Shown: positions 1 to 64,000, numbered from the stretch's first letter. The stretch is DNA of 64,000 bases from Halorussus pelagicus (GCF_004087835.1 NZ_CP035119.1:868001-932000); one strand, 5' to 3'. Numbers and translations: made by a program. Notes: a model not told the origin generated them from the letters alone.

Positions 1-1103
1 TCATCCAGTGGGTCGGTGGCGTCGGCGTCATCGTCCTCACGACCGCAATCCTCGCTCGGCCGGGAAGCGGAAGCTACACGCTCTATCAGGCCGAGACCCG
101 CGAGGAGCGCATCCACCCGAGCATCATACACACCGTCCAAACCGTCTGGAAAATCTTCGCTGGCTACACCGTCCTCGCGGTTCTCGCGCTGTTCGTTGCG
201 ATTTCGCTCAGCGAACCCCTCTCGACGGGAACCGCCTTCTGGCAGGCGCTCAACCACGCCATGACCGGTCTCTCGACCGGCGGATTCAGCGTCACCGACA
301 ACTCCATCGCCACCTACGACTCGACGCTGGTCGAGACGGTCCTGCTTCCGATAATGGCTCTCGGTGCCATCGCGTTCCCCATCCATTACATGGTGCTGAC
401 CGACCGCGACCCGCGCGCGCTTTTCGAGGACGTACAGACCAAGTGGCTGTTCGTCCTGTTCGCGGTCGGCGTGGCCGCCCTGACCGTCCAGAACCTCCTG
501 ACGCCGCAGTTCGGGGACGCCTTCGTGGGAGAGTGGGACGTGTTCCGAGACTCGACGTTCCAGTTCGTCAGCGCGCTCACCTGTACGGGGTTTCAGTCGG
601 CACCCATCGGACGTTGGAGCGCGGGCGGAAAACTCATCGTGAGCTTCGCCATGACGCTTGGCGGAGCGGCCGGTTCGACGGTCGGCGGCATCAAGATAAT
701 CCGCGGGTACACTATCGGCAAGGGGATTCGGTGGCAGTTCTCCCGCGTGTTCCTCCCGGCGTCGGCCGTCGTCAACGTCGAAATCGGCGACCGCTTGCTC
801 GACCGCGAGGGAATGGAGCGGGAGTTCAGCGAGGCGGCCATCGTGAGCGTACTCTGGGTCCTTATCCTCCTCGCTAGTAGCCTCGTTCTGGTAAATCTTG
901 CCGGGCCGTCGTTCAGCTACGCGGACGCGCTGTTCGAGGTCGCTAGCGCACAGGGTAACGTTGGACTCTCGGCTGGTATCACTGGCCCGGAGATGCCCGC
1001 ACCCGCCGAAGCGATGTTCCTGTTCAACATGTGGATCGGCCGACTCGAAATCATCCCGGTACTGGTGTTCCTGCGGTCCGCTCTCTACGGACTCGACCCG
1101 TAA
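1..1103 (+). CDS. TrkH/KtrB-family potassium transporter, C-terminal part
   Basis: The gene is cut by the left edge of the window; its frame is open from base 3. It encodes the membrane translocation subunit of a Trk/Ktr potassium uptake system, which usually works with a cytoplasmic TrkA NAD-binding subunit. Three selectivity-loop signatures can be read in order: STGGFSV, CTGFQS and NVGLSAG, separated by hydrophobic segments. A GSTVGGIKIIR stretch after the third pore loop is typical of the family. The end GRLEIIPVLVF is also family-like. The visible 366 residues cover roughly the last three of the four membrane-pore-membrane repeats. No TrkA gene is seen downstream. The family call is firm; the exact paralog is not known. 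Confidence 0.95.
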   Translation, partial: IQWVGGVGVIVLTTAILARPGSGSYTLYQAETREERIHPSIIHTVQTVWKIFAGYTVLAVLALFVAISLSEPLSTGTAFWQALNHAMTGLSTGGFSVTDNSIATYDSTLVETVLLPIMALGAIAFPIHYMVLTDRDPRALFEDVQTKWLFVLFAVGVAALTVQNLLTPQFGDAFVGEWDVFRDSTFQFVSALTCTGFQSAPIGRWSAGGKLIVSFAMTLGGAAGSTVGGIKIIRGYTIGKGIRWQFSRVFLPASAVVNVEIGDRLLDREGMEREFSEAAIVSVLWVLILLASSLVLVNLAGPSFSYADALFEVASAQGNVGLSAGITGPEMPAPAEAMFLFNMWIGRLEIIPVLVFLRSALYGLDP

Positions 1104-1244
1104 CACAGTATATAAAGACTTCGGCCGTTGCACGGTGTTTTTGTTTCATTACTCTCTCTAACTGTTCTATAAACTATCTCGACTCCTCTCGTTCTCTTTC
1201 TCCGACGAATCGCCCGACGGGAACGGAATAAACGGTTCGAACGC

Positions 1245-1266
1245 CCCCCAACGGAAGGGGGTTTTT
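1245..1266 (+). terminator. Hairpin followed by a T run
   Basis: CCCCC (1245-1249) pairs with GGGGG (1257-1261) around the loop AACGGAA and is followed by TTTTT. It lies downstream of the TrkH gene and just upstream of the zinc-ribbon gene, so it could end the first transcript; the T run also serves as an AT-rich promoter-like stretch for the next gene. Confidence 0.45.
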
Positions 1267-1308
1267 ATGCTCCTATCAGCGCAAGAAGAGACCGAGAGGA
1301 AGGTAACG

Positions 1309-1509
1309 ATGGCTACACAAAATCACAGTTTCCAAGCGATAACGGAATCGTGCGACCACTGCGGGCGCGAGACGCCCCACGAGGTCTCCGTCCAGATTCG
1401 GACCGAGAGTCAGAAGCGCGAGAACGCCGAGTTCTCGCGGGAACCCTACCGCGTCACCGAGTGCGAAATCTGCGGTGAAGAGTCGAGCCAGCGGATGAAC
1501 AACGCGTAA
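1309..1509 (+). CDS. Small haloarchaeal zinc-ribbon protein
   Basis: A 66-residue protein with two CxxC knuckles: CDHCG near residue 15 and CEICG near residue 52. They would bind one zinc. The middle, rich in charged residues (TPHEVSVQIRTES), is typical of a conserved haloarchaeal family of unknown function. I chose the ATG at 1309 because a purine-rich GAGGAAGG lies just upstream and the protein then starts MATQNHSF; an upstream in-frame ATG at 1267 would add a residue stretch that does not look coding. The role is unknown; nucleic-acid or protein binding is an inference from the fold. Confidence 0.85.
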   Translation: MATQNHSFQAITESCDHCGRETPHEVSVQIRTESQKRENAEFSREPYRVTECEICGEESSQRMNNA

Positions 1510-1539
1510 CGCCGCCGCGGTCCCCGCCGCATCGGCCCT

Positions 1540-1559
1540 GCGAAAACGGGGGTTTTCGC
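1540..1559. terminator. Perfect 8-bp stem hairpin
   Basis: GCGAAAAC (1540-1547) and GTTTTCGC (1552-1559) form a perfect stem with a GGGG loop. It lies between the zinc-ribbon gene and the convergent methionine aminopeptidase gene and is best read as a transcript-end structure for one or both. Confidence 0.4.
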
Positions 1560-1713
1560 CGACGACACACCTCGCGGTCTCGTTTTCGCGCGTCGTCGGC
1601 AATTGTCTCAGAAATCGAAACACCTCGTAGCGAAAGGTATCGTCGTCGGCAGTGATGTCACGCTCGGGAAAATTCGGTCGTCGATTCGCTACGTCGAAGG
1701 CGTCGCCGCGAGC

Positions 1714-2610
1714 CTACTTAGTCGTGACTTCGCACCCGTCCTCGGTCACGATGAGGGTGTGTTCCTTCTGGCTCACCAGTTTCCCGTCGTCCTCCTTGAG
1801 GACCGGGTAGCCGTGGACGATGTCGTTCATCTTGAGGCGGCGCAGCGCCATCTCGGCGCGGGACGCGTCCAGCCATCGCTGGGCAAAGGGGAGCGTCCGG
1901 AACTCCTCGGTAATCTGTTCGAGCGCCTGTCGCGCACTCCGGTCGCGGACCGACCCCTCCCGCTCCAAAGCGAAAATCTCCTCGTCGTTGCCCTCGGTCA
2001 CTTTCCCGGTGCCGTCGGTGGCGAACGGTTCGATGGCGACCACGTCGCCGACTTCCAACTCGACGCCCTGCGACACCGCCCGGTTGGGGATGTTCGGCGC
2101 GACGTGTTGCTGGTAGTGGTCGAGTCCGTGACCGGTGAGGTTGACCACGGGGTTGTAGCCGTAGCCGTCGATGACTGACTCTATCTCCGCGCCGATGTCG
2201 CCGGTGCCAACGCCGGGTTCGACCATTTCGAGTGCCGCGTCAAGCGCCTCCTCGCTGGCTTCCTGCAGTTCGGGAGTGCCAGAGAGGTCCACGGTAATTG
2301 CGGTGTCAGCTATCCAGCCGTCAACGTGGACGCCGATGTCGAGGTTGACCATCTCCTCACCGAACTCGGTGTCGTCGCCCGCGCTCGGCGTGGCGTGGGC
2401 GGCCTCCTCATCCACGCTGATGTTGACGGGGAAGGCGGGTTCGCCGCCGAGTTCGCGGATGCGCTCCTCGGCGTACTCGGCGACCTCCAACTGGGTCGTC
2501 CCGACTTCGACGCGGTCGGCGGCCTCCTCGCGGACCTGTGCGAGGATTTCTCCGGCCTCGCGGTGCTTCTCGTACTTCTCGGCGTCAAGGTCCACCTCGG
2601 TTTCGCTCAT
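1714..2610 (-). CDS. map: Type II methionine aminopeptidase
   Basis: Removes the N-terminal methionine of new proteins using two metal ions. The 298-residue length fits archaeal type II enzymes. The metal-binding pattern is complete: the first Asp in VNLDIGVHVDGWIADTA and the second in the same block, then His in LTGHGLDHYQQH, a Glu in VAIEPFAT, and a last Glu in QKEHTLIV. The insertion between the last His and the C terminus is the helical domain typical of type II. The start at 2610 gives MSETEVDLDAEKYEKHREAG; longer in-frame extensions have no conserved look. It is transcribed alone, converging with the zinc-ribbon gene. Confidence 0.97.
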   Translation of the reverse strand: MSETEVDLDAEKYEKHREAGEILAQVREEAADRVEVGTTQLEVAEYAEERIRELGGEPAFPVNISVDEEAAHATPSAGDDTEFGEEMVNLDIGVHVDGWIADTAITVDLSGTPELQEASEEALDAALEMVEPGVGTGDIGAEIESVIDGYGYNPVVNLTGHGLDHYQQHVAPNIPNRAVSQGVELEVGDVVAIEPFATDGTGKVTEGNDEEIFALEREGSVRDRSARQALEQITEEFRTLPFAQRWLDASRAEMALRRLKMNDIVHGYPVLKEDDGKLVSQKEHTLIVTEDGCEVTTK

Positions 2611-2877
2611 GGGTCTACGTTGTCCTGAGTCCCGGAAAGAGTTTCCGTCTCGCGCGAACGCGAACCGAAGGGGAGCGATCCTCTCGGCGACGCGAGGCCA
2701 AGCGTGTTTGACCGACGACAAACCGGGGTCGTCGGTCGCCACGCCACAAAGCCGTTAGGGCCGCCGTACTTCCGGGATAGCTCGGCGGTAACGGCGGTAA
2801 TACCCCGTCAAAACCCCGAACGGTGCGAAACGGTTGGTCCCGTTTATTGGCGGTTCTGGCGATATGACTGCCTGCAT

Positions 2878-4467
2878 ATGCAACGAGAAACCGGCGCAGT
2901 GCTGATGGTGATGGCCCTCGTTCTCGCCAGCGTCCCGCTGGCGGCGCTCGGAGGGACATCGTCGTCTGCCGCGCAGTCGGAAACTGTCACCCTACAGAAC
3001 GTTCAAGTCGAGCAGTTACAGTTAGCGAACGCGACGGTCGAGGACGCGACGATTCAGACCATGCAGGTGGATTCGGTCGAAGTCGTCAGCCAGAACCGGA
3101 CCCTCGACAACGCGGCGCTCGAAAACGTCAGGCTCCAGAGTCTCTCGGTCCGGAGCGTCTCGATGGAAACCCTCCAGACCGACGACCAGAGCCTCTCGCA
3201 GGCGCTGAGCGGGAACACCTCCGTCGAGTCCGCCACGGTGCAGGACCTGACCATCGAGCAGATGAACGTCTCGCAGTTGGTCGTCCAGAACGTCCGCGTC
3301 GAGAGCGGCGGCGAGGCGACCACCGAGGAGGCCGCGCTCCAAGAAGAGACGACGACCGAAGCGGACGGTGAGGAAACGACTGTCGCGGAGGGCGAAGAGA
3401 CGACGGTCGCCGCACAGGAAACGACCACGGCGACCGCGGGCGAGCAGACGCAACTCGAAGCTGTCACGGTCGAGAGCGCGACCATCCAGACCGTGAGCGT
3501 GAGCGAGATGAGCATCCAGACGCTCGTCCTCATGGACATCGGCGCGGAAGCCGACCAGACGCCCGCCGAGGAAGAAGAAACGACGACCGAAGCGGACGCC
3601 GAGAGTACGACCGAGGCCGAGGAGACCGCCGACCCCGTCGAGGAGACCACCGCGGCCGACGAGGAAACGGTAATCGATGAGGAGACGACGACCGAAGAGG
3701 TCGCGCTCCAAGAGGAGACGACCACTGTGATGGACCAAGAGACTACCGAGGCGGACGACGGGGTCGTCGCCGAGGAAGAACAAGAAACCACGACCGAGGC
3801 GGACGACGGAATGGTCGCTGACGAAGAACAGGAAACCACGACCGAGGAGGCCGCTGGCGAGACCGAGCAAGTCGGCGAGGCGACCGTCAGTAGCGTCTCG
3901 GCCGATAGCGTGAGCGTCCAGCGCGCGACCGTCGGGTCGGCCGCGGCCAGCGCCATCGATGTTGGGAGCGGGCAGCTCGCGCTCATCTCCATTCAGAACC
4001 TGAACGCGCCCGGTTCGGTCGAACAGGGCGAGTCGTTCACCGTTGAGGCCGTCCTCGTCAACGTCGGGAACGACCGAGTCGCAAAGCAGTTCTCGTACCG
4101 CATCGCGGGTAACGTCATCGATTCCGAACTCGTGCAGGTGCCCGCGGATGGCTCCACGACGGTGACGTTCAACGCCAGCATCGGCGCGTTCCCGGCCGGA
4201 ACGTACACCCACGGCGTCTACACCGACATAGCGCGCTCGACCGCGCAACTCGACATTACTGAGACCGAGGAGACCGACGGCGGCGAGATGAACATCGAAG
4301 AGACGACGACCGAAGACGACGAGACTACGACTGAAGCCGACGAGGAAACTGACGAAACCGACGACGAGACCACGACTGAAGCCGACGAAATCGGTGACGA
4401 GACTACGACTGAAGCCGACGGGGAAACTGACGAAACCGACGACGAGACGACCACCGCGGAAGTGTAG
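2878..4467 (+). CDS. Secreted repetitive surface protein with Thr/Glu-rich tracts
   Basis: A 529-residue exported protein. Residues 1-33 form a Sec-type signal peptide (hydrophobic core LMVMALVLASVPLAAL, AQ before the mature part). Residues 35-130 contain alternating V/L/I-x-x patterns such as LQNVQVEQLQLANATVEDA, like a beta-helix of pentapeptide-type turns. Residues 140-330 are interrupted by many copies of EETTTEADxE, a Thr/Glu/Asp-rich low-complexity linker suited to O-glycosylation. About residues 370-465 look like a CARDB/APHP-type Ig domain (VEQGESFTVEAVLVNVGN). The C terminus repeats ETTTEADEE. No PGF-CTERM or lipobox is seen, so the anchor is unclear. The start at 2878 gives the clean signal peptide. 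Function unknown. Confidence 0.85.
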   Translation: MQRETGAVLMVMALVLASVPLAALGGTSSSAAQSETVTLQNVQVEQLQLANATVEDATIQTMQVDSVEVVSQNRTLDNAALENVRLQSLSVRSVSMETLQTDDQSLSQALSGNTSVESATVQDLTIEQMNVSQLVVQNVRVESGGEATTEEAALQEETTTEADGEETTVAEGEETTVAAQETTTATAGEQTQLEAVTVESATIQTVSVSEMSIQTLVLMDIGAEADQTPAEEEETTTEADAESTTEAEETADPVEETTAADEETVIDEETTTEEVALQEETTTVMDQETTEADDGVVAEEEQETTTEADDGMVADEEQETTTEEAAGETEQVGEATVSSVSADSVSVQRATVGSAAASAIDVGSGQLALISIQNLNAPGSVEQGESFTVEAVLVNVGNDRVAKQFSYRIAGNVIDSELVQVPADGSTTVTFNASIGAFPAGTYTHGVYTDIARSTAQLDITETEETDGGEMNIEETTTEDDETTTEADEETDETDDETTTEADEIGDETTTEADGETDETDDETTTAEV

Positions 4468-4497
4468 CCCGGTCCCCAATTTCGATTCTTTCGGCTC

Positions 4498-5418
4498 TCA
4501 CTCGCTCGCCGAGCGACTGCTGACCGCGGTCTGCATCGCCTCGGAGTTGAACGCGCTCCCGGCGTTCCCGTCGCCGTCGAGGACGATGACGCCCGCCGAC
4601 GAGCCGGTGAGTTCCGCGAACGCCTCAACGGCGCGGTCGGCCGCGGTCTGGGCGTCGTCGCCGGATTCGAGGTGGCGGACCGCCCGCCGGGTGAGCGTCG
4701 TCTTGGCGATGTCCTCGCCCGCGCCCGTCGCGCTGGCCGCGCCCGCAGGGGCCGCGAAGAAGCCGCTCCCGATTTGGGGCACGTCGCCGACCCGGCCCGC
4801 GAGCGCGAGCCATCGGCCGCCGGTCGAGGTCGCCGCGGCGAACTCGTCGGTCTCGGGGTCGTAGGCGACCGCGCCCACGGTGTCGTGGTCCTTGTGGTCG
4901 TCCGTCGGGTCGTCGCTCTCGGCGCTGTCCGGGTTCCCGCCGAACTTTTCGGTGAGCCAATCGAGGTGTTCGCTCGGGGTGCCCTCCGGCGTCGAATCGA
5001 GGTCGTCCCACTTCTCGCGGGTGTCGGCCGACCAGAGGTCCACGTCGGTCTCGACGCCGTAGTCCGCGGCGAGTTCCACCGCGTGGTCGCCCGAGACGAG
5101 GACGTGGGGGGTCTCCTCCATGACGACGCGCGCAGCGCTGACCGCGTGTTCGACGCCGGGCATCGAGCAGACTGCGCCCGCCTCGCGGTCGTCGGTCATC
5201 AGGCCCGCGTCGGTCCGAATCGCGCCGTCGCTCTGGACCGCGCCGCCGACGCCCGCGTTGAACCGCGGCGAGGATTCGAGGACGCGAACCGCGGCCTCGA
5301 CCGCGTCCACGACCGAGGATTCGCCCGCGCCGGTCTCGGCCGCCTCGTCCAACACTGCCTGTCTGGGTTCGGGTTCGTCGGGGGCGCTCCCCGCACCGCC
5401 GTGTACGATGACGTTCAT
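4498..5418 (-). CDS. Isoaspartyl peptidase / L-asparaginase (Ntn hydrolase)
   Basis: A plant-type asparaginase of the N-terminal-nucleophile family: the precursor cuts itself before a threonine, which becomes the nucleophile of the beta subunit. The start MNVIVHGGAGS and NAGVGGAVQSDG are family signatures of the alpha subunit. The nucleophile is in HDTVGAVAYD (about residue 183), followed by TSTGGRWLALAGRVGD and GAGEDIAKT. The 306-residue size fits. The stretch before the cut site (DSAESDDPTDDHKD) is an acidic haloarchaeal linker. It removes isoaspartyl residues from degraded peptides and may hydrolyse asparagine. It converges with the surface-protein gene, 30 bp apart. Confidence 0.95.
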   Translation of the reverse strand: MNVIVHGGAGSAPDEPEPRQAVLDEAAETGAGESSVVDAVEAAVRVLESSPRFNAGVGGAVQSDGAIRTDAGLMTDDREAGAVCSMPGVEHAVSAARVVMEETPHVLVSGDHAVELAADYGVETDVDLWSADTREKWDDLDSTPEGTPSEHLDWLTEKFGGNPDSAESDDPTDDHKDHDTVGAVAYDPETDEFAAATSTGGRWLALAGRVGDVPQIGSGFFAAPAGAASATGAGEDIAKTTLTRRAVRHLESGDDAQTAADRAVEAFAELTGSSAGVIVLDGDGNAGSAFNSEAMQTAVSSRSASE

Positions 5419-5614
5419 GCGAGGTGGTGGTTCCCCATCGGCCTTAAAATCGGGTTACTCGGCGAGGAAGTGTGACAGGGCGTGTCGCCGCGAGGCGGTG
5501 TGTCACGAGATCGAACGGAAGCAGGTGGTCACCCGCGACTCCACGGGAATGAGTCACGACACCAAACTAGGAATATTAGGACGTATGTGGGACTCGCAGG
5601 ACTAAACGGTAGCC

Positions 5615-5622
5615 CTTTTATT
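5615..5622 (+). promoter_or_regulatory. TATA-like element of isocitrate dehydrogenase
   Basis: TTTTATT sits about 28 nt upstream of the icd ATG at 5648. With archaeal spacing (TATA centre near -27) transcription would begin almost at the start codon, giving a short-leader or leaderless mRNA, common in haloarchaea. Confidence 0.45.
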
Positions 5623-5647
5623 CCCCTCGCTCGCAGATTCACACGTC

Positions 5648-6919
5648 ATGAGCTACGACAAGGTCGAAGTCCCTGAAGACGGCGAGAAGATTACCGTCGC
5701 GGAAGAAGGCGAGGACGGACTCGAAGTACCCGACAACCCGATTATCCCCATCATCCACGGGGACGGAATCGGACAGGACGTTGGTCCGGCCGCCCAGAAA
5801 GTCCTCAGCAAGGCCGCCGAGGCGACAGGCCGCGACGTGAGCTGGATGCGACTCTACGCCGGTGAGAGCGCCCGAGAGAAGTACGACGAGAACCTCCCCG
5901 ACGAGACGGTTGACGCCATCCGCGAACACCGCGTCGCCATCAAGGGTCCGCTCACGACCCCCGTCGGCGCTGGCTTCCGCTCGCTGAACGTCGCGCTCCG
6001 CCAGACGCTCGACCTCTACGCGAACGTCCGACCGACCTACTACCTCGACGGCGTTCCGTCCCCGATGAAAGCGCCCGAGGAGATGGACATGGTCACGTTC
6101 CGAGAGAACACCGAGGACGTGTACGCCGGTATCGAGTGGGAGGCCGGAACCGACGAGGCCGAGAAGGTTCGAGATTTCGTCGAGGACGAGATGGACTTCG
6201 ACGGCGTCATGCACGAGGGCGACATCGGTCTCGGTCTCAAGCCCATCTCCGAGAAGGGCAGCAAGCGGCTCGTCCGCGAGGCCATCGATTACGCCATCGA
6301 GAACGACCGCGACAAGGTCACGCTCGTCCACAAGGGCAACATCATGAAGTTCACCGAGGGTCAGTTCGGTGACTGGGGCATGGAGGTCGCCGACGAGGAG
6401 TACCCCGACGAGGAAGTCTTCGCCGCGCCCGACTCGCTCTGGGAAGAGCAGGACGAAGTGGAAATCCCGGAGGACGCCGTCATGGTCGAGGAGCGCCTCG
6501 CCGACGCGATGCTCCAGTGGATGCAGCTCCGTACCGACGAGTTCGACGTGCTCGCCATGCCGAACCTCAACGGCGACTACCTCTCGGACGCCGCGGGTGC
6601 CCAAATCGGCGGTCTGGGCATCGCGCCCGGCGCGAACTTCGGTGACAACCGCTGTCTCGCCGAGCCGGTTCACGGCTCCGCGCCCAAGCGCGCCGGTCAG
6701 GACAAGGCCAACCCGTCCGCACTCATCCTCTCGGGTCGGCTCCTGTTCGAGTACCTCGGTTGGGACGACACCGGCAAACTCATCCGCGACGCCGTCGAGG
6801 AGACCATCTCCTCGGGCAAGGTCACGTACGACCTCGAACGCCAGATCGAGGGCGGCGAGAAGCTCAGCACCACCGAGTACGCCGAGGCCATCTGCGACAA
6901 AATCGACGAACTCGCGTAG
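5648..6919 (+). CDS. icd: NADP-dependent isocitrate dehydrogenase
   Basis: Oxidative decarboxylation of isocitrate to 2-oxoglutarate in the TCA cycle. The 423 residues match the dimeric prokaryotic enzyme. Visible motifs: IIPIIHGDGIGQDV at the N terminus, the substrate loop GFRSLNVALRQTLDLYANVRP cut here as RSLNVALRQ (Ser is the phosphorylation site in bacteria), RENTEDVYAGIEW, HKGNIMKFTEG, the metal site region LAMPNLNGDYLSDAAG with the metal-binding Asp, and GSAPKRAGQDKANPSALI near the cofactor pocket. A short acidic N-terminal extension is haloarchaeal. The start has a TATA box at the right distance. Confidence 0.97.
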   Translation: MSYDKVEVPEDGEKITVAEEGEDGLEVPDNPIIPIIHGDGIGQDVGPAAQKVLSKAAEATGRDVSWMRLYAGESAREKYDENLPDETVDAIREHRVAIKGPLTTPVGAGFRSLNVALRQTLDLYANVRPTYYLDGVPSPMKAPEEMDMVTFRENTEDVYAGIEWEAGTDEAEKVRDFVEDEMDFDGVMHEGDIGLGLKPISEKGSKRLVREAIDYAIENDRDKVTLVHKGNIMKFTEGQFGDWGMEVADEEYPDEEVFAAPDSLWEEQDEVEIPEDAVMVEERLADAMLQWMQLRTDEFDVLAMPNLNGDYLSDAAGAQIGGLGIAPGANFGDNRCLAEPVHGSAPKRAGQDKANPSALILSGRLLFEYLGWDDTGKLIRDAVEETISSGKVTYDLERQIEGGEKLSTTEYAEAICDKIDELA

Positions 6920-7046
6920 AGTCGCGTTCTCTCCGTATTTTTCTTTTCGCGCGTCACTCGATAGGGAGACCATCGTTTCGCGCCCCACTTTATTTCACAT
7001 ATATTTCGAGGTAAGATTCATAAAACTCGGCGCGAGAGGGTAGTAC

Positions 7047-7946
7047 ATGAGTACACAGGAGATTCCGAGAGCCGGAAGCCGCCTCGACGAATGGCTCGCA
7101 GCGAACTTCGCACAGCTCCTTCCGTGGAAGCGCCGCGCCGAGGCGTTCTACCACGAGAAGCGCGCCGAGTTCGCGGGTGAGGACTACGAGACCGCCCGCG
7201 AACACTACGACGCTGCCATCGGGGTCTGGGGTCGCCTCGGCGACACCAAGCGAGCGGTTGACCTCGGCCTGCGACTGGCGGACCTCGCGGACCGGAACCG
7301 CGACTACGCCACGGCGCGCGAGCATTACGAGCGCGTGGTCGAACTCCACGCCCGCCGAGAGAACGCCCGCAAGGCGCTCGACGCGCTCGAACCGATGCTC
7401 GACGTGCTGGACGAGCAGGGCGCAGACGACGAACTCGCGCAGTGGTGGGGCCACGCGCTGATGATTCTCGGGGAAGCCGACCCCGGTGAACTCTCGACCG
7501 CGCGCCGCGACGAGTTGATCGAACGGTACGCCGACCGAATTCGCACCGAGGACAGCGCCGGTCGGCTCTACGGAATCGCGCTCACGCGCCTGCTCGCGGG
7601 CGAAGACGAGATCGGCGCGGACCTGCTGGACGCGACGTGGGAGCGTGCCGACGTGGTGCGCGAGCAGGTCGGGCAGTTCCGGGTCGTCCTCGCGGCGGGC
7701 GTCGGCCGCGTCGCCTACGCGGACCTGACCGACCGCGACGCGGACCGCGAGGCGACCCTCGACTTCGTGGGAGACCACCGCGAGAAGCTCTCTGAGCCAG
7801 CGACCGCACTCTTCGAACGCCTCTCGGAGGGCGAGACCGACGCGACCCCCGGAGACCTGAAAACCGGCGTCGAACCGGACGACGAGGCGGAACTCCGCGA
7901 CGTGGAGAGCGAGGTGTTCGGGCGGTTCCTCGAACGGTTGGCGTGA
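7047..7946 (+). CDS. TPR-like helical repeat protein
   Basis: A 299-residue soluble acidic protein. Residues 30-110 contain two or three tetratricopeptide-like helical pairs, for instance DYETAREHYDAAIGVWGRLG and DYATAREHYERVVELHARRE, which share the TPR spacing of small and aromatic residues. The C-terminal half is helical and Asp/Glu-rich without a recognised domain. TPR proteins usually hold protein partners; the partner here is unknown. It stands alone, with an AT-rich stretch (about 7000-7028) upstream that provides a TATA box. Confidence 0.8.
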   Translation: MSTQEIPRAGSRLDEWLAANFAQLLPWKRRAEAFYHEKRAEFAGEDYETAREHYDAAIGVWGRLGDTKRAVDLGLRLADLADRNRDYATAREHYERVVELHARRENARKALDALEPMLDVLDEQGADDELAQWWGHALMILGEADPGELSTARRDELIERYADRIRTEDSAGRLYGIALTRLLAGEDEIGADLLDATWERADVVREQVGQFRVVLAAGVGRVAYADLTDRDADREATLDFVGDHREKLSEPATALFERLSEGETDATPGDLKTGVEPDDEAELRDVESEVFGRFLERLA

Positions 7947-8084
7947 GTCGGCGAGCGCGATTGCTGACGTTTCGACCGCCGTCGCGGGGCAGGGCGAATA
8001 TCGCGGTACAGCCACGACTCGCTCGAACACGCACATCTCTCTCGGAACGACACTCTCAGGGTTCCCGAACCGACAGTCACAGCC

Positions 8085-8546
8085 ATGCGCGTCAGCGTCA
8101 TCGGCGGGAGTACCGTCACCGAATCGGAAGCGAAGACCGCCGAGCGGGTTGGCCGCCGTCTCGCCGAGAACGGCCACACCGTCGTCTGCGGGGGACTGGG
8201 CGGCGTGATGAAGGCCGCCTGTCGCGGTGCGAGCGAGGAAGGCGGGCGAACAATCGGCGTCCTCCCCGGCGAGGACCGCGCCGCCGCGAACCCCTACGTG
8301 GACGTTCCCGTCGCCACGGGACTGGGCCACGCTCGGAACGCGCTCGTGGTGATGAACGGCGACGCCGTCATCGCGGTGGACGGCGGCGTCGGCACGCTCT
8401 CGGAACTCGGTCTCGCGGGCGTCTTCGACCGCCCGATAGCGGGACTAGGAACCCACGATGCGCCGGGCGTCAAAGCCGTCGAGTCGGCCGCCGACGCGGT
8501 GGCCTACGTCGAGTCGGCCGTCGAACCCGGTGGAGAAGAAAGATAG
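8085..8546 (+). CDS. TIGR00725/LOG-like Rossmann protein
   Basis: A 153-residue protein with the nucleotide-binding fold of the lysine-decarboxylase-like (LOG) superfamily. It starts MRVSVIGGSTV and has VVCGGLGGVMKAACRGASE and GHARNALVVMNGDAVIAVDG, then GGVGTLSELGLA; this is the shortened GGxGT form seen in the TIGR00725 subgroup rather than the PGGxGTxxE of true cytokinin-activating enzymes. The function of this subgroup is not established; a nucleotide-linked role is inferred. It is the last gene before the tRNA-Pro/element boundary. Confidence 0.88.
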   Translation: MRVSVIGGSTVTESEAKTAERVGRRLAENGHTVVCGGLGGVMKAACRGASEEGGRTIGVLPGEDRAAANPYVDVPVATGLGHARNALVVMNGDAVIAVDGGVGTLSELGLAGVFDRPIAGLGTHDAPGVKAVESAADAVAYVESAVEPGGEER

Positions 8547-8737
8547 AAATTGGTTAAACATAGGTAGAGAAGGCTAACAGACAGCAGTACCGTTTTCTCA
8601 CGGGCGGGCGCTCCGGCGTCGCTCCTGCGACAGAAATGGCGTCGGTCGGGCCGAGCGCCGCCTCGACCGCGAACGTCCGGCGACCGGTCGGGCGAATCCG
8701 GAAGGATTAAACTTCCGACCCGCATTTGTTCACCTGC

Positions 8738-8810
8738 GGGCCGGTGGGGTAGCTTGGTATCCTTCGGCCTTCGGGTGGCCGTAACCGCGATTCGAATTCG
8801 CGCCGGCCCA
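8738..8810 (+). tRNA. tRNA-Pro, anticodon CGG
   Basis: A 73-nt cloverleaf. Acceptor GGGCCGG (8738-8744) pairs with CCGGCCC (8803-8809), discriminator A at 8810, CCA not encoded. Anticodon stem CGGCC (8765-8769)/GGCCG (8777-8781) with loop TTCGGGT gives anticodon CGG at 8772-8774. T-stem CGCGA (8786-8790)/TCGCG (8798-8802) with loop TTCGAAT. It is intact on the chromosome and its 3' end is the integration target of the element to its right. Confidence 0.93.
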
Positions 8811-8814
8811 CTTT
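8788..8814 (+). repeat. Left attachment site (tRNA-Pro 3' end)
   Basis: The 27-bp block from the T-stem to four bases past the tRNA (CG-ATTCGAATTCGCG-CCGGCCCACTTT) is identical to 36344-36370. The match to the right end stops at 8815 (C against T). It keeps the tRNA complete after integration. Confidence 0.85.
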
Positions 8815-9085
8815 CGCCCGTGTTTTCTGAGGGTTGAGGATAATCCCCGTATAGCTTGGGGTTTGGGGTCTCGATCGCCGGTTTAGCAGGTTAGAGTCGA
8901 ACATGACTCATGTTGCGGGTTGCGCTTGCTGGTGGTTTTGCGAGAGTCGGCGCGGTGAAAGTGGGGGTTCAGCGTGGGGTGGAGGAGTTGACGAAAAAGG
9001 ATGTGTTGTGCTTGGGGTGCCTGCAGCGCAAGCACTTTGGCGGGTCGTCTGATCGCCCAATCCGGATTCACCGGCCAGCTGCGCG
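8811..9085. other. Non-coding stretch at left end of element
   Basis: About 275 bp between the tRNA and the first broken gene. I see no open frame with haloarchaeal protein character, no repeats beyond the attachment core and no clear promoter. It may hold the remains of element sequence or recombination arm sites. Confidence 0.5.
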
Positions 9086-9788
9086 CTAGAATCCTGTGAG
9101 CGTCCCCTGCTCACCGTCACTACCACCATCCTCCTGGTCACTGCCATGGTCGTTGTTCTCGCCCTGGTCACCACGAACAACATGTGCGGCCTCTTCCAGG
9201 GACTCCACTTCCATTATGTCCGCCCGGACCCGGTCATCAACCTCTTCCTCGTAGTGAGTGCGTTGCTGCCCGCAGATCCTTCGTTCACCCGCCGCTCAAC
9301 TTTCTGATCGAGGGCATCACGGAGCTCATCCACGGGCGGGAGGCCGTCGCCGATCTTCACGAACAGTATTTGCCCGCGATACGCGGTGCCGTCGTCTTCA
9401 ATGAGGTGCATGTCCTGCCCGCTGCGGAGCGCCTTGTAGTCGCCGTGCACGTCCACGCCCGTGATATCGTCTGGCAACACGGGGTCCCGTCGTCCATCCA
9501 GTGCCGACTCGTTCCAGTCGGTCGATCGTCTGGGGGGACATTGTCGTCAACATCGAGTCCTGCGAGCGCGTCGCGGATCGCCGCGTGTGCTTCGCCGCGG
9601 TCGTCATTTGCACTGACGCACTCGGTCGCCATGAGCGCCTCGTTAGGAGTGTACTTGTACTGGGCTGTGACGGTCGCTCGCGCTGGGTTGGCTGCGACCT
9701 TGACATCTCCGTCGCCGTCTGCACAGTTGATGGTGATTTTGACATACTGGTTTGCGTCGTGTTTTATCGAGTCGATGCTCCGGGTCAT
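9086..9788 (-). pseudogene. Broken element gene, two frameshifts
   Basis: The coding signal runs on the minus strand from ATG 9788 but changes frame twice. Part one reads from MTRSIDSIKHDANQYVKI to LDVDDNV; it moves frame near the six-C run at about 9531-9536 and continues as DWNESALDGRRDPVLPDD, GVDVHGDYKALRSGQDMH and LPPVDELRDALDQKVERR; a second shift near 9270-9280 leads to THYEEEVDDRVRADIMEV and a tail ending GEQGTLTGF then TAG at 9086-9088. Each shift equals the loss of one base. Joined, the product would be about 233 residues, acidic, with a disordered C terminus, of no family I recognise. It follows a second broken gene, so this is either a decayed viral/plasmid segment or a base-calling problem. 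Confidence 0.7.
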
Positions 9789-9853
9789 TGTTCGATGTTG
9801 ATGTCGGCAGTGAATCCGAATATTGTCTGCCACTCGCGCGTCTCCATGTTCAC
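9785..9853 (-). CDS. Possible 22-codon leader-type ORF
   Basis: A short frame starting at GTG 9853 reads VNMETREWQTIFGFTADINI then EQ and stops with TGA whose bases overlap the ATG of the next gene (ATGA). The overlap hints at coupled translation. The frame is open further upstream into the previous gene, so a longer form is possible. Too short to judge by itself. Confidence 0.25.
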   Translation of the reverse strand: MNMETREWQTIFGFTADINIEQ

Positions 9854-9876
9854 ACTGCCGTCCTCGGCTGCGGGCG

Positions 9877-10293
9877 TTAGCAGTAATCGAGTGTGTCCTC
9901 GTACGCGGCTGCAGTGATGGTGTCACCAGCGCGAATGTCGCGGAGGACTGCGTAGCCGTAGTGCCCGCTGTCGCTGTCGTCTTTGTCGCCGTTGATCACG
10001 TCGCCGACGGCGATTCGCGTGAGGTGCTCGATATCGAGGGAGGGTCCATAGTTAGCAGTAGTCTCCGATAATGTAAAAACGCCTGTATTTGGGGGGTGTA
10101 GAACCTCTATCGCACCCATACGGAAGTATTGTCGTGCTGCCAGTCTACCATCCACACTGTCAATCAGTGCGGTCATGTCGGGGTCCGAGCTCGCTGCACT
10201 GTCGTTGACAAACCCGCATTCGCCGTCGCCTCAAATTCCCTTCGTAATATTGAGTGGCGAGATATCGGTGTGCTGCGTCGTGTCGCCCATCAT
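9877..10293 (-). pseudogene. Broken element gene with internal TGA
   Basis: From the paired ATGs at 10291-10293/10288-10290 the frame reads MGDTTQHTDISPLNITKGI, hits TGA at 10231-10233, and continues in the same frame as GDGECGFVNDSAASSDPD, then DSVDGRLAARQYFRMGAIEV and finally GHYGYAVLRDIRAGDT to a TGC-TAA end. The text after the stop is protein-like and acidic, so one codon (for example GGA) has probably changed to TGA. A shorter product from ATG 10176 (99 residues) remains possible. The full 138-codon protein is unrecognised; small structural or adaptor proteins of haloviruses have a similar size, but that is only an inference. Confidence 0.65.
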
Positions 10294-10386
10294 GTGACGT
10301 GACATCAGAGATACGGGGTGCCCAGTGGGTAGCCCATTCTGAAGGAGACAGGGCGCGTATACAACATTGATGAACCGGTTCAGAGT

Positions 10387-12339
10387 CTATTCTGCCGTTG
10401 ATAATTCACAATCCTCTGCCAGATGGGTTGCAAAATCAGTAGTCATGGGCGATCTGCATATCGGGCATATCTTAGCCTCATTTATAGTGTATTCCAGCTT
10501 TAGGAACTTGAACCAGAGTGTGTTCTCCGTGTACCAGAACCCTGGTTCACCGAGTTCGTACTCGATTCTTAGCGGTGCGAGTTCCAACTCGTTTTGTGGG
10601 ACATCGAACTGTGCTAAGACCCGTTCTAAATTGGAAACATCCTCCTGTAAAAACTCAACCAGGTCATCAGGCCCACCGTCAAAACCGGTCACATTAAAGC
10701 CTAAAGTGCTCCCAGGATCACCCCATTCCTCTTCAAAATTCTCTCTTCCCTCTTCCGTCTCGAACTCTAAATCATCGAACGATATTTCACCTGGATACTG
10801 GCCAACAACTTCAGAACGTACTGTCTGACCTAGCGGAAGTACTTCCTCCACGTAAACTGTGGTCATGTGATTGATTTCCCCGATTTCCCGTAACTCCTCT
10901 ACCGCATCAACAGCATCATCACGGGTAAGATCTGAGTCAAGGCATCGTTCGATCACCTTGCCTTGTCTCTTCGCTACAGTGAATGGAAGCGGGACCGGGA
11001 TACGCTCCCCACTGATCTTCTGCAGCAAAGCCAACTGCTCAATTTCTTCTTTCGGTAGCGGTTTCTCCTCCGCCGGCTCATAACCCAAATCTTCCGGGTG
11101 ACCGGTATCAATCTCTTCATCAGCTTGCTCGTCATAAACGATAATCTCAGCAACACCGTCTTCTTCCAGCTCAACCTCTTCCAGTTTTAATAATTCATGG
11201 TACTGAAGCACATCCAAATCAGCGATATCAATATCAAAATCAAGGCCCAGAATCGGCTGAGGAGAGAGACCGACTAACCCTTTCTGCAGTATCGTGATCA
11301 ACAAAGGGAACTCATCACTGGGTTCTTCGTCGAACCGTGTTTTGATATAGAGAGTCCGGTGATTGACCTCAATCCGGGCTGGAAACGTCAATTCCCTCGG
11401 TACCTGCAACTCCTCTAACTCCTCGATCTTGGGTAGTATGATCACACCGCTTTGGTGGGTTGCGGTCAGCCACTCCTGCTCCGGGTCGTCGTCGGTCTCT
11501 TTGAATCTGAAAAACGAGAGATCTACTGGTTCCTCAGTGGTGGCCGCGTTGGAAACCCGTTTCAGGTAGTTGAAAACCCGGTGAACCTTCTCAACGATTT
11601 GCAGTGAGTGGTCGATCAGGTACTCGATCGGAATGGTTACCAGGTATGGTTGGCCTTGGTCGTTTTTGCAGATGAAGACGACAAAGTCCATATCCAGATC
11701 GACACTAGTTTCTTCCTCGTTACCATGGCTGAGAGTGAACGAGTTTTCGGCCTGTGGAAGAGCTCGGTTCCCGTGTTTTACCGCGTTATAGACCTCGTGG
11801 AAGTAGAGATAGAATTCCCCGATTCGTCGGATGTTCGTATCTAAAACGTCTATTGATTGGTCGATCGCTTCTTCGACTTCTTCCTCGGAGACTTCGTCGT
11901 CCTCGATATTGTCGATGAATACGTAGCCAAACAATCTCTCTAGCGTATCCCGGTAATCCTCATTGATATCGTGACGGTGGAAAAACTCATCTTCTGTACC
12001 ATCATTCAGGCTTTCAAAGAAAGACCGCAGCTGCTTCGGTCGAGTTTGAATCAGGTTTTCAAGGAGGTCCTCTCTTCCCTTGATGTATGAGAGAAGGTAG
12101 ATCCCAAACGCTTCCACGTACTGAATCGAGGACTGGAAGACTTCGATTTGGGAGTGAATCCTCACCTCTTCCTCCTTTCCATCAGCATCGATATCGACCC
12201 CGGCTTCCGCTTTTTGGTAGGCGTCTTGTATGTAGTAGTATAGAAGATCCGGGTCATGAGTTGTGTCCACAAATTCTCCTGCAGTGCGGGTTTCTGAACC
12301 AGAACTAAATTCCACACCTTCCAGAGGACTATCTGTCAT
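10387..12339 (-). CDS. Large protein with C-terminal C2HC zinc finger, possible HEPN-like region
   Basis: A 650-residue protein I cannot assign to a named family. The first 230 residues are helical; the segment FHEVYNAVKHGNRALPQ (near residue 185) resembles the N-x-x-K-H-G motif of HEPN/Apea-like ribonuclease domains, but this is tentative. The middle contains beta-rich stretches and a long acidic section with EIEQLALLQKISGERIP. The C terminus has CPICRSP...H....C, a CxxC-x11-H-x4-C finger (about residues 625-645). It has its own TATA box at 12365-12372. It lies 207 bp downstream of, and on the same strand as, the nuclease-like pair, so the three may form one defence unit. Codon use is AT-richer than the chromosome. 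Confidence 0.85.
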   Translation of the reverse strand: MTDSPLEGVEFSSGSETRTAGEFVDTTHDPDLLYYYIQDAYQKAEAGVDIDADGKEEEVRIHSQIEVFQSSIQYVEAFGIYLLSYIKGREDLLENLIQTRPKQLRSFFESLNDGTEDEFFHRHDINEDYRDTLERLFGYVFIDNIEDDEVSEEEVEEAIDQSIDVLDTNIRRIGEFYLYFHEVYNAVKHGNRALPQAENSFTLSHGNEEETSVDLDMDFVVFICKNDQGQPYLVTIPIEYLIDHSLQIVEKVHRVFNYLKRVSNAATTEEPVDLSFFRFKETDDDPEQEWLTATHQSGVIILPKIEELEELQVPRELTFPARIEVNHRTLYIKTRFDEEPSDEFPLLITILQKGLVGLSPQPILGLDFDIDIADLDVLQYHELLKLEEVELEEDGVAEIIVYDEQADEEIDTGHPEDLGYEPAEEKPLPKEEIEQLALLQKISGERIPVPLPFTVAKRQGKVIERCLDSDLTRDDAVDAVEELREIGEINHMTTVYVEEVLPLGQTVRSEVVGQYPGEISFDDLEFETEEGRENFEEEWGDPGSTLGFNVTGFDGGPDDLVEFLQEDVSNLERVLAQFDVPQNELELAPLRIEYELGEPGFWYTENTLWFKFLKLEYTINEAKICPICRSPMTTDFATHLAEDCELSTAE

Positions 12340-12364
12340 ATACCATTATCAAATCCGTTCTTTG

Positions 12365-12372
12365 TATATAAT
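12365..12372 (-). promoter_or_regulatory. TATA box of the 650-residue gene
   Basis: TATATAAT on the plus strand (ATTATATA on the coding strand) lies 26-33 nt before the ATG at 12339. This spacing predicts a leaderless transcript and shows that the gene can be expressed apart from the two genes upstream. Confidence 0.55.
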
Positions 12373-12546
12373 ATTCTACGGTTCTTGGTAGTCTAACGCT
12401 TTTCTGGATCCCGGTCACCCGCTTTTTAGCTCGGGGTAGGTACGGTGTCAAGTTGCTGTATAGAATGTAGATAGTGTTTGATCAATAGGTACTCAACAAA
12501 GCAGACCGAGTCTATCAGAGAAAACCCAAGCCCAAACAGATCTGGA

Positions 12547-13440
12547 TTAGAACTCACCCAACTTCTTTTGAGCCAGTTCTTCCTCAAGGTCAGCAATAAA
12601 TTCGTCCGCCTTATTCCGCAGAGCCTGGAACGAACTCGATTTTCGGAACCACGCTGGCTGATTGTCCTTCTGCACCTTCCGCAGATGCTCATCTAACCCT
12701 TTCTTATTGTACTTATCAAGGAAGTCCTCACCCCACGACCGCAACTCCTTCTTTTTCTCCTCACTCATCGAACCCCAGAGCTTGTGCGACTCAGCCAACA
12801 ACTCATCCACGTTGAACGGATCTGAACCATACTCACCCGCCAGTTGAATTGCAGCATTCAGCATATAGATACAGAACTGAGTATGATCCTCATCCTCAGC
12901 ATCAAACGGATAGTAATCCGTCGGGATGTCCTTCCCATGAGGCACCTCAATCGGGAACGCATCATCCAGATCGGGTTCTCCAAACCCTTCTGACCCGACA
13001 ATTTCGATACGAAGGTTCGAATCCCCAACGTGTGCCTCAAACTGCACTGTCGTGAAAGCGAACTCGCTCAAGTCATGGATATCGGCCAGATCACCGAACG
13101 AAGAGTATGAGAAGTCGGCACTCAGTTCCTCAGGAGGAACACCCTGGACAGCCCCCCGAAGCACTAGTTGGTCGGGATTCCGAACGGCTGTTTCGTACCG
13201 CTCGTTCTGATGGTCTTTCAGGTGATATGATTTGAAATCCAATAACAGACTGTGGTTGCGCCGATGAGCAGTCAGAATTAAATCCGGCTGAATATAGTCC
13301 CCCTTGATAGTGAACCCCGGCTCAATGATATCCACGGTGTACCCGAGTTTAGCGAGGGTGTCCGGGAATCGGTCGTCTAGTTGGCACAAACCAATCCACG
13401 CATTCATCTGTACCGTATGAGGCGACAGATAGTACGTCAT
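12547..13440 (-). CDS. Putative PD-(D/E)xK-type nuclease
   Basis: A 297-residue protein. The block PDLILTAHRRNHSLLLDFKS (residues about 52-71) fits the PD-x(n)-(D/E)xK catalytic core of restriction-like nucleases: Pro-Asp, a hydrophobic strand, then Asp-Phe-Lys. The rest is predicted mixed alpha/beta, with a C-terminal charged helical part (EEKKKELRSWGEDFLDKYNK, EELAQKKLGEF). Its ATG overlaps the stop of the upstream 390-residue gene as ATGA, so the two are translated together and probably act together. The nuclease call rests on one motif and the context of a defence zone; target unknown. Confidence 0.8.
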   Translation of the reverse strand: MTYYLSPHTVQMNAWIGLCQLDDRFPDTLAKLGYTVDIIEPGFTIKGDYIQPDLILTAHRRNHSLLLDFKSYHLKDHQNERYETAVRNPDQLVLRGAVQGVPPEELSADFSYSSFGDLADIHDLSEFAFTTVQFEAHVGDSNLRIEIVGSEGFGEPDLDDAFPIEVPHGKDIPTDYYPFDAEDEDHTQFCIYMLNAAIQLAGEYGSDPFNVDELLAESHKLWGSMSEEKKKELRSWGEDFLDKYNKKGLDEHLRKVQKDNQPAWFRKSSSFQALRNKADEFIADLEEELAQKKLGEF

Positions 13441-14609
13441 TGTGCAGTCAGACCAACCTTCGAGTTCGACGGGTCACTTCGCTCGCCAAAGGAGGCCTCT
13501 GCATCGTAGTACCGCTGGATATTCGAGAAAATCCGCAAGGCAGTGTTCCCACATGCATCGTCTGGGAGATAGAGGCGAATCCAGTCCCGCTTGATCTCCA
13601 GCGTGAAGCTGTCGTTGTTATGGAGATCGGTACCTCGAACCTTGTAGTAGTCGTCCGCAATCCAGGTACCAACCCCCCAGAGTCGCAGTGGTTTCGTGGC
13701 GGAGGTAATGCTGTCGGCGAACTCTTTCAGATTCTCAACCGAGTTGGCGAGATTGATTACTATCGGTGTTCCCTCAATAGATTGGCCTGATGAATGGCGT
13801 TCATCCTCCTCAGCCTCGATTTCTCGGATTGGATATCCAATCCGCCCTTCTTCCTCGATCCCTCGAATGAGGTCTGCATAGAGGTCGCGGATGATTTCGA
13901 CGAACGATAGATGTGCTTGGATGTCATCACCGCCTCTAGTAGTTATCCGACCATTATTGTCGATCCGCTCAATTACGACTCCCTCCTCCATTTCTCGGCG
14001 AATTTTCACCGAGGACAACGACAGGAACCGCTTCAGGTCAGCGTCGCTCAATGCATCCAGCAGCCAGCTCGTACCCTGTCCTGAACTCTGAATCGACAGC
14101 TCGCCAAATGGGAGATGTTCGTCAATATACTCTTCAGAAAACACGTCCTCAGCGTCGTAATTGATGCCTGCACCTTGGAATTCGCCAAGCTTAGTGAAGT
14201 AACGTTGTAGCTGCGCCGGGAACCAGAGATAATCCAGCCCACTTCGCTCCGCCATGATCAAGTCCTCCATCGCGTCCTTCGCTGGTCGGGACTTCTCGAT
14301 TGAATAGAACGTCCAGAACCGCTCATCCTGACTATCCAAATAGAACGACAGAATTTCCTCTTCATCTTCGTCGCTTGAAGTATCGATGAGCACCTCAAAC
14401 AAGCTGTAATCCACCTCCCCGACAGTCACATGCTCGAATTGTTCCTCAAGCGTGGTGGGTTCAATATTAGTTTCCACGAGGAAGGATTTGAGCATATTCT
14501 GTTTGTAGTTCAGCCTCTGCTCCTCCAACAGTTGGTCATATGTTCCTTCTATGACATGCTGGAAATGCTCGTATAGTTCCCGTCGATCCGTCGGTTCTAG
14601 AGGTGGCAT
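13437..14609 (-). CDS. Unknown protein coupled to the nuclease gene
   Basis: A 390-residue acidic protein of no family I recognise. Residues 1-60 are helical (ELYEHFQHVIEGTYDQLLEE), residues 65-130 look beta-rich (DYSLFEVLIDTSSDEDEEE, ERFWTFYSIEKSRPAKDA), and the centre has RRFLSLSSVKIRREM-like alternating strands. The last part (LWGVGTWIADDYYKVRGTD, FTLEIKRDWIRLYLPDD) suggests another beta domain. It is the first gene of the pair with the PD-(D/E)xK protein (4-bp overlap). A sensor or specificity role is only an inference from gene order. Confidence 0.8.
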   Translation of the reverse strand: MPPLEPTDRRELYEHFQHVIEGTYDQLLEEQRLNYKQNMLKSFLVETNIEPTTLEEQFEHVTVGEVDYSLFEVLIDTSSDEDEEEILSFYLDSQDERFWTFYSIEKSRPAKDAMEDLIMAERSGLDYLWFPAQLQRYFTKLGEFQGAGINYDAEDVFSEEYIDEHLPFGELSIQSSGQGTSWLLDALSDADLKRFLSLSSVKIRREMEEGVVIERIDNNGRITTRGGDDIQAHLSFVEIIRDLYADLIRGIEEEGRIGYPIREIEAEEDERHSSGQSIEGTPIVINLANSVENLKEFADSITSATKPLRLWGVGTWIADDYYKVRGTDLHNNDSFTLEIKRDWIRLYLPDDACGNTALRIFSNIQRYYDAEASFGERSDPSNSKVGLTAQ

Positions 14610-14937
14610 AGGTAATTCACGAAATCGTCCCTTGGTTGCCCATTGGCGTATAACGGTTGAAAGGATTTGGCATAGGCCGTAAGTGAAATTCTCGGTGCAG
14701 TCGTTTCTGCTAATCTGAGGTACAGATGAGCTTGATCACAGGTGGTGAGATATCCCTTGCTCTGGGGTGAGCAACCACCAGCGCCGAACTGGTTAAGGAA
14801 AGACCATACTAAGACGTGACCCGCGAGCGGTTAGACGTGAGCACGGATGGCGGCAAGTGAGAAGCAGGAATAGGGGCACACCGACCACACAGAATGGGAG
14901 CCTAAGAACCCCCAGCAGTACGAAAAGCAACGCATTG
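14610..14937. other. Intergenic stretch
   Basis: About 330 bp. A TATA-like TTATAC on the minus strand (about 14649-14655) lies roughly 40 nt before the 390-residue gene. Otherwise I see no gene or repeat. Confidence 0.5.
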
Positions 14938-15201
14938 TCACCGCCACCTTGATTCGATATTGGTCCGGTAGTACAACTGGAGTACAGACGTGTTACAGCA
15001 GTCCTTCACCGTCTGTGGCGGGTAGCGGTCGTGGACATTCTGAAGATTCTCCTCGCTCTCAATGAGGTGCGTCAGCGCTGCGTCGATGACGTCACTCCGC
15101 GGCGGGTCATCGTCTGGTCCATCGGAGACAATCTCGCTCGTCTTGTCGAAGAGGATCTTCCGTTCGTCGGTCAGCTTCAGACTGGTTCTGTCGGTTGCCA
15201 T
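14938..15201 (-). CDS. Small RHH-like regulator of haloarchaeal elements
   Basis: An 87-residue protein starting MATDRTSLKLTDERKILFDK and then SDVIDAALTHLIESEENL. This layout (a short beta strand TSLKLTDE, then helices with PPRSDVIDAALTHL) matches a family found on many haloarchaeal plasmids and proviruses and resembles ribbon-helix-helix DNA-binding proteins, for which a polar TSLKL strand reads the major groove. It probably represses promoters of the element. The C terminus (CCNTSVLQLYYRTNIESRWR) differs from relatives I recall and may be a replaced tail. Confidence 0.75.
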   Translation of the reverse strand: MATDRTSLKLTDERKILFDKTSEIVSDGPDDDPPRSDVIDAALTHLIESEENLQNVHDRYPPQTVKDCCNTSVLQLYYRTNIESRWR

Positions 15202-15951
15202 GGTTGTTTAAGTACGAGAGTATGCACGCGGGTGCTAGTGTGTCGTTCTAAGGTGAACGAGAGTCCATCCGATATAAAGGGGGCACCGGTCCCAGGCGTG
15301 AACGACGTGGACATAGGTCGGGAAGCAGGCGAATCTATGTACCCGTCACTCTGCCGACGCGCTGCGAGGTGCATACATCCGGACGACCGTATACATCTGA
15401 GCACAACCCGTGGGGGCGGCCTCGAAGACCCGGTTCCAGATGCTTGGACACCCGTCCGTTTTACATACAGACAGTTGCTCCTGGACCGCCACAGAAAGTT
15501 GGAAAGTTTGCCTACACGCTGTTCATCCGATTTTGAGGAGAGATTTGAGAACGGAGGGTGTCCGGAACTTTACGTCTTCCTCTTCTGCCAGTTTCACATC
15601 CACAGCAGAAATTTCGGACAAGGGGTCCAAGACCGGTGATAATATGGAGATGCTTCATTTGGGACGTGGTCACAGCAGATGTTCTCTAACAACCCTATGC
15701 AATCTGGCGGTTATCATTTGGGAATCGCGCGGTAGTTCGTTAGAAATTGAACCATATTGTCAGTTCGATTCCGAGTACGTTGCCATGTACGTACTCGTGT
15801 ACACCTGAAAGCATTCACGTAAGTACATCCGTCCGTACTCACTCCTGGACGGACAGAACGATATACCAGCGCTTCGTGTGTATTGTGCATCTCAACGAGA
15901 AGTTATATTCGCTAGCACAGGCGATGTGTTAGTAACAACCCGGAGCACAGA
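15202..15951. other. Long intergenic region with GTAC palindromes
   Basis: About 750 bp without a convincing gene. It contains the 16-bp sequence GTACGTACTCGTGTAC at 15787-15802, surrounded by further GTAC and GTCCGTAC words to about 15850; the same 16 bp occurs at 26313-26328. On the minus strand near 15515-15620 a short reading stretch ends RTPSVLKSLLKIG before TGA but lacks a start. TTATATTC at 15903-15910 is a TATA candidate for the TBP gene. Confidence 0.5.
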
Positions 15952-16500
15952 ATGGAAATTGTAAGTACAATGGGTAGTGGCTCGCTCGGACGAGAAATTG
16001 ATTTAGAGACGCTCGTATCCGAGTTGGAGAACCATCTGGGTGAAATCGTAGACGCGAATTTTCACGGCCCCTCAATGGTCACTGTTCGACTGAAGGAGAA
16101 CGGACCGGCCTACACTATATATCGAACAGGTACGTTCCAAATTCGTGGTGCTGGGACCGAACTGCTGCTAACAGAAGCCTTCCGGCAATTTGAGGAAGTC
16201 CTTGATGATATCGGCGTCGATACCACCGAAACTGAATTCAAACAAGTGACCTCTGTGTTTATGGAAGATCTCGGACGTGAAATCAATCTGGAAGCATTTG
16301 CTATTGCACTCGGGCTTGAATATATCGAATACGAACCCGAGCAGTTTCCTGGCTTGATTTACCGCCCAACCCAATATGATGTCACTCTCTTGGTTTTCGC
16401 TAGCGGGAAGGTTATTATCGGCGGTACAACTGACAACAAACACGCTAAGTCCGCGACTCAGCATCTCAGAGACCAGCTCTCTATTTTCGATGATTGCTGA
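15952..16500 (+). CDS. Divergent TATA-box-binding protein paralog
   Basis: A 182-residue TBP. The second repeat is clearly canonical: DLGREINLEAFAIALGLEYI, EYEPEQFPGLIYRP and TLLVFASGKVIIGG, including the two Phe residues that wedge into TATA DNA. The first repeat begins MGSGSLGREIDLETLVSELE but then loses the EPEQFPGL block (it reads VRLKENGPAYTIYRTGTFQI), so one half of the DNA saddle is altered. Core haloarchaeal TBPs keep both. It lies 54 bp upstream of hsdM on the same strand. A role in directing a TFB to element or RM promoters is an inference. It is not the housekeeping TBP. Confidence 0.9.
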   Translation: MEIVSTMGSGSLGREIDLETLVSELENHLGEIVDANFHGPSMVTVRLKENGPAYTIYRTGTFQIRGAGTELLLTEAFRQFEEVLDDIGVDTTETEFKQVTSVFMEDLGREINLEAFAIALGLEYIEYEPEQFPGLIYRPTQYDVTLLVFASGKVIIGGTTDNKHAKSATQHLRDQLSIFDDC

Positions 16501-16554
16501 CTGCAGTGGATCAGTAAGCAAAATTTGAAGTTCCTAACCGCTCGTGGTTGTTAT

Positions 16555-18123
16555 ATGAGTATCAATAACGGCGACGGGGAATTCGAAGAAAGCCTCTGGC
16601 AATCTGCTGAGGGGCTTCGCGGGCCCGTCGAATCTGCTCAGTACAAGCATATCGTTCTCGGTCTCCTTTTTCAGAAGTATATGTCGGATGCATTTGAACA
16701 GCGCCGTGAAGAGTTGCGGGATCTAACTTACGACGAAGACTCGATTTACTATTGCGGTAACGACGATGAAGAACGCCAGTTCATTCTGGAAGACAAGGAC
16801 GCATACCACGGTGAGAACGTGTTCTACGTTCCCCAGGAGGCGCAGTGGAAGTATCTTATCGACAATGCGACCGACCCCAATATCGGCTCACAAATTGATG
16901 ATGCAATGCGTGCCATTGAGGAAGAAAACCCAGAACGTCTTGATGGGATGCTGCCAAAACGATATTCGCGCATCCCGCAAGATACCTTGGAAGGCTTACT
17001 CAACGAATTCTCCGAGCTAGACCTTGGTAACGGAAAAGATACTCAGGATCAAGACATCTTCGGTCGAGTTTACGAGTACTTCATCAAGGAATTCGCGCGG
17101 CAAGAAGGACATCGTGGTGGTGAGTTCTACACGCCAAAACACGTAGTAGAACTGTTAGTTGAGATATTGGAACCCTTTGAGGGACGCATTTTTGACCCAT
17201 TCTGTGGATCCGGTGGAATGTTCGTTCAGAGTCATAAGTTCCTAGAGCGAAAGGGGGTAGACGAAAGCCAGATTTCCATCTTTGGTCAAGAGGTTAACGA
17301 TGCCACCTGGCGTATCTGTAAGATGAATCTCTATCTTCGTGGTATCGATGGTAATATTCAACTTGGGGACAGTATTCGGAAAGATCAATTTCCTAATCTC
17401 CGTGCAGACAAGATCATTACGAATCCGCCGTTCAATATGAGCGAGTGGGGGAAAGAGACAGTGTCGGAGGAAGACTCTCGTTTCAAGTATGGGATGCCCC
17501 CATCGAACAACGCGAATTTCGCCTTCATACAGCATATGCTGTCGCATCTTGATGATGACGGGATGGCCGGTACCGTCATGGCAAACGGTTCGATGTCTAT
17601 CCAAGGCCAAGAGGGTGAAATTAGAAAAGAAATAGTTGAAGATGATCTCCTTGATGCAGTCATCACTCTACCTGATGAACTGTTCTATACAACTTCAATT
17701 CCTGTTTGCATCTGGATACTTAGTCGCGGAAAAGATTCAGATGAATACAGAGATCGGAGCGGTGAAACTCTATTCATCAACGCCACCGAATTACACGAAT
17801 CAATTGACCGTACACAGAATCGTCTAACTGAAGGTCATATACAAAAAATTGCTGACACCGTTCGTGCTTATCGGGGTGAAGAAAATGTCGAAGCGTATGA
17901 GGACAAAACAGGATTTTGTAAAGTTACAACGACTGATGAGATCGAGGATAACAATTATATGATTACTCCCGGTCGGTATGTTGGAATCGAACGTGACGAC
18001 GGTGACGGAATCCCATACGAGGTAAAAATGGAGGAATTGAGCGCAGAATTACGCGAGCAATTCACACGTTCGAACGAGCTCCAGGAAGAAATTGGAAAGA
18101 ACTTGGAGGAACTAGGATTTTGA
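16555..18123 (+). CDS. hsdM: Type I restriction-modification system, methyltransferase subunit
   Basis: An N6-adenine DNA methyltransferase that forms M2S1 with HsdS. The N-terminal HsdM helical domain (ESLWQSAEGLRGPVESAQYK) is followed by the S-adenosylmethionine motif FDPFCGSGGMFVQS and the catalytic NPPFNMSEWG. The C terminus is a coiled region (ELREQFTRSNELQEEIGKNL) that packs on HsdS. The start at 16555 gives MSINNGDGEFEES; an in-frame ATG 30 bp upstream is less likely. The TGA stop overlaps the proposed TTG start of hsdS. With 522 residues it is full length. The methylation target cannot be read from sequence. Confidence 0.97.
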   Translation: MSINNGDGEFEESLWQSAEGLRGPVESAQYKHIVLGLLFQKYMSDAFEQRREELRDLTYDEDSIYYCGNDDEERQFILEDKDAYHGENVFYVPQEAQWKYLIDNATDPNIGSQIDDAMRAIEEENPERLDGMLPKRYSRIPQDTLEGLLNEFSELDLGNGKDTQDQDIFGRVYEYFIKEFARQEGHRGGEFYTPKHVVELLVEILEPFEGRIFDPFCGSGGMFVQSHKFLERKGVDESQISIFGQEVNDATWRICKMNLYLRGIDGNIQLGDSIRKDQFPNLRADKIITNPPFNMSEWGKETVSEEDSRFKYGMPPSNNANFAFIQHMLSHLDDDGMAGTVMANGSMSIQGQEGEIRKEIVEDDLLDAVITLPDELFYTTSIPVCIWILSRGKDSDEYRDRSGETLFINATELHESIDRTQNRLTEGHIQKIADTVRAYRGEENVEAYEDKTGFCKVTTTDEIEDNNYMITPGRYVGIERDDGDGIPYEVKMEELSAELREQFTRSNELQEEIGKNLEELGF

Positions 18124-19412
18124 CTGAACATAAAGCGTCTACTGAAAAAGAGAACATGTCCCAGACTTCTGACTGGGTCACTAGACCACTCGGTGAACTC
18201 ATTGAGACTATTGGTGGTGGTACTCCCAAGACAGATAATGATGACTATTGGGAAGGAAGTGTAAGGTGGCTCACTCCTTCAGAGATTTCTGATGAAAAGC
18301 GGTTACATGTCTCCGATACGGAACGGAAGATTACGCAAGAAGGCCTCTCTAATAGTTCTGCTAAGGTGCTCCCTCCTGGGTCAGTATTAATGACAAGCAG
18401 AGCGACAGTAGGAGTCCCAGTGATTAATGACGTTGATATGGCGACAAATCAGGGGTTCATTGGGATTAAGCCAGGAGATGAGATTAATAACGAGTTTCTG
18501 CTTCATTGGATTCGGCACAAGAAAGATCTGATATTGAGTCGGGCATCTGGATCTACTTATCCAGAAATATCTCAAACTTCATTTAATAATCTTGAGATTG
18601 ATTTACCTCCACTTACGGAACAACGAAAAATTGGACGCATCTTGTCTGTGCTTGACGAAAAATACGAATTGAATATTGATATAATGCAATCTCTTGAGGA
18701 AACTGTACAGACAATATATGATTCGTGGTTTGTGTCGTATGATATCTATGACGGATTCAAAGAGTCAGAAGAGGGTCAAATTCCCAATGGCTTTGAAATA
18801 GTTGAAATCGGTGATATTTGTGGAACCTCCGGAGGTGGTACTCCCGATACCGATGTTAGCGAATATTGGGGCGGGAAACACTTCTGGTTAACACCAAAAG
18901 AAGTTACATCACTTGATGGCTCAATTGCGTATAATACTGAACGGACACTCACGGAGGAGGGGTTAGATAATACTTCTGCGAAGCTAATGCCGCCAGAGTC
19001 CGTCCTACTTACCAGCAGAGCTACAGTTGGAGAAGTTGTTGTTAATAAGCAGCCGATGGCAACCAATCAGGGGTTCATCTGTATCATGCCAGATGATACG
19101 ATTCCGCCCTATTTCTTGATGCAGTTAATCAAAGACAAAAGACCTGAGATTGAAAGCAGGGCAAGTGGAAGCACATACGATGAAATTAGCCAGACCTCAT
19201 TTAACGGCATCAGGATTGCTCTCCCTCCTGAATCAGACCGGAACCGGTTTGAAGAAATTGTAGCACCGATGTATGAGGAGATTCATTCTAAGCAATTAGA
19301 AAACGATTCCTTGCGGAAAATCCGAAAAACGCTTCTTCCTAAATTGGTATCTGGTGAGTTGAGGATAGATAACATCAACTTAGAAAGAATAACAGAGACC
19401 AACGAGGTATAA
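18120..19412 (+). CDS. hsdS: Type I restriction-modification system, specificity subunit
   Basis: A 430-residue two-domain specificity subunit. The two target recognition domains resemble each other: the first has GGGTPKTDNDDYWEG, WLTPSEI and MTSRATVGVP; the second has GGGTPDTDVSEYWGG, WLTPKEV and LTSRATVGEV. Each ends with a helical spacer (TEQRKIGRILSVLDEKYELN; the last with LRKIRKTLLPKLVSGELR). Start: TTG at 18120 overlaps the hsdM stop as TTGA; ATG at 18156 (MSQTSDW) is the alternative. Similar domains suggest similar half-sites in the recognised sequence. The gene lies between hsdM and hsdR, 5 bp before hsdR. Confidence 0.95.
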   Translation: MTEHKASTEKENMSQTSDWVTRPLGELIETIGGGTPKTDNDDYWEGSVRWLTPSEISDEKRLHVSDTERKITQEGLSNSSAKVLPPGSVLMTSRATVGVPVINDVDMATNQGFIGIKPGDEINNEFLLHWIRHKKDLILSRASGSTYPEISQTSFNNLEIDLPPLTEQRKIGRILSVLDEKYELNIDIMQSLEETVQTIYDSWFVSYDIYDGFKESEEGQIPNGFEIVEIGDICGTSGGGTPDTDVSEYWGGKHFWLTPKEVTSLDGSIAYNTERTLTEEGLDNTSAKLMPPESVLLTSRATVGEVVVNKQPMATNQGFICIMPDDTIPPYFLMQLIKDKRPEIESRASGSTYDEISQTSFNGIRIALPPESDRNRFEEIVAPMYEEIHSKQLENDSLRKIRKTLLPKLVSGELRIDNINLERITETNEV

Positions 19413-19417
19413 TTCAG

Positions 19418-22390
19418 ATGGGGCTAAATGAATTGTCCTTATCAGAAACCCCTGCTATAGAGATATTTCAAGAACTTGGTTACGATCATGTTCCTGGAGC
19501 TGAGCTAAACTCGGAACGTGTATCCACTTCTGACGTAGTTCTCCAGGAAAGGCTTAGAGAGAGCCTCAGAAAATTCAATCCTGATGTCCCTGAGAAGGCG
19601 ATTGAGGATGCAGTTCGACAACTAAAAAGTACACAATCTCCGAACTTATTGGAGGACAATCAACAATTCCATAAACAATTAGTAGACGGCATCCAAGTCG
19701 AATTTGAGCAGGGAGGCGAACAGGTTGGTCGGTTCATCCGTCCCATTGATTTCCAGAATATAGAGAATAACGACTGGCTTGTAACGACCCAACTTTCTAT
19801 CCAGGTTGGTGACAATCCTCGTCGCCGACCTGACATGGTTGTTTATATAAATGGTCTCCCTCTCGGTGTTCTCGAATTCAAAAATCCAACCGACCCTAAG
19901 GCAACTCTGGAGAACGCATACGATCAGGTCAACCGTAGATATCGAGACGATATTTCGCCTCTGCTTCGATTTAACGAAGTCATCGGGTTAATGGACATGC
20001 ACGAGGCACGGGTTGGTTGTCTTGATGCGGGTTGGCAGTGGTACCGCCCCTGGCGGTATATCGAAGAAGAGGGGGTTGAGCATGAACTCCCCGAAGAAGA
20101 AGTTCTCCTTAGGGGAGTGTTCAATAAGGGCCGATTCCTGGACATCATTGAGAATTTTATTATTTTCAGCGAGAGGGACGGGCAGCCGGTGAAGATGCTG
20201 GCAGGGTACCACCAGTTCTACGGCGTCCGAGAAGCTGTTGAGAGTGCAAAGAAAACCCAAGGAGACGATTTAGGACGAATTGGCGTCTACTGGCATACTC
20301 AAGGTTCCGGGAAGTCACTCTCAATGGTTTATTTCGTACGTAAGATCCGACGGAGTGACGACTTCGGGAATCCGACGTTCGTCGTCGTCACGGATCGGAA
20401 CGAGTTAGACGAGCAGATTACGCACACATTCAGTGATGCTGGATATAACGTGAACTGGGCTGATACGATTCCCGACCTACGTGACAAACTTGATCGCCAG
20501 GCTGGCGGGCTGATTTTCACGACGATACAGAAGTTCCAGACCCGAGAAGGCGAACACGAACATCCGGTGGTCAATGATCGTGAAGACATAATCGTAATGG
20601 CAGATGAGGCACACAGATCTCAGACAGAAAAGCTGGGGGAGAATCTTCGAGATTCCCTCCCCAACGCCTCTTTCATCGGCTTCACAGCCACTCCAATTCA
20701 TGATGGTGATAACGCAACTCGGATGACGTTTGGGGGGTACGTCAGTAAGTATACGATTGACCGATCCGAGGAAGACGGTTCAACCGTTCCAATTTATTAC
20801 GAATCCCGGTTCGCAAAACTCCAACTTAATAAAGAAGCAATCGGTGAGTCGGTGCGTGAGCTGCTGGATTCGGGCGACGAAGAACTTGAGAACGAACTTG
20901 TCGAAAAGTGGACGAGGCTTCGACGTATTATCGAAACTGCTGATGACCGTCTAAGCAAGATTGCTGAGGACATCGTCAATCACTATCAAGATAGGGAAAT
21001 TGAGGGGAAAGCGATGGTTGTGTCCATCAGTCGGAAGGCTGCAGTGAAATACAAGCGCTATATTGAGCAGCAACCTGATGCCCCAGAAGTTGGTGTAGTT
21101 ATCTCTGAACCTGAAGAGTACATCGATGACCCTGTGAGCGAGGGTGAACTCAAACGCCGTTTCAAGAATCCAGACGACTCCCTGAAGATCATTGTTGTCT
21201 GTGATAAGTGGACGACGGGCTTCGATTGCCCCCCACTGCATACTCTCTACATTGATCGGCCGATGAAGAACCACAACCTCCTTCAGACAATAGGAAGAGT
21301 AAATCGGGTCTACAAAGATAAACCAGGAGGACTGGTAGTTGACTACATCGGTATTGCGGAGGATCTGCGCCAAGCACTGGATCAGTACACATCCGATATC
21401 CAAGAGATGGCGATGGTAGATGTCGAAACTGCCGTGGAGGTAATGAAAAAGAAGCACTACAAAGTCTCTCGGTACCTTTCACGCGTTGATTACGAGGATT
21501 GGCAGGAACTTAGTGAACTCAAACTGTCACGGCTGATTCATCGGGCTGAGAGTGAAGTCATCGCTACGGAAGAAAAGAAAGAAGAGTATCTGCAGGCTGT
21601 GGCAGAACTCAAGCATGCGTTCGCATTAGTGACGCCTCATAACGCGGCTGGTGAGATCCGTTCTGACCTGCTCTTTTTCGAGGCAGTTAGGGATAGTCTC
21701 CGGTCCTTGGAGAGTAATAATGCAGCTAAAGAGGAGAAATTGGACTCCGCGATGAAGAAATTGATTGCAGAGGGTGTGACTGCAGATGAGGTAGTATCCG
21801 TTGCTGGATTCGAGAAATGGAAGTCCGAGGAACCAATTGTCAGTGATGAGTTCCTTTCCGACGTTGAGCGTGTTGAGGAACCGGATCTGCAAGTGAAAAT
21901 GCTTGAGAAGTTGCTTCGAAACGAGATATCGACGCGGAAGCAGCAGAACCTCGCAAAATATGAATCATTCGAGGAAGAGTTGGAGGAGACGCTCAACGAG
22001 TACAACAACCAATTCCTGACGACCGAGGAAGTGATTGAAGAGTTGCGGAGCTACGCTGGAAAGATTCAACAAGAGGACCATCGACAAGAACGATTAGGAC
22101 TCTCTGTTGAGGAGTTGGCGTTTTACGATGCGATAGAAACGAATGCGGAAACAGAAATTGACGACGAACTACTCCAAGAGGTCGCCCAGGAGGTATGCGA
22201 GATGTTGAAGGAGAACGTGAATATCGATTGGACGGACCGCAAGGCGATGCGATCCAAACTAAAAGCAAGAGTGAAAGGCCTCCTCCGTAAAAATGGTCTA
22301 TCGCATAGTGACTATCAACCCCTTATACAGCCGATTGTTCATCAGGCTGAGGCGCTCTACGGTGACGTATCGGAAGGAAATCGTTCATAG
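19418..22390 (+). CDS. hsdR: Type I restriction-modification system, restriction/translocase subunit
   Basis: A 990-residue motor nuclease. The N-terminal nuclease core has RRPDMVVYINGLPLGVLEFK (PD-x(n)-ExK). The SF2 translocase follows: Walker A TQGSGKSLSM, motif II MADEAHRSQ, motif III FIGFTATPI, and motif VI LLQTIGRVNRVYKDK with an arginine finger. The long C-terminal helical part binds the methylase. All catalytic motifs are intact, so the system appears functional. It cuts unmodified DNA away from the recognition site after ATP-driven translocation. It is the last gene of the operon. Confidence 0.97.
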   Translation: MGLNELSLSETPAIEIFQELGYDHVPGAELNSERVSTSDVVLQERLRESLRKFNPDVPEKAIEDAVRQLKSTQSPNLLEDNQQFHKQLVDGIQVEFEQGGEQVGRFIRPIDFQNIENNDWLVTTQLSIQVGDNPRRRPDMVVYINGLPLGVLEFKNPTDPKATLENAYDQVNRRYRDDISPLLRFNEVIGLMDMHEARVGCLDAGWQWYRPWRYIEEEGVEHELPEEEVLLRGVFNKGRFLDIIENFIIFSERDGQPVKMLAGYHQFYGVREAVESAKKTQGDDLGRIGVYWHTQGSGKSLSMVYFVRKIRRSDDFGNPTFVVVTDRNELDEQITHTFSDAGYNVNWADTIPDLRDKLDRQAGGLIFTTIQKFQTREGEHEHPVVNDREDIIVMADEAHRSQTEKLGENLRDSLPNASFIGFTATPIHDGDNATRMTFGGYVSKYTIDRSEEDGSTVPIYYESRFAKLQLNKEAIGESVRELLDSGDEELENELVEKWTRLRRIIETADDRLSKIAEDIVNHYQDREIEGKAMVVSISRKAAVKYKRYIEQQPDAPEVGVVISEPEEYIDDPVSEGELKRRFKNPDDSLKIIVVCDKWTTGFDCPPLHTLYIDRPMKNHNLLQTIGRVNRVYKDKPGGLVVDYIGIAEDLRQALDQYTSDIQEMAMVDVETAVEVMKKKHYKVSRYLSRVDYEDWQELSELKLSRLIHRAESEVIATEEKKEEYLQAVAELKHAFALVTPHNAAGEIRSDLLFFEAVRDSLRSLESNNAAKEEKLDSAMKKLIAEGVTADEVVSVAGFEKWKSEEPIVSDEFLSDVERVEEPDLQVKMLEKLLRNEISTRKQQNLAKYESFEEELEETLNEYNNQFLTTEEVIEELRSYAGKIQQEDHRQERLGLSVEELAFYDAIETNAETEIDDELLQEVAQEVCEMLKENVNIDWTDRKAMRSKLKARVKGLLRKNGLSHSDYQPLIQPIVHQAEALYGDVSEGNRS

Positions 22391-22706
22391 TCATGGACTC
22401 CATATAATGATGGCTTAGAATGAGTTGGCCGTATCAGTCGGCCTATTCTATATAATTCGTTACCGTCTTAACAAGTTTCAAATTTGAAATGATGCTTAAA
22501 TTAGAAATGCCGGATGACTAAGTGTCATATTATAGTCCGCGACAGGATGTGCAGAAAGCTACTTTATGCGGCTTGATCACTGATCCACAATGGAATTGAA
22601 AATAATCGATAAGAGGGAAATATAATTGTAAACTGCCGAACCTCAGCTGAAAATCTATCTCTACAGCAAAATTAGGACCAACGTCCCGTGCAACCTCTGA
22701 CTCACC
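22391..22706. other. AT-rich convergent intergenic region
   Basis: About 315 bp between the ends of hsdR and the HNH endonuclease gene. Contains the hairpin GGCCG-TATCAGT-CGGCC (about 22420-22445 region) and the palindrome TTTCAAATTTGAAA (about 22475-22489); both could act in transcript ending. No gene seen. Confidence 0.45.
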
Positions 22707-23903
22707 TCAGTTATCATCGACTGTTTCCTCTTCCGCGAAAAACTCAGTTACTCTGTCCAGGGGGTCCTCGTCAAATTCCTCATTTATTTTAATCCATACA
22801 GCGCCATCATTTGATCTTATCATCCTTCGATCCCGACTTGCATACCCTATTCTCTCACTATTTCCGTCATCTAAACTAACATAAACAGAGTGGTTTTGAT
22901 CCTTCAGCTCAGATATCGAATAGCATCTTCTCTGACCGAGCCGAGTATTACAAGAGGCATGTCCCCATGCTACATCATCGGGCGCATGCCGCAACTCGTG
23001 ATACACAAGAGGTTTCAGATGAAAGAGGTTTACAGATGTAGATCTGGTCACTTCTTGAATTTGGACACCTGCATTAGACAGCCCATCTTCCTCATCGAAG
23101 GATACGGTATTATGTAATTCTTCATATACAATTGGTCTACGACAAAGAGGGCACGTACAGATGCCATCTCTAATTATCCCTTTTGATCTGAAGTCATATT
23201 CAAGTATATCCTCCTCCTCCAGGATAGCCTCTAAATGTGCGTATTCGTCCTCAGTATAAGGGGAATCTAATGTTTGAGTTATAAGCCATGCAAGCAAACA
23301 TTGTGAGAGGTACTTATCTTCATTCGTTGCATATTCAGGAGCAAAGATACCCTGTGGTGGTCCTTCAACCCTCTTTGTCTGCGAATTTGTACCTGGAAAA
23401 CGGATAACATAGTGTCCTCTGTCTTCTGCCCTACTGGTTCTGTTGTCTACTTTTTCACCATCTCTCTCCAACCATCGAATTTCCCAGTCATCCTTTGGTG
23501 GCAGTTTTTGAAATGAACTTCTGCTCCTATATAAGATAAAAGCATTTTCACCGACACTCACATCTGTGTCAATATTTTCAACCTCTCTGCTTTTTCCACC
23601 CTCTTCATTAAAGTATTGGGAAGGGAATAATCTTACAACATATCCATCTTGGAACGCATCTAACTCAACATCTTCGATTCTTTCGTATGGAATTATAACT
23701 TTGTTATCTCTAGTGACATGGTTTTGATATGCCCCTTTTTCACCGCCTCTGGGTGTAGCGTATCCAGTCTTGTTTACTTTGTCAGCATCTGCATCTCGCA
23801 TAAACTCTTTCCAAGCATCTTGTGGATGCTGATTATGTCTATTATCATGTCCTTCAATTCTTCTACAATTTTTGTCACTACACAAAGACAATGTGGATCC
23901 CAT
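22707..23903 (-). CDS. HNH-type restriction endonuclease-like protein (BstXI-like)
   Basis: A 398-residue protein. The N-terminal half has KTGYATPRGG...YQNHVTRDNKVIIPYERI, a pattern I associate with the BstXI restriction enzyme family, though from memory only. The C-terminal half is an HNH/His-Me finger: CPLCRRPI (zinc knuckle), HLKPLVYHELRH, then AWGHASCNTRLGQR. The His and Asn of the finger are present. Its TATA box (TTTTATTC on the minus strand, about 23934-23942) is 31-38 nt before the ATG. No separate cognate methylase is adjacent, so it may be a stand-alone cutter of modified DNA, a partner of the type I methylase, or a remnant of another RM system. Confidence 0.8.
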   Translation of the reverse strand: MGSTLSLCSDKNCRRIEGHDNRHNQHPQDAWKEFMRDADADKVNKTGYATPRGGEKGAYQNHVTRDNKVIIPYERIEDVELDAFQDGYVVRLFPSQYFNEEGGKSREVENIDTDVSVGENAFILYRSRSSFQKLPPKDDWEIRWLERDGEKVDNRTSRAEDRGHYVIRFPGTNSQTKRVEGPPQGIFAPEYATNEDKYLSQCLLAWLITQTLDSPYTEDEYAHLEAILEEEDILEYDFRSKGIIRDGICTCPLCRRPIVYEELHNTVSFDEEDGLSNAGVQIQEVTRSTSVNLFHLKPLVYHELRHAPDDVAWGHASCNTRLGQRRCYSISELKDQNHSVYVSLDDGNSERIGYASRDRRMIRSNDGAVWIKINEEFDEDPLDRVTEFFAEEETVDDN

Positions 23904-24208
23904 ACTAACTACTACGATATGGACAACAGGGGTGAATAAAACCTTGCCTCTGCGATAACTTCAGATGGTTCTTAGAAAGCAGGATTTTGATGGGTACGCT
24001 GTTACTGTGAAAGCGTAGTGGACAAAGGCAACCCACAGAAGATGATAAATTATTGAAGGGGATCGCGTCGTACGTTGAGGAGATTCTGGACGGTGACACG
24101 GAGTCCGGTGGCAAGACGGACTAGAAGATTGAGCCGGAGTTACAGCAATTGCATGGCGCTAAGGCAGATCTATAGGGTTCTTAGGAGAATACCGTTGACA
24201 AGATCGCG
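23904..24208. other. Intergenic region with a gene-end remnant
   Basis: About 305 bp. On the plus strand the stretch 24030-24123 reads QPTEDDKLLKGIASYVEEIL and ends ...GGKTD at TAG 24121-24123, without a start codon. It looks like the last 30 codons of a lost gene. A TATA box for the minus-strand HNH gene is at its left end. Confidence 0.4.
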
Positions 24209-24925
24209 TCAGTCGTCCGATTCAAGCGGGTCTAACAGTTTCTCGCCGGCTTCGACCTTTGCCCGTTTGACCTTCCACTGGTCGTTGTCGAACGGGATCT
24301 CGTAATTCTGATGCGAGCGTTTCAGGATTGACTGTACTGCAGACTTGGGGATTTCGAAATACTCCGCTGTTGTGCTCTTCGCCCGCCCTTTTTTCACTTC
24401 TCGGATGAAATTTTGAGCGCGGTTGTATTCGACCGGGTCCTGATACATGAACCCGTCTTCGACATCGTACCCGAACGGCGGTCTGCCAATTCGCTTGCCG
24501 TCACGCTTCGCCTTGTCGATGCCCTGTTGGACGCGATCTTGGATCATCTTCTGCTCAGCATCCGCGAACACAATGAGCATGTTTAGCATCAGGTCTGCCA
24601 TCCAGCCATCGGCGTCACGCGTATCGATGGGCTGCTGAGTGAGGTACAGGTCGATGTTGCGGTTTCGAAGATCTTCGACAAAGCTGGCGAGTTCTGAGAA
24701 TGATCGACCGAGTCGGTCAATCTCTGCCGTCACGACAGTGTCGAACTCAGTCACGCGGTCACGGAGCTCGTTGTACTGGTCACGGGAAAGTGATGCGCCG
24801 GATTCGACGTCCACAAACCATTCGACATCGTCAGCCTCGTACGCGTTGAGAATCGATTCGCGTTGCCGTTCTTCATCCTGATCAGCAGTGCTGACACGGA
24901 CGTACGCGGCGACGTTACGTGTCAT
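24209..24925 (-). CDS. Serine recombinase / resolvase
   Basis: A 238-residue small serine recombinase. The catalytic domain begins NVAAYVRVSTADQDEERQ with the nucleophile Ser in RVS (about residue 12); the TAEIDRLGRSFSELASFVED block carries the catalytic arginines. A long helix E (AEQKMIQDRVQQGIDKAKRD) leads to GKRIGRPPFGYDV and a helix-turn-helix (AKSTTAEYFEIPKSAVQSIL). It can invert, resolve or move DNA at short sites. It overlaps the preceding small gene by 4 bp (ATGA). It may resolve element multimers; no IS607-type or TnpB partner is seen. Confidence 0.93.
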   Translation of the reverse strand: MTRNVAAYVRVSTADQDEERQRESILNAYEADDVEWFVDVESGASLSRDQYNELRDRVTEFDTVVTAEIDRLGRSFSELASFVEDLRNRNIDLYLTQQPIDTRDADGWMADLMLNMLIVFADAEQKMIQDRVQQGIDKAKRDGKRIGRPPFGYDVEDGFMYQDPVEYNRAQNFIREVKKGRAKSTTAEYFEIPKSAVQSILKRSHQNYEIPFDNDQWKVKRAKVEAGEKLLDPLESDD

Positions 24926-25158
24926 GCTTGATCACCGGTACCGTCGTCGCACTCGCATACGGTTGTCGCGTACGGGTTCCCTCGCCAGCACTCGGGGCCC
25001 AGAGGCTCGATCGCACAGATGGGCTCTCCTTTGATGACAGTGATAATTCTCCACCACGTGGGGTCTGCCGTGAGTGCTTTCCTTCTTTCTACCATGTCTA
25101 ACCATATGGAGAGTGCCCATATCAAAGAAGCAGGATTCCTTGACAGTATGGGAAACAT
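24922..25158 (-). CDS. Small Cys/Trp-containing protein
   Basis: A 78-residue frame whose ATG overlaps the stop of the gene before it (TAATG) and whose stop overlaps the resolvase start (ATGA). The conserved-looking part is TADPTWWRIITVIKGEPI then PLGPECWRGNPYATTVCECD. An internal ATG at 25095 gives a 57-residue form that lacks the hydrophobic start (LIWALSIWL). Coupling on both sides supports translation. Function unknown; the Cys residues could bind metal. Confidence 0.55.
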   Translation of the reverse strand: MFPILSRNPASLIWALSIWLDMVERRKALTADPTWWRIITVIKGEPICAIEPLGPECWRGNPYATTVCECDDGTGDQA

Positions 25159-25566
25159 TAGTTTTCCTTGGAATGCATCTCGCCTTCGGGGAATTCAATC
25201 GCTGACTCACACCAGCGAATTGTTTCGGCGTCTGCCCCGGTTGATGCTGCAACTTCTCCCGCGGTCGGTACGTCAGTCTCCGGCCCTCACCGGCCGTGCG
25301 GCGTGCGGCAGCGTCGCGCGTCCGCCCGCTCATGCGTTCTGCGATACTCTCACCGCCCCCGCCTTGTGGATCGGTGCGGTACTCGTCAGCGTCTTCGACC
25401 GGGATTTCGTACCGTTCAGTACGGGCGTATAGGAACTCCGGGTCTCCGATCTTGTAGATTCGCCGCACTGGACGGTGTCGTTCGATGGCCCGTGGATACT
25501 GCCTAGTGTCATGTCGTTCGCTCCGCATTCGCTGCAGCGGTACACGACAAGTGTTTCAGAGCCCAT
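25158..25566 (-). pseudogene. Broken gene: zinc-ribbon plus helix-turn-helix-like protein
   Basis: Coding begins at ATG 25566: MGSETLVVYRCSECGANDMT and DTVQCGE; the frame then shifts by loss of one base near 25461 to IYKIGDPEFLYARTERYEIP and RMSGRTRDAAARRTAGEG; a second loss near 25275 leads to VPTAGEVAASTGADAETI and ends HSKEN-TAA at 25158-25160. The rebuilt product (about 135 residues) has a CxxC pair near the N terminus and a C-terminal GEVAxxTGADxETIRW segment like a winged-helix or HTH motif. The promoter GTGTTACCTCTCCTATA precedes it. Either a decayed regulator or a consensus-sequence error. Confidence 0.65.
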
Positions 25567-25644
25567 ACTCGATAACAGCACTTCCACCCTTATAGGAGAG
25601 GTAACACTACCCGGAGGGACGGGGGGTGTCCGGAACTCTGACTG

Positions 25645-25785
25645 CTACTCTGCCAGGTGTTCTCGGTGACGTTCGATCGCGGCTTCCATTCCCTCAGGAA
25701 TCTCGAACTCTTTGAGTTGTTCGATGAATTCGCGTCGCTCTGCAGGGGTGAGGTCGGGGATTCCGTGCGGTCGTTCGCTATCCAT
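25645..25785 (-). CDS. 46-residue acidic helical microprotein
   Basis: ATG 25785 to TAG 25645-25647. It reads MDSERPHGIPDLTPAERREF then IEQLKEFEIPEGMEAAIERH and ends REHLAE. It looks like two amphipathic helices joined by a Pro turn. Two direct copies of AGTGTTACGCG lie just upstream (25792-25816). The amino-acid makeup is typical of haloarchaeal element proteins. Function unknown. Confidence 0.6.
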   Translation of the reverse strand: MDSERPHGIPDLTPAERREFIEQLKEFEIPEGMEAAIERHREHLAE

Positions 25786-25795
25786 GTTGGTAGTG

Positions 25796-25975
25796 TTACG
25801 CGGTCAGTGTTACGCGTTCTCCCTCACGTTCGATGCGTCCTTGTCCGATCATGCGCAGGAGGATCGAGTGTAATGTGATCTTGTTGATGGAGGGGTCATC
25901 AACGATATCGCCAGTCGTCGCTCTCCCGTCAGTGTTCTCCAGATACAACAGTACCAGTGCCTCAGTCTTCGTCAT
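25796..25975 (-). CDS. Small winged-helix DNA-binding protein
   Basis: About 59 residues: MTKTEALVLLYLENTDGR, ATTGDIVDDPSINKITLHSI and a wing RMIGQGRIEREGERVTLTA. This is helix-helix-recognition helix-wing, the minimal winged-helix fold. A TTG at 25996 overlaps the TGA of the TatA-like gene, and an ATG at 25990 is also in frame; I chose ATG 25975 because the protein pattern begins there. It lies between two microprotein genes in a short minus-strand operon and may control the GTAACAC-containing promoters around it. Confidence 0.7.
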   Translation of the reverse strand: MTKTEALVLLYLENTDGRATTGDIVDDPSINKITLHSILLRMIGQGRIEREGERVTLTA

Positions 25976-25992
25976 CGTCCTGCAGTTCATCC

Positions 25993-26133
25993 TCAATCGT
26001 CTCCCGTTCCCGTCGCGCCCATTGACTCCCCAACTGACCGTGCGAGCCGCGGAATCCGATCTGCACCGAACAGTAATACTGCAAGAATCAACACCACTCC
26101 TACCTCCATTCCCCCGATGAACCCTGGTTGCAT
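25993..26133 (-). CDS. TatA-like membrane microprotein
   Basis: A 46-residue protein: MQPGFIGGMEVGVVLILAV, LLFGADRIPRLARSVGES, MGATGTGDD. This matches the N-terminal transmembrane helix plus hinge of TatA/E: a polar Glu near the start of the membrane span, then LLFG-x-x-(K/R)IP-x-LARS-x-G-x-(A/S)-MG. The usual long amphipathic tail and charged C terminus are missing. TatA forms the protein-conducting part of the Tat pathway with TatC; no tatC is encoded nearby. Promoter motif GTGTTACCTCTCTTAT (26157-26172 region) precedes it by about 25-40 nt. Confidence 0.75.
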   Translation of the reverse strand: MQPGFIGGMEVGVVLILAVLLFGADRIPRLARSVGESMGATGTGDD

Positions 26134-26979
26134 ACTCTCAGGTAGGGGACTCACCGATAAGAGAGGTAACACCGTTCCGCGCGGATACCAAATGAAAAAC
26201 CGGCATACGTGGCGGTGAAAACGTGTGCGGGTGGTAGCACACCCATCGTCCCGCCTGTACGTAGACACGTCCGTCATTGAGTGTCTGTGTTCGTAGTCGT
26301 GTACACCGCAGTGTACGTACTCGTGTACGTACTTACGTCCGTCTCCGTGTACGGTCGAGTGTGCGTCTGTTTGCTCGTCCGAATGTATGGACCGCCGTAC
26401 CTCCGGCGGTCCGAATGAGCCCCGGCCCACCACGACCGGGAATCTCACTCTCTCTTGCCGGGAACACGCCGCCCGGAAGCGCCCGGGCGGCATTCAGTCT
26501 ACGTGTTATACCCACTTCATCGATCGGAATCTCACCCGCTGCCCGGTCACTCGATCGGTCGCGCGCACACTATACACTAACACTCTCCTTTGGCGCACCA
26601 CGCGGGAGTGTCGCATCGGGACCGTCAGAGAGTTCTTCGGTTGACAACACCGGGCGGGTCGCGGTCAGGATACGTGTTCTACCCCCAGAACACTGTGAAA
26701 ACAGTACTGAAGACACCGTGAATTTACAGATTTCCGGCGCTTTAACTCCCATAACACCTAAATCGTGGATCCTTGCAAATGGGACGGTTCGAATTCTGGC
26801 TGTGAAACTCCTTACAAGGACTGCTTTTGCAGTGATTCGGAGTGTTACGGGGGTGAAACACGGCCGTGAAGGCACTGTAAAGAAGTACTGAAGAAAGTGT
26901 GAAAACACGCCCGTCAAAACCCGTAACACCAAATCGCCGATCCATGCAAATGAAACCGGCGCGAAAAACACAACCGCGG
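26134..26979. other. Repeat-rich non-coding region, possible origin or control region
   Basis: About 850 bp without a gene. It holds the GTACGTACTCGTGTAC word at 26313-26328 in a run of GTAC/GTCCGT sequences, several hairpins (for example CGCCGCCCGGAAGCGCCCGGGCGGC around 26469-26493), five GTAACAC/GTGTTAC-type words and the imperfect duplication at 26691-26962. It separates the microprotein operon from the replication operon, both on the minus strand. This density of repeats beside a primase operon fits a replication or partition control region. Confidence 0.55.
26691..26962. repeat. Two imperfect direct repeats of about 95 bp
   Basis: Unit one (26691-26788) and unit two (26873-26962) share, in the same order, CACTGTRAA, AAGTACTGAAGA, GTGAA, an (A/G)TAACACC word, AAATCG, GATCC and TGCAAATG. 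They start about 182 bp apart. The ordered set of short conserved blocks with variable spacers looks like an array of protein-binding sites. Confidence 0.65.
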
Positions 26980-27597
26980 TCAGTACACCTGACCGGTCGG
27001 CGCGACCACTGCATTCTCGCGGAACCACGGAACGTTCACGTCCCACGCATCGAGGTCGTAGTCTGTAGCGAGAGACAGTGTCACCTGCCCCGTCTTCGTT
27101 GCGGCCTTCTCCGCTTTTGTCGTCGCCCGGGTCGGGTCTTTCATTTGGTTTTCGCGGACCCCGCACCAATTCAGACTCTGCCGGTGATCGACCGTGTCAC
27201 CGGTGAGCGTCGCCTGCACCGCGCGGTCAGGTGAGCGTGTCTTGGGAGCGAGGACACACGAACTCCCCGACTGTGACGGTACATCGAGGACCTGCTGTCC
27301 CTGTGCACGCGCGCCAACGACTTCGTCGTCGCCCGCGCGCTTGATCACATGTAGCCACAGCGCCTCCGTCGTCAACCACTTACCACCGTCCGGAGCGCGC
27401 CGGATGAGCCCGTCTTCCTCCCAATTACACTTCACGCGGTGGGACACTCCGCATTCCCCCCACCGCCACGCCACGCCCGGCGGAACCAGGTGAGCGGTCA
27501 CCTCGCTCCAGTGCGCGGAGATGAGTGCGCTCTCAGAGCTGGTTAAGTCACTGTTCGACTGCCACGTCACCGTCGTCGTTGAGTTTTGAGTTGACAA
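26980..27597 (-). CDS. Unknown protein of the replication operon
   Basis: A 205-residue protein, last gene of the minus-strand replication operon, 6 bp after the Prim-Pol gene. The N-terminal half (SALISAHWSEVTAHLVPPGV, ECGVSHRVKCNWEEDGLIRR, GGKWLTTEALWLHVI) reads like a winged helix: a helix pair, then a turn and a wing. The C-terminal half has ATTKAEKAATKTGQVTLSLA. I do not recognise a family. A DNA-binding accessory in replication is an inference. Confidence 0.75.
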   Translation of the reverse strand: MSTQNSTTTVTWQSNSDLTSSESALISAHWSEVTAHLVPPGVAWRWGECGVSHRVKCNWEEDGLIRRAPDGGKWLTTEALWLHVIKRAGDDEVVGARAQGQQVLDVPSQSGSSCVLAPKTRSPDRAVQATLTGDTVDHRQSLNWCGVRENQMKDPTRATTKAEKAATKTGQVTLSLATDYDLDAWDVNVPWFRENAVVAPTGQVY

Positions 27598-27603
27598 TCT
27601 TAG

Positions 27604-28962
27604 TCACCCCGTGTACTCCATCTCCTCGAACAGCCCGATCGCCAGCGCGTAGTTCGCTTTCGACAACTGTCCGTCTTCTTTGTAGTCAACACCCTGTACC
27701 CCCAAAACGCCCTTGAGAGCCATCGTTGGCGGTTTTTCGTCTTCAAGCGCAGTCGCGTGCTTGTCCCGCGCAGCGAGACACACCCGAAGCGCATCGACAG
27801 GGTCCTGCATGACATCGCTCGCGTTCCCGCACGACCTGATGCCCTCAATGACTGCAATCAACTGCAGCGCACCGCCACCGTCCTCGTGAGCCCAGCACTT
27901 CCACCCGTCATTAGTGTCCACGCCGAAGTTCGTAGACTTCGCGTCTGGGGTGCTGGTGCCACCGTGAACCGGGTGTGGGCCCTGCCCGTTCACCGCGTGA
28001 GCGCGGAACGGACCGGTCTGCGCGATCGGCTCAGGGTTCAGGGAGTAGTACGCTGACTTCGACTTGGACGAGTCGATATCACTACCCTCAGCCCGGTCAT
28101 CGAACGCTGCCTGTGCCTGTTCAGCTGGCGTCAAAGTATCGTCGTCATCCAGGTGCTCGTCAACGATGTCGTCGATCGTTGCCTGCCGTTCAGGGACGTC
28201 GTGCCGCGGCGTGGCGTCGATGTGCATCCACGTCGTCCCCATCACGCGTCCGTTCGCGGGAGCACCGTACACCTCAACGTGCCCGACTTCACCGCTCGGG
28301 AGTGACTGGGTCAGATCTTCCTGAACCTTCTTCCCGTCAACGAACCCGGGGAGTTCCGCCCGTACGAACACGTGAACGCCGGTCATGCTGGTGCTGACTT
28401 CAGTGTAGGCGTCCAGTTCTTGGATGAGGTCCCACGCTTCCCGCGTCATCAGCGCGGTCCCATCGTATTGAGGTTCGATGACGTCATCGAGGTCCACCAG
28501 CATGAGCGGATCTTCGTCAGGCTGGAAGTCCAAGTGCGGAACGATCGCCATCGGGTACAGCGGCCGGGGATCCTCACGGTGCTCGTTCCCGTCATCGTCT
28601 TCAACAGTCCCCCACCGCCAACTGTCATCGATGTGCCCGTTGACAGTTCCATCGAGGGCGTCAATCACGTCCTCGAACGTCCCGCCTGCCCGTGAATCCC
28701 AACTGACGTTCTCACGTCCCCACTGCGCTGCACCAGCGTACCCGGGGTTGGTGTACGGGGCGCGCGGCTGCTTCTCTTCCAAATCCCACGCGAACCAGTT
28801 CCGGGCGTCTTGCCCGATTTCAACCAGGTCTGCGGGGATGACACGCTCCGCGTCGTGGACTGATTCCGGAACGTCCAGCGTGACGTACTCTTCACCGACG
28901 TCGGTGACTTTCACCGGGCTTTCAGCGTCGTCTAACCGCTGGATTGCTTCTCGCATCAACAA
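27604..28962 (-). CDS. Prim-Pol type primase-polymerase
   Basis: A 452-residue archaeo-eukaryotic primase (AEP) superfamily protein of mobile elements. Motif I is LMLVDLDDVIEP (two catalytic acidic residues), motif II is STSMTGVHVFVRAE (His), and motif III is the EVYGAPANGRVMG stretch. The C-terminal region has STNFGVDTNDGWKCWAHEDG and GGALQLIAVIEG, a primase-C-terminal pattern common in plasmid Prim-Pols. It would make primers or copy element DNA. Its start overlaps the helicase end by 7 bp and it is followed after 6 bp by an unknown gene. Confidence 0.85.
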   Translation of the reverse strand: MLMREAIQRLDDAESPVKVTDVGEEYVTLDVPESVHDAERVIPADLVEIGQDARNWFAWDLEEKQPRAPYTNPGYAGAAQWGRENVSWDSRAGGTFEDVIDALDGTVNGHIDDSWRWGTVEDDDGNEHREDPRPLYPMAIVPHLDFQPDEDPLMLVDLDDVIEPQYDGTALMTREAWDLIQELDAYTEVSTSMTGVHVFVRAELPGFVDGKKVQEDLTQSLPSGEVGHVEVYGAPANGRVMGTTWMHIDATPRHDVPERQATIDDIVDEHLDDDDTLTPAEQAQAAFDDRAEGSDIDSSKSKSAYYSLNPEPIAQTGPFRAHAVNGQGPHPVHGGTSTPDAKSTNFGVDTNDGWKCWAHEDGGGALQLIAVIEGIRSCGNASDVMQDPVDALRVCLAARDKHATALEDEKPPTMALKGVLGVQGVDYKEDGQLSKANYALAIGLFEEMEYTG

Positions 28963-31379
28963 TCACCCCATGTGAGGCCGACGAATCCACCGTCTTTCTT
29001 TGCGACCGTGCCTGCGTTAATGAGCGCATCCAGTACCGCCTCAACGTTCTCACGTCGGAATCCGCGGGACTCGCACGCATCGATGACCTCAGTCATCGTC
29101 GATATCCCACCATTGTAGATTTCGCTACACACTTCACGCGTTAACTCTCGCGTGTACTCCATGCGTTCCTGGTACGCTTCGATCCTGTCCTGAATCATGT
29201 CCAGGTCTGCGCGGGTCTGCTTAGCGACACGACCCGTCGCTGCGTCGGTGTCAACCCCACCGTCAGTACATGCCTGCCTGACAGCGTTATCCACCCGTTC
29301 ACGTTCCCCCAGAACACTTGACGTTCCTGTGGTTGGGGCGGGGTCGGGACCGGTGTTCTCCATAGCATCCGGGGCGGGTTCCTCTTCGACGTCGGGAGTA
29401 CCGATGACAGGCAACTCGTCACCGTCATCTTCGGCGGATTCCGCGTTCGCTGCAGCGCGTTCAGCGGCCTGCTCCGACTTCCTGACGATCTCCCCGTCCA
29501 GATACGGCGTCATCCAACGGAACCCGCCACGCATGATGTGCAACCGCTCGCTCGCACGTGTGAGCGCGACGTACCAGGTCCGAGCTTCATTCTCTGACTT
29601 ACGCTTCAACCGGTCGGTTTCACTCGCAATCGTGCTCGTGATGCCGTCGTACACGACAACGTCGCTTGCCTCCGAGCCCTTCGATGCGTGAATCGTGAGG
29701 ACACGCACCCGCTTCACCGCGTCCTCTGCAACCGTCTCGTCACGCTCAGACACTGCAGCCTGCAACGCATCGATTTCACCGTCATCGAGTTCACCGGATT
29801 TCGTTAACTCACTAACAGACGCCGTTCCTGAGGTGTAACGCCCCCAGAACGCGTCTTTGACAACTTCACCGAGGTCGTCAGCAGTGACTGTCTGTTCACC
29901 GTCCCGGAGACCACTAATGAACGTCTCCCGTTCGTCGTTCGTGACCGACAGCACACGACCGTTCGTGTGCTCTAACAGCGTCGCGGCTTCGTCGCCGGTG
30001 AGACGGAGTTGCGACGCGTCCGTGTCGTACGTCTGCAGCCCGTACTGACCGTCATCTGACGCGTAGGTTGCCGGGACACCGCGGAGTTTCACTAACGCGT
30101 TTAGCAGGTCCACGCGGCGCTGTGTCCACCCGCCCAGATCGCTGTCATGCGTCGAATGGATGATGCCGGCTTTCTCCAGTGCGGCACTGATACCCGACAC
30201 TTGCGTGCGACTGCGTGCAAGGAGCATCATCGACCGGTCGTCATGCCCGTCGATGTGGTCCTGGACGAGCGCGCCGGGGCTTGCCGGGGTATCCGCGCCC
30301 GGGACGCGCCAACCGTCACTGTCCCCCTTCTCGAACCATGGGGACTTGTACTCATGCAGTTCACCGCGAGAGTCACGCGTCACCGGCGGTTCGTCGAACT
30401 CCTTCGACAGCATCAACGTCGCAGCCTGCCAGTGCGACCGCGGGACACGCCAGGTCTTCGTCAACAGGACCTCCGGAATGTGATCGAGTCGGTCACTGAA
30501 GAACCGCGGGTCCGCGCCCGTATACTCGTTCACGACTTGCAACGGGTCGCCGGCAACGATTGCGGTGTCTGCAGCTGCAACCCAACGCTCACACACCTGC
30601 GCCATGAGCGGTGTCACGTCGTGGTACTCGTCCACGACAACCGCCTTCGTCGGCGGTAGCGGACCGTTCACGGCTGCTTCTAACAGTTCGCCGAACTCCG
30701 TCAGACCGGCTTCCTGCTTGAACGCCTCCCACCGCTCATAGATCTGGGGGACGTCGACGCCCGGCCATTCTTCCTTGAGGTCGGTGTACTTCGGCACTTC
30801 GTACAGATCGCTCTTGTCCGCCGGGTCAAGCAGGTTATCACGAGCGTATTCGATGACTTTGAACAACAGCTCACCGCGCGACGTGCTCCACGGCGCTGAA
30901 CTGTACTTGATGTCCAGTACTTCACTGCAGAAGTACCATTTCTCGTATCCCGTCACGGCTGGACCGAGCCCGGAATCCGTGTTCTCATCGTGACGACCGC
31001 TGAGAAGCCCTGTAACGCGGTTCGCCGCGGCATGTGCGGTCGTCCACATTTCTAACTCGTCTTCTTCATCGAGGATTCCCCATGACTTGAGACGCGCTTC
31101 GATTTCACCGGCAAGTGAACGACGGTACGTCATGATCGTGATATCACGGGGGTCGATGTTGTGTTCCTCTATAAGCACAGCAACGCGGAGGCACATCTGC
31201 GTCGTCTTACCCGTGCCGGGCGGCCCGTTCAGGCGGATTGTCGCGTCTGCAGGGTGCGTCTCCCCGCCTTTGATTTTCGCGTCCTTCAGGTCCGCCGGGA
31301 GGCCCTTGCGGACGGATTCAGGCGGGCGGGCGTCTTCGTAGTCGGTGACTTCGTCGTAGTCAGTAGGTGCTCGTGGCAT
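28956..31379 (-). CDS. SF1 (UvrD/Rep-like) DNA helicase
   Basis: An 807-residue superfamily 1 helicase. Walker A is RLNGPPGTGKTTQ; motif Ia ITIMTYRRSLAGEI; motif II is VVDEYHDVTPLM (Tyr-His instead of the usual Ala-Gln); motif III VAGDPLQVV; motif IV includes LLARSRTQVSGI; motifs V and VI are ILTIHASKGSEASDVVVYD and ARTWYVALTRASERLHIM. The C terminus adds about 150 residues with an acidic linker and a helical end (EVCSEIYNGGISTMTEVIDA) that looks like a winged helix. The start overlaps the preceding gene by one base. It is the unwinding partner of the Prim-Pol. Confidence 0.92.
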   Translation of the reverse strand: MPRAPTDYDEVTDYEDARPPESVRKGLPADLKDAKIKGGETHPADATIRLNGPPGTGKTTQMCLRVAVLIEEHNIDPRDITIMTYRRSLAGEIEARLKSWGILDEEDELEMWTTAHAAANRVTGLLSGRHDENTDSGLGPAVTGYEKWYFCSEVLDIKYSSAPWSTSRGELLFKVIEYARDNLLDPADKSDLYEVPKYTDLKEEWPGVDVPQIYERWEAFKQEAGLTEFGELLEAAVNGPLPPTKAVVVDEYHDVTPLMAQVCERWVAAADTAIVAGDPLQVVNEYTGADPRFFSDRLDHIPEVLLTKTWRVPRSHWQAATLMLSKEFDEPPVTRDSRGELHEYKSPWFEKGDSDGWRVPGADTPASPGALVQDHIDGHDDRSMMLLARSRTQVSGISAALEKAGIIHSTHDSDLGGWTQRRVDLLNALVKLRGVPATYASDDGQYGLQTYDTDASQLRLTGDEAATLLEHTNGRVLSVTNDERETFISGLRDGEQTVTADDLGEVVKDAFWGRYTSGTASVSELTKSGELDDGEIDALQAAVSERDETVAEDAVKRVRVLTIHASKGSEASDVVVYDGITSTIASETDRLKRKSENEARTWYVALTRASERLHIMRGGFRWMTPYLDGEIVRKSEQAAERAAANAESAEDDGDELPVIGTPDVEEEPAPDAMENTGPDPAPTTGTSSVLGERERVDNAVRQACTDGGVDTDAATGRVAKQTRADLDMIQDRIEAYQERMEYTRELTREVCSEIYNGGISTMTEVIDACESRGFRRENVEAVLDALINAGTVAKKDGGFVGLTWGDC

Positions 31380-32560
31380 TACTCGTCACCCCCGTCTTCG
31401 GGCGTGTATGACCGGATTTTCCCGGGTTCATGGTCGTCGCTGTCTTCGTCACTTCCAGGCAGTGAACCGCCCGAGTCACCGTTTACAACCTCGTCGGTGT
31501 CGCCGGTCTCGTCCGGTTCACTGGCGCTGTCACCATCCTCCTCGTTACCGTGGTTATCCATGCGGTCCATCGTGGACCCTGACGCCTCCTGCTGGTAGGC
31601 ATCCTCGCCAACTTCGAATGCGTCACCGGACAGATACCAGAACGTCTGCCAATTCCCGTGAACGGTCGTTGACTTCGACACCTTGTCACCAGCTGTTGAC
31701 GTGCCTGTAAGTTCACGCGCGGAGATTTCAGCCTGCAGCGCCCGGTCGGTGATTTCGTGGGTCGATGTGATGGACGCAATCGCCTCCCTCGGCACGACAA
31801 CCTCAGAGTTCGCCGGGGGTTCATCGTCCACGTACACACCGCCGTTCTCAACAGCATCCTTGCGGTCTCCGTACGCGACAGTGTTACTCACGTAGTTCTT
31901 CAACGCCTGCATCGCTGCCGTCCGTGCACCTGTCTCTTCTTCAACGACTTCACCAACGCTCTCGATAACATCGCCGATGAAGTTGTCCCACTCAACTTCT
32001 TCACTCTCCGCTCGGTCAGGGTATTCGCCTTCCTGAGCGGCTGTGTAGGCCTTCCACAGAACCCGTCCTTCGAAGAATGTCGATTGGGTGACCGTGAGAC
32101 GCGTCCCGTTCGCATCGTTGAATTTCAGGACGTATTCGGTCTCTTCGGTGGATGACTTGTCTGTCGTAACCTTCTTCGTCACACCGACAAGCGTCTCCTC
32201 AATGAGGTCTGAGAAGATGATCACTTCACCGTCATCGATCTTCTTCTCAGTTTCGAGGTCATCAATCTCATCTAACCAGATTTGGCGGACGTTCTTCCGC
32301 GACACGCCGCTTTTCGTGTCACTTAGCTGGTTGAGGTACGCTTTCGCCATCGAGTGCAGACCCGTGGCTTCGTCGCCGGCTTCGACTTCGATCGCTGCGA
32401 AGGTCTGAGCTGCATCCATGCAGACTTGCATCGCGTCGCCAGCGTTGTCTGCGTCCTTCACAGCTTCCTCGTACTGCGAGAACTGCGCGCCCAGCTTCGC
32501 AGTGGGTGTGTCCTCTGATGGGCCCGAGATGTCGTCGGGCATGTCTCCTCCCGCTGCCAT
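31379..32560 (-). CDS. First protein of the replication operon, unknown
   Basis: A 393-residue acidic protein of no family known to me. Residues 20-100 are helical (GDAMQVCMDAAQTFAAIEVE), residues 95-190 alternate strands and helices (EVIIFSDLIEETLVGVTKKV, ETEYVLKFNDANGTRLTV), and residues 220-300 contain VPREAIASITSTHEITDRAL. The last 90 residues are a Ser/Asp/Glu-rich tail. Start alternatives are 32560 and 32542 (MPDDISG). It overlaps the helicase gene by one base. Position and length suggest an origin-binding or loading factor, without motif support. Confidence 0.75.
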   Translation of the reverse strand: MAAGGDMPDDISGPSEDTPTAKLGAQFSQYEEAVKDADNAGDAMQVCMDAAQTFAAIEVEAGDEATGLHSMAKAYLNQLSDTKSGVSRKNVRQIWLDEIDDLETEKKIDDGEVIIFSDLIEETLVGVTKKVTTDKSSTEETEYVLKFNDANGTRLTVTQSTFFEGRVLWKAYTAAQEGEYPDRAESEEVEWDNFIGDVIESVGEVVEEETGARTAAMQALKNYVSNTVAYGDRKDAVENGGVYVDDEPPANSEVVVPREAIASITSTHEITDRALQAEISARELTGTSTAGDKVSKSTTVHGNWQTFWYLSGDAFEVGEDAYQQEASGSTMDRMDNHGNEEDGDSASEPDETGDTDEVVNGDSGGSLPGSDEDSDDHEPGKIRSYTPEDGGDE

Positions 32561-32897
32561 CAGGCCCCACCACCGTTGATACCGTCGTTTACTCCGTGCT
32601 GTTCGTCGCTGCGTCCGTCCGTTGTAGGACGATTTTTAAGTTTTCGTGTCGTACGTTGCATTGGTACTCGCGGACCGCATGGATTGGTTGATTGGCGGAA
32701 ACGATCCGTCTCGCAGACGCACATCCATCGAGGTCAGGTGAACCCGCGGTACCAGGGCGGGAGGGTGGTTCCCTCCCTGCCTGTCCTTTCATACGAACGC
32801 TGGTTAGGCGCTCGTCCAGGCCCGCGTTTTCACTGCTTATCCTCTGTTAAGGACCTGGTACTTATAAGTATTTGGGGGGCAAATATACAAATAAGGA
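32561..32897. promoter_or_regulatory. Divergent promoter region of the replication operon and the winged-helix gene
   Basis: On the plus strand TACTTATAAGTA (about 32867-32878) is a palindromic TATA element about 20-30 nt before the ATG at 32898. On the minus strand CTTAAAAAT (about 32632-32641) lies about 75 nt before the operon start. A perfect 7-bp hairpin, GGGAGGG (32759-32765) and CCCTCCC (32771-32777) with loop TGGTT, stands between them. The plus-strand gene product is the natural candidate to bind here and set the switch. Confidence 0.5.
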
Positions 32898-33185
32898 ATG
32901 ACCATGACCGCTCAACACCCCTCGCTGCTTGATACCGATCAAGAAATCCTCGAACTCCTCAACGAGGAAAGCAGACAAACACCGAGCATGCTCCTCAAAT
33001 CCGTAGCCTCCACGGACTCGAAACAGTACGTCCAAAACAGACTCAAACACCTCCGCGACAACGATCTGGTACAAAGAGCTGACCGGGGGATCTACGAACT
33101 CACCACGCTCGGTGAACGCGCGGCTGGTAACCTCGATATGTATCGAGAGGATCGAGGGGGGTTCTGGCGCTTGCTGCAGGGTTGA
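32898..33185 (+). CDS. PhiH1-repressor-like winged-helix regulator
   Basis: A 95-residue protein: LLDTDQEILELLNEESRQTP, SMLLKSVASTDSKQYVQNRL, KHLRDNDLVQRADRGIYEL, then TTLGERAAGNLD. This is the winged-helix pattern of haloarchaeal PhiH1/DUF2250-type repressors, with the recognition helix near YVQNRLKHL and a GIYELTTLGERA wing end. It is divergent from the replication operon. It probably represses that operon and keeps the integrated state. Confidence 0.85.
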   Translation: MTMTAQHPSLLDTDQEILELLNEESRQTPSMLLKSVASTDSKQYVQNRLKHLRDNDLVQRADRGIYELTTLGERAAGNLDMYREDRGGFWRLLQG

Positions 33186-33345
33186 GGACTGCATCGATTG
33201 GTGGCACAGGATTACAACCAACTGGCGCACTTAAAGGCTCGCAGCATGCCGACGTCTCCCGACCGTTAACAACACTCTATTCTCCGTGGTGAAGTTCTGA
33301 TATTCACTGGCCGTGAGGTCTCACCTTTCGCGCGTATAGTGTAGT

Positions 33346-33473
33346 GGGTGCTGTCGCCAGAGCACCCTCCCCAAATCATCAGAATACTAACCACCAATTC
33401 ACATAAATTACACTACAACAATTGGTGCTCACATTTCTTACAATTTGGGCGCGCTCTCCTAGCGACAGCACCC
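33346..33473. repeat. 128-bp nested palindrome
   Basis: Three arm pairs are nested symmetrically: GGGTGCTGTCGC (33346-33357) with GCGACAGCACCC (33462-33473); CCCAAAT with ATTTGGG (about 33370-33376 and 33443-33449); CACCAATT with AATTGGTG (about 33392-33399 and 33420-33427). The spacers between arms match in length on both sides (12 and 15 nt), and the centre is 20 nt of AT-rich DNA. TATAGT/ACTATA words flank it outside. It lies in a gene-free stretch. Confidence 0.7.
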
Positions 33474-34259
33474 CCAATATAGTAGGGGAAGAAGTTGGAG
33501 GTATCGATGGGAAGGGCGCGGCGGCTGCCGCGCTCGTTGTGGACGGATGAACGTCAGCGTCTGGATCGGTGGTCACGGTACTCCTGCTGACGCGTGCGCG
33601 CGTGGCGGGGTGTGCTGGCTCGATGAGGGGCGTGACACGTGTCCTGACTGCAGCGTGTTGCGCGGCGTGTGAGCGCCTATGTGGGGACGTGTGGGACTGG
33701 AGAGAGAGTGTGTGACCTGCGTGTCGTGGCAGCGGTGGTACGCTACCGCTCTGTCGTCACGCGCTTCTCGTTATAGGTTTTCTCCCCTCCAGCTGGTGAG
33801 CACTGGCGATATGTGAGCGTTGACAGGTTCGTGTCGATCGTGTCTGCGCTGACGTCGTCTGCACGCCAGGCGGGTGTGCGTGACACTGATCGTGACCGCG
33901 GGTATGTTCTCGAAGCCCAGTGGCGCGTGAGCGTCGCTCACTCCGTGCGCCCATAACACTTCGCCCTGACCCATCTCAGATATCTAACACAGGAGGTAAA
34001 TCCTCTCCTATACACCAAACACCATCTTCGGACGTAAGAACCCTGTCAGAAAGTCCCTGAGAGGTGTCATTATGCCCGGCATCCCGACAAAAAAGCTTTT
34101 TCAAGCAATTCTAAGCCCTGGCACGGAAAACACCCTCTCAGAACACTCAGTTAACTGAGATGGAGGGGGTGAATCGGGGGTTCAGAAACCTACCAATTGA
34201 TACAGTAAATGAAGTTTGCCATGAGAGGGGTGAAAATCACTCTATTGAAAATCGCGCCC
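33474..34259. other. Gene-poor stretch
   Basis: About 790 bp. A minus-strand frame at 33771-33974 (67 residues, MGQGEVLWAHGVSDAHAPLG...) is possible but has no supporting features. Holds a perfect AAAAAGCTTTTT palindrome near 34090 and TGTCA words at 34044 and 34065. No RNA gene was seen, though the 128-bp palindrome next to it could be transcribed. Confidence 0.4.
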
Positions 34260-34306
34260 TGTCAAGAAGAAATATACCATGTCAAGAACCCCTGTCATTT
34301 ATACTT
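34260..34306 (+). promoter_or_regulatory. TGTCAAGAA boxes and TATA element
   Basis: TGTCAAGAA occurs at 34260-34268 and 34280-34288 (20-bp spacing) and TGTCAT at 34293. ATTTATACTT at 34297-34306 is 25-34 nt before the ATG at 34331 and fits a TATA box. The boxes directly upstream of it look like an operator or activator site. Confidence 0.55.
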
Positions 34307-34330
34307 CTATGGGTGTTATAACCAAACACA

Positions 34331-35086
34331 ATGGCCCCGGACAAAGATTACAAAACAATCACCACGATCATCTACGTGACCGGAGATTCCCCCACAGAAC
34401 GCAAAGACAATCTGCGCGCGTGTCTCTCTCACGCCACTAACCATACTGGTGAAACATGGCTCACTGAGCCCTCCCTCACGAAAAACACAGATAACGCAGC
34501 GCAAGCAATCGAGAACGAAACACCAGGGAACTCAGTGACAATTGAAGAGGTAGACTGGCACGCCCCCATTAACCAGCTCCTCATCTGCCACGACAAAACC
34601 ACGACGAAAAACGGACTGAACGGTATGATGCAGGGCGCAACGAAAAGCAATCAACCATACTCCCTCATCGTCGTCCACCCCGACGAACTCATTGACCGCG
34701 CACATGGAGCCGACCGCATTCAACAGCTCGTGGACAGCGCGGTGGACGTACACCTGGCTGAGGCAGGTATGATAATCACATCCGATACTGCTATCGAGGG
34801 TGCGACGAAACGCGCGCTCACCACACTCAGCGATGCCATGCATCCCTCGCATGACCACGATAGTGACGCCACGTACGCATGGAGTGGCGGCCGTCCGCCG
34901 TTGGGGTTCGATGTGAAGGATGGGAGGTTGGTAGAGACTGATGAGTACGATCGTATCTGTACTGTGCTCCAGCAGGTTCGTGATTCAGAAACCAGTAAGC
35001 GTCGTGCTGCAAAGCGTCTCGGGTGTTCGCGTGGGACGATCATTAACGCGCTGGAGGATCGTCCGTCGATGTACGGGCTGGCGTGA
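34331..35086 (+). CDS. Degenerate serine-recombinase-like protein
   Basis: A 251-residue protein. The C-terminal 75 residues match haloarchaeal resolvases: SGGRPPLGFDVKDGRLVETD and a helix-turn-helix SKRRAAKRLGCSRGTIINAL, parallel to GKRIGRPPFGYDV and the following HTH of the resolvase at 24209-24925. The N-terminal part starts KTITTIIYVTGDSPTERKDN, where the normal YxRVSTxxQ is replaced, and DRLGRS is replaced by DRAHGADRIQQ. Key catalytic residues thus appear lost. It may have become a site-specific DNA-binding regulator. It is convergent with the integrase gene. Confidence 0.75.
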   Translation: MAPDKDYKTITTIIYVTGDSPTERKDNLRACLSHATNHTGETWLTEPSLTKNTDNAAQAIENETPGNSVTIEEVDWHAPINQLLICHDKTTTKNGLNGMMQGATKSNQPYSLIVVHPDELIDRAHGADRIQQLVDSAVDVHLAEAGMIITSDTAIEGATKRALTTLSDAMHPSHDHDSDATYAWSGGRPPLGFDVKDGRLVETDEYDRICTVLQQVRDSETSKRRAAKRLGCSRGTIINALEDRPSMYGLA

Positions 35087-35115
35087 GGGGGTCTGGGGTG
35101 CCTGCCCGCATGCGG

Positions 35116-36144
35116 TCACAGCCAGTTGATCCGTTCCCTCCGTTGTCGCATTTTGGATTTCGAATCCCTGTGATCGTATCTTTCCTCAATGATGTCTGTA
35201 CCGACGTTCATCCGATCGCTGACGACGTCTGCAGGGACATCTGACGAGAGATAATCGGTGATCGCCCCGTGACGGATCGAGTGCGGAGCAGTGCTGGACG
35301 GGCACTTACTCGCGGTCATATTGTTCATCGCCTCGCACTCGTCTGGGTCCCGATCGTGCGGGCAGTCACCGCCGTTAAACGTACACGGGCGGGTGACTCG
35401 GTACACGTTGAGGCGGATCGTGTTCTTCGTGATTCTCCCGAATTCTGTGGTCAGAAGCGGGTCTCTGCGGTGGTCGTCTTGCACGTCGTGACGGTGATGC
35501 TCGATGTGGTCATCGATGATTCTGCAAGTCCGCGTGCTGATTGCGACTGCCCGCTCCCCTTTTCGTTTGTTCTTCAACGGAGTGTCAGTGTCCGGGTTGT
35601 GCCGGAGTTCGATGTATTCGTCTCGCGGGTGGTAGTGTTGCAGGTCGATTGACCGAGCCGCTCCCATACGCATTCCAGTTTCCCAAAGCACTCTGAAGAG
35701 TACGTGTTGTAGGGACGCGTACTGGTATTTATCGAGGTACTGCAGGATTTGCTCGGCTTTCTGCCGGGGGACTGTGTCGGTGCCTTTCGCTCCGGGGTCG
35801 GCTAAGCTGGGGGAGTTGACAGTTTCATCGAGGCCGTCGATGCATCCGTTGATGCTGACGCAGAACCGCAAGAAGACACGTAGCGTGTCCAGGTTAGATT
35901 TAAGCGTGACATCGCTCACCTTCTGTTTCCGGAATATTTTGAAGCGTTGAACATCGCGGCCGGTGACGTCGTTCAGGTTGTCGATGTCTTCTTTATCGCA
36001 CCATTCGATGAATCGTTTCAGCCTGTATCCGTGACTTTGGAGCGTTGCGTCTGAGAGTTCGCGTTCTCGGTCTTGTTTGTACAGATCGACTGCGTCGCGT
36101 GGTGTGAGGGGTTCAAGCCCGTCGTCGGGAGAGTTTCGTGCCAT
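35116..36144 (-). CDS. Tyrosine integrase of the element
   Basis: A 342-residue phage-type integrase. The N-terminal SAM-like core-binding domain has DLYKQDRERELSDATLQSHG and YRLKRFIEWCDKEDIDNL. The catalytic domain has the first Arg in ETGMRMGAARSIDLQHY, the box II His and Arg in HSIRHGAITDYL, and the nucleophile Tyr in EERYDHRDSKSKM. A Cys/His-rich insert (CTFNGGDCPHDRDPDEC) before box II is common in haloarchaeal integrases. Start 36144 gives MARNSPDDGLEPL; the longer frame upstream covers the attachment repeats. It lies 200 bp from the right attachment site and would integrate the element into tRNA-Pro. Confidence 0.93.
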   Translation of the reverse strand: MARNSPDDGLEPLTPRDAVDLYKQDRERELSDATLQSHGYRLKRFIEWCDKEDIDNLNDVTGRDVQRFKIFRKQKVSDVTLKSNLDTLRVFLRFCVSINGCIDGLDETVNSPSLADPGAKGTDTVPRQKAEQILQYLDKYQYASLQHVLFRVLWETGMRMGAARSIDLQHYHPRDEYIELRHNPDTDTPLKNKRKGERAVAISTRTCRIIDDHIEHHRHDVQDDHRRDPLLTTEFGRITKNTIRLNVYRVTRPCTFNGGDCPHDRDPDECEAMNNMTASKCPSSTAPHSIRHGAITDYLSSDVPADVVSDRMNVGTDIIEERYDHRDSKSKMRQRRERINWL

Positions 36145-36275
36145 TGTTCTGGGGCACGGGCGGGTTGGCGGGCCAAGCGCGTACGCTGCCGTCGGCCTTA
36201 GACGGTGGAAGCGGAGCGCAGGGGGCGAAGCCTGCGGAGCCCCCGAGCACCGAACCGCGAAACCGACCGGAGCGT

Positions 36276-36375
36276 TGGCCGTAACCGCGTTCTCGTGAGC
36301 GAAGCGAACGAGAGTCTGCGAGACGAACGCAGTGAGTCTCGCTCGATTCGAATTCGCGCCGGCCCACTTTTCCCC
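36276..36375 (+). repeat. Split tRNA-Pro 3' half, copy A (contains right attachment core)
   Basis: TGGCCGTAACCGCG (36276-36289) matches the anticodon-arm and T-stem start of tRNA-Pro; a 56-bp insert follows, then ATTCGAATTCGCGCC-GGCCCA-CTTTTCCCC (36346-36375). The tRNA half is thus cut inside the T-stem at the position corresponding to 8789/8790. The part 36344-36370 equals the left attachment core. The insert contains the 21-bp word at 36292-36312 that recurs at 36423 and, inverted, at 52008. Confidence 0.75.
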
Positions 36376-36403
36376 ACTTTCGTTTTTCGCAGCTACGGCT
36401 CTC

Positions 36404-36505
36404 GGGTGGCCGTAACCGCGTTCTCGTGAGCGAAGCGAACGAGAGCAAGCGAGACGAGCACAGCGAGTCTCGCGTGATTCGAATTCGCGCCGGCCCACTT
36501 TTCCC
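36404..36505 (+). repeat. Split tRNA-Pro 3' half, copy B
   Basis: Second copy 131 bp after copy A: TCGGGTGGCCGTAACCGCG (36402-36420 region) covers the anticodon loop to the T-stem; a 56-bp insert nearly the same as in copy A; then ATTCGAATTCGCGCC-GGCCCACTTTTCCC (36477-36505). It is outside the integrase-proximal core and may be an older attachment site or a duplication. Confidence 0.75.
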
Positions 36506-36576
36506 GCATTCCTCTCGGCGAGCGACGGCTACCGGTCGCAACGCTCTTCAGACGGCGACCCGTTCTCGAACTACCT

Positions 36577-37215
36577 ATGGACGTACTCGTAGCCGGTTCG
36601 CACGGACAGGTCGGCCAGCACGTCACCCGGATGCTGGCCGAGAGCGACCACGAGGTTCGCGGGATGGTCCGCGACGAGTCACAACTGTCCGACATCGAGG
36701 CGCTCGGTGCCGAGGCGGTTCTCGCGGACGTGACCGAAGATGTCACCGACGCGGTCCGAGGCTGTGACGCCGTCGTGTTCGCCGCAGGGTCCGGCGGCGA
36801 GGACGTGTGGGGCGTTGACCGAGACGGTGCGATAAACCTCATCGAGACCGCCGAGGAGCAGACCGCCGACCGATTCGTCATGCTCAGTTCCATCAACGCC
36901 GACTCGCCCGAGGAGAGTCCCGAGGAGCTACGCGAGTACCTGAACGCGAAGGCCGAGGCCGACGAACGACTCCGCGAGAGCAGTTTGACCTACACCGTTG
37001 TCCGTCCGGGCGCGCTGACCAACGAGGCGGGAACCGGTCGGATTCGAACCGGCGCGGACCTCGACAGGAAAGAAAGCGAGATTCCGCGCGAGGACGTGGC
37101 GCGAACGCTCGTCGCCGCGCTTCCGATGGAGAGTACCTACGGGCGAACCTTCGAGGTGCTAGCCGGTGACGAACCGATAGAATCGTCGCTGGAGAGTCCG
37201 GTGAGCGAGGAGTGA
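36577..37215 (+). CDS. NAD(P)H-binding atypical SDR protein
   Basis: A 212-residue NmrA/YwnB-type Rossmann protein. It starts MDVLVAGSHGQVGQHVTRML (GxxGxxG dinucleotide site), then VLADVTEDVTDAVRGCDAVV, FAAGSGGEDVWGVDRDGAIN, VMLSSINADSPEESPEEL and TYTVVRPGALTNEAGTG. The YxxxK dyad of classical SDRs is not obvious (YLNAKAEAD is present). It is the first gene to the right of the element and converges with lanM (23 bp apart). Substrate unknown. Confidence 0.88.
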   Translation: MDVLVAGSHGQVGQHVTRMLAESDHEVRGMVRDESQLSDIEALGAEAVLADVTEDVTDAVRGCDAVVFAAGSGGEDVWGVDRDGAINLIETAEEQTADRFVMLSSINADSPEESPEELREYLNAKAEADERLRESSLTYTVVRPGALTNEAGTGRIRTGADLDRKESEIPREDVARTLVAALPMESTYGRTFEVLAGDEPIESSLESPVSEE

Positions 37216-37237
37216 ATTCTGCCGGTCTTTCGGACGA

Positions 37238-40200
37238 CTACTCCCAGAGTGTTACGCACGGCAACTGCGGGTCGTCAAGTCGGAGCAGGGTGTAGCCGAC
37301 ACCGGTCTCGCCCGTGAACAGCGACGGATTGAGCCAGTTGTCGGTCCGTTTTGGAACCGTGAGCCGTCCGTTCTCGCGGGCGCGTCGAACCGTCGCGGCC
37401 GCCAGTCGTCGCGCGTCCTCGGAGTAACGCGAGTCGTCCAGCGTCCGCCCGGCCTCGAAGAGGAAATCGACCTGCGAGAAGTTCCCGCAACAGAGGTGGT
37501 CGAAGTCTTCAAGCGCGCGGGTGTCCGTCCCGGCGAGCGCCCGCTCGGCGTCCTCCAGAAACGCCTCATCGCCAGTCGCGTCGTACATCCCGAGCCGCGA
37601 GAGTCCGACTCCCGACCGACCGCCGCACCACCCCGTCACGAACTCCGCGTCGATGTCCGGGCGATAATCCCGCCAGTTCCGTTTTTCGGGCGCGTACGCG
37701 GCGTCCTCGTAGGCGAGCGCGTCGGTCGCGGCGTCTCGAAACCGCTCGTCGCCGGTCGCTCCGAAGAGCCTCGTTAGCGCGTACGCGATGCCCGCAGTGC
37801 CGTGGGCCATCCCCGTCAGCACGCGGTCGCCAGCGACCGGCTGCCAGACGCGCGCGCCGTCCACTTCGACGCGCTCGGCGAGCAGTCGCTCCCCGGCGGC
37901 AGTCGCGCGTTCGAGAAGGTCGTCGTCGCCGGTCCGGTCGTAGAGCGCGAGCAGGGCCAACAGCGCCCCGGCGGTTCCGCTCTGGACCTCGGTCGGGGCG
38001 TCGCCCGCGAACCGTTCGGCGGTCAACAGCGACGCGCTCCGGCGGGCCGCCTCGGTGAACCGGTCGGCGTCGAGCAGGTCGCCGAGGACGGCGAACCCGT
38101 AGACGTACGACCCCATTCCGGTTCCGGCACCGACATCGAGACCCGCGAGCGCGTCGGTGTCGGCGTTGAGGTCTCGCGCCACCGGCGACGCCACCTCCAC
38201 CGCGAACTCGCGGCACTGCGCGTCGCCGGTCACCTCCGCGAGCGCCCCGCAGAACGTCGCAATGCCGAGCCGACCACCGTAGAAGTCGTCGCCGACCGCG
38301 GCGAGTTCGACGCCACCAGCGCCGCGCTCGCAGCGGTGCCACGTCGGGGTTCCATCGGGCGCTCGCGTGGCCGCACCGCGAACCCGCTCGAAAATCGCTC
38401 GCGCCTCTCGGCGCGCGTCGGCGTCCGCGAGGGGGTCGGTCTCCTCGGGCGAGGCGTCGGCGACTGCTCCCGAAGCATCGCCGGATGGAGAGACCGGCGA
38501 CCCGTACGCCGTCCTGATAAGGTCGAGCTGTTCGCCGAGGTCTGACTCTGAGAAGCCATCGATTCGACGCCGAACCTGTTCGAGCGGGCTAGCGTCGAAC
38601 AGGTCGGCCACCGGCGACCCGTCGTGTCGGAGCGTCGTGTCGTCGGCCCGCACGGAAAACCGGGGCGTGTCCGCTCGCCAGAGCGCGGTGCGCTCGGCCT
38701 CGTACACCGGCCAGAGCCGTCGGTCGGTGTCGCCAGCGGCGAACGGTTCGGCGAGTCGTTCCACCTTGCATCCCAACGTTCGGCCGTCTCGGAGGCATTC
38801 GGGCGTCGTCAACGGCTGTAACACCGACTGGTAGGTCTGGGACGGTCGATAGACGTACCGGAGTTCCGCGTCGGCGAACGCCGCGACCGGACCGTCGTCG
38901 GCGAGGAGCGCGCCCTCGTTGTCGAGCAGAAACCGGTAGGTCTCGGCGAACCCGTCGGCAAGCGTTTCGCCGTACTCGTGAGGCTCGACCCGCGAACCGT
39001 CGAATATCGGGAGACTGTCGCCCGAAACGGTCACGCTTTCCTCGTACCGGAGTTCCATCACGTCGGTGTTGACGCGCTCGAACGTGGGAACCTGAACGCC
39101 GGTCTGTTCGCCCGCCGGAGCGTCGAACCCCGCGACGTTCTGTACGTCGTCGCTCGGGTCGTCTTCGGGCACCATCCCCGTCCGCAGGACCGTGTTCTGG
39201 CGGCGCTCAGGCAACTCGCTGGCCGGTGGTATCGCCGACCGCGGAGCGCGCGGATGCATGAGCGTTTCGAGGTCAACGACGACCGGATGCTCGCCCGCGG
39301 CGACGACGTTCTCGATGTGTCCGTCAACGAAGTTCAGCGCGTAGAGCAGACAGAGTACCGACCCGGCGCGGCGGTAGTATCGGCCGATGGCGGCCGCGGA
39401 CGAACACGGCTCGGAGTCGGCCCACGCCATCCACCCGTACCCTTCGCGCGTGAGACAGTCCAACGCGGCGAGGTCTTCGAGGTCGGACTCGGCGTTCACC
39501 CACGACACGAGGTCGGCGAACCGCGCCTCGGGTCGAACGTCGCGGGGCTTGTAGGCGAGTTCGACCCCCGACTCGAACGTCAGGTGGAAGACGACGCGCC
39601 CGCCTTGATGGTGGTCGCCGCGGTAATCGAGGTCCGTGACAGTCCCGAGCGACGACCCTGCGCCGAACGTCTCGGTCAGCGCCTCCCAGTCGTCGCGCAG
39701 GCGCTCGCAAAACGTCTCGACCGCGTCGCGCCACTGGTCGGTCAGCGTGACGACCAGTCGCGCGAGCGTCGAATACTCCTCGAAGAGCGCCCGGAGTTCG
39801 CCCTCGTGCATCTCGGCGACGAACTGGTCGTAGTACCGCCGCGGCGAGTCGGGCATCTCGGGATCGTCCGCGAACGCGAGTTCGCGGTCCTGAGACGCGA
39901 GGAAGGTCTTGAACTCGATGAACAGCGCGTGGGCCGCGACCTTCCCAAGACGGTCGAGTAACCAGCGTTCGAGGCTCGACCGCGCTCGGTCCGAGAGGCA
40001 ATCGGCCGACGCCGCCCACTCGACTCGCTCGGACGCGAACGCCACGACCCGAGCCAGCAACTCCACGAACGGTACGTCGTCCGCGGCGTCGGCCAGCGGC
40101 GGCGGGTCGCTCGGTTCGCGCGACTCCACGTAGTCGAGCAGTTCGCCGAGCGTCCCGACCCACTCGGGACGCGACTGCTCGTCGGGAATCGCGCGACTGT

Positions 40201-40417
40201 GAAGTCTCTGGCGGCACGTTTCGAGCGATTCGCCTTCGATGTCGAGGCGACGCTCGAAGGCCTCGGGGTCGTCGGCAACGTGTTCGCGCCACTGTGCAAT
40301 CCACTCGTCGCCGTCCGGGTCGGTCGTTTTCGAGTCGTCGGTCGGCGTCCGAAGTCGTTCGCCGACGCCTCGCGCACGGGCGGCGATGCGTCGTCGGTCC
40401 GAATTGTTCGGGGACAT
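37238..40417 (-). CDS. lanM: Class II lanthipeptide synthetase LanM
   Basis: A 1059-residue bifunctional enzyme. Residues about 200-650 are the kinase-like dehydratase: GVELAYKPRDVRPEARF (ATP-site Lys), NFVDGHIENVVAAGEHPVVV and DLETLMHPRAP (catalytic and metal acids). Residues about 710-1059 are the LanC-like cyclase: GxG repeats, TGMAHGTAGIAYALTRLFG, FVTGWCGGRSGVGL and HLCCGNFSQVDFLFEAG. Zinc ligands are Cys931, Cys976 and Cys977; the usual CHG is CCG, as in the all-Cys subgroup. It would phosphorylate and eliminate Ser/Thr in the precursor core and close thioether rings on Cys. Both precursor genes lie upstream on the same strand (97 bp gap). No peptidase-transporter is fused or adjacent. 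Confidence 0.95.
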   Translation of the reverse strand: MSPNNSDRRRIAARARGVGERLRTPTDDSKTTDPDGDEWIAQWREHVADDPEAFERRLDIEGESLETCRQRLHSRAIPDEQSRPEWVGTLGELLDYVESREPSDPPPLADAADDVPFVELLARVVAFASERVEWAASADCLSDRARSSLERWLLDRLGKVAAHALFIEFKTFLASQDRELAFADDPEMPDSPRRYYDQFVAEMHEGELRALFEEYSTLARLVVTLTDQWRDAVETFCERLRDDWEALTETFGAGSSLGTVTDLDYRGDHHQGGRVVFHLTFESGVELAYKPRDVRPEARFADLVSWVNAESDLEDLAALDCLTREGYGWMAWADSEPCSSAAAIGRYYRRAGSVLCLLYALNFVDGHIENVVAAGEHPVVVDLETLMHPRAPRSAIPPASELPERRQNTVLRTGMVPEDDPSDDVQNVAGFDAPAGEQTGVQVPTFERVNTDVMELRYEESVTVSGDSLPIFDGSRVEPHEYGETLADGFAETYRFLLDNEGALLADDGPVAAFADAELRYVYRPSQTYQSVLQPLTTPECLRDGRTLGCKVERLAEPFAAGDTDRRLWPVYEAERTALWRADTPRFSVRADDTTLRHDGSPVADLFDASPLEQVRRRIDGFSESDLGEQLDLIRTAYGSPVSPSGDASGAVADASPEETDPLADADARREARAIFERVRGAATRAPDGTPTWHRCERGAGGVELAAVGDDFYGGRLGIATFCGALAEVTGDAQCREFAVEVASPVARDLNADTDALAGLDVGAGTGMGSYVYGFAVLGDLLDADRFTEAARRSASLLTAERFAGDAPTEVQSGTAGALLALLALYDRTGDDDLLERATAAGERLLAERVEVDGARVWQPVAGDRVLTGMAHGTAGIAYALTRLFGATGDERFRDAATDALAYEDAAYAPEKRNWRDYRPDIDAEFVTGWCGGRSGVGLSRLGMYDATGDEAFLEDAERALAGTDTRALEDFDHLCCGNFSQVDFLFEAGRTLDDSRYSEDARRLAAATVRRARENGRLTVPKRTDNWLNPSLFTGETGVGYTLLRLDDPQLPCVTLWE

Positions 40418-40514
40418 GTGGTCGAATGCCTACAGAATAAACGTCGATTGGTGTTCGTCTGCACGTTCCGACTCGGGTGCGGTTCTCGGTGCCTACGGAA
40501 GGAAACAGGCCGTA

Positions 40515-40634
40515 TCAGTAGCTGCCACAGCCCATAGTGAGCGTCGGTGGGATGTACTCGGCCGTCTGCTCGTCGGGGTCGTCGCGGGAATACTGGTTCT
40601 CGAACTGTGCCTTGACGTTGTTGTTTGCGGACAT
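40515..40634 (-). CDS. Lanthipeptide precursor 1 (39 residues)
   Basis: ATG 40634 to TGA 40515-40517. The leader runs MSANNNVKAQFENQYSRDDP (residues 1-20) then DEQTAEY; the core begins about residue 28: IPPTLTMGCGSY. It has one Cys (36) and Thr31, Thr33 and Ser38 as dehydration sites; a Thr33-Cys36 or Thr31-Cys36 ring is possible. The leader shares VKAQFE-x-x-Y-x-R-x-x-P with precursor 2 nearly residue for residue, which shows selection on the leader and supports both as substrates of the same LanM. No GG or GA cleavage motif is present; a processing protease must act elsewhere (a cut before IPP is an inference). Confidence 0.85.
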   Translation of the reverse strand: MSANNNVKAQFENQYSRDDPDEQTAEYIPPTLTMGCGSY

Positions 40635-40660
40635 TGCACATGCAACTGCCCCACATACTT

Positions 40661-40670
40661 ACATAAATTT
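40661..40670 (-). promoter_or_regulatory. TATA-like element of precursor 1
   Basis: AAATTTATGT on the minus strand lies 27-36 nt before the ATG at 40634, in an otherwise AT-rich stretch (40640-40710). The leader sequence just before the ATG (GGGCA...CATGTGCA) resembles that of precursor 2. Confidence 0.5.
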
Positions 40671-40843
40671 TTTCATTTACATCTACACATTTTCTCAAAA
40701 GTAATTTATTACGGACGGTGGACTGACGGTTTCACTTCGCGTCCCGAGGATTCGCGGATGAGATTTACGGACGAACGGTCAGGAGAAAGTCTTCGCGGCC
40801 GAAGTAGTCGGCGTCGGGCGCGATGCCGCGCCGGGAACCGCGG

Positions 40844-40963
40844 TCAGTGGCCGCAGTTGTACAGCGTCGGCGGTGGAATCTCGTCGCCCTTCTTCACTGT
40901 GGGTTCCTCGCGGGCGTACTCTTTTTCGAACTGGGCTTTCACGTTATCGGTGTTTGTGGGCAT
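40844..40963 (-). CDS. Lanthipeptide precursor 2 (39 residues)
   Basis: ATG 40963 to TGA 40844-40846. Leader MPTNTDNVKAQFEKEYAREE then PTVKKGDE; core about IPPPTLYNCGH. One Cys (37) and one core Thr (33) allow a single Thr33-Cys37 methyllanthionine ring of the form T-L-Y-N-C, with a free G-H tail. Charge distribution and spacing equal precursor 1, but the core differs at most positions, as expected for two natural products from one enzyme. The start has a strong TATA box. Confidence 0.85.
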   Translation of the reverse strand: MPTNTDNVKAQFEKEYAREEPTVKKGDEIPPPTLYNCGH

Positions 40964-40986
40964 TACACATGGTTGTAGTGCCCACC

Positions 40987-41003
40987 AATATATAAAATTT
41001 ATC
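40987..41003 (-). promoter_or_regulatory. TATA box of precursor 2
   Basis: AAATTTTATATATTGG on the minus strand lies about 26-38 nt before the ATG at 40963, which predicts a short-leader transcript. It is the strongest TATA element of the locus. Confidence 0.6.
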
Positions 41004-41224
41004 CTCGTAGTGGCTGTACGATTGTACTTGCGTCCGGTCCAGACGGGAAGCGTAACGAAGCAGGTGTATGCAACGACGAGCGACCGTGACGAGTCGTCGA
41101 AGCTAGCTTCAGACGTGACCAAAGCGGTGGCCAAAATCACGTCTCCGAACCGACGACTACGCTCGACGCCGGTTTCGCCCCACGGGTCACGACCCTTTTA
41201 CCCGCCGCGCTCCGAGTGAGACCG

Positions 41225-41944
41225 ATGACAGAGCAGTTCGACGCGCCCGTCGAATCGACCGAGGACGCCGCCGAACGCCGCGACGAGGTGGTCGCGCGGG
41301 TCCGCGACCACGCCGGGACGATTGCCCGCGAACTCGCCCTGCTACAGGGCGGCGACTACGGCAAGCACACCTTCGAGACCGACGACGGCGAGTGGACGGT
41401 TAAATACGAGGCGGGCGAGTTGCAGTTCCTCCTGTTCGAGGGCCGGAGAGCCGAGACCTACGTCGTCTCGACCCACCAACCGCCGGACCCCGAGGACCTC
41501 GCCGACGCGATGACTGACTACGAGAACTTCGTCGCGTCGTTCAACCGCTACGTCCGGTCGCTCGACGGCGTGTTAGACGAGGTTCCAGCCGACTTCCCCG
41601 ACGTGGCGTCCACCGAGTCGGTCGTCGCCGAGCGCCAGCGAATCCTCGGACAGGTCCGCGGCGTCGCCGACCAGATGGCCCACCAACTCGCCCGCTACGA
41701 GGGCGGCGAGTACGGCACTTGGGGGACCCGCGTCGCGGGCAATCGCTGGGAACTCAAGTGGGACGAGAACGGCGCGTCGTACCTCCGCGTCGGCGGCGAG
41801 GGCGGCATCTATCTCCTCTCGCAGTACCAACCGCCGTCATCCCACGACGTGCGCAGTCTCGCCGAGGACGTGCCCGCGTTCGTCGAGGCGTTCAACGAGT
41901 ATGTCGCGGACCTCGACGCGAGTCTCGACGGCGTCTCGCTCTGA
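41225..41944 (+). CDS. Duplicated-domain haloarchaeal protein
   Basis: A 239-residue acidic protein made of two copies of about 110 residues. Copy 1: REVVARVRDHAGTIARELALLQGGDYGKHTF-type start, WTVKYEAGELQFLLFEGRRA, TYVVSTHQPPDPEDLADAM. Copy 2: RILGQVRGVADQMAHQLARYEGGEYGTWGT, WELKWDENGASYLRVGGEGG, YLLSQYQPPSSHDVRSLAED. Each seems to be a helix, a three-strand sheet and a helix. I do not know a function. It is divergent from the lanthipeptide precursors (262 bp between), so a link to that locus is possible but unproven. Start ATG 41225 (MTEQFDAPV) preferred over 41216. Confidence 0.85.
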   Translation: MTEQFDAPVESTEDAAERRDEVVARVRDHAGTIARELALLQGGDYGKHTFETDDGEWTVKYEAGELQFLLFEGRRAETYVVSTHQPPDPEDLADAMTDYENFVASFNRYVRSLDGVLDEVPADFPDVASTESVVAERQRILGQVRGVADQMAHQLARYEGGEYGTWGTRVAGNRWELKWDENGASYLRVGGEGGIYLLSQYQPPSSHDVRSLAEDVPAFVEAFNEYVADLDASLDGVSL

Positions 41945-41971
41945 AAAATTGAGAGGGGCGTTTCGCGCGAT

Positions 41972-42349
41972 TCAGATTGCGGCCGAACCGCCCGACGAAC
42001 CGCCAGGACCGCGGTACGTCGCGTCGCCGAACGCGAGCATCGGTAGGAAGATGATGGGAATTAGCCAGAGACCGAGTCCCCAAGCGAGACCCTTGTCGAA
42101 CGCCTTGGCCAAGTCGATGTACATCTTCGCTGCGACGATGAAGTTGATAATCGGGATTACGAACAGCAGGAGGTACCAGCCCGGATTATTGCCGATTTTC
42201 AACATCAGGTAGACGTTGTATATCGGGACGATACCTTTCCATCCAGCTATGTTGGCCTTCTGGAATATTTTCCACAAGCTTGCGAGCGTTACGACGACGC
42301 TCGCAAGCCAGAACACCATCACTGCCGTACCGATGACGTTTTCTGCCAT
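41972..42349 (-). CDS. DUF5684-like four-helix membrane protein
   Basis: A 125-residue membrane protein with hydrophobic segments AVMVFWLASVVVTLASLWKI, then WKGIVPIYNVYLMLKIGNNP (a loop with conserved Gly-Trp-Lys and Tyr-Asn), WYLLLFVIPIINFIVAAKMY and GLGLWLIPIIFLPMLAFGD. This order is that of the DUF5684 family. The C terminus is glycine/serine rich. Start 42349 (MAENVIGT) is preferred; 42382 is possible. No function is known. Confidence 0.8.
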   Translation of the reverse strand: MAENVIGTAVMVFWLASVVVTLASLWKIFQKANIAGWKGIVPIYNVYLMLKIGNNPGWYLLLFVIPIINFIVAAKMYIDLAKAFDKGLAWGLGLWLIPIIFLPMLAFGDATYRGPGGSSGGSAAI

Positions 42350-42433
42350 GTATACTGTGTCAGTTGAACTGGCGTCCGGCATTTGATAAATCCTTTGGAG
42401 AATTGAGAGAACCCGGCCAAACGTGTTTCCGGC

Positions 42434-43666
42434 TTATTCCCGCGATAGAACTGCCTTCGCGCCCGTCTTCAGAATTTCTAGTCCGGTCGCGGCGTCCGCG
42501 AGGTCGATGTACTCGTCTACGGCGTGGGCCTGCGCGAGATTCCCCGGTCCCCAGATGATGGCGGGCGTTCCGCGGGCGACGAACTCGCGGGCGTCGGTCG
42601 CGGCCTCCAGTCCCCACGGGTCAGCGGGCGCGTCGGCCAGTTTCGCGGAGAGACCGCGGAACCGCTCGGCGAGCGGATGGTCGGGCGAGATTCCGGCGGC
42701 GGCGTAGTGTTCGACCAGCGAGCAGTCGGTCTCGACGCCAGCCTCGCGCTCGACGGTTGCGAGCAACGATTCGATTTCGTCCTCAACCGTGGAAAACGTC
42801 TCGTCGGGCAGAATACGCCGGTCGAGCAGGAACTCCGCGCGGCCGGGGAGAACCGCCATGTTCGAGTCGGTTCCGGCCTCGAACTCGGTGACGGTCGCGT
42901 ACGCCCGGCCGACGAGGGGGTCCTCGCGCCCGAGAAGGCGGTCGTCGTACTCGTCTATCGCGTCGAGGACGGGTCGCGCGGCGTCGATGGCGTTGGTGCC
43001 TTGGTCGGGGCGACTCGCGTGGGAGGCCGACCCCTCGACGCCGACTCGGAAGGTGGCGACGCCCTTTCCGCTCGTTCCGACTCGGAAATCAGTAGGTTCC
43101 AGCACGACCGCACAATCCCCTCCGTAGCCCTCTTCGAGAAGCGTCCGGGTTCCGGGCTGACCGGTCTCCTCGCCCATCGCGCCGTGAAACACGATGGACC
43201 CGTCGAGGTCCCCGGACTCGATGTCGGGCGTGAGGTCCCTGACCGTCAGCATGGCGAGCGCGAGATTCGTCTTCATGTCGGCGCTCCCCCGGCCGTAGAG
43301 TCGGCCCTCCGAGACGGTTCCCGCGAAGGGGTCGTACTCCCACCGCTCTGGGTCGCCCGCTGGCACCACGTCGAGGTGGCCGTTCAGGACGAACGTCGTG
43401 GCGTCGCGGGTCGAGTCGTCGCTCTCGCTTTCGTCGCCGCTCGCGCCCTCGCTGTCGGCCCGCTCTCGGGAGTCGTCGCCGACCCACGCGACCACCTGCG
43501 CGCGCTCGGCGCTCGGTTTCTCCACGAGGTGGGACTCTACGGCGCGCTCGGCGAACCAGTCCGCGACGAACTCGGCACAGGGTCGCTCGTCGCCCGGCGG
43601 GTTCTCCGTGGGGATTCGGACGAGTTCAGCCGCGAGGTCGGTCAGTTCGTCCCGTGCGGTCGTCAT
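42434..43666 (-). CDS. M20 family metallopeptidase (ArgE/DapE-like)
   Basis: A 410-residue zinc-dependent amidohydrolase. Metal and catalytic signatures: NGHLDVVPAGDPERWEYDPF (His, Asp), GRGSADMKTNLALAM (bridging Asp), GAMGEETGQPGTRTLLEEG (Glu-Glu) and a C-terminal GPGNLAQAHAVDEYIDLADA (His). An acidic insert lies after residue 60 (SEGASGDESESDDSTRDAT). The family removes acyl or succinyl groups or cleaves dipeptides; the substrate cannot be read. It converges with the membrane-protein gene. Confidence 0.92.
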   Translation of the reverse strand: MTTARDELTDLAAELVRIPTENPPGDERPCAEFVADWFAERAVESHLVEKPSAERAQVVAWVGDDSRERADSEGASGDESESDDSTRDATTFVLNGHLDVVPAGDPERWEYDPFAGTVSEGRLYGRGSADMKTNLALAMLTVRDLTPDIESGDLDGSIVFHGAMGEETGQPGTRTLLEEGYGGDCAVVLEPTDFRVGTSGKGVATFRVGVEGSASHASRPDQGTNAIDAARPVLDAIDEYDDRLLGREDPLVGRAYATVTEFEAGTDSNMAVLPGRAEFLLDRRILPDETFSTVEDEIESLLATVEREAGVETDCSLVEHYAAAGISPDHPLAERFRGLSAKLADAPADPWGLEAATDAREFVARGTPAIIWGPGNLAQAHAVDEYIDLADAATGLEILKTGAKAVLSRE

Positions 43667-43995
43667 CGTCGTAGTCCGTCGTTCGGACGCCAGCGCGTTA
43701 GTCCCCCGCGAACGACCGGGTTCGGCAGAATCCCGTCGCGCGCCTCGTCGTCGATGCCACAGTAGACGACGCCGACTTCCGGACCGAGGCGAGATACCTG
43801 CTTGCGGACCTTCGAGGGCGCGAGTCGGTCGTCGTCGTCCAGAAACTGCACGTACTCGCAGTCAGCCAACTCCGCGCCGACGCTCCGGGCGGCCTGCGGT
43901 CCCTCGTCGCGCTCTTGGGAGACGTAGGTCGCGCCGAAGGCCTCCGCGACCGGCCGGGCGTGGTCGTCGCTCGCCAAATCGGCGTTTGGCGTCAT
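43663..43995 (-). pseudogene. Glycosyltransferase family 2 fragment
   Basis: 110 codons that match the centre of GT2 enzymes: GPQAARSVGAELADCEYVQF followed by LDDDDRLAPSKVRKQVSRL (the DxD/metal-binding part) and VGVVYCGIDDEA. The usual N-terminal VxVxxPTYNR strand and the acceptor half are missing, and the frame upstream is not protein-like. It overlaps the M20 start by 4 bp by chance. Best read as a remnant of a glycosylation gene. Confidence 0.65.
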
Positions 43996-44161
43996 GTCAC
44001 GCCCGCTCGTACGACCCCGGCCGGGAAAGTCGCGGTGGCGGATGGTCGCTGGCTGCGGACTCCTTTACCCTACATTGATAAGGAGTTGGCTTCGTGGGTT
44101 ACAGTAGTTGAGATGACTCGCATTCGCGCGACAACGAACGTAGGGGTGGTTGGTGGTGGCG

Positions 44162-44689
44162 ATGTCTGAAATGGAACCGCTCGACGCACGACAGGAGACG
44201 CCGCAGTTCGTCGTGGTCTGTGGCCTTCCGGGCGTCGGCAAGACGACGGTCGCCGAGGATGTCGCCGAGCGACTCGACGGGCGACTCCTCCGGACCGACG
44301 TAGTTCGCAAGGACATCCTCGATGACCCCGACTACACCGAAGAGGAGGGCCGGATGGTCTACCGCGAACTGTTCGAGCGCGCGGGCGACACCGTCGAAGC
44401 GGGCCGGAGCGTCGTCCTCGACGGGACGTTCAAGGACGCCGCCGACCGCGAGCGCGCGCTCGAACTCGCCGAGTCGCTGGACGCCCGGTTCCGACTGGTC
44501 AAAGTCGAGTGCGACGAGTCGGTCGTCCGGGAGCGAATCGAAAGCCGCGAGGACGACGCCAGCGACGCCGACTTCGAGATTCATGCGATGTACCGCGAGC
44601 AGTTCGACGCCGTCTCCGACGACCACCTGACGGTGGACAACTCCGAGAGCGCGGCCGAGACGCGCCGACAGGTCGAAGAACGGTTCTGA
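44162..44689 (+). CDS. P-loop kinase-like protein (AAA_33 type)
   Basis: A 175-residue nucleotide-binding protein. Walker A is VVCGLPGVGKTTVAEDVA; RTDVVRKDILDDPDYTEE follows; VLDGTFKDAADRERALELA carries the second acid; RIESREDDASDADFEI and HLTVDNSESAAET close the fold. This is the zeta-toxin/gluconate-kinase-like AAA_33 group, which phosphorylates small molecules or RNA ends. Start ATG 44162 has GGTGGTGG directly upstream; the ATG at 44150 is less likely. Substrate unknown. Confidence 0.85.
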   Translation: MSEMEPLDARQETPQFVVVCGLPGVGKTTVAEDVAERLDGRLLRTDVVRKDILDDPDYTEEEGRMVYRELFERAGDTVEAGRSVVLDGTFKDAADRERALELAESLDARFRLVKVECDESVVRERIESREDDASDADFEIHAMYREQFDAVSDDHLTVDNSESAAETRRQVEERF

Positions 44690-44772
44690 CTCGCTGGCCG
44701 TGGGTCGGTGGCCTCTGGCGGTGACTTTCGGCCGTCGAGAGCTATCTGTCTCTAACTACTCGGCGCGTGCGG

Positions 44773-44936
44773 GTGCGACGGCGCACCTGCGCCGTCGCAC
44801 CAACCGCGCGAGGGATGAGCGAACGACCGAACGCAGTGAGGGGGCGAGCGAATCGGTTGGGGAGGCGTGAGGCTGATGCGGCGCAGTGCTGTGCGGGGCG
44901 GGTGCGGTATGAGTGGTTCAAGCCTGTAGCTAGCTT
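44773..44936. repeat. Dispersed intergenic repeat, copy 1
   Basis: Begins with a perfect 13-bp hairpin, GTGCGACGGCGCA (44773-44785) and TGCGCCGTCGCAC (44788-44800), followed by CCGCGCGAGGGATGAGCGA (44804 on), GGTTGGGGAGGCGTGAGGC, a GTGCGG-rich part and GGTTCAAGCCTGTAGCTAGC (to 44936). The same blocks in the same order occur at 54327-54451. It ends just before an AT-rich stretch and the nucS promoter. Nothing else is seen in 44690-45098. Confidence 0.65.
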
Positions 44937-45098
44937 CTATTCACCAAATCGACCTCACAGATTCTGCTTGCCGAACTGACCCCACAGATTCCACTCGCTA
45001 ACCCACCGACGACCGATTCTCCGACGCTTGTACAGACCGATTTCCGTAACCGCGAATCCACTACCTTTTTACGCCGCTACCGACCACCGAGCAAAGAG

Positions 45099-45887
45099 AT
45101 GGTCGCCGAGCAAATCGACGCGCCCGACCCCGAAACCCTCGTCAGCGAGGCGAAGGCGGCGTTCCGGGACGGCGCGATGCTGACCGTGCAGGCGCGTTGT
45201 GAAGTCGAGTACGAAGGCCGGACCTCCGGCCACCTCGGACCGGGAGACCGAATCCTCGTGGCCAAGCCCGACGGCACGTTTCTGGTCCACCAACCGACCG
45301 GCCACAAGCCCGTCAACTGGATGCCCGGCGGGGGAACCGTCTCCGCACGCGAGAGTGAGGGTGATGCAGTCTTGCTCGCTCGGCGCACGAATCCGACCGA
45401 GCGCGTCGAGGCGCGAATCCTCGACGCCCACGGTCTGACGCGCTTCGACGCCACCGACGGTGCCACCTACGAGGAGTCGGGCACCGAGGCCGAGATGCAC
45501 GAGTACATCGAGGCGAATCCCGAGGTGCTGGAAGAGGGCCTGCGAATCGTGGACCACGAGCGCGAGAGTAAGTACGGGTTCATCGACTTCTTCGCGCGCG
45601 ACGAGTCGGGAACCCCCGTCGTCGTGGAAGTCAAACGGATTCAGGCGACGTTGAACCACTTCGACCAGTTACAGCGCTACGTCTCGCTCTATCGGGACGG
45701 CGAGGCGTCGTCTCGGGGAGAGAGTGTCACCGCCGAAAACGACGAGGTCCGCGGGATGCTCGTCGCGCCCGACGCATCCGAGCGCGTCCGGCGCGCGCTC
45801 CGGGACAACGGCTTGGAGTTTGTCGAACTCTCCGCGTTCGACACCGACGCCAAGGGCGCGACCGAGGCGAAACTGACCGACTTCTGA
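45099..45887 (+). CDS. nucS: Endonuclease NucS
   Basis: A 262-residue archaeal NucS/EndoMS, which cuts branched DNA and mismatches and binds PCNA. N-terminal DNA-binding domain: MLTVQARCEVEYEGRTSG, ILVAKPDGTFLVHQPTGHKP and VNWMPGGGTV (the Arg and Trp that flip bases). C-terminal nuclease: EAEMHEYIEANPEVLEEGLR, GFIDFFARDESGTPVVVEVK (Asp...Glu-x-Lys) and LNHFDQLQRYVSLYR. The catalytic set is complete. It stands alone, with AT-rich DNA upstream. Confidence 0.95.
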   Translation: MVAEQIDAPDPETLVSEAKAAFRDGAMLTVQARCEVEYEGRTSGHLGPGDRILVAKPDGTFLVHQPTGHKPVNWMPGGGTVSARESEGDAVLLARRTNPTERVEARILDAHGLTRFDATDGATYEESGTEAEMHEYIEANPEVLEEGLRIVDHERESKYGFIDFFARDESGTPVVVEVKRIQATLNHFDQLQRYVSLYRDGEASSRGESVTAENDEVRGMLVAPDASERVRRALRDNGLEFVELSAFDTDAKGATEAKLTDF

Positions 45888-45908
45888 GTCGCGCGTGAGA
45901 GGTTCCAT

Positions 45909-46415
45909 TCATTCGCGGTGAGACCTGTCCCCGAGCATTAGTAGAGGAAATATCAGGAACGCAACTCCAATTGCCGGACCGAGAAGGACGATTTTCGACA
46001 GTTCGTGTGCGGCAAAGACACTCAACCCCAATTCGCGTCCGTAGGGAATCGTTGGCCAGTCGAAATACAGACCGAACAGCGGTACTGCGAGAAGGAAAGA
46101 TAGAGACAGGAGTGCGAACTGCCGACGAATACGCTCGCGTGGGGTGTTCCAGGCGGTTGCACCCATCACGAGTGCCGAACTCATGCTCGTCACCACGGGA
46201 CCTCCGACGCCGAGGGCCAGACCACCGGGAGTAACGACGGACGAGGGGAGGCTAGACATCAACAGGCCCCATACGGATAGAATCGAGAGAAAGACTGGCC
46301 AGAGAACCACCCCAATCACGTAGCCGTAGGGCGGGTTGAGAAGTGGATGATGTAACAGAGATTCCAATCCGGAACCGGAGGTGTCTATCCACGTTTCGAG
46401 TGGCTCTGCGTTCAT
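45909..46415 (-). CDS. Multi-helix membrane protein
   Basis: A 168-residue protein with about four to five transmembrane helices: GYVIGVVLWPVFLSILSVWG, VVTPGGLALGVGGPVVTSMS, FALLSLSFLLAVPLFGLYFD and IVLLGPAIGVAFLIFPLLML. No family recognised. I chose ATG 46415 (MNAEPLETW) because the frame upstream is unlike protein. It converges with nucS, 21 bp apart. Confidence 0.75.
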   Translation of the reverse strand: MNAEPLETWIDTSGSGLESLLHHPLLNPPYGYVIGVVLWPVFLSILSVWGLLMSSLPSSVVTPGGLALGVGGPVVTSMSSALVMGATAWNTPRERIRRQFALLSLSFLLAVPLFGLYFDWPTIPYGRELGLSVFAAHELSKIVLLGPAIGVAFLIFPLLMLGDRSHRE

Positions 46416-46593
46416 ACTATTTGTAGTATTTCTATAACATGATAAAATTCTGTATCTTGAATGCATGTTTAGGTATAACAAGCGTACCGCCTTCGTAGTT
46501 CGAAGATGTCGCCGACCGCCCACCGGGCGGAACTGTTTTGTATAGTAAACCGATTACTATACAATACTAAATGCTCCGAGGTGGCCCGAAACG

Positions 46594-47382
46594 ATGAGCA
46601 AGGACGTAGCTGACCTCCCGCCGGACGGTGGCACCGAGTCGCCCGATACCGACCGGTCCGACTCCGACACCGAGTCGCCGCGTGACGCCGCCGCGCCCGA
46701 CGACGACCGCTCGTCACCCGACGGCGCGGATGTCGGGCGGGGCCTGCTCGACGCCGATATGGGACCGAGTTCCGCGATGGCCCACCTCTACCGGGGGGAA
46801 ATCCACCGGATGAAACTCTGGCGCGAGCGCCTCGACAAGACGACCAACTGGGCCGTCCTCGTCATGGCGGGCGTCTTGACGTGGGCGTTCTCCAGCGCGG
46901 GCAACCCCCACTACGTCCTGCTGGTCGGCGCGGCCGCGACGAGTCTCTTTCTGGTTATCGAGGCCCGGCGCTACCGCGCCTACGACGTGTGGCGCTCGCG
47001 GGTCCGGACGCTACAGGAGAACGTCTGGGCCTACGGTCTCGACCCCTCGAAGAGTCTCGTGGACGGCGACTGGCGCACTCGACTCGCCAACGACTACCGG
47101 ACGCCGACCGTCAAAATCACCGCCGAAGAGGCGCTGGCCCATCGACTTCGCCGAGTCTATCTCCCGCTGTTCACCGTGCTTCTCGGCGCGTGGGTCATCC
47201 GTGTCGGCGCGTTCGACCCCCGACCGTGGCCCGCGAGCGCCGCCGTCGGCCAGATTCCGGGTCTCGCCGTGACCGCGGTCGTGTTCGTCGCGTACATTGC
47301 CGCGGTCGGGGTCGCACTCCGCCCGCGGACGTGGCACGCCCGCGACGAACTCCGGACCGCCGACTACCGCAAGCAACGGTGA
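46594..47382 (+). CDS. DUF2270 membrane protein
   Basis: A 262-residue protein. Residues 1-55 are a disordered acidic tail (many D, S, P). The DUF2270 domain follows: SSAMAHLYRGEIHRMKLWRE, RLDKTTNWAVLVMAGVLTWA, VLLVGAAATSLFLVIEARRY, RAYDVWRSRVRTLQENVWAY. Two further helices lie near residues 190-240. The family is conserved in haloarchaea and of unknown function. The short gene-free stretch upstream (46440-46560) carries TATA-like AT-rich words. Confidence 0.88.
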   Translation: MSKDVADLPPDGGTESPDTDRSDSDTESPRDAAAPDDDRSSPDGADVGRGLLDADMGPSSAMAHLYRGEIHRMKLWRERLDKTTNWAVLVMAGVLTWAFSSAGNPHYVLLVGAAATSLFLVIEARRYRAYDVWRSRVRTLQENVWAYGLDPSKSLVDGDWRTRLANDYRTPTVKITAEEALAHRLRRVYLPLFTVLLGAWVIRVGAFDPRPWPASAAVGQIPGLAVTAVVFVAYIAAVGVALRPRTWHARDELRTADYRKQR

Positions 47383-47589
47383 CGCCAGCGTACCTGAAAG
47401 TCACACTGACGATGAACGTCGCAATGAGAATACGACCGAGTCTTCGTCTGTCCATATAGTCGAATTTCCGAACCTCGTTCATTACTATGACGATCTCAAC
47501 GAGCGAAGCGACGAGTTCCGACGGGAGGATTCAACAGGTTTCGGCCGCTACCAACGGCTTTTTCGCCGTGACTCGTCTACGACTCGGCG

Positions 47590-48582
47590 ATGACTGCCGC
47601 CATCGAAGTCGAGAACCTTCGCAAGCAGTACGAGGGTGTGCAGGCGCTCGACGGCGTCTCGCTGTCAGTTCCCGAGGGGAGTTTCTTCGGGTTGCTCGGG
47701 CCGAACGGCGCGGGCAAGACCACCTTTATCAATATCCTCGTGGGACTCGTCCGGCGGTCCGGCGGCCGGGCCGAGGTGTTCGGCCACGACGTGGACGACG
47801 ACTACCGCGAGGCCCGCGACGCCATCGGTCTCGCGCCCCAAGAGTTCAACGTCGATCACTTCTTCCCGGTTCGGGAGGTCTTGGAGCACAAGGCTGGCTA
47901 CCACGGGATTCCGGCCGACGAGGCCAGCGAGCGCGCCGACGAGGTGCTGAAGCAGGTCGGCATCTACGACAAGCGAGACACCCGATTCAACTGGCTCTCC
48001 GGAGGCATGAAGCGCCGGTTCATGTTGGCGCGGGCGCTCATCACCGACCCCGACCTGCTGATTCTGGACGAACCGACCGCAGGCGTGGACGTGCAACTGC
48101 GCCACGACCTCTGGGACCTCATCACCGAACTCAACGAGTCGGGGACGACGATTCTGCTCACGACTCACTACATCGAGGAGGCCGAACGCCTCTGCGACGA
48201 GGTGGCGATTCTCGACTCCGGAAATCTACTGACCGTGGCGACACCCGAGGAACTGATGGACCGCGGACCGGACGAGATTCGGGTGACGCTCCGGGACGCT
48301 CCCGCGAGCGTGCCCGACTTGCCGATGCTCTCAGGCGCTGGCGCGACCGACGGTGAGGTCGAGAGCGTCGAACTCGACGGCGACCAGTTGGTCGTCACCG
48401 CGACGCAGGGCGGACTCGTCGCGCCCGACCTCGTGCGGGCGCTCGACCGCGCAGGTCTCGAAATCGTGGATTTGGGCATCTCTCGGACCTCGCTCGAAGA
48501 GGTGTTCGTGGACATGACCCGAGAGGGCGGGAGCGACCAGTCCGCGGAAGCAGTCGCGGCCGACGGAGGTGTCTCGGAGTGA
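47590..48582 (+). CDS. ABC transporter ATP-binding protein
   Basis: A 330-residue ATPase of the drug/Nod/DrrA type exporter class. Walker A LGPNGAGKTTFINIL; Q-loop LAPQEFNVDHF; signature NWLSGGMKRRFMLARAL (LSGGM); Walker B LLILDEPTAGVDVQLRHDL; H-loop TTHYIEEAERLCDEV. The C-terminal 90 residues form the regulatory tail of DrrA-like proteins. Its end overlaps the permease start by 4 bp (GTGA). Substrate unknown. Confidence 0.95.
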   Translation: MTAAIEVENLRKQYEGVQALDGVSLSVPEGSFFGLLGPNGAGKTTFINILVGLVRRSGGRAEVFGHDVDDDYREARDAIGLAPQEFNVDHFFPVREVLEHKAGYHGIPADEASERADEVLKQVGIYDKRDTRFNWLSGGMKRRFMLARALITDPDLLILDEPTAGVDVQLRHDLWDLITELNESGTTILLTTHYIEEAERLCDEVAILDSGNLLTVATPEELMDRGPDEIRVTLRDAPASVPDLPMLSGAGATDGEVESVELDGDQLVVTATQGGLVAPDLVRALDRAGLEIVDLGISRTSLEEVFVDMTREGGSDQSAEAVAADGGVSE

Positions 48583-49367
48583 GTTTCCCCGGACTCACCG
48601 GGTTCAAGACGCTCGCGCGCCGCGAGATTCTGCGCTTCCTCCGGCGGCCCCGAAACACGTTCATTCCGCCGTTCGTCACCAACGTCCTCTACTTCTCGGT
48701 GTTCGGGGTCATCCTCGGGGACCGCGTGGGTGAAATCAGCATCGGCGGTGGCGGCGACCCGATTCCCTACATCCTGTTCATCCTGCCGGGGTTGGTCGTC
48801 CTCGGAGCCATCTCGAACGCCTTCGAGAACGCCTCCTTTTCGGTCTTTCACGGGCGCTGGAACGACTACATCGAGGAGACGCTCACGTCGCCGATGTCCT
48901 ACTCGCGGATGGTCGCGGCGTACATCGTCGCGGGCGCGACCCGTGGCCTGCTCGTCGGGTCGCTCATCGCGGTCATCGGCGCGTTCTTCACCTCCGTCGG
49001 CGTCGCAAAACCGCTCTACCTCGCGGCGTTCGGACTGGTCGTCAGCCTGCTATTCGCCAGTTTCGGCGTCGTGGTCGGTCTCTGGGCCGACGACTGGGAC
49101 AACCTCACGATGATGAATCAGTTCATCGTCCGGCCGCTGGTCTTCTTCGGCGGCGTGTTCTACGCCATCCGGGAACTCCCCTCGCCGTATCAGGAACTCT
49201 CGATGCTGAACCCGATGGTCTACATGGTCAACGGCGTCCGATACGGCTTTCTGGGCGTCTCGGAGGTGGACCCCAACTGGTCGCTCGCGGTGCTGTCTGC
49301 GCTGACCGCGGCCGTCCTCGCGCTCGACATCGCGCTGTTCAAGCGCGGGTACGGACTGACCGACTGA
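48579..49367 (+). CDS. ABC-2 type permease
   Basis: A 262-residue membrane component of the exporter encoded by the previous gene. GTG start overlaps its stop. Six hydrophobic segments, among them IPYILFILPGLVVLGAISNA, LYLAAFGLVVSLLFASFGVV and the family loop FIVRPLVFFGGVFYAIRELP. NPMVYMVNGVRYGFLGVSE is the ABC-2 signature near the end. It and the ATPase form a complete half-transporter pair. It lies 7 kb from the lanthipeptide locus, so a role there is not supported. Confidence 0.93.
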   Translation: MSFPGLTGFKTLARREILRFLRRPRNTFIPPFVTNVLYFSVFGVILGDRVGEISIGGGGDPIPYILFILPGLVVLGAISNAFENASFSVFHGRWNDYIEETLTSPMSYSRMVAAYIVAGATRGLLVGSLIAVIGAFFTSVGVAKPLYLAAFGLVVSLLFASFGVVVGLWADDWDNLTMMNQFIVRPLVFFGGVFYAIRELPSPYQELSMLNPMVYMVNGVRYGFLGVSEVDPNWSLAVLSALTAAVLALDIALFKRGYGLTD

Positions 49368-49500
49368 TGGACTGATTGCTCGACTGGTCGCCCGACTGCT
49401 CGACTCTCCGAACAACTGCCCACCGGGAGAAATCCGACGTTTCTCGCTTCGCGCTCCCGATAAGTCGCGTTTCGCAGGCTTCGATGGGTTCTCGCCGTCG

Positions 49501-50037
49501 CTATCGCCCGGTCGCCAGCGCCTCCAGCGCGTTCGAAATCGTATTCAGCACGTCGTCGTGTCCCTCGATGTCGTGGCGCTCGGCCAGCCATCGCGGGTCG
49601 TTGTAGGTCACGTTCGTTGACCCGTCCTCGTCCGCCCAGACGAGCAGTTTCTGTGGCAGGTCGATGCCCGCGGTCTGGGAGACCGCCATCAGTTGCGTGC
49701 CCAGATTCGGGTTCCCGAACAGAATCAGCCTCGTCGGTCGCAGGTCGAGTCCCGCGTTCTCGGCGTTGCGTGCGTGGTCAACGGTCGTCACCAGAATCAG
49801 GTCGTCGTTGTCCTCGATATCCTCCTCGATTCTATCGACGGTCGCGCCGACGCTCTCGTTGCTCGTGACGGTGACGAGGCCCGCGTCGGTGGTCGGCGTA
49901 GTGGTGGTCTCGTCGCCCTCGGTCGTCGTCTCGCCGGATTTGGTTGTGGTCTCCTGTCCGGCCGCGGTGCCTGCGAGTGTGAGGCCCGCGCCCGCGAGCG
50001 TGGCCCGGAGGAACCGGCGTCGCTTCGTGTCGTTCAT
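49501..50037 (-). CDS. Exported DUF302 protein
   Basis: A 178-residue protein. Residues 1-28 are a twin-arginine signal (TKRRRFLRATLAGAGLTLAG). A Thr-rich linker (ETTTKSGETTTEGDETTTTP) follows, like that in the secreted protein at 2878-4467. The rest is DUF302: VGATVDRIEEDIEDNDDLIL, VVDHARNAENAGLDLRPTRL and LFGNPNLGTQLMAVSQTAGI, then LPQKLLVWADEDGSTNVTYN. DUF302 proteins are small dimeric binding domains of unclear ligand. It probably acts outside the membrane after Tat export. Confidence 0.9.
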   Translation of the reverse strand: MNDTKRRRFLRATLAGAGLTLAGTAAGQETTTKSGETTTEGDETTTTPTTDAGLVTVTSNESVGATVDRIEEDIEDNDDLILVTTVDHARNAENAGLDLRPTRLILFGNPNLGTQLMAVSQTAGIDLPQKLLVWADEDGSTNVTYNDPRWLAERHDIEGHDDVLNTISNALEALATGR

Positions 50038-50108
50038 GATTCACCGAGACGACGGCGCTCCGATGGAAAGTTATCCGGTGCGTTCTCCGGAGAAACCGAC
50101 GTTTCGCG

Positions 50109-50297
50109 CTATTCGTCGGCGAGTGCGTCGTAGATGTCGCGGTGGGCGTCGCGGTTCTGCTGTGCGACATCTTGGACGATTTTCTTCCGTGCTTCCTCGA
50201 TAAACTCCTCTGTCGGCTCCTCACCGTGTTCTTCGATGTATAACTCTCTAACGTCCTCTAGAAGTTCTTTCATCAGATTCCGCGGAGCGTCGCTCAT
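50109..50297 (-). CDS. Small acidic helical protein
   Basis: A 62-residue protein: APRNLMKELLEDVRELYIEE, then HGEEPTEEFIEEARKKIVQD and AQQNRDAHRDIYDALADE. Predicted all-helical, charged, with no motif. Conserved-looking codon use and a plausible leader region (AT-rich AAAGAGAGAACTCC before ATG) support expression. Function unknown. Confidence 0.7.
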   Translation of the reverse strand: MSDAPRNLMKELLEDVRELYIEEHGEEPTEEFIEEARKKIVQDVAQQNRDAHRDIYDALADE

Positions 50298-50345
50298 GGA
50301 GTTCTCTCTTTAGCTGTGTGAAGCAAACTGAAATAGACTACTAAG

Positions 50346-51326
50346 TCATTCCTCCCACGGCTCGCCACCCTGCTGGTCGCCGAACATCTCGCGCATCAGC
50401 GTCACGATGCTCTCGGGCGGGAACTGCCCGCGCTCGGTTACGATGGCATCGACGTAGCGCGGCGGGGTCACGTCGAACGCGGGGTTCTCGACGGCGAAGT
50501 CGTCGCCGTCCGCCTCGCCGTCGATTTCGACCTGCTCGTCTGCGGTCAGGACCTCGCGCTCGTCGCGCATCTCGATTTCGACCGTGTGGCCCGTCATCGT
50601 GTCCGGATGAAGTTTGAGCGTCTGGGCCGCGACCATGATGGGGACGCCGCGCTCGCGGGCGTTGACCGCGAGACCGGACGTTCCGACTTTGTTGATGACT
50701 GACCCGTCGGCCGCGATGGAGTCCGCGCCGACGAGGACGTGGTCGGCCTCGTCCAGATACCGGCGGGCGGCGTTGTCCACGACGAGCGTGACGGGGACGT
50801 CCCACTCCCGGAGTTGGCGCGCGGTGATGTGGCCCTGCTTGCGCGGCCGGGTCTCCTTGACGATGGCCTCTATCTCCTTGCCCTGTTCGAGGGCCTTCTC
50901 AACGCACGAGAGCGCGTCGGTCGAGTGGCAGTGAGTCATCACGGTGTCGCCGTCGCGGAGGCGGTTCGCGCCGATTCGACCGAGGTTCGCCTGCGCTTGG
51001 TCGAGTTCCCGCCGGAACTCGCGGGCGCTCTCGACGACGGACGCCCGGAGGTCGGGAACCGTCTCGCCCTCCATGCCGCGGAGGACGTACCGGAGCGCGT
51101 TGGGGAGACTGACTGCGGTCGGTCGGGTCTCGCGGAGTCGGCGACCCGCCGAGCGCATCTCCGCGCGGAAGGTCTCGGGGTCGTCGGCGTCGCTGTCCTC
51201 GGCTTGGGCCGCGAGCGCGTCGGCGGCGGCGTCGGCGATGGTCGCCGCACCGCGAATTTCCATGCTGGCGATGTCGGCGGCGGCCGCCTCGACGCTCTCG
51301 TGAAGTTCGGAGTCGGTGCTGGTCAT
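50346..51326 (-). CDS. Ribose-1,5-bisphosphate isomerase
   Basis: A 326-residue member of the eIF2B/MtnA superfamily. It turns ribose-1,5-bisphosphate into ribulose-1,5-bisphosphate in the archaeal AMP/nucleoside degradation route. Signatures: MEIRGAATIADAAADALAAQ, IGANRLRDGDTVMTHCHSTD (catalytic Cys), VKETRPRKQGHITARQLREW, HVLVGADSIAADGSVINKVG (Asp), and TSGLAVNARERGVPIMVAAQ. An acidic insert lies near residue 280. The partner phosphorylase and RuBisCO are not in the window. Confidence 0.92.
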   Translation of the reverse strand: MTSTDSELHESVEAAAADIASMEIRGAATIADAAADALAAQAEDSDADDPETFRAEMRSAGRRLRETRPTAVSLPNALRYVLRGMEGETVPDLRASVVESAREFRRELDQAQANLGRIGANRLRDGDTVMTHCHSTDALSCVEKALEQGKEIEAIVKETRPRKQGHITARQLREWDVPVTLVVDNAARRYLDEADHVLVGADSIAADGSVINKVGTSGLAVNARERGVPIMVAAQTLKLHPDTMTGHTVEIEMRDEREVLTADEQVEIDGEADGDDFAVENPAFDVTPPRYVDAIVTERGQFPPESIVTLMREMFGDQQGGEPWEE

Positions 51327-51429
51327 GTCCGCCGGGTACGGGCTAGGGGGGCAAAAGCGAACGGGTCGGGAGAGTAGGTGGAACGACGAGCGGACCGGAA
51401 AACGAGAGGGCGGAGCGACGCGACGGCGG

Positions 51430-51753
51430 TCACCGCGTCCGCTCGGGCATTTCGACCTCGTCGGGCGCGGGCATCCAGAAGAGTTCGAGCGACACCGCCA
51501 GCGTGAGCGGAATCACCCAGACCAGAACGAGCGCGGTTCCCCGGTCCTGAACCCCGCTCCCGCCGAACCCGACGACGCCCGACAGGACGATGGTCGTGAC
51601 GACGTACACCAGCGGAATGAAGACGGCGGTGTACACCACCGCGCCCCACTGCGTCGTGAGTCGAAGGCGGAAAAAGCGGATGGAGACCGCCGCGATGACG
51701 GTGTTGACGACCATGATGAGCAGGAATCCGATGACTGTGGCGGCCGAGACCAT
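51430..51753 (-). CDS. Three-helix membrane protein
   Basis: A 107-residue protein with helices VIGFLLIMVVNTVIAAVSIR, WGAVVYTAVFIPLVYVVTTI and GTALVLVWVIPLTLAVSLEL. C-terminal EVEMPERTR is cytoplasmic. ATG 51753 gives MVSAATVIGF; the upstream extension looks non-coding. Haloarchaeal conserved type; function unknown. Confidence 0.75.
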   Translation of the reverse strand: MVSAATVIGFLLIMVVNTVIAAVSIRFFRLRLTTQWGAVVYTAVFIPLVYVVTTIVLSGVVGFGGSGVQDRGTALVLVWVIPLTLAVSLELFWMPAPDEVEMPERTR

Positions 51754-52007
51754 TGCTACGTCCGTCTTGGGACCGCTCGCTTTTGTGGCTACCGGATACG
51801 TGACGACCTCGAAGAAGTGAATGACGGACAGAGAGTGGCGACCTCGGGTAAGTGAGCGACAGACACGGAGTGACGCAGATTTAGAAAGCCCCCCGTCGGC
51901 TCGCGGCCGGAAGACGGTCCTGCTCGCTGCGCTGTCTCCAAAAATCGGAGATTTTTGGGATGACGAGAGCGACGCTCTCGAACCACGCGGGCTGCGACTT
52001 CCGAGGT

Positions 52008-52028
52008 CTCGTTCGCTTCGCTCACGAG
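52008..52028. repeat. 21-bp dispersed word (inverse of the att-insert word)
   Basis: CTCGTTCGCTTCGCTCACGA-G here is the exact reverse complement of the words at 36292-36312 and 36423-36443. It lies in the intergenic region between the membrane protein and the HMG-CoA reductase gene, together with a hairpin CGAGAGCGACGCTCTCG (51964-51980). Confidence 0.7.
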
Positions 52029-52197
52029 ACGGTCGCTGAGACGACCACGGGCCTACAGCCCGCGACCGGACGGCCCCTTTCAGTCCACCCAAACGGTCGT
52101 CCGTCGCGCCGAGCGCGTTCCGGTGGGTTGGGGCACCGAGCGTTCGCTGGTGGAACGTCGCACCGAGCGCGTCCCCGCGGTCTGGGCGGCCGTCGCG

Positions 52198-53454
52198 CTA
52201 CCGGCCGAGGTCCTCGTGGGCGCTCGACAGGTGGCGCGAGGCCAGTGCCGCGAGCAAGGAGAGTTCGCCCGCGAGCGCGCCCACGGCGATGATTTCGGCG
52301 AGCGCGTCGGCGTTGCTTCCCGCGGGGTCGCCGCCGCCGCGGAGACCGAGAACGTCGAGCGCTTCCGACTGGGTCTGAAGCTTCGTACCGCCGCCGACCG
52401 TGCCGACCTCCAGACTGGCGAGGCTGACGCTGGCGTACAGCGCGTCCTCGCGCGCCTCGACGGTGGTGATGGCGTTGGCCCCCTCCACAACCTGCGCGGC
52501 GTCCTGTCCGGTGGCGAGGAACGCCGCGGCGACGACGTTCGCGGCGTGAGCGTTGAACCCGAGACTCCCGGCCTTCGCGCTCCCGACCAGATTCTTCCGG
52601 GTGTTGGCCTCCTCGATTGCCTCCGGCGTGGTGTGGAGGCGCTGTTCGACGGTCTCGCGCGGGATTTTCACGTCCGCAGTGACGCTCCGACCGCGGCCCT
52701 CGACGGCGTTGATGGCGGCAGGCTTCTTGTCCGAGCAGAGGTTGCCCGAGAGCGCGACGAGCAAGGCGGGCGTCTCGCTTTCCACGACCTCCGCGGCCTC
52801 GCGCGTGGCGATGGTGGCCATGTTCATCCCCATCGCGTCCTTGGTGTCGTAGACGAACCGCAGGTAGACCGAGTCGCCGACGACGTAGGGGTCCACGTCG
52901 AGGAGTTCGCCGTGGCTCGTGGTCGATTCGGCGGCCTCCCGGAGTCGGTCAGCGTTCTCGCCGACCCACGAGACGACCTGCTCGGCCTCGGCGATTCCCG
53001 CGACGCGGAAAACGGGCGCGCGGGTCATGCCCGAGTCGGTAACGCGGGCGTCCGAACCGCCAGCGGTTGCGATGACCGATAGCCCGCGGTTAACGCTCGC
53101 CAGTAGCGCGCCCTCCGTCGTAGCGAGAGGCAGGTAATACTCGCCGTCGGCCGCGCCGCCCGCGACCTGCACCGGGCCGACGACGCCCATCGGAATCTGG
53201 GCCGCGCCGACCATGTTCTCGACGTTCGCGTCGGCGGCCTGCTCGGCGTTGAGCGCGTAGTCGCCGACGGTGTCGAGGTCGGCGTCGGTCTCGGCTTCCA
53301 GTAGGCGTCGCCGGGCCGTCGCGGCGGTCTCGGCATCGGCGTGGTCGTCAAGTTCGTGGAGTCGCAGTTCGCCCTCGCGCACGCGCTCGGCCAGCGCGTC
53401 GGGGTCGCTCGCGGCGGTGGCGTCCGAATCGCTCCCGGCGGAGTCGTCGGTCAT
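52198..53454 (-). CDS. hmgA: HMG-CoA reductase (NADPH), class I
   Basis: Reduces HMG-CoA to mevalonate, the key step of isoprenoid lipid synthesis in archaea. 418 residues from ATG 53454 (MTDDSAGSDSD). Signatures: ENMVGAAQIPMGVVGPVQVA, TTEGALLASVNRGLSVIATA, DAMGMNMATIATREAAEVVE, SGNLCSDKKPAAINAVEGRG, and GTVGGGTKLQTQSEALDVLG. The catalytic Glu, Lys, Asp and a C-terminal His (ALASRHLSSAHEDLGR) are present. An acidic N-terminal tail is haloarchaeal. ATG at 53493 would add a basic 13-residue stretch. Confidence 0.97.
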   Translation of the reverse strand: MTDDSAGSDSDATAASDPDALAERVREGELRLHELDDHADAETAATARRRLLEAETDADLDTVGDYALNAEQAADANVENMVGAAQIPMGVVGPVQVAGGAADGEYYLPLATTEGALLASVNRGLSVIATAGGSDARVTDSGMTRAPVFRVAGIAEAEQVVSWVGENADRLREAAESTTSHGELLDVDPYVVGDSVYLRFVYDTKDAMGMNMATIATREAAEVVESETPALLVALSGNLCSDKKPAAINAVEGRGRSVTADVKIPRETVEQRLHTTPEAIEEANTRKNLVGSAKAGSLGFNAHAANVVAAAFLATGQDAAQVVEGANAITTVEAREDALYASVSLASLEVGTVGGGTKLQTQSEALDVLGLRGGGDPAGSNADALAEIIAVGALAGELSLLAALASRHLSSAHEDLGR

Positions 53455-53624
53455 GTCCGGGCGATGGCGGGCGCGGCCCCTAACAGTTCTCATTCGGGCC
53501 GGGAACGCGAGGCCGATTCGTTTCTATCCCTGCTGTCCTCCCCACCTCGCGCCCCACCACCGCGGGACCGTTTGGGACGATGGTACGTCGGCGTCGCAAA
53601 ATTGTTTTCTCCGAAATACCGCCT

Positions 53625-54155
53625 TCAGAGCAACCGGTAGCGGCCGCGACTCTCGCTGACCTCACCGCGCCGCACCAACTTCTCCAGCGCGTCGCGGACG
53701 TAGTCTGCGGGAACACCCTCTTCGCTCGCGTAGGTGACGACCTCCTCGTCGGTCGGCCGGTCGAGTTCTCGCAGAGCCGCCAGCACGGTCTCCTTCCGGG
53801 AGGTCCCGCGCGTGCTGGCCGACCGATTCTCGACGCGGTCGGCGGCCGCCTGCACCTCGTCGGTGTCGATGCCCGACGCTTCGAGGAACTCCTCGTCGGA
53901 GACGCCCGCATCATCGACTCGGGACTCCATCTCCGTGAACGAGTCCAACTCCGCGAACGCCTCGCCCTCGCCTTGCCGGTTGGCGAGCATCGACGACCGG
54001 ACTTCGCGGGCGTGGTCCTCGTCGTCGGTCTCCACGAATTTCTTCAACTTCTCGAACTTCCGGCGCTTGCCACACCGGGGGCACTTGGTGGTCTCCGGGC
54101 GTCCCTCGACGATTTTGAGCGCCTGACAGTTGCTACACCCTACGACGGCGTACAT
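53625..54155 (-). CDS. DUF5817-type zinc-ribbon protein with C-terminal winged-helix-like part
   Basis: A 176-residue protein. N-terminal zinc ribbon: MYAVVGCSNCQALKIVEG and TTKCPRCGKRRKFEKLKKF (two CxxC). An acidic helical middle follows (EDHAREVRSSMLANRQGEGE). The C terminus resembles a winged helix: KETVLAALRELDRPTDEEVV, TYASEEGVPADYVRDALEKL, VRRGEVSESRGRYRLL. Known haloarchaeal proteins of this kind are thought to regulate transcription or bind RNA; the target is unknown. ATG 54155 fits the protein start MYAVVGC. Confidence 0.85.
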   Translation of the reverse strand: MYAVVGCSNCQALKIVEGRPETTKCPRCGKRRKFEKLKKFVETDDEDHAREVRSSMLANRQGEGEAFAELDSFTEMESRVDDAGVSDEEFLEASGIDTDEVQAAADRVENRSASTRGTSRKETVLAALRELDRPTDEEVVTYASEEGVPADYVRDALEKLVRRGEVSESRGRYRLL

Positions 54156-54277
54156 GGTCAGTGGTCGGGCTTTTTCGGACGTGAATGTTCGGTCTGGGAA
54201 CGGTTCGGTCGCTGTGTGGTGGTCATTCGTTTTCTCCCGGCGCGCGCTGGCGTCGTGAACGGACGTGAACGACGGCT

Positions 54278-54451
54278 CGGAAGACGCGGGTTGTCTTCCG
54301 GCGCGGCGCGACTGTGCCGCCCCCTTCCGCGCGAGGGACGAACGACTGAGCGGAGCGACGGAGTGAGGAGGTTGGGGAGGCGTGAGGCCCGTGCGGGGCG
54401 GTGCGGTCACGGTGCTGTGCAGTATGATTAGCTCAAGCCTGAAGCTAGCTA
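54278..54451. repeat. Dispersed intergenic repeat, copy 2
   Basis: A hairpin, CGGAAGAC (54278-54285) and GTCTTCCG (54293-54300), is followed by CCGCGCGAGGGACGAACGA (54327 on), GGTTGGGGAGGCGTGAGGC, a GCGGT-rich part and GCTCAAGCCTGAAGCTAGCT (to 54451). Order and sequence match 44804-44936. The hairpin sequence differs but its place is kept. No gene is seen in 54156-54602. Confidence 0.65.
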
Positions 54452-54602
54452 CTCGCCTCTCTGCACTTCCGGCGTCGTCCGCTTGACGTAACCCATGTCC
54501 GCGACCCTCCAAGTTCCCCGACGCCGCCACATACCCATTCCCCAGCCCACGTTTCCCGTAGTCGAACCTTTAGGTGCCCGGCCGTCCTCGATACAGCTAA
54601 CC

Positions 54603-54941
54603 ATGGAAATCGTACCCAAAGACGCCGAAGCGTCCACCGAGGCCGTCGAAGGCGTCCACCTCTCGCTGCTCGCCGGTGCCGACGAGATGAACGTCCAGCA
54701 CTTCGACATCGAACCCGGCGCGGAAGTGCCCGAACACAGCCACGACAACGAACAGACCGGCTACATCACGCGGGGGACGCTAACTTTTCTCGTGGACGGC
54801 GAGGAACGCGACGTGAGTGCAGGCGACTCCTACGCCATCCCCGGCGGCGAACCCCACGCCGCCGAGAACCGCGGCGACGTGCCCGTCGAGGGCGTGGACA
54901 TCTTCAGCCCACCGCGAGAGAACCCCGACTGGAAGGACTGA
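54603..54941 (+). CDS. Cupin-domain protein
   Basis: A 112-residue single cupin. Motif 1: EVPEHSHDNEQTGYITRG (metal His, His, Glu-like Gln). Motif 2: VSAGDSYAIPGGEPHAAENR. Small stand-alone cupins bind a metal and a small molecule and often act in sensing or isomerisation. Start ATG 54603 gives MEIVPKDAEAST. Ligand unknown. Confidence 0.88.
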   Translation: MEIVPKDAEASTEAVEGVHLSLLAGADEMNVQHFDIEPGAEVPEHSHDNEQTGYITRGTLTFLVDGEERDVSAGDSYAIPGGEPHAAENRGDVPVEGVDIFSPPRENPDWKD

Positions 54942-55138
54942 ATAGCGACTTTTCGCAGGGATTCTGCTCGGCGGGTAGCCTCGGAGTGAAACGCGGAGTC
55001 GGAGCGAGCGACTGCCGACGCCGAGGAGTCACCGCAACTGCGCCGCAACTGCACCGCAACCGTACCGCAACTTCGCCCCAACCGCACCGCAATCATACCA
55101 CACCACAACCGCACCCGCGCCGCGAACCTCCGAAACAC

Positions 55139-55735
55139 TCAGTAGCGCGCGAATCCCTCGGTGTCGAGGTAGTTGTGCGCCACCGTAATCGCGTGGTCGG
55201 CGTGGAGCAGTTCCGGGCCGAGTCGCACGCGGCGGTCGGCGGCGTCCGCGAGCAGGTCGGCCTCCTTGGACTCGAAATCGTGGTGGTCCGAGAGGACGAA
55301 GACGGGGTTCTCTGGCGGCGCTACGTCCACCACCGGGTCGCCGTCCTCGTGGAGTTCGACCACGGTTCCCTTTCGCGCCGCCTCCTCCAGCACCGGTTCG
55401 AAGCCGCGCTTGGAGATGTGGACGCCGGGCGAACTCTCGGTCTCCATGTGGCCGATGGCCTCGCCTTTCTCTTCGAGCGCGTTGCGAATCAGGGCGGCCG
55501 TGCTTCGCTCGTCGGGATTGAGTCGCCGGAGGTCCGACCCCTCGAACCGGACCGTCACTTCGTCTTGCAGAACGAGGTGGACCTCCACGTCCTCCCGAAT
55601 CGCGTGCGAGAGGAAGAAGGCGGAGTTGACGCACCGACACAGCACGTCGAGGCGGCCCGCGCCGCCCGCGAGGTCGTCGAGCGAGAAGTCGGGCGTCGTC
55701 GGGGCGTCGTGACCGAGGACGATGAACTGGCGCAT
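55139..55735 (-). CDS. trmY: tRNA (pseudouridine-54-N1)-methyltransferase
   Basis: A 198-residue SPOUT methyltransferase of archaea that makes m1-pseudouridine at tRNA position 54. [20 protein letters not shown] starts the family; [40 protein letters not shown], and the knot region [40 protein letters not shown] follow. The C-terminal knot binds S-adenosylmethionine. Confidence 0.95.
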
Positions 55736-55780
55736 GGCAGGGGGTTGTCGGGCGAGGATAATACGCGCGTCGGAAGGGAA

Positions 55781-56011
55781 TTACTTGCTGTCTGTTTCTT
55801 CGTATCTCACTTGAGGTTCGAAGTCCTGCAATTCCATCACAGATACCGACTCGAACTCCTCGCTTGCGGCCGAACGAAGTGCTTCGAGTGGGTCGTCGGG
55901 TATCTGAACGAGTTTGAAATCTTCTCGAAGTTCCACCAGTCGATACTTATTGTGGACCGAACGCTCGTCGGCCGGACCGGGGATTTTCTCCAGCGAATCA
56001 TCCTCGCTCAT
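55781..56011 (-). CDS. Small acidic hypothetical protein
   Basis: A 76-residue protein: MSEDDSLEKIPGPADERSVH, NKYRLVELREDFKLVQIPDD, PLEALRSAASEEFESVSVME. Mixed helix and strand; no motif. Codon use resembles neighbours. Unknown function; precedes cetZ in the divergent direction. Confidence 0.6.
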   Translation of the reverse strand: MSEDDSLEKIPGPADERSVHNKYRLVELREDFKLVQIPDDPLEALRSAASEEFESVSVMELQDFEPQVRYEETDSK

Positions 56012-56313
56012 ATTATAGCTCCACCTGACGCCGCTACAAATACTTTCCGACTATTTAGACTATCTCCTATTAGCGAGGATGTATCTGCCCTTGACTAACC
56101 GAAGAAACAGCATGTCAGGCGTCGCTTACGGCGGTCGAGCGACCGAACCGAACACTGCCCCGAGACCGTATGGCACCGCCTGAAACCCCGTGTGCCGCCG
56201 TATAACTATGGGTAAGACCGCCGACCTGACGAAGTACAGCCGATAAGCCCGCCGCGACTCGCGGTCAGTCGTCGGGTAACTCGCGGACATCGGCGTTAGG
56301 GAGGCACCAAAAC

Positions 56314-57477
56314 ATGAAGCTCGCAATGATCGGCTTCGGGCAGGCAGGAAGCAAGATAGTGGACAAGTTCGTCGAATACGACCGGGAGACGGGGAGCGGG
56401 GTCGTCAGGTCGGCCATCGCGGTCAACACCGCGAAGGCGGACCTCGCGGGACTCGAACACGTCCCCGAGCGAAACCGCATCCTCATCGGACAGGCCCGCG
56501 TGAAGGGCCACGGCGTCGGCGCGGACAACGAGTTGGGCGCGGAAATCGCCGAGGCGGACATCGACGAGATTCAGGGCGCACTAGACGACGTGGCGGTACA
56601 CGAAATCGACGCGTTCCTCGTCGTCGCGGGGATGGGCGGCGGAACCGGATCGGGCGGCGCGCCCGTCCTCGCTCGCCACCTCAAGCGCATCTACACCGAA
56701 CCCGTCTACGGACTGGGCATCCTGCCCGCCGAGGACGAGGGCGGCATCTACACGCTGAACGCCGCGCGGTCGTTCAAGACCTTCGTGGATGAGGTGGACA
56801 ACCTGCTCGTGTTCGACAACGACGCGTGGCGCGAGACCGGCGAGTCGGTCCGCGGCGGGTACGACCGCATCAACGAGGAAATCGTCCGGCGGTTCGGCAT
56901 CCTCTTCTCGGCGGGCGAGGTACGGGAGGGCCAAGCCGTCGCCGAGAGTGTCGTGGACTCCAGCGAAATCATCAACACGCTCTCCTCTGGCGGCATCTCG
57001 ACGGTCGGCTACGCCACCGAGCAGGTCGAGACGGCGGGCGGCGGCCTACTCGGGCGGTTCTCCGAGGACGACCTTGACGCGACCGAGACGACCAACCGCA
57101 TCACCAGCCTCGTCCGGAAGGCGGCGCTCGGGCGACTCACCCTGCCCTGCGAGGTCCGAAGCACGGACCGCTCGCTGGTCGTCGTGAGCGGACCCCAAGA
57201 CCACCTCAACCGGAAGGGCATCGAGCGCGGCCGCCAGTGGCTGGAGAACGAAACCGCGAGCATGGAGGTCCGGGGCGGCGACTACCCCGTCGCCGACACT
57301 GACCGCGTCGGGGCGGTCACGCTCCTTTCGGGCGTCACGGACGTGCCGCGAGTCGAGGCGTTGCAGGACGTTGCCGTCGAGACGCAGGACAACATCGACG
57401 ATATCGACGCCGAGCGCGACGAGAATCTGGAGAGTCTGGTCCGAGACGACAGCGACGAACTGGAAGCGTTGTTCTGA
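56314..57477 (+). CDS. cetZ: CetZ tubulin-like cytoskeletal protein
   Basis: A 387-residue GTPase of the archaeal CetZ family, which controls cell shape and surface structures. It has the N-terminal MKLAMIGFGQAGSKIVDKFV and the tubulin/FtsZ signature VAGMGGGTGSGGAPVLARHL; NTAKADLAGLEHVPERNRIL and NAARSFKTFVDEVDNLLVFD are family blocks. The C-terminal domain ends with an acidic tail (DDSDELEALF). Which of the several CetZ paralogs it is cannot be told here. A gap of about 300 bp before it contains no other gene. Confidence 0.95.
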   Translation: MKLAMIGFGQAGSKIVDKFVEYDRETGSGVVRSAIAVNTAKADLAGLEHVPERNRILIGQARVKGHGVGADNELGAEIAEADIDEIQGALDDVAVHEIDAFLVVAGMGGGTGSGGAPVLARHLKRIYTEPVYGLGILPAEDEGGIYTLNAARSFKTFVDEVDNLLVFDNDAWRETGESVRGGYDRINEEIVRRFGILFSAGEVREGQAVAESVVDSSEIINTLSSGGISTVGYATEQVETAGGGLLGRFSEDDLDATETTNRITSLVRKAALGRLTLPCEVRSTDRSLVVVSGPQDHLNRKGIERGRQWLENETASMEVRGGDYPVADTDRVGAVTLLSGVTDVPRVEALQDVAVETQDNIDDIDAERDENLESLVRDDSDELEALF

Positions 57478-57534
57478 GGTCCCAGCGAAAGAAAAATCCG
57501 CTCGATTGGTTTGGGTTAGAAGTCAATACTTTTT

Positions 57535-57765
57535 TCACCAGTTTTGCCGCCGTGAATATTCCAAATAGCTCTCGTAACTCTTCGTCCTTGTCGTCGGAAT
57601 CGCTTCGGTTTCTTCGTCGGAGAACTGTCCCGCGAAGTCTTGAGTCGGACGTTCCGTCGCTAACCGTTTGACGGTCTCAGAAAGCGTTTCGTCGTTGAGG
57701 TTTTGGCTCTGAAGTTTCTCGTAGGCGGCTTCGGCAAGTTGGACGGTCTCGTAGTCGGTCCGCAT
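57535..57765 (-). CDS. VapB-like antitoxin (DUF217 type)
   Basis: A 76-residue protein: TVQLAEAAYEKLQSQNLNDE, TLSETVKRLATERPTQDFAG, then a C terminus with ESYLEYSRRQNW. The N-terminal part matches archaeal VapB/DUF217 antitoxins, which bind DNA and a PIN-domain toxin. No VapC (PIN) gene is next to it on either strand, so it is an orphan here or regulates something else. Confidence 0.7.
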   Translation of the reverse strand: MRTDYETVQLAEAAYEKLQSQNLNDETLSETVKRLATERPTQDFAGQFSDEETEAIPTTRTKSYESYLEYSRRQNW

Positions 57766-57886
57766 ATGCCCATAGACGGGGGTAACGGTAAACCAGCACC
57801 GTTGAGACGGCGAGCTGCGGTCGAAAAAAACAACAGAATATCAGTGACCGATATCTATGAAATTCGCGGTGGAGGGGACGAACGGC

Positions 57887-58051
57887 CTACCAGACACGAG
57901 CGGCGGGCGTGCCACATTCCACACAGACGACCGCAGCGTCGCCCTTGAACTCCTCGCGGACCAACGTGCCCGTCGCGCACCAACTACAGTCGTCGCCGAC
58001 GAGCGCACCGAGGACCGCATCCGACGCGTCTTGCGAAGTTACCTGTGGCAT
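57887..58051 (-). CDS. 54-residue zinc-finger microprotein
   Basis: MPQVTSQDASDAVLGALVGD, then DCSWCATGTLVREEFKGDAA and VVCVECGTPAARVW. Two CxxC pairs (C22/C25 and C43/C46) form one zinc site. It belongs to the common class of haloarchaeal CPxCG-like microproteins. ATG 58051 (MPQVTS) is preferred over 58087. Function unknown. Confidence 0.7.
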   Translation of the reverse strand: MPQVTSQDASDAVLGALVGDDCSWCATGTLVREEFKGDAAVVCVECGTPAARVW

Positions 58052-58237
58052 TGTTCGGAACAGAACGACCGTGGTATATGAAAGCACCGAAAATGCTACA
58101 AAAGTTGATACGCCGTCAGGGTCGCTGCCTCAGCGGGGTTTCAGTTGTGCTCGCCGACGAGTTCTGCCGCGGTGTCGAGGTCGTGGGCGCGTTGGTGTTC
58201 ACGGACTCGGAGTTTTTAGCTGGATATAGGCGTTAAG

Positions 58238-58282
58238 CCCCACCCCCAACAGAGCGACCGAGGGGAGCGGAGTAGGGTGGGG
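58238..58282. other. IS200/IS605-like end hairpin
   Basis: CCCCACCC (58238-58245) and GGGTGGGG (58275-58282) form an 8-bp stem with a 29-nt loop. The sequence AAGCCCCACCC...GAGTAGGGTGGGGA resembles the subterminal hairpins of haloarchaeal IS200/IS605 elements, but no tnpA or tnpB reading frame is left beside it. The stretch 58088-58391 holds no other gene; an AT-rich block at 58300-58340 precedes the epimerase. Confidence 0.4.
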
Positions 58283-58391
58283 ATACAGCGCCCATATCTA
58301 GCCAAAATAACAGTTAAGTAGAATATACGTAAACGAAACGTGGGGTTACGTCCAATGGCTTTTTGAGAACCGGTGTTGCCCGGTACTTCTA

Positions 58392-59378
58392 ATGCGAATA
58401 CTCGTTACCGGCGGTGCGGGGTTCATCGGCGGCCACCTCGCTGAGGGGTTCGCCCGCGACGGCCACGATGTGGTCGCGCTCGATAATTTCGACCCGTTCT
58501 ACGACACGGGCATCAAGGAACACAACGTCGAGGCGGCCCGCGAAGCGGCCGCCGAGAGCAACGGGTCGTACGAACTGGTCAGGGGAGACATCCGCGACGA
58601 GGAAGTCGTGGACGAACAAGTCGGCGACGCCGACGTAATCTTCCATCAGGCCGCGCAGGCGGGCGTCCGGACTAGCGTCGAGGAACCCCAGAAGGTCAAC
58701 GACATCAACGTCTCAGGCACGCTCAACGTGTTGGAGGCCGCGCGGAACTCTGCAACCGAGCGCGTCGTCGTGGCCAGTTCCTCGTCGGTGTACGGCAAGC
58801 CCGAGTATCTGCCCTACGACGAGGAGCACCCGAACACGCCGGTCAGTCCCTACGGCGCGTCGAAGGTGGCACAGGAACACTACACCCGCGTCTACAACGA
58901 GGTGTACGGACTCCCGACCGTCTCGCTCCGGTACTTCACGGTCTACGGCCCGCGGATGCGGCCGAACATGGCCATCAGCAACTTCGTCTCGCGGTGTATG
59001 AACGGCGAACCGCCGGTCATCTACGGCGACGGCACCCAGACGCGGGACTTCACCTACGTCGGCGACGTGGTCGAGGCGAACCGGACCCTCTTGGAGACCG
59101 ACGCCGCCGACGGCGAAGCGATGAACGTCGGGAGTACGGACAACATCGAGATTCGCGTGCTAGCCGAGGAGATTCGGGACCAACTCGCGCCCGAACTGGA
59201 GTTGGAGTACGGCGAGCGCAACGACGCCGACGCCGAACACACCCACGCTGACATCTCGAAGGCCAGCGAGCGAATCGGCTACGAACCGACGACGACCATC
59301 CGGGAGGGCGTCGAGCAGTTCACCGAGTGGTACCGAGCGAACCGAGACTGGTACGAACAGCTCTCATTAGGGTCCTAA
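58392..59378 (+). CDS. NAD-dependent sugar-nucleotide epimerase/dehydratase
   Basis: A 328-residue extended SDR. NAD site MRILVTGGAGFIGGHLAEGF; VALDNFDPFYDTGIKEHNVE; catalytic Ser-Tyr-Lys in VVASSSSVYGKPEYLPYDEE and VSPYGASKVAQEHYTRVYNE; substrate part RYFTVYGPRMRPNMAISNFV and QTRDFTYVGDVVEANRTLLE. It resembles UDP-glucose or UDP-glucuronate 4-epimerases. It lies upstream of an oligosaccharyltransferase gene, so a product for surface glycan assembly is likely. Confidence 0.92.
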   Translation: MRILVTGGAGFIGGHLAEGFARDGHDVVALDNFDPFYDTGIKEHNVEAAREAAAESNGSYELVRGDIRDEEVVDEQVGDADVIFHQAAQAGVRTSVEEPQKVNDINVSGTLNVLEAARNSATERVVVASSSSVYGKPEYLPYDEEHPNTPVSPYGASKVAQEHYTRVYNEVYGLPTVSLRYFTVYGPRMRPNMAISNFVSRCMNGEPPVIYGDGTQTRDFTYVGDVVEANRTLLETDAADGEAMNVGSTDNIEIRVLAEEIRDQLAPELELEYGERNDADAEHTHADISKASERIGYEPTTTIREGVEQFTEWYRANRDWYEQLSLGS

Positions 59379-59556
59379 TACATTACCCGTTACGCTGATC
59401 CAATACCTATTTAAAATATTACAAAATAACATATTTATATTTTTATTTATAGATAATATGATTATTCTTGTCGCGCTAGCGACGGTGGTCTCGGCCCGCC
59501 CTGCTATGCGAGCCAGCAGGTGAACCACGACGCCGAATTGACTGCGCGAACGGAGG

Positions 59557-59880
59557 ATGAATATGGATCTCGATAGCGAGACGCTTCACCGCCTCGGCGG
59601 CGTCACGGGCATCGGCTGGACGACCCCAGTACTGGGCTACGTGAGTGTCTTCGTCGGGTACGGGGTAGGTATCTCTCAAAGTTGGCTACCGATCCACAGT
59701 CGTCTCTGTACGCTGGCGGTGTCCTATTCCCCGCAACGCTCGGACTCGACCAGTTCACTCAGCGGTTGGACCCAGAGTCGGCGTCTCGGGAATAATTTCG
59801 GACTCCGGTCGGTATTTACGGACTGTTTCTACACCCCGTTGAGTTCGTGTATTTGACCGCAAGATGTTCGCAAGGTTCCC
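59557..59880 (+). pseudogene. Broken membrane-protein gene
   Basis: From ATG 59563 the frame reads MDLDSETLHRLGGVTGIGWT and LGYVSVFVGYGVGISQS; about 59710 the protein-like text moves to another frame (GGVLFPATLGLDQFTQRLDP) and meets TAA near 59791, beyond which the text continues (FRTPVGIYGLFLHPVEFVYL). A frameshift plus a stop thus split a small membrane protein that I do not recognise. It shares the decayed stretch between the epimerase and the oligosaccharyltransferase. Confidence 0.5.
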
Positions 59881-60056
59881 AAATGGAGGCCTACAAATCG
59901 GCTGTTTCCCCGGAATTTACGCTGTATGAGTAGGTGTAGACCGCTGTTTTTGCATTAGATCTTGTAGGGTTCCGGGGACCGTGTTCAGTTAACGATGAGG
60001 CAGTCGTGATTCGGTTGTTTCATGACCAAAACAACTGCCCCAGTCGTTCTAGTCCG

Positions 60057-60468
60057 TGTATTGACTTGGCATTTGTGGAGTGAGAGCGGACACCCGGCCT
60101 GCGATTGAAGTAGCTATCCGTCTCTATTTGGCGGGACTTTCACTTTCGAATACCAAACAAGAACTTGAGAAGTTGGGTGTCGGACGGAGTCGCACTGCCA
60201 TCAACAATTGAGTACAGAAAGCCGATGTACAGCCGACCAGCGACACTGTACCGAATCAGATCGCAGTGGACGAGACGGTGATTCGGGTCAATGCTGAGCG
60301 GTGCTTGCTGTACGCCGCAATCAATCCTGCGACGAACGAATTTCGTCTTTCCGCGAGGTAAAGCGGCGAGCTTCTTTGTCTTCGAATGCATTCCGCAACG
60401 ACGAGCTAGAAACAGCAGAATCATGGTTGCAAGCCTTCGCCGTCTGGCGCAATTCATTCCAAACTTAA
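60057..60468 (+). pseudogene. IS6-family transposase remnant
   Basis: The text CIDLAFVE, then a stop, then in another frame PAIEVAIRLYLAGLSLSNTK and ELEKLGVGRSRTAINN-stop-VQKADVQP (TGA for the usual Trp of NWVQKAD) and QIAVDETVIRVNAERCLLYA (first catalytic Asp) match haloarchaeal IS6-type transposases. After NPATNEF about 100 residues are missing; the end FREVKRRASLSSN and AESWLQAFAVWRNS is kept to TAA 60466-60468. Terminal repeats were not found. It is dead. Confidence 0.8.
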
Positions 60469-60576
60469 AATATACGAAAGTAGAGGTTTACTGTGGACTC
60501 TGAAGAAATTCTTATTCATAGATGTTCGTCAGCGAGTGTCGCAGGGTTTATGCGCCAGTCCCGTTATTTCGCCACC

Positions 60577-63500
60577 ATGACTGACGTACGCGAGGCGACT
60601 GACGACCTCCTCGCGGAGAAACCCGATCTTGAATCGGACCTCCGCGAAGTCCTCGCAGTAGACGAGCGTGCTGACAACTGGACCTTCGAGGAAGTTCCGC
60701 TCGACTCGGGAACGTTTGGCGAACTCGTCTCGCAGGGCATCGTTGTGAAGGACGGCGACGAGTACGAAATCGCCGACCCACAAGCAGTTCAGGCGAGTCT
60801 CGACGGCGAGAGCGAGAAAGCCACCAAACACGACTCCGGCGGTGGACCAACGATGCCCGACCTCTCGCTTCCCTCAGTGTCGCGGGTCGAAGCGGGCGCG
60901 CTCGGAACCGTGCTGGCGTTTGTCCTCCTGATGCGGACGTACATTTATCCGAGCGTCTTCCGCGGCGAGTACGTCGTCCTTCCCTCAAACGACCCCTACT
61001 ACTATCGCTATTGGGTTGACCAACTTGCCGTAAACGCTACCGGCGTCTTCGACTTCAGCGTCCTCTCCGGACTTCCCACTGCTGTGGAGAAGGGCGAACC
61101 CCTGACGGTCGCTACGCTCTGGTGGCTGACAAACCTCCTCGGTGGCGCAGATGCTTCAGGACTGGTGTTAGCGTGGTATCCCGTTGTGTCGGCACTCGTG
61201 GTTAGTCTGTTGGTGTACGCGCTAGCAGTCCGGGTGACAGGTGACCGTCGAGTGGGATTAGCCTCGGTCGCGTTCCTCGCTGTGAGTCCCGCGTTCGCCT
61301 ATCGGACCGGTCTCGGATTCGCCGACCACCATGCCTTCGACTACCCGTGGCTTGTACTGACTGCCCTCACGCTGGTCGTGCTGGCCGACGTGGACCGCGA
61401 AAGCCTCCAAAGGCCCCGAACGTTGCTCTGGTCAGCCATTCTCGGAGTAGCGGTGGCTGGACAGGTTTTGGCGTGGGAGGCTGGACCGCTCCTCGTCGGT
61501 GCGCTCGGCGTCTACGTCGCCTCCCGAGCAATCGCGGACGTACGGGCCGACCGCTCGCCGCTCGTGACTACTGCACCTGTACTTGCCGGACTGGCGCTCG
61601 CCTCGGTACTCTCTCACCTTGCGCACGCAGGGTTCGGCTGGCACACCGATGTCGTGGCTTACTCGCCGGTTCTCTTGCTCGTCGGTGTCGCGGCCATCTC
61701 GCTACTCGGCGAGGCAGTCCGCCGCGTCGGCATGCCCGCATACGTCCTCGGCACGGCGGAAGTCGCGGGTGCGCTGAGCGGCCTCGCGCTCATTTTCTCT
61801 TTCCTCCCGTCGTACGCTTCAGTGTTGAACTACCAGATCGACTTCCTCCTGTTCAGAACCGGTATCGCCGAAAATAGGTCGATGTTCGCTGGCGGACCTA
61901 GCGGCATCCTCCTCGGGCCGATACTCGAACTCGGATTCGCGTGGGTTCTGGCGTTGCCAATGCTTGGATGGGCGAGTTGGCGCGTGTACCGGCGCGACCA
62001 CACGGAGTGGGTTGTCGTCTGCGTCTACGGGTGGTACTTCCTCGTACTGGCAACGCTGCAGCGCCGATTCGTCGGAGAGTTCACACCCTTTGTCGCGATA
62101 CTAGCCGGATACGCATTCGTCGTGCTCGGGGCGAAACTTAACATAGTCACGGGGCCGTCGTTCGCTCGCAGTAGAGCGAACAAACAGTCCCAGAGCGCCG
62201 ACGGTGGCGTCGAATCGATCGGGTTGCCAGACCGAGGTACTATCGTCGCCCTCGCTGTGCTGTTCCTGTTCGTATCCAGCGCTGGCGCGGTCCAAACCGG
62301 CGTCCGCAACGAACAAGTGAAAATAGACGACGATAAGGTCGATGCGGCGGTGTGGATGGGCAGTTACGCCGAAGATCGGGGTCTGGAGTACCCCGAGAAC
62401 TACGTGTTGAGCAAGTGGGGGCGCAATCGGATGTACAACTACTTCGTGAACGATGAGGCGAAGTCATACACCTTCGCCGAGCGAAACTACGAAAAGTTTC
62501 TCTCGTCTCACGACCCCGAGGCAGAGTACAATCGACTGAGCGACAGGGTCGGATTCCTCGTCACGAAGAACCTCGACCTCAACGGCGAAGCCCTGCCGGA
62601 GTCGAACTATGCACGACTTCACAAACGGTTCGGAAGTGTCGGGCCGAACGGCGAACGCGGAGCAGGTCACTACCGGGCGGTGTACGCCAGCGAAGACGGG
62701 TCAGTGAAGGTGTTTACACTGGTTCCTGGAGTCTCCATTACCGGAGAGGCTAAGCCTAATACGACGCTGACTATCGAGAAAAAAATAGACATCGAAGGCG
62801 CTTCGTTTATGTACGAGAGGGCAATCTCGGTCAACGAGCTCGGCGTGTACGAGGTGACAGTTCCGTACCCAGGGACGTACGAAATCGGCGGTGAGACGGT
62901 CGAAGTTTCGGAACGCGAGGTCCGAGCAGGTACGCAAATGAACTTACTCGGCGATTCGGGAGCGTACTGGCCGTTCGACGATCCTACCGACGATACGGCC
63001 TACGACGTTCGCTCCGGAAACCATCTAACCGCTGGTAGTGCGAAGTGGGTCGAGAGCCGTCACGGGAATGCCATCGTGCTCAACAAGACCCAGAAATTAC
63101 AGACGGATGACTCTCCGAGTCTCGACGCGAACGAGAGTGTGACGATGGCCATGTGGTTCCGGACCAACCAGAGTGTCGATTACCGAAACGACGTGAAGTA
63201 TCCCCGAATCGCGCTCAAAGGCGAAGTGACTCCCTTCAGAAAGACAGATGGGTATCAGATCGCCATGGCTCGCGGTCAGCTGATAGGTGTCGTTGGGAAC
63301 GGAACGAACGCGGCGAAGGTCCAAGGCCCACGCGTGGACGACGGTAAGTGGCACCACGCGACACTAATGTGGAACGGCACGGAAGCGACACTGTACGTGG
63401 ACGGACAAGCAGTAGACCGAGCAGACTGGACCGGAACTATTGGCAACGACGACTCGTTCGTCGTCGGCCACGGCTACCCCGGAACCATCGACGAGATGCG

Positions 63501-63582
63501 AGTTTGGAAACGAGGACTGTCGCCCGAGGAGATCCGTGAGTTCCGTTCCGATGAGTCCAGCGGAAGCGAGACCGGCCAGTAG
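60577..63582 (+). CDS. STT3/AglB-type oligosaccharyltransferase fused to a LamG-like domain
   Basis: A 1001-residue membrane enzyme that transfers glycans from dolichol carriers to Asn of surface proteins. A soluble N-terminal part of about 110 residues precedes 11-13 helices. Loop motifs: FRGEYVVLPSNDPYYYRYWV (acidic DxD-like site) and GFADHHAFDYPWLVLTALTL. The soluble part starts VWMGSYAEDRGLEYPENYVL, SKWGRNRMYNYFVNDEAKSY, where a typical AglB has WWDYG. The last 200 residues (GAYWPFDDPTDDTAYDVRSG, KWHHATLMWNGTEATLYVDG, GTIDEMRVWKRGLSPEEIRE) form a LamG/concanavalin-like jelly roll. Start ATG 60577 (MTDVREATDD) is preferred. Confidence 0.9.
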   Translation: MTDVREATDDLLAEKPDLESDLREVLAVDERADNWTFEEVPLDSGTFGELVSQGIVVKDGDEYEIADPQAVQASLDGESEKATKHDSGGGPTMPDLSLPSVSRVEAGALGTVLAFVLLMRTYIYPSVFRGEYVVLPSNDPYYYRYWVDQLAVNATGVFDFSVLSGLPTAVEKGEPLTVATLWWLTNLLGGADASGLVLAWYPVVSALVVSLLVYALAVRVTGDRRVGLASVAFLAVSPAFAYRTGLGFADHHAFDYPWLVLTALTLVVLADVDRESLQRPRTLLWSAILGVAVAGQVLAWEAGPLLVGALGVYVASRAIADVRADRSPLVTTAPVLAGLALASVLSHLAHAGFGWHTDVVAYSPVLLLVGVAAISLLGEAVRRVGMPAYVLGTAEVAGALSGLALIFSFLPSYASVLNYQIDFLLFRTGIAENRSMFAGGPSGILLGPILELGFAWVLALPMLGWASWRVYRRDHTEWVVVCVYGWYFLVLATLQRRFVGEFTPFVAILAGYAFVVLGAKLNIVTGPSFARSRANKQSQSADGGVESIGLPDRGTIVALAVLFLFVSSAGAVQTGVRNEQVKIDDDKVDAAVWMGSYAEDRGLEYPENYVLSKWGRNRMYNYFVNDEAKSYTFAERNYEKFLSSHDPEAEYNRLSDRVGFLVTKNLDLNGEALPESNYARLHKRFGSVGPNGERGAGHYRAVYASEDGSVKVFTLVPGVSITGEAKPNTTLTIEKKIDIEGASFMYERAISVNELGVYEVTVPYPGTYEIGGETVEVSEREVRAGTQMNLLGDSGAYWPFDDPTDDTAYDVRSGNHLTAGSAKWVESRHGNAIVLNKTQKLQTDDSPSLDANESVTMAMWFRTNQSVDYRNDVKYPRIALKGEVTPFRKTDGYQIAMARGQLIGVVGNGTNAAKVQGPRVDDGKWHHATLMWNGTEATLYVDGQAVDRADWTGTIGNDDSFVVGHGYPGTIDEMRVWKRGLSPEEIREFRSDESSGSETGQ

Positions 63583-63673
63583 TTCAGCCCTCACTCTTCT
63601 CGATACCGCCAAAATCGCGGGAGACATCGAGAGTTCAAAGCCTTTAAGCTAACTGAACGAAGGAGATAGCCTG

Positions 63674-64000
63674 ATGGTTTCCGGATATCGGTATCGAGTT
63701 GTGAGTCTCGTCGGGACTCTTCTCTCTGCTCTCGGCGCGGTTCTTCTATCGAATCATCTCTCGGTGCAATCGCTGATAACGACCGTGCCGACACTTCGTC
63801 AGCTTCCGGTTGACGTGCTGGTTGGGGAAGAACTGATACTCGCGGTAGCGACGACCGTGGTCGTGGTCGTTGGGAGCTTTGCTCCGCTGTTCAAGCCCCA
63901 GCCCCGGCGGATACTCGACATGATTCTGCTCGTACAGAAGCGAGTTGTCCTCGCAGGACTCGTGCTAGCGGCTGTGGGATACTTCGACTATACTTATCGC
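63674..64000 (+). CDS. Sugar transferase, N-terminal part
   Basis: Cut by the right edge after 109 codons. MVSGYRYRVVSLVGTLLSAL and LILAVATTVVVVVGSFAPLF are membrane helices; PQPRRILDMILLVQKRVVLA and GLVLAAVGYFDYTYR match the N-terminal membrane part of haloarchaeal polyprenyl glycosylphosphotransferases, which load the first sugar onto the lipid carrier. It fits with the preceding oligosaccharyltransferase gene. The catalytic half is outside the window. Confidence 0.75.
   Translation, partial: MVSGYRYRVVSLVGTLLSALGAVLLSNHLSVQSLITTVPTLRQLPVDVLVGEELILAVATTVVVVVGSFAPLFKPQPRRILDMILLVQKRVVLAGLVLAAVGYFDYTYR

Follow-up and report, generated by a model that had tools for sequence, protein, structure and literature searches.

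A compact class II lanthipeptide locus with duplicated single-cysteine precursors in Halorussus pelagicus

Introduction

A 64,000-nucleotide stretch of the Halorussus pelagicus genome (GCF_004087835.1, NZ_CP035119.1:868001-932000; hereafter the window, whose first nucleotide is position 1 for all coordinates given without a locus name) carries on its minus strand a gene for a class II lanthipeptide synthetase (LanM), with two short paralogous precursor genes, P1 and P2, upstream of it. We consider it very probable that the three genes form a minimal, self-contained class II lanthipeptide locus, whose duplicated precursors are turned into one-ring peptides with the help of host functions for processing and export. 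The predicted products are, most likely, two very small peptides with a single methyllanthionine (MeLan) ring each.

The isolation of archaeal class II lanthipeptides goes back to 2023 (PMC10105419), and a study of 2025 described 24 lanthipeptides (PMC12144867). The locus belongs to this already described family, one-ring members included, and is not a new kind of system. Indeed, as 26 Halorussus LanMs were counted in the latter study (PMC12144867), the enzyme described here may already be among those listed there. What is distinctive is the combination of clean one-Cys twin precursors, a leader homologous to that of a proven substrate and a sharply bounded cassette.

Two duplicated precursor genes

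P1 (40515..40634) and P2 (40844..40963), both on the minus strand, encode peptides of 39 residues each (MSANNNVKAQFENQYSRDDPDEQTAEYIPPTLTMGCGSY and MPTNTDNVKAQFEKEYAREEPTVKKGDEIPPPTLYNCGH, respectively). The two peptides have their N-terminal leader half in common – with the leader motif VKAQFENQYSRDDP at 40575..40616 in P1 and VKAQFEKEYAREEP at 40901..40942 in P2 – and differ in their cores, which correspond approximately to IPPTLTMGCGSY in P1 and IPPPTLYNCGH in P2. A TATA-like box on the same strand starts exactly 33 nt upstream of the ATG of either gene (TTTATGTA at 40660..40667 for P1 and TTTATATA at 40989..40996 for P2). The initial annotation had proposed two 39-codon genes upstream of, and on the same strand as, a complete LanM, each with its own TATA box and with a Thr 3–5 residues before the Cys; all of this was borne out, the Thr residues being T33 at −4 in P2 and both T31 at −5 and T33 at −3 in P1.

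The P1 and P2 peptides align with an E value of 2e-11, and their similarity extends into the promoter, both genes having the TATA-like box and a CATGTGyAATG start region; they are a duplication, TATA box included. Within the leader, a stretch of 16 codons shows 12 base differences between the two genes, distributed as 3, 0 and 9 over codon positions 1, 2 and 3. Such a bias towards the third position (one-sided P 0.004) is expected of a conserved peptide.

A leader profile was built from ten relatives only, with the window’s own sequences excluded, and run against the window’s complete set of 1,583 stop-to-stop frames. Only P2 (E 3.4e-8, 29.6 bits) and P1 (E 2e-7, 27.2 bits) were recovered, the next frame having an E value of 1.9, and the best score in 20 shuffled windows was 8 bits. 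The relatives in the profile had first been found by similarity to P1 and P2 and were then each checked for their position near a LanM. A second profile, covering the precursor family as a whole, gave eight strong matches in 118 genomes (E below 1e-14), all of them at LanM loci, followed by a match with E 0.004; this profile contains the matched sequences themselves, so the independent test is the leave-out scan of the window. In the same 118-genome search, no further copy of the leader was found elsewhere in the H. pelagicus genome.

These results bear on the reading that the short frames are chance or regulatory open reading frames and that the LanM acts on a remote precursor. The frames are indeed very short and lie in AT-rich spacers. 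Nevertheless, their leave-out E values (rounded, 3e-8 and 2e-7), the third-position bias and the presence of the leader at other LanM loci speak against chance, and the lack of another leader copy in the genome speaks against a remote precursor, so that this reading is most improbable. To judge from these comparisons of sequence, P1 and P2 are real genes. They combine a conserved leader, common to known LanAs, with a varying core that contains Cys and Ser/Thr, and they adjoin a LanM.

The LanM enzyme

The lanM gene (37238..40417, minus strand) encodes a full-length protein of 1059 residues that is matched by the class II subfamily model TIGR03897 (750 bits against a cut-off of 304; E 2.4e-225). 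A DUF4135 dehydratase domain (PF13575, E 5e-104; residues 215–589, encoded at 38651..39775, minus strand) and a LANC_like cyclase domain (PF05147, E 6e-52; residues 708–1052, encoded at 37262..38296, minus strand) are fused in one chain. The whole genome contains four LanMs.

The enzyme could be aligned to the solved structures of LicM2 (6st5) and CylM (5dzt). For CylM, we take the catalytic residues to be D252, H254, K274, D347, H349, N352, D364, R506 and T512. In the alignment to LicM2 and CylM, the dehydratase residues D268, H270, K290, D365, H367, N370, D382 and R520 are retained, and the position of CylM T512 is occupied by S526, with Thr in the seven nearest relatives. The cyclase zinc ligands C931 (in a WC motif), C976 and C977 are likewise retained, together with the catalytic His, H872; the site is of the CCG type, with three Cys ligands. 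The residue pattern supports a catalytically intact enzyme.

Predicted rings and proposed pathway

In the pathway that we propose, each precursor gene would be transcribed from its own promoter and translated into a 39-residue peptide, whose shared N-terminal half, (V/L)KAQFExxYxRxxP, would act as the leader by which the peptide docks on LanM. The enzyme’s dehydratase half would then phosphorylate Thr in the C-terminal core and eliminate the phosphate, and the zinc-dependent cyclase half would add the only Cys to the dehydrobutyrine so formed, closing one MeLan ring. Dehydration and ring closure are attributed to LanM because they are the established function of such enzymes and its active sites appear intact.

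Since the cores vary among relatives, the ring position in P2 is predicted by elimination: Thr33 is the sole Ser or Thr near Cys37, which almost forces a Thr33–Cys37 ring. Two single-Cys relatives from the same LanM group, at L037 (QMTVAFC) and L085 (HMTIAFC), also have a Thr four residues before the Cys, which lends modest further backing to this assignment. In P1, where T31 (−5), T33 (−3) and S38 (+2) all surround C36, the sequence is compatible with either a Thr33–Cys36 or a Thr31–Cys36 ring, with the remaining Thr, or Ser38, perhaps left in dehydrated form. With one Cys and one nearby Thr, P2 offers a simple substrate for archaeal LanM chemistry in high salt.

With just one Cys per peptide, one might also imagine that the LanM dehydrates without cyclising, or that the Cys forms a disulfide-linked dimer, either between the P1 and P2 products or between two identical ones. 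The sibling LanMs at L036 and L087 have lost their cyclase zinc ligands, so ring-less products may exist in the clade of the window LanM. However, this LanM retains C931, C976, C977 and H872, and a single-Cys archaeal core, CTRYSF of sallan, has been proven to yield a product with one ring; we regard the uncyclised or dimeric outcome as decidedly unlikely.

The presence of paired paralogues with a common leader and different cores would also fit a two-component lantibiotic, in which the P1 and P2 products each need the other. Multiple precursors occur at L044, L051 and L087 as well, but the duplicates at L087 and L044 have near-identical cores, which shows that several precursors at one locus need not mean two-component action. 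Moreover, the P1 and P2 cores can form at most one thioether ring each, and neither is similar to a known alpha/beta pair. Two-component action is thus unlikely.

The mature product would probably be a small antagonistic or regulatory peptide directed against other haloarchaea. Published archaeal lanthipeptides related to it inhibit haloarchaea or alter motility, so one of these effects is the default guess for its role.

Relatives of the precursors and of LanM

The initial annotation had named conservation of the short frames beside related LanMs as the point on which it could fail, and the leader, in the form (V/L)KAxFExxYxRxxP, was found next to the closest LanMs in other genera. In G019, it lies directly upstream of the LanM and is followed by the core DSCGFNSCNTQLQ. 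In G035, it occurs at two LanM loci, one with the core DSCGSESCNDGVSE and the other with twin precursors, and Natronobiforma cellulositropha (G178) has three precursors with this leader, ending in DSCWSSSC.

In G007, the leader SDVKAEIETEYARD precedes the core CSCYTRICCDIDS, which is the core of archalan gamma. This genome appears to be that of H. salinus, given its identical core sequences for archalan beta, archalan gamma and sallan. As archalan gamma is a characterised product of H. salinus YJ-37-H (PMC12144867), one member of the leader family of P1 and P2 is a substrate established by experiment.

When 51 archaeal LanMs are placed in a tree, the window LanM groups with those of L035, L036, L087, L043, L086, L085 and L037, as well as with the long-branched L097 (SH-aLRT 91); the LanM of L044 falls in a neighbouring group. 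All precursors that enter the leader profile come from one of these two groups. Among the nearest LanMs, with 41-46% identity, are those of L035 (G019), L036 (G035, the metagenome-assembled genome QS_1_68_20) and L087 (N. cellulositropha). Their loci resemble the one described here in having a (V/L)KxxFExxYARxEP-type leader, but differ in their two-Cys cores (DSCxxxSC) and in the addition of an MFS_3 exporter and a luciferase-like oxidoreductase; furthermore, the L036 and L087 LanMs do not have the cyclase zinc ligands that the window LanM retains.

Among characterised systems, archalan gamma (BGC aln-gamma; PMC12144867) is made by an archaeal class II LanM from the same tree group and has a leader, SDVKAEIETEYARD, homologous to that of P1 and P2. 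In contrast to the single Cys of P1 and P2, however, its core has several Cys residues, forming two thioether rings and a disulfide, and its precursor gene lies ~2.8 kb from the LanM on the opposite strand (L043), whereas P1 and P2 share the strand of theirs. Sallan A1/A2 (BGC sal, H. salinus; PMC12144867) are of the same tiny one-ring type as predicted here, with the single-Cys core CTRYSF; sallan A2, with six residues and one ring, is according to its authors the smallest natural lanthipeptide (PMC12144867). The sallan ring, however, joins Cys1 to Ser5, with Cys before Ser and a lanthionine (Lan), unlike the Thr-before-Cys MeLan predicted for P2, the sallan LanM (L054) belongs to a different tree clade and the leader is unrelated to that of P1 and P2. 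Archalan alpha/beta, litlan, medlan, larlan, ciblan and pellan (PMC10105419, PMC12144867) are also haloarchaeal, class II and derived from short precursors, but have at least two rings and different leaders and cores.

Cassette boundaries

The LanM gene, P1, P2 and their spacers make up a cassette at 37216..41145 that is absent from the matching site in the sister Halorussus genome G009. DNA similarity to G009 ends at 37215 and picks up again at 41146, two points that only 9 bp separate in G009; the 3,930 bp present in H. pelagicus contain the LanM, the two precursors and spacers only, and the genes that flank them are direct neighbours in G009. The slot measures about 1.9–2.4 kb in G004, G006, G013 and G016, where it does not hold the cassette either, and it is therefore variable. 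So clean a boundary makes visible the set of genes that was gained with the pathway, with leader removal and export as implied host functions – a point that bears on an open question for archaeal lanthipeptides.

A bolder interpretation would be that the three genes form a unit, gained and lost together and free of any exporter, protease or immunity gene, that makes two different single-MeLan peptides acting as a pair or as regulators inside the producer. We think this unlikely; if true, the unit would rank with the smallest complete lanthipeptide systems.

An island of low GC3 in the window (10387-36498), containing HsdM and HsdR (type I restriction), a UvrD-like helicase and a tyrosine integrase, ends just before the LanM neighbourhood.

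Export and leader processing

No gene for an exporter or leader peptidase was found inside the cassette, and no C39 (LanT-type) peptidase (PF03412) was matched in the whole genome, where positive controls were detected; the claim that the locus has no adjacent LanT or LanP is thereby upheld. With no dedicated C39-domain LanT, we class the locus simply as a class II lanthipeptide locus, not as a canonical class II lantibiotic cluster. Leader removal and export would be carried out by host proteins encoded elsewhere; extra-cluster proteases have been proposed for the maturation of some archaeal lanthipeptides (PMC10105419, PMC12144867).

ABC-type ATPases of one similarity group occur at 27 of the 55 LanM loci examined, the locus described here being without an exporter. 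An ABC-2 transporter at 47590-49367, considered because its type flanks many archaeal LanMs, was rejected as a dedicated exporter, since it belongs to the core genes of the genus (found in 15 of 18 genomes at 84–100% identity) and is present also in G009, which has no cassette at this site. An M20 peptidase (42434-43666) was not adopted as leader peptidase; like a DUF5684 gene, it lies outside the cassette, and DNA matching both genes occurs at the corresponding position of the sister genome that has no cassette there. The partners of the sibling loci were also sought in the H. pelagicus genome, with only distant proteins (E 5e-8 or weaker) found for the luciferase-like enzyme and no MFS match for the MFS_3 exporter.

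Observations at other LanM loci

Zinc ligands of the cyclase domain have been lost, for example by a change of CCG to YAG, in the LanMs at L036:5236-8418, L087:5000-8335, L053:5493-6845 and L097:5203-8289, the first two being near siblings of the window LanM. All four adjoin an MFS_3 exporter and/or a luciferase-like (PF00296) oxidoreductase. Zinc-ligand loss was seen at 4 of 6 loci with such a partner versus 3 of about 48 others (Fisher P about 0.001, with relatedness ignored). These loci may represent pathways of dehydration without ring formation, in which, as a guess, the luciferase-like enzyme might reduce the dehydro residues. They may be more surprising than the cassette itself.

At some loci (L052:4937-8208, L053:5493-8692, L104:5096-8269 and L044:4268-7409), the dehydratase and the cyclase of LanM lie in two reading frames, with the break in a similar position each time and due either to a natural split or to a frameshift. 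The split LanM of L053, from another Halorussus, adjoins a pair of short single-Cys precursors (L053:8664-8780 and 9082-9204), whose cores end in WCSITA and WCTITATKE, with Cys before Ser/Thr as in sallan.

Finally, the H. pelagicus genome itself contains a precursor with the core HRDGCGFTCSPFSSW beside another of its LanMs (L041:9144-9293; about position 2913143 of C1). Close copies of this precursor occur in G007, G009 and G079, and a second lanthipeptide pathway is therefore likely.
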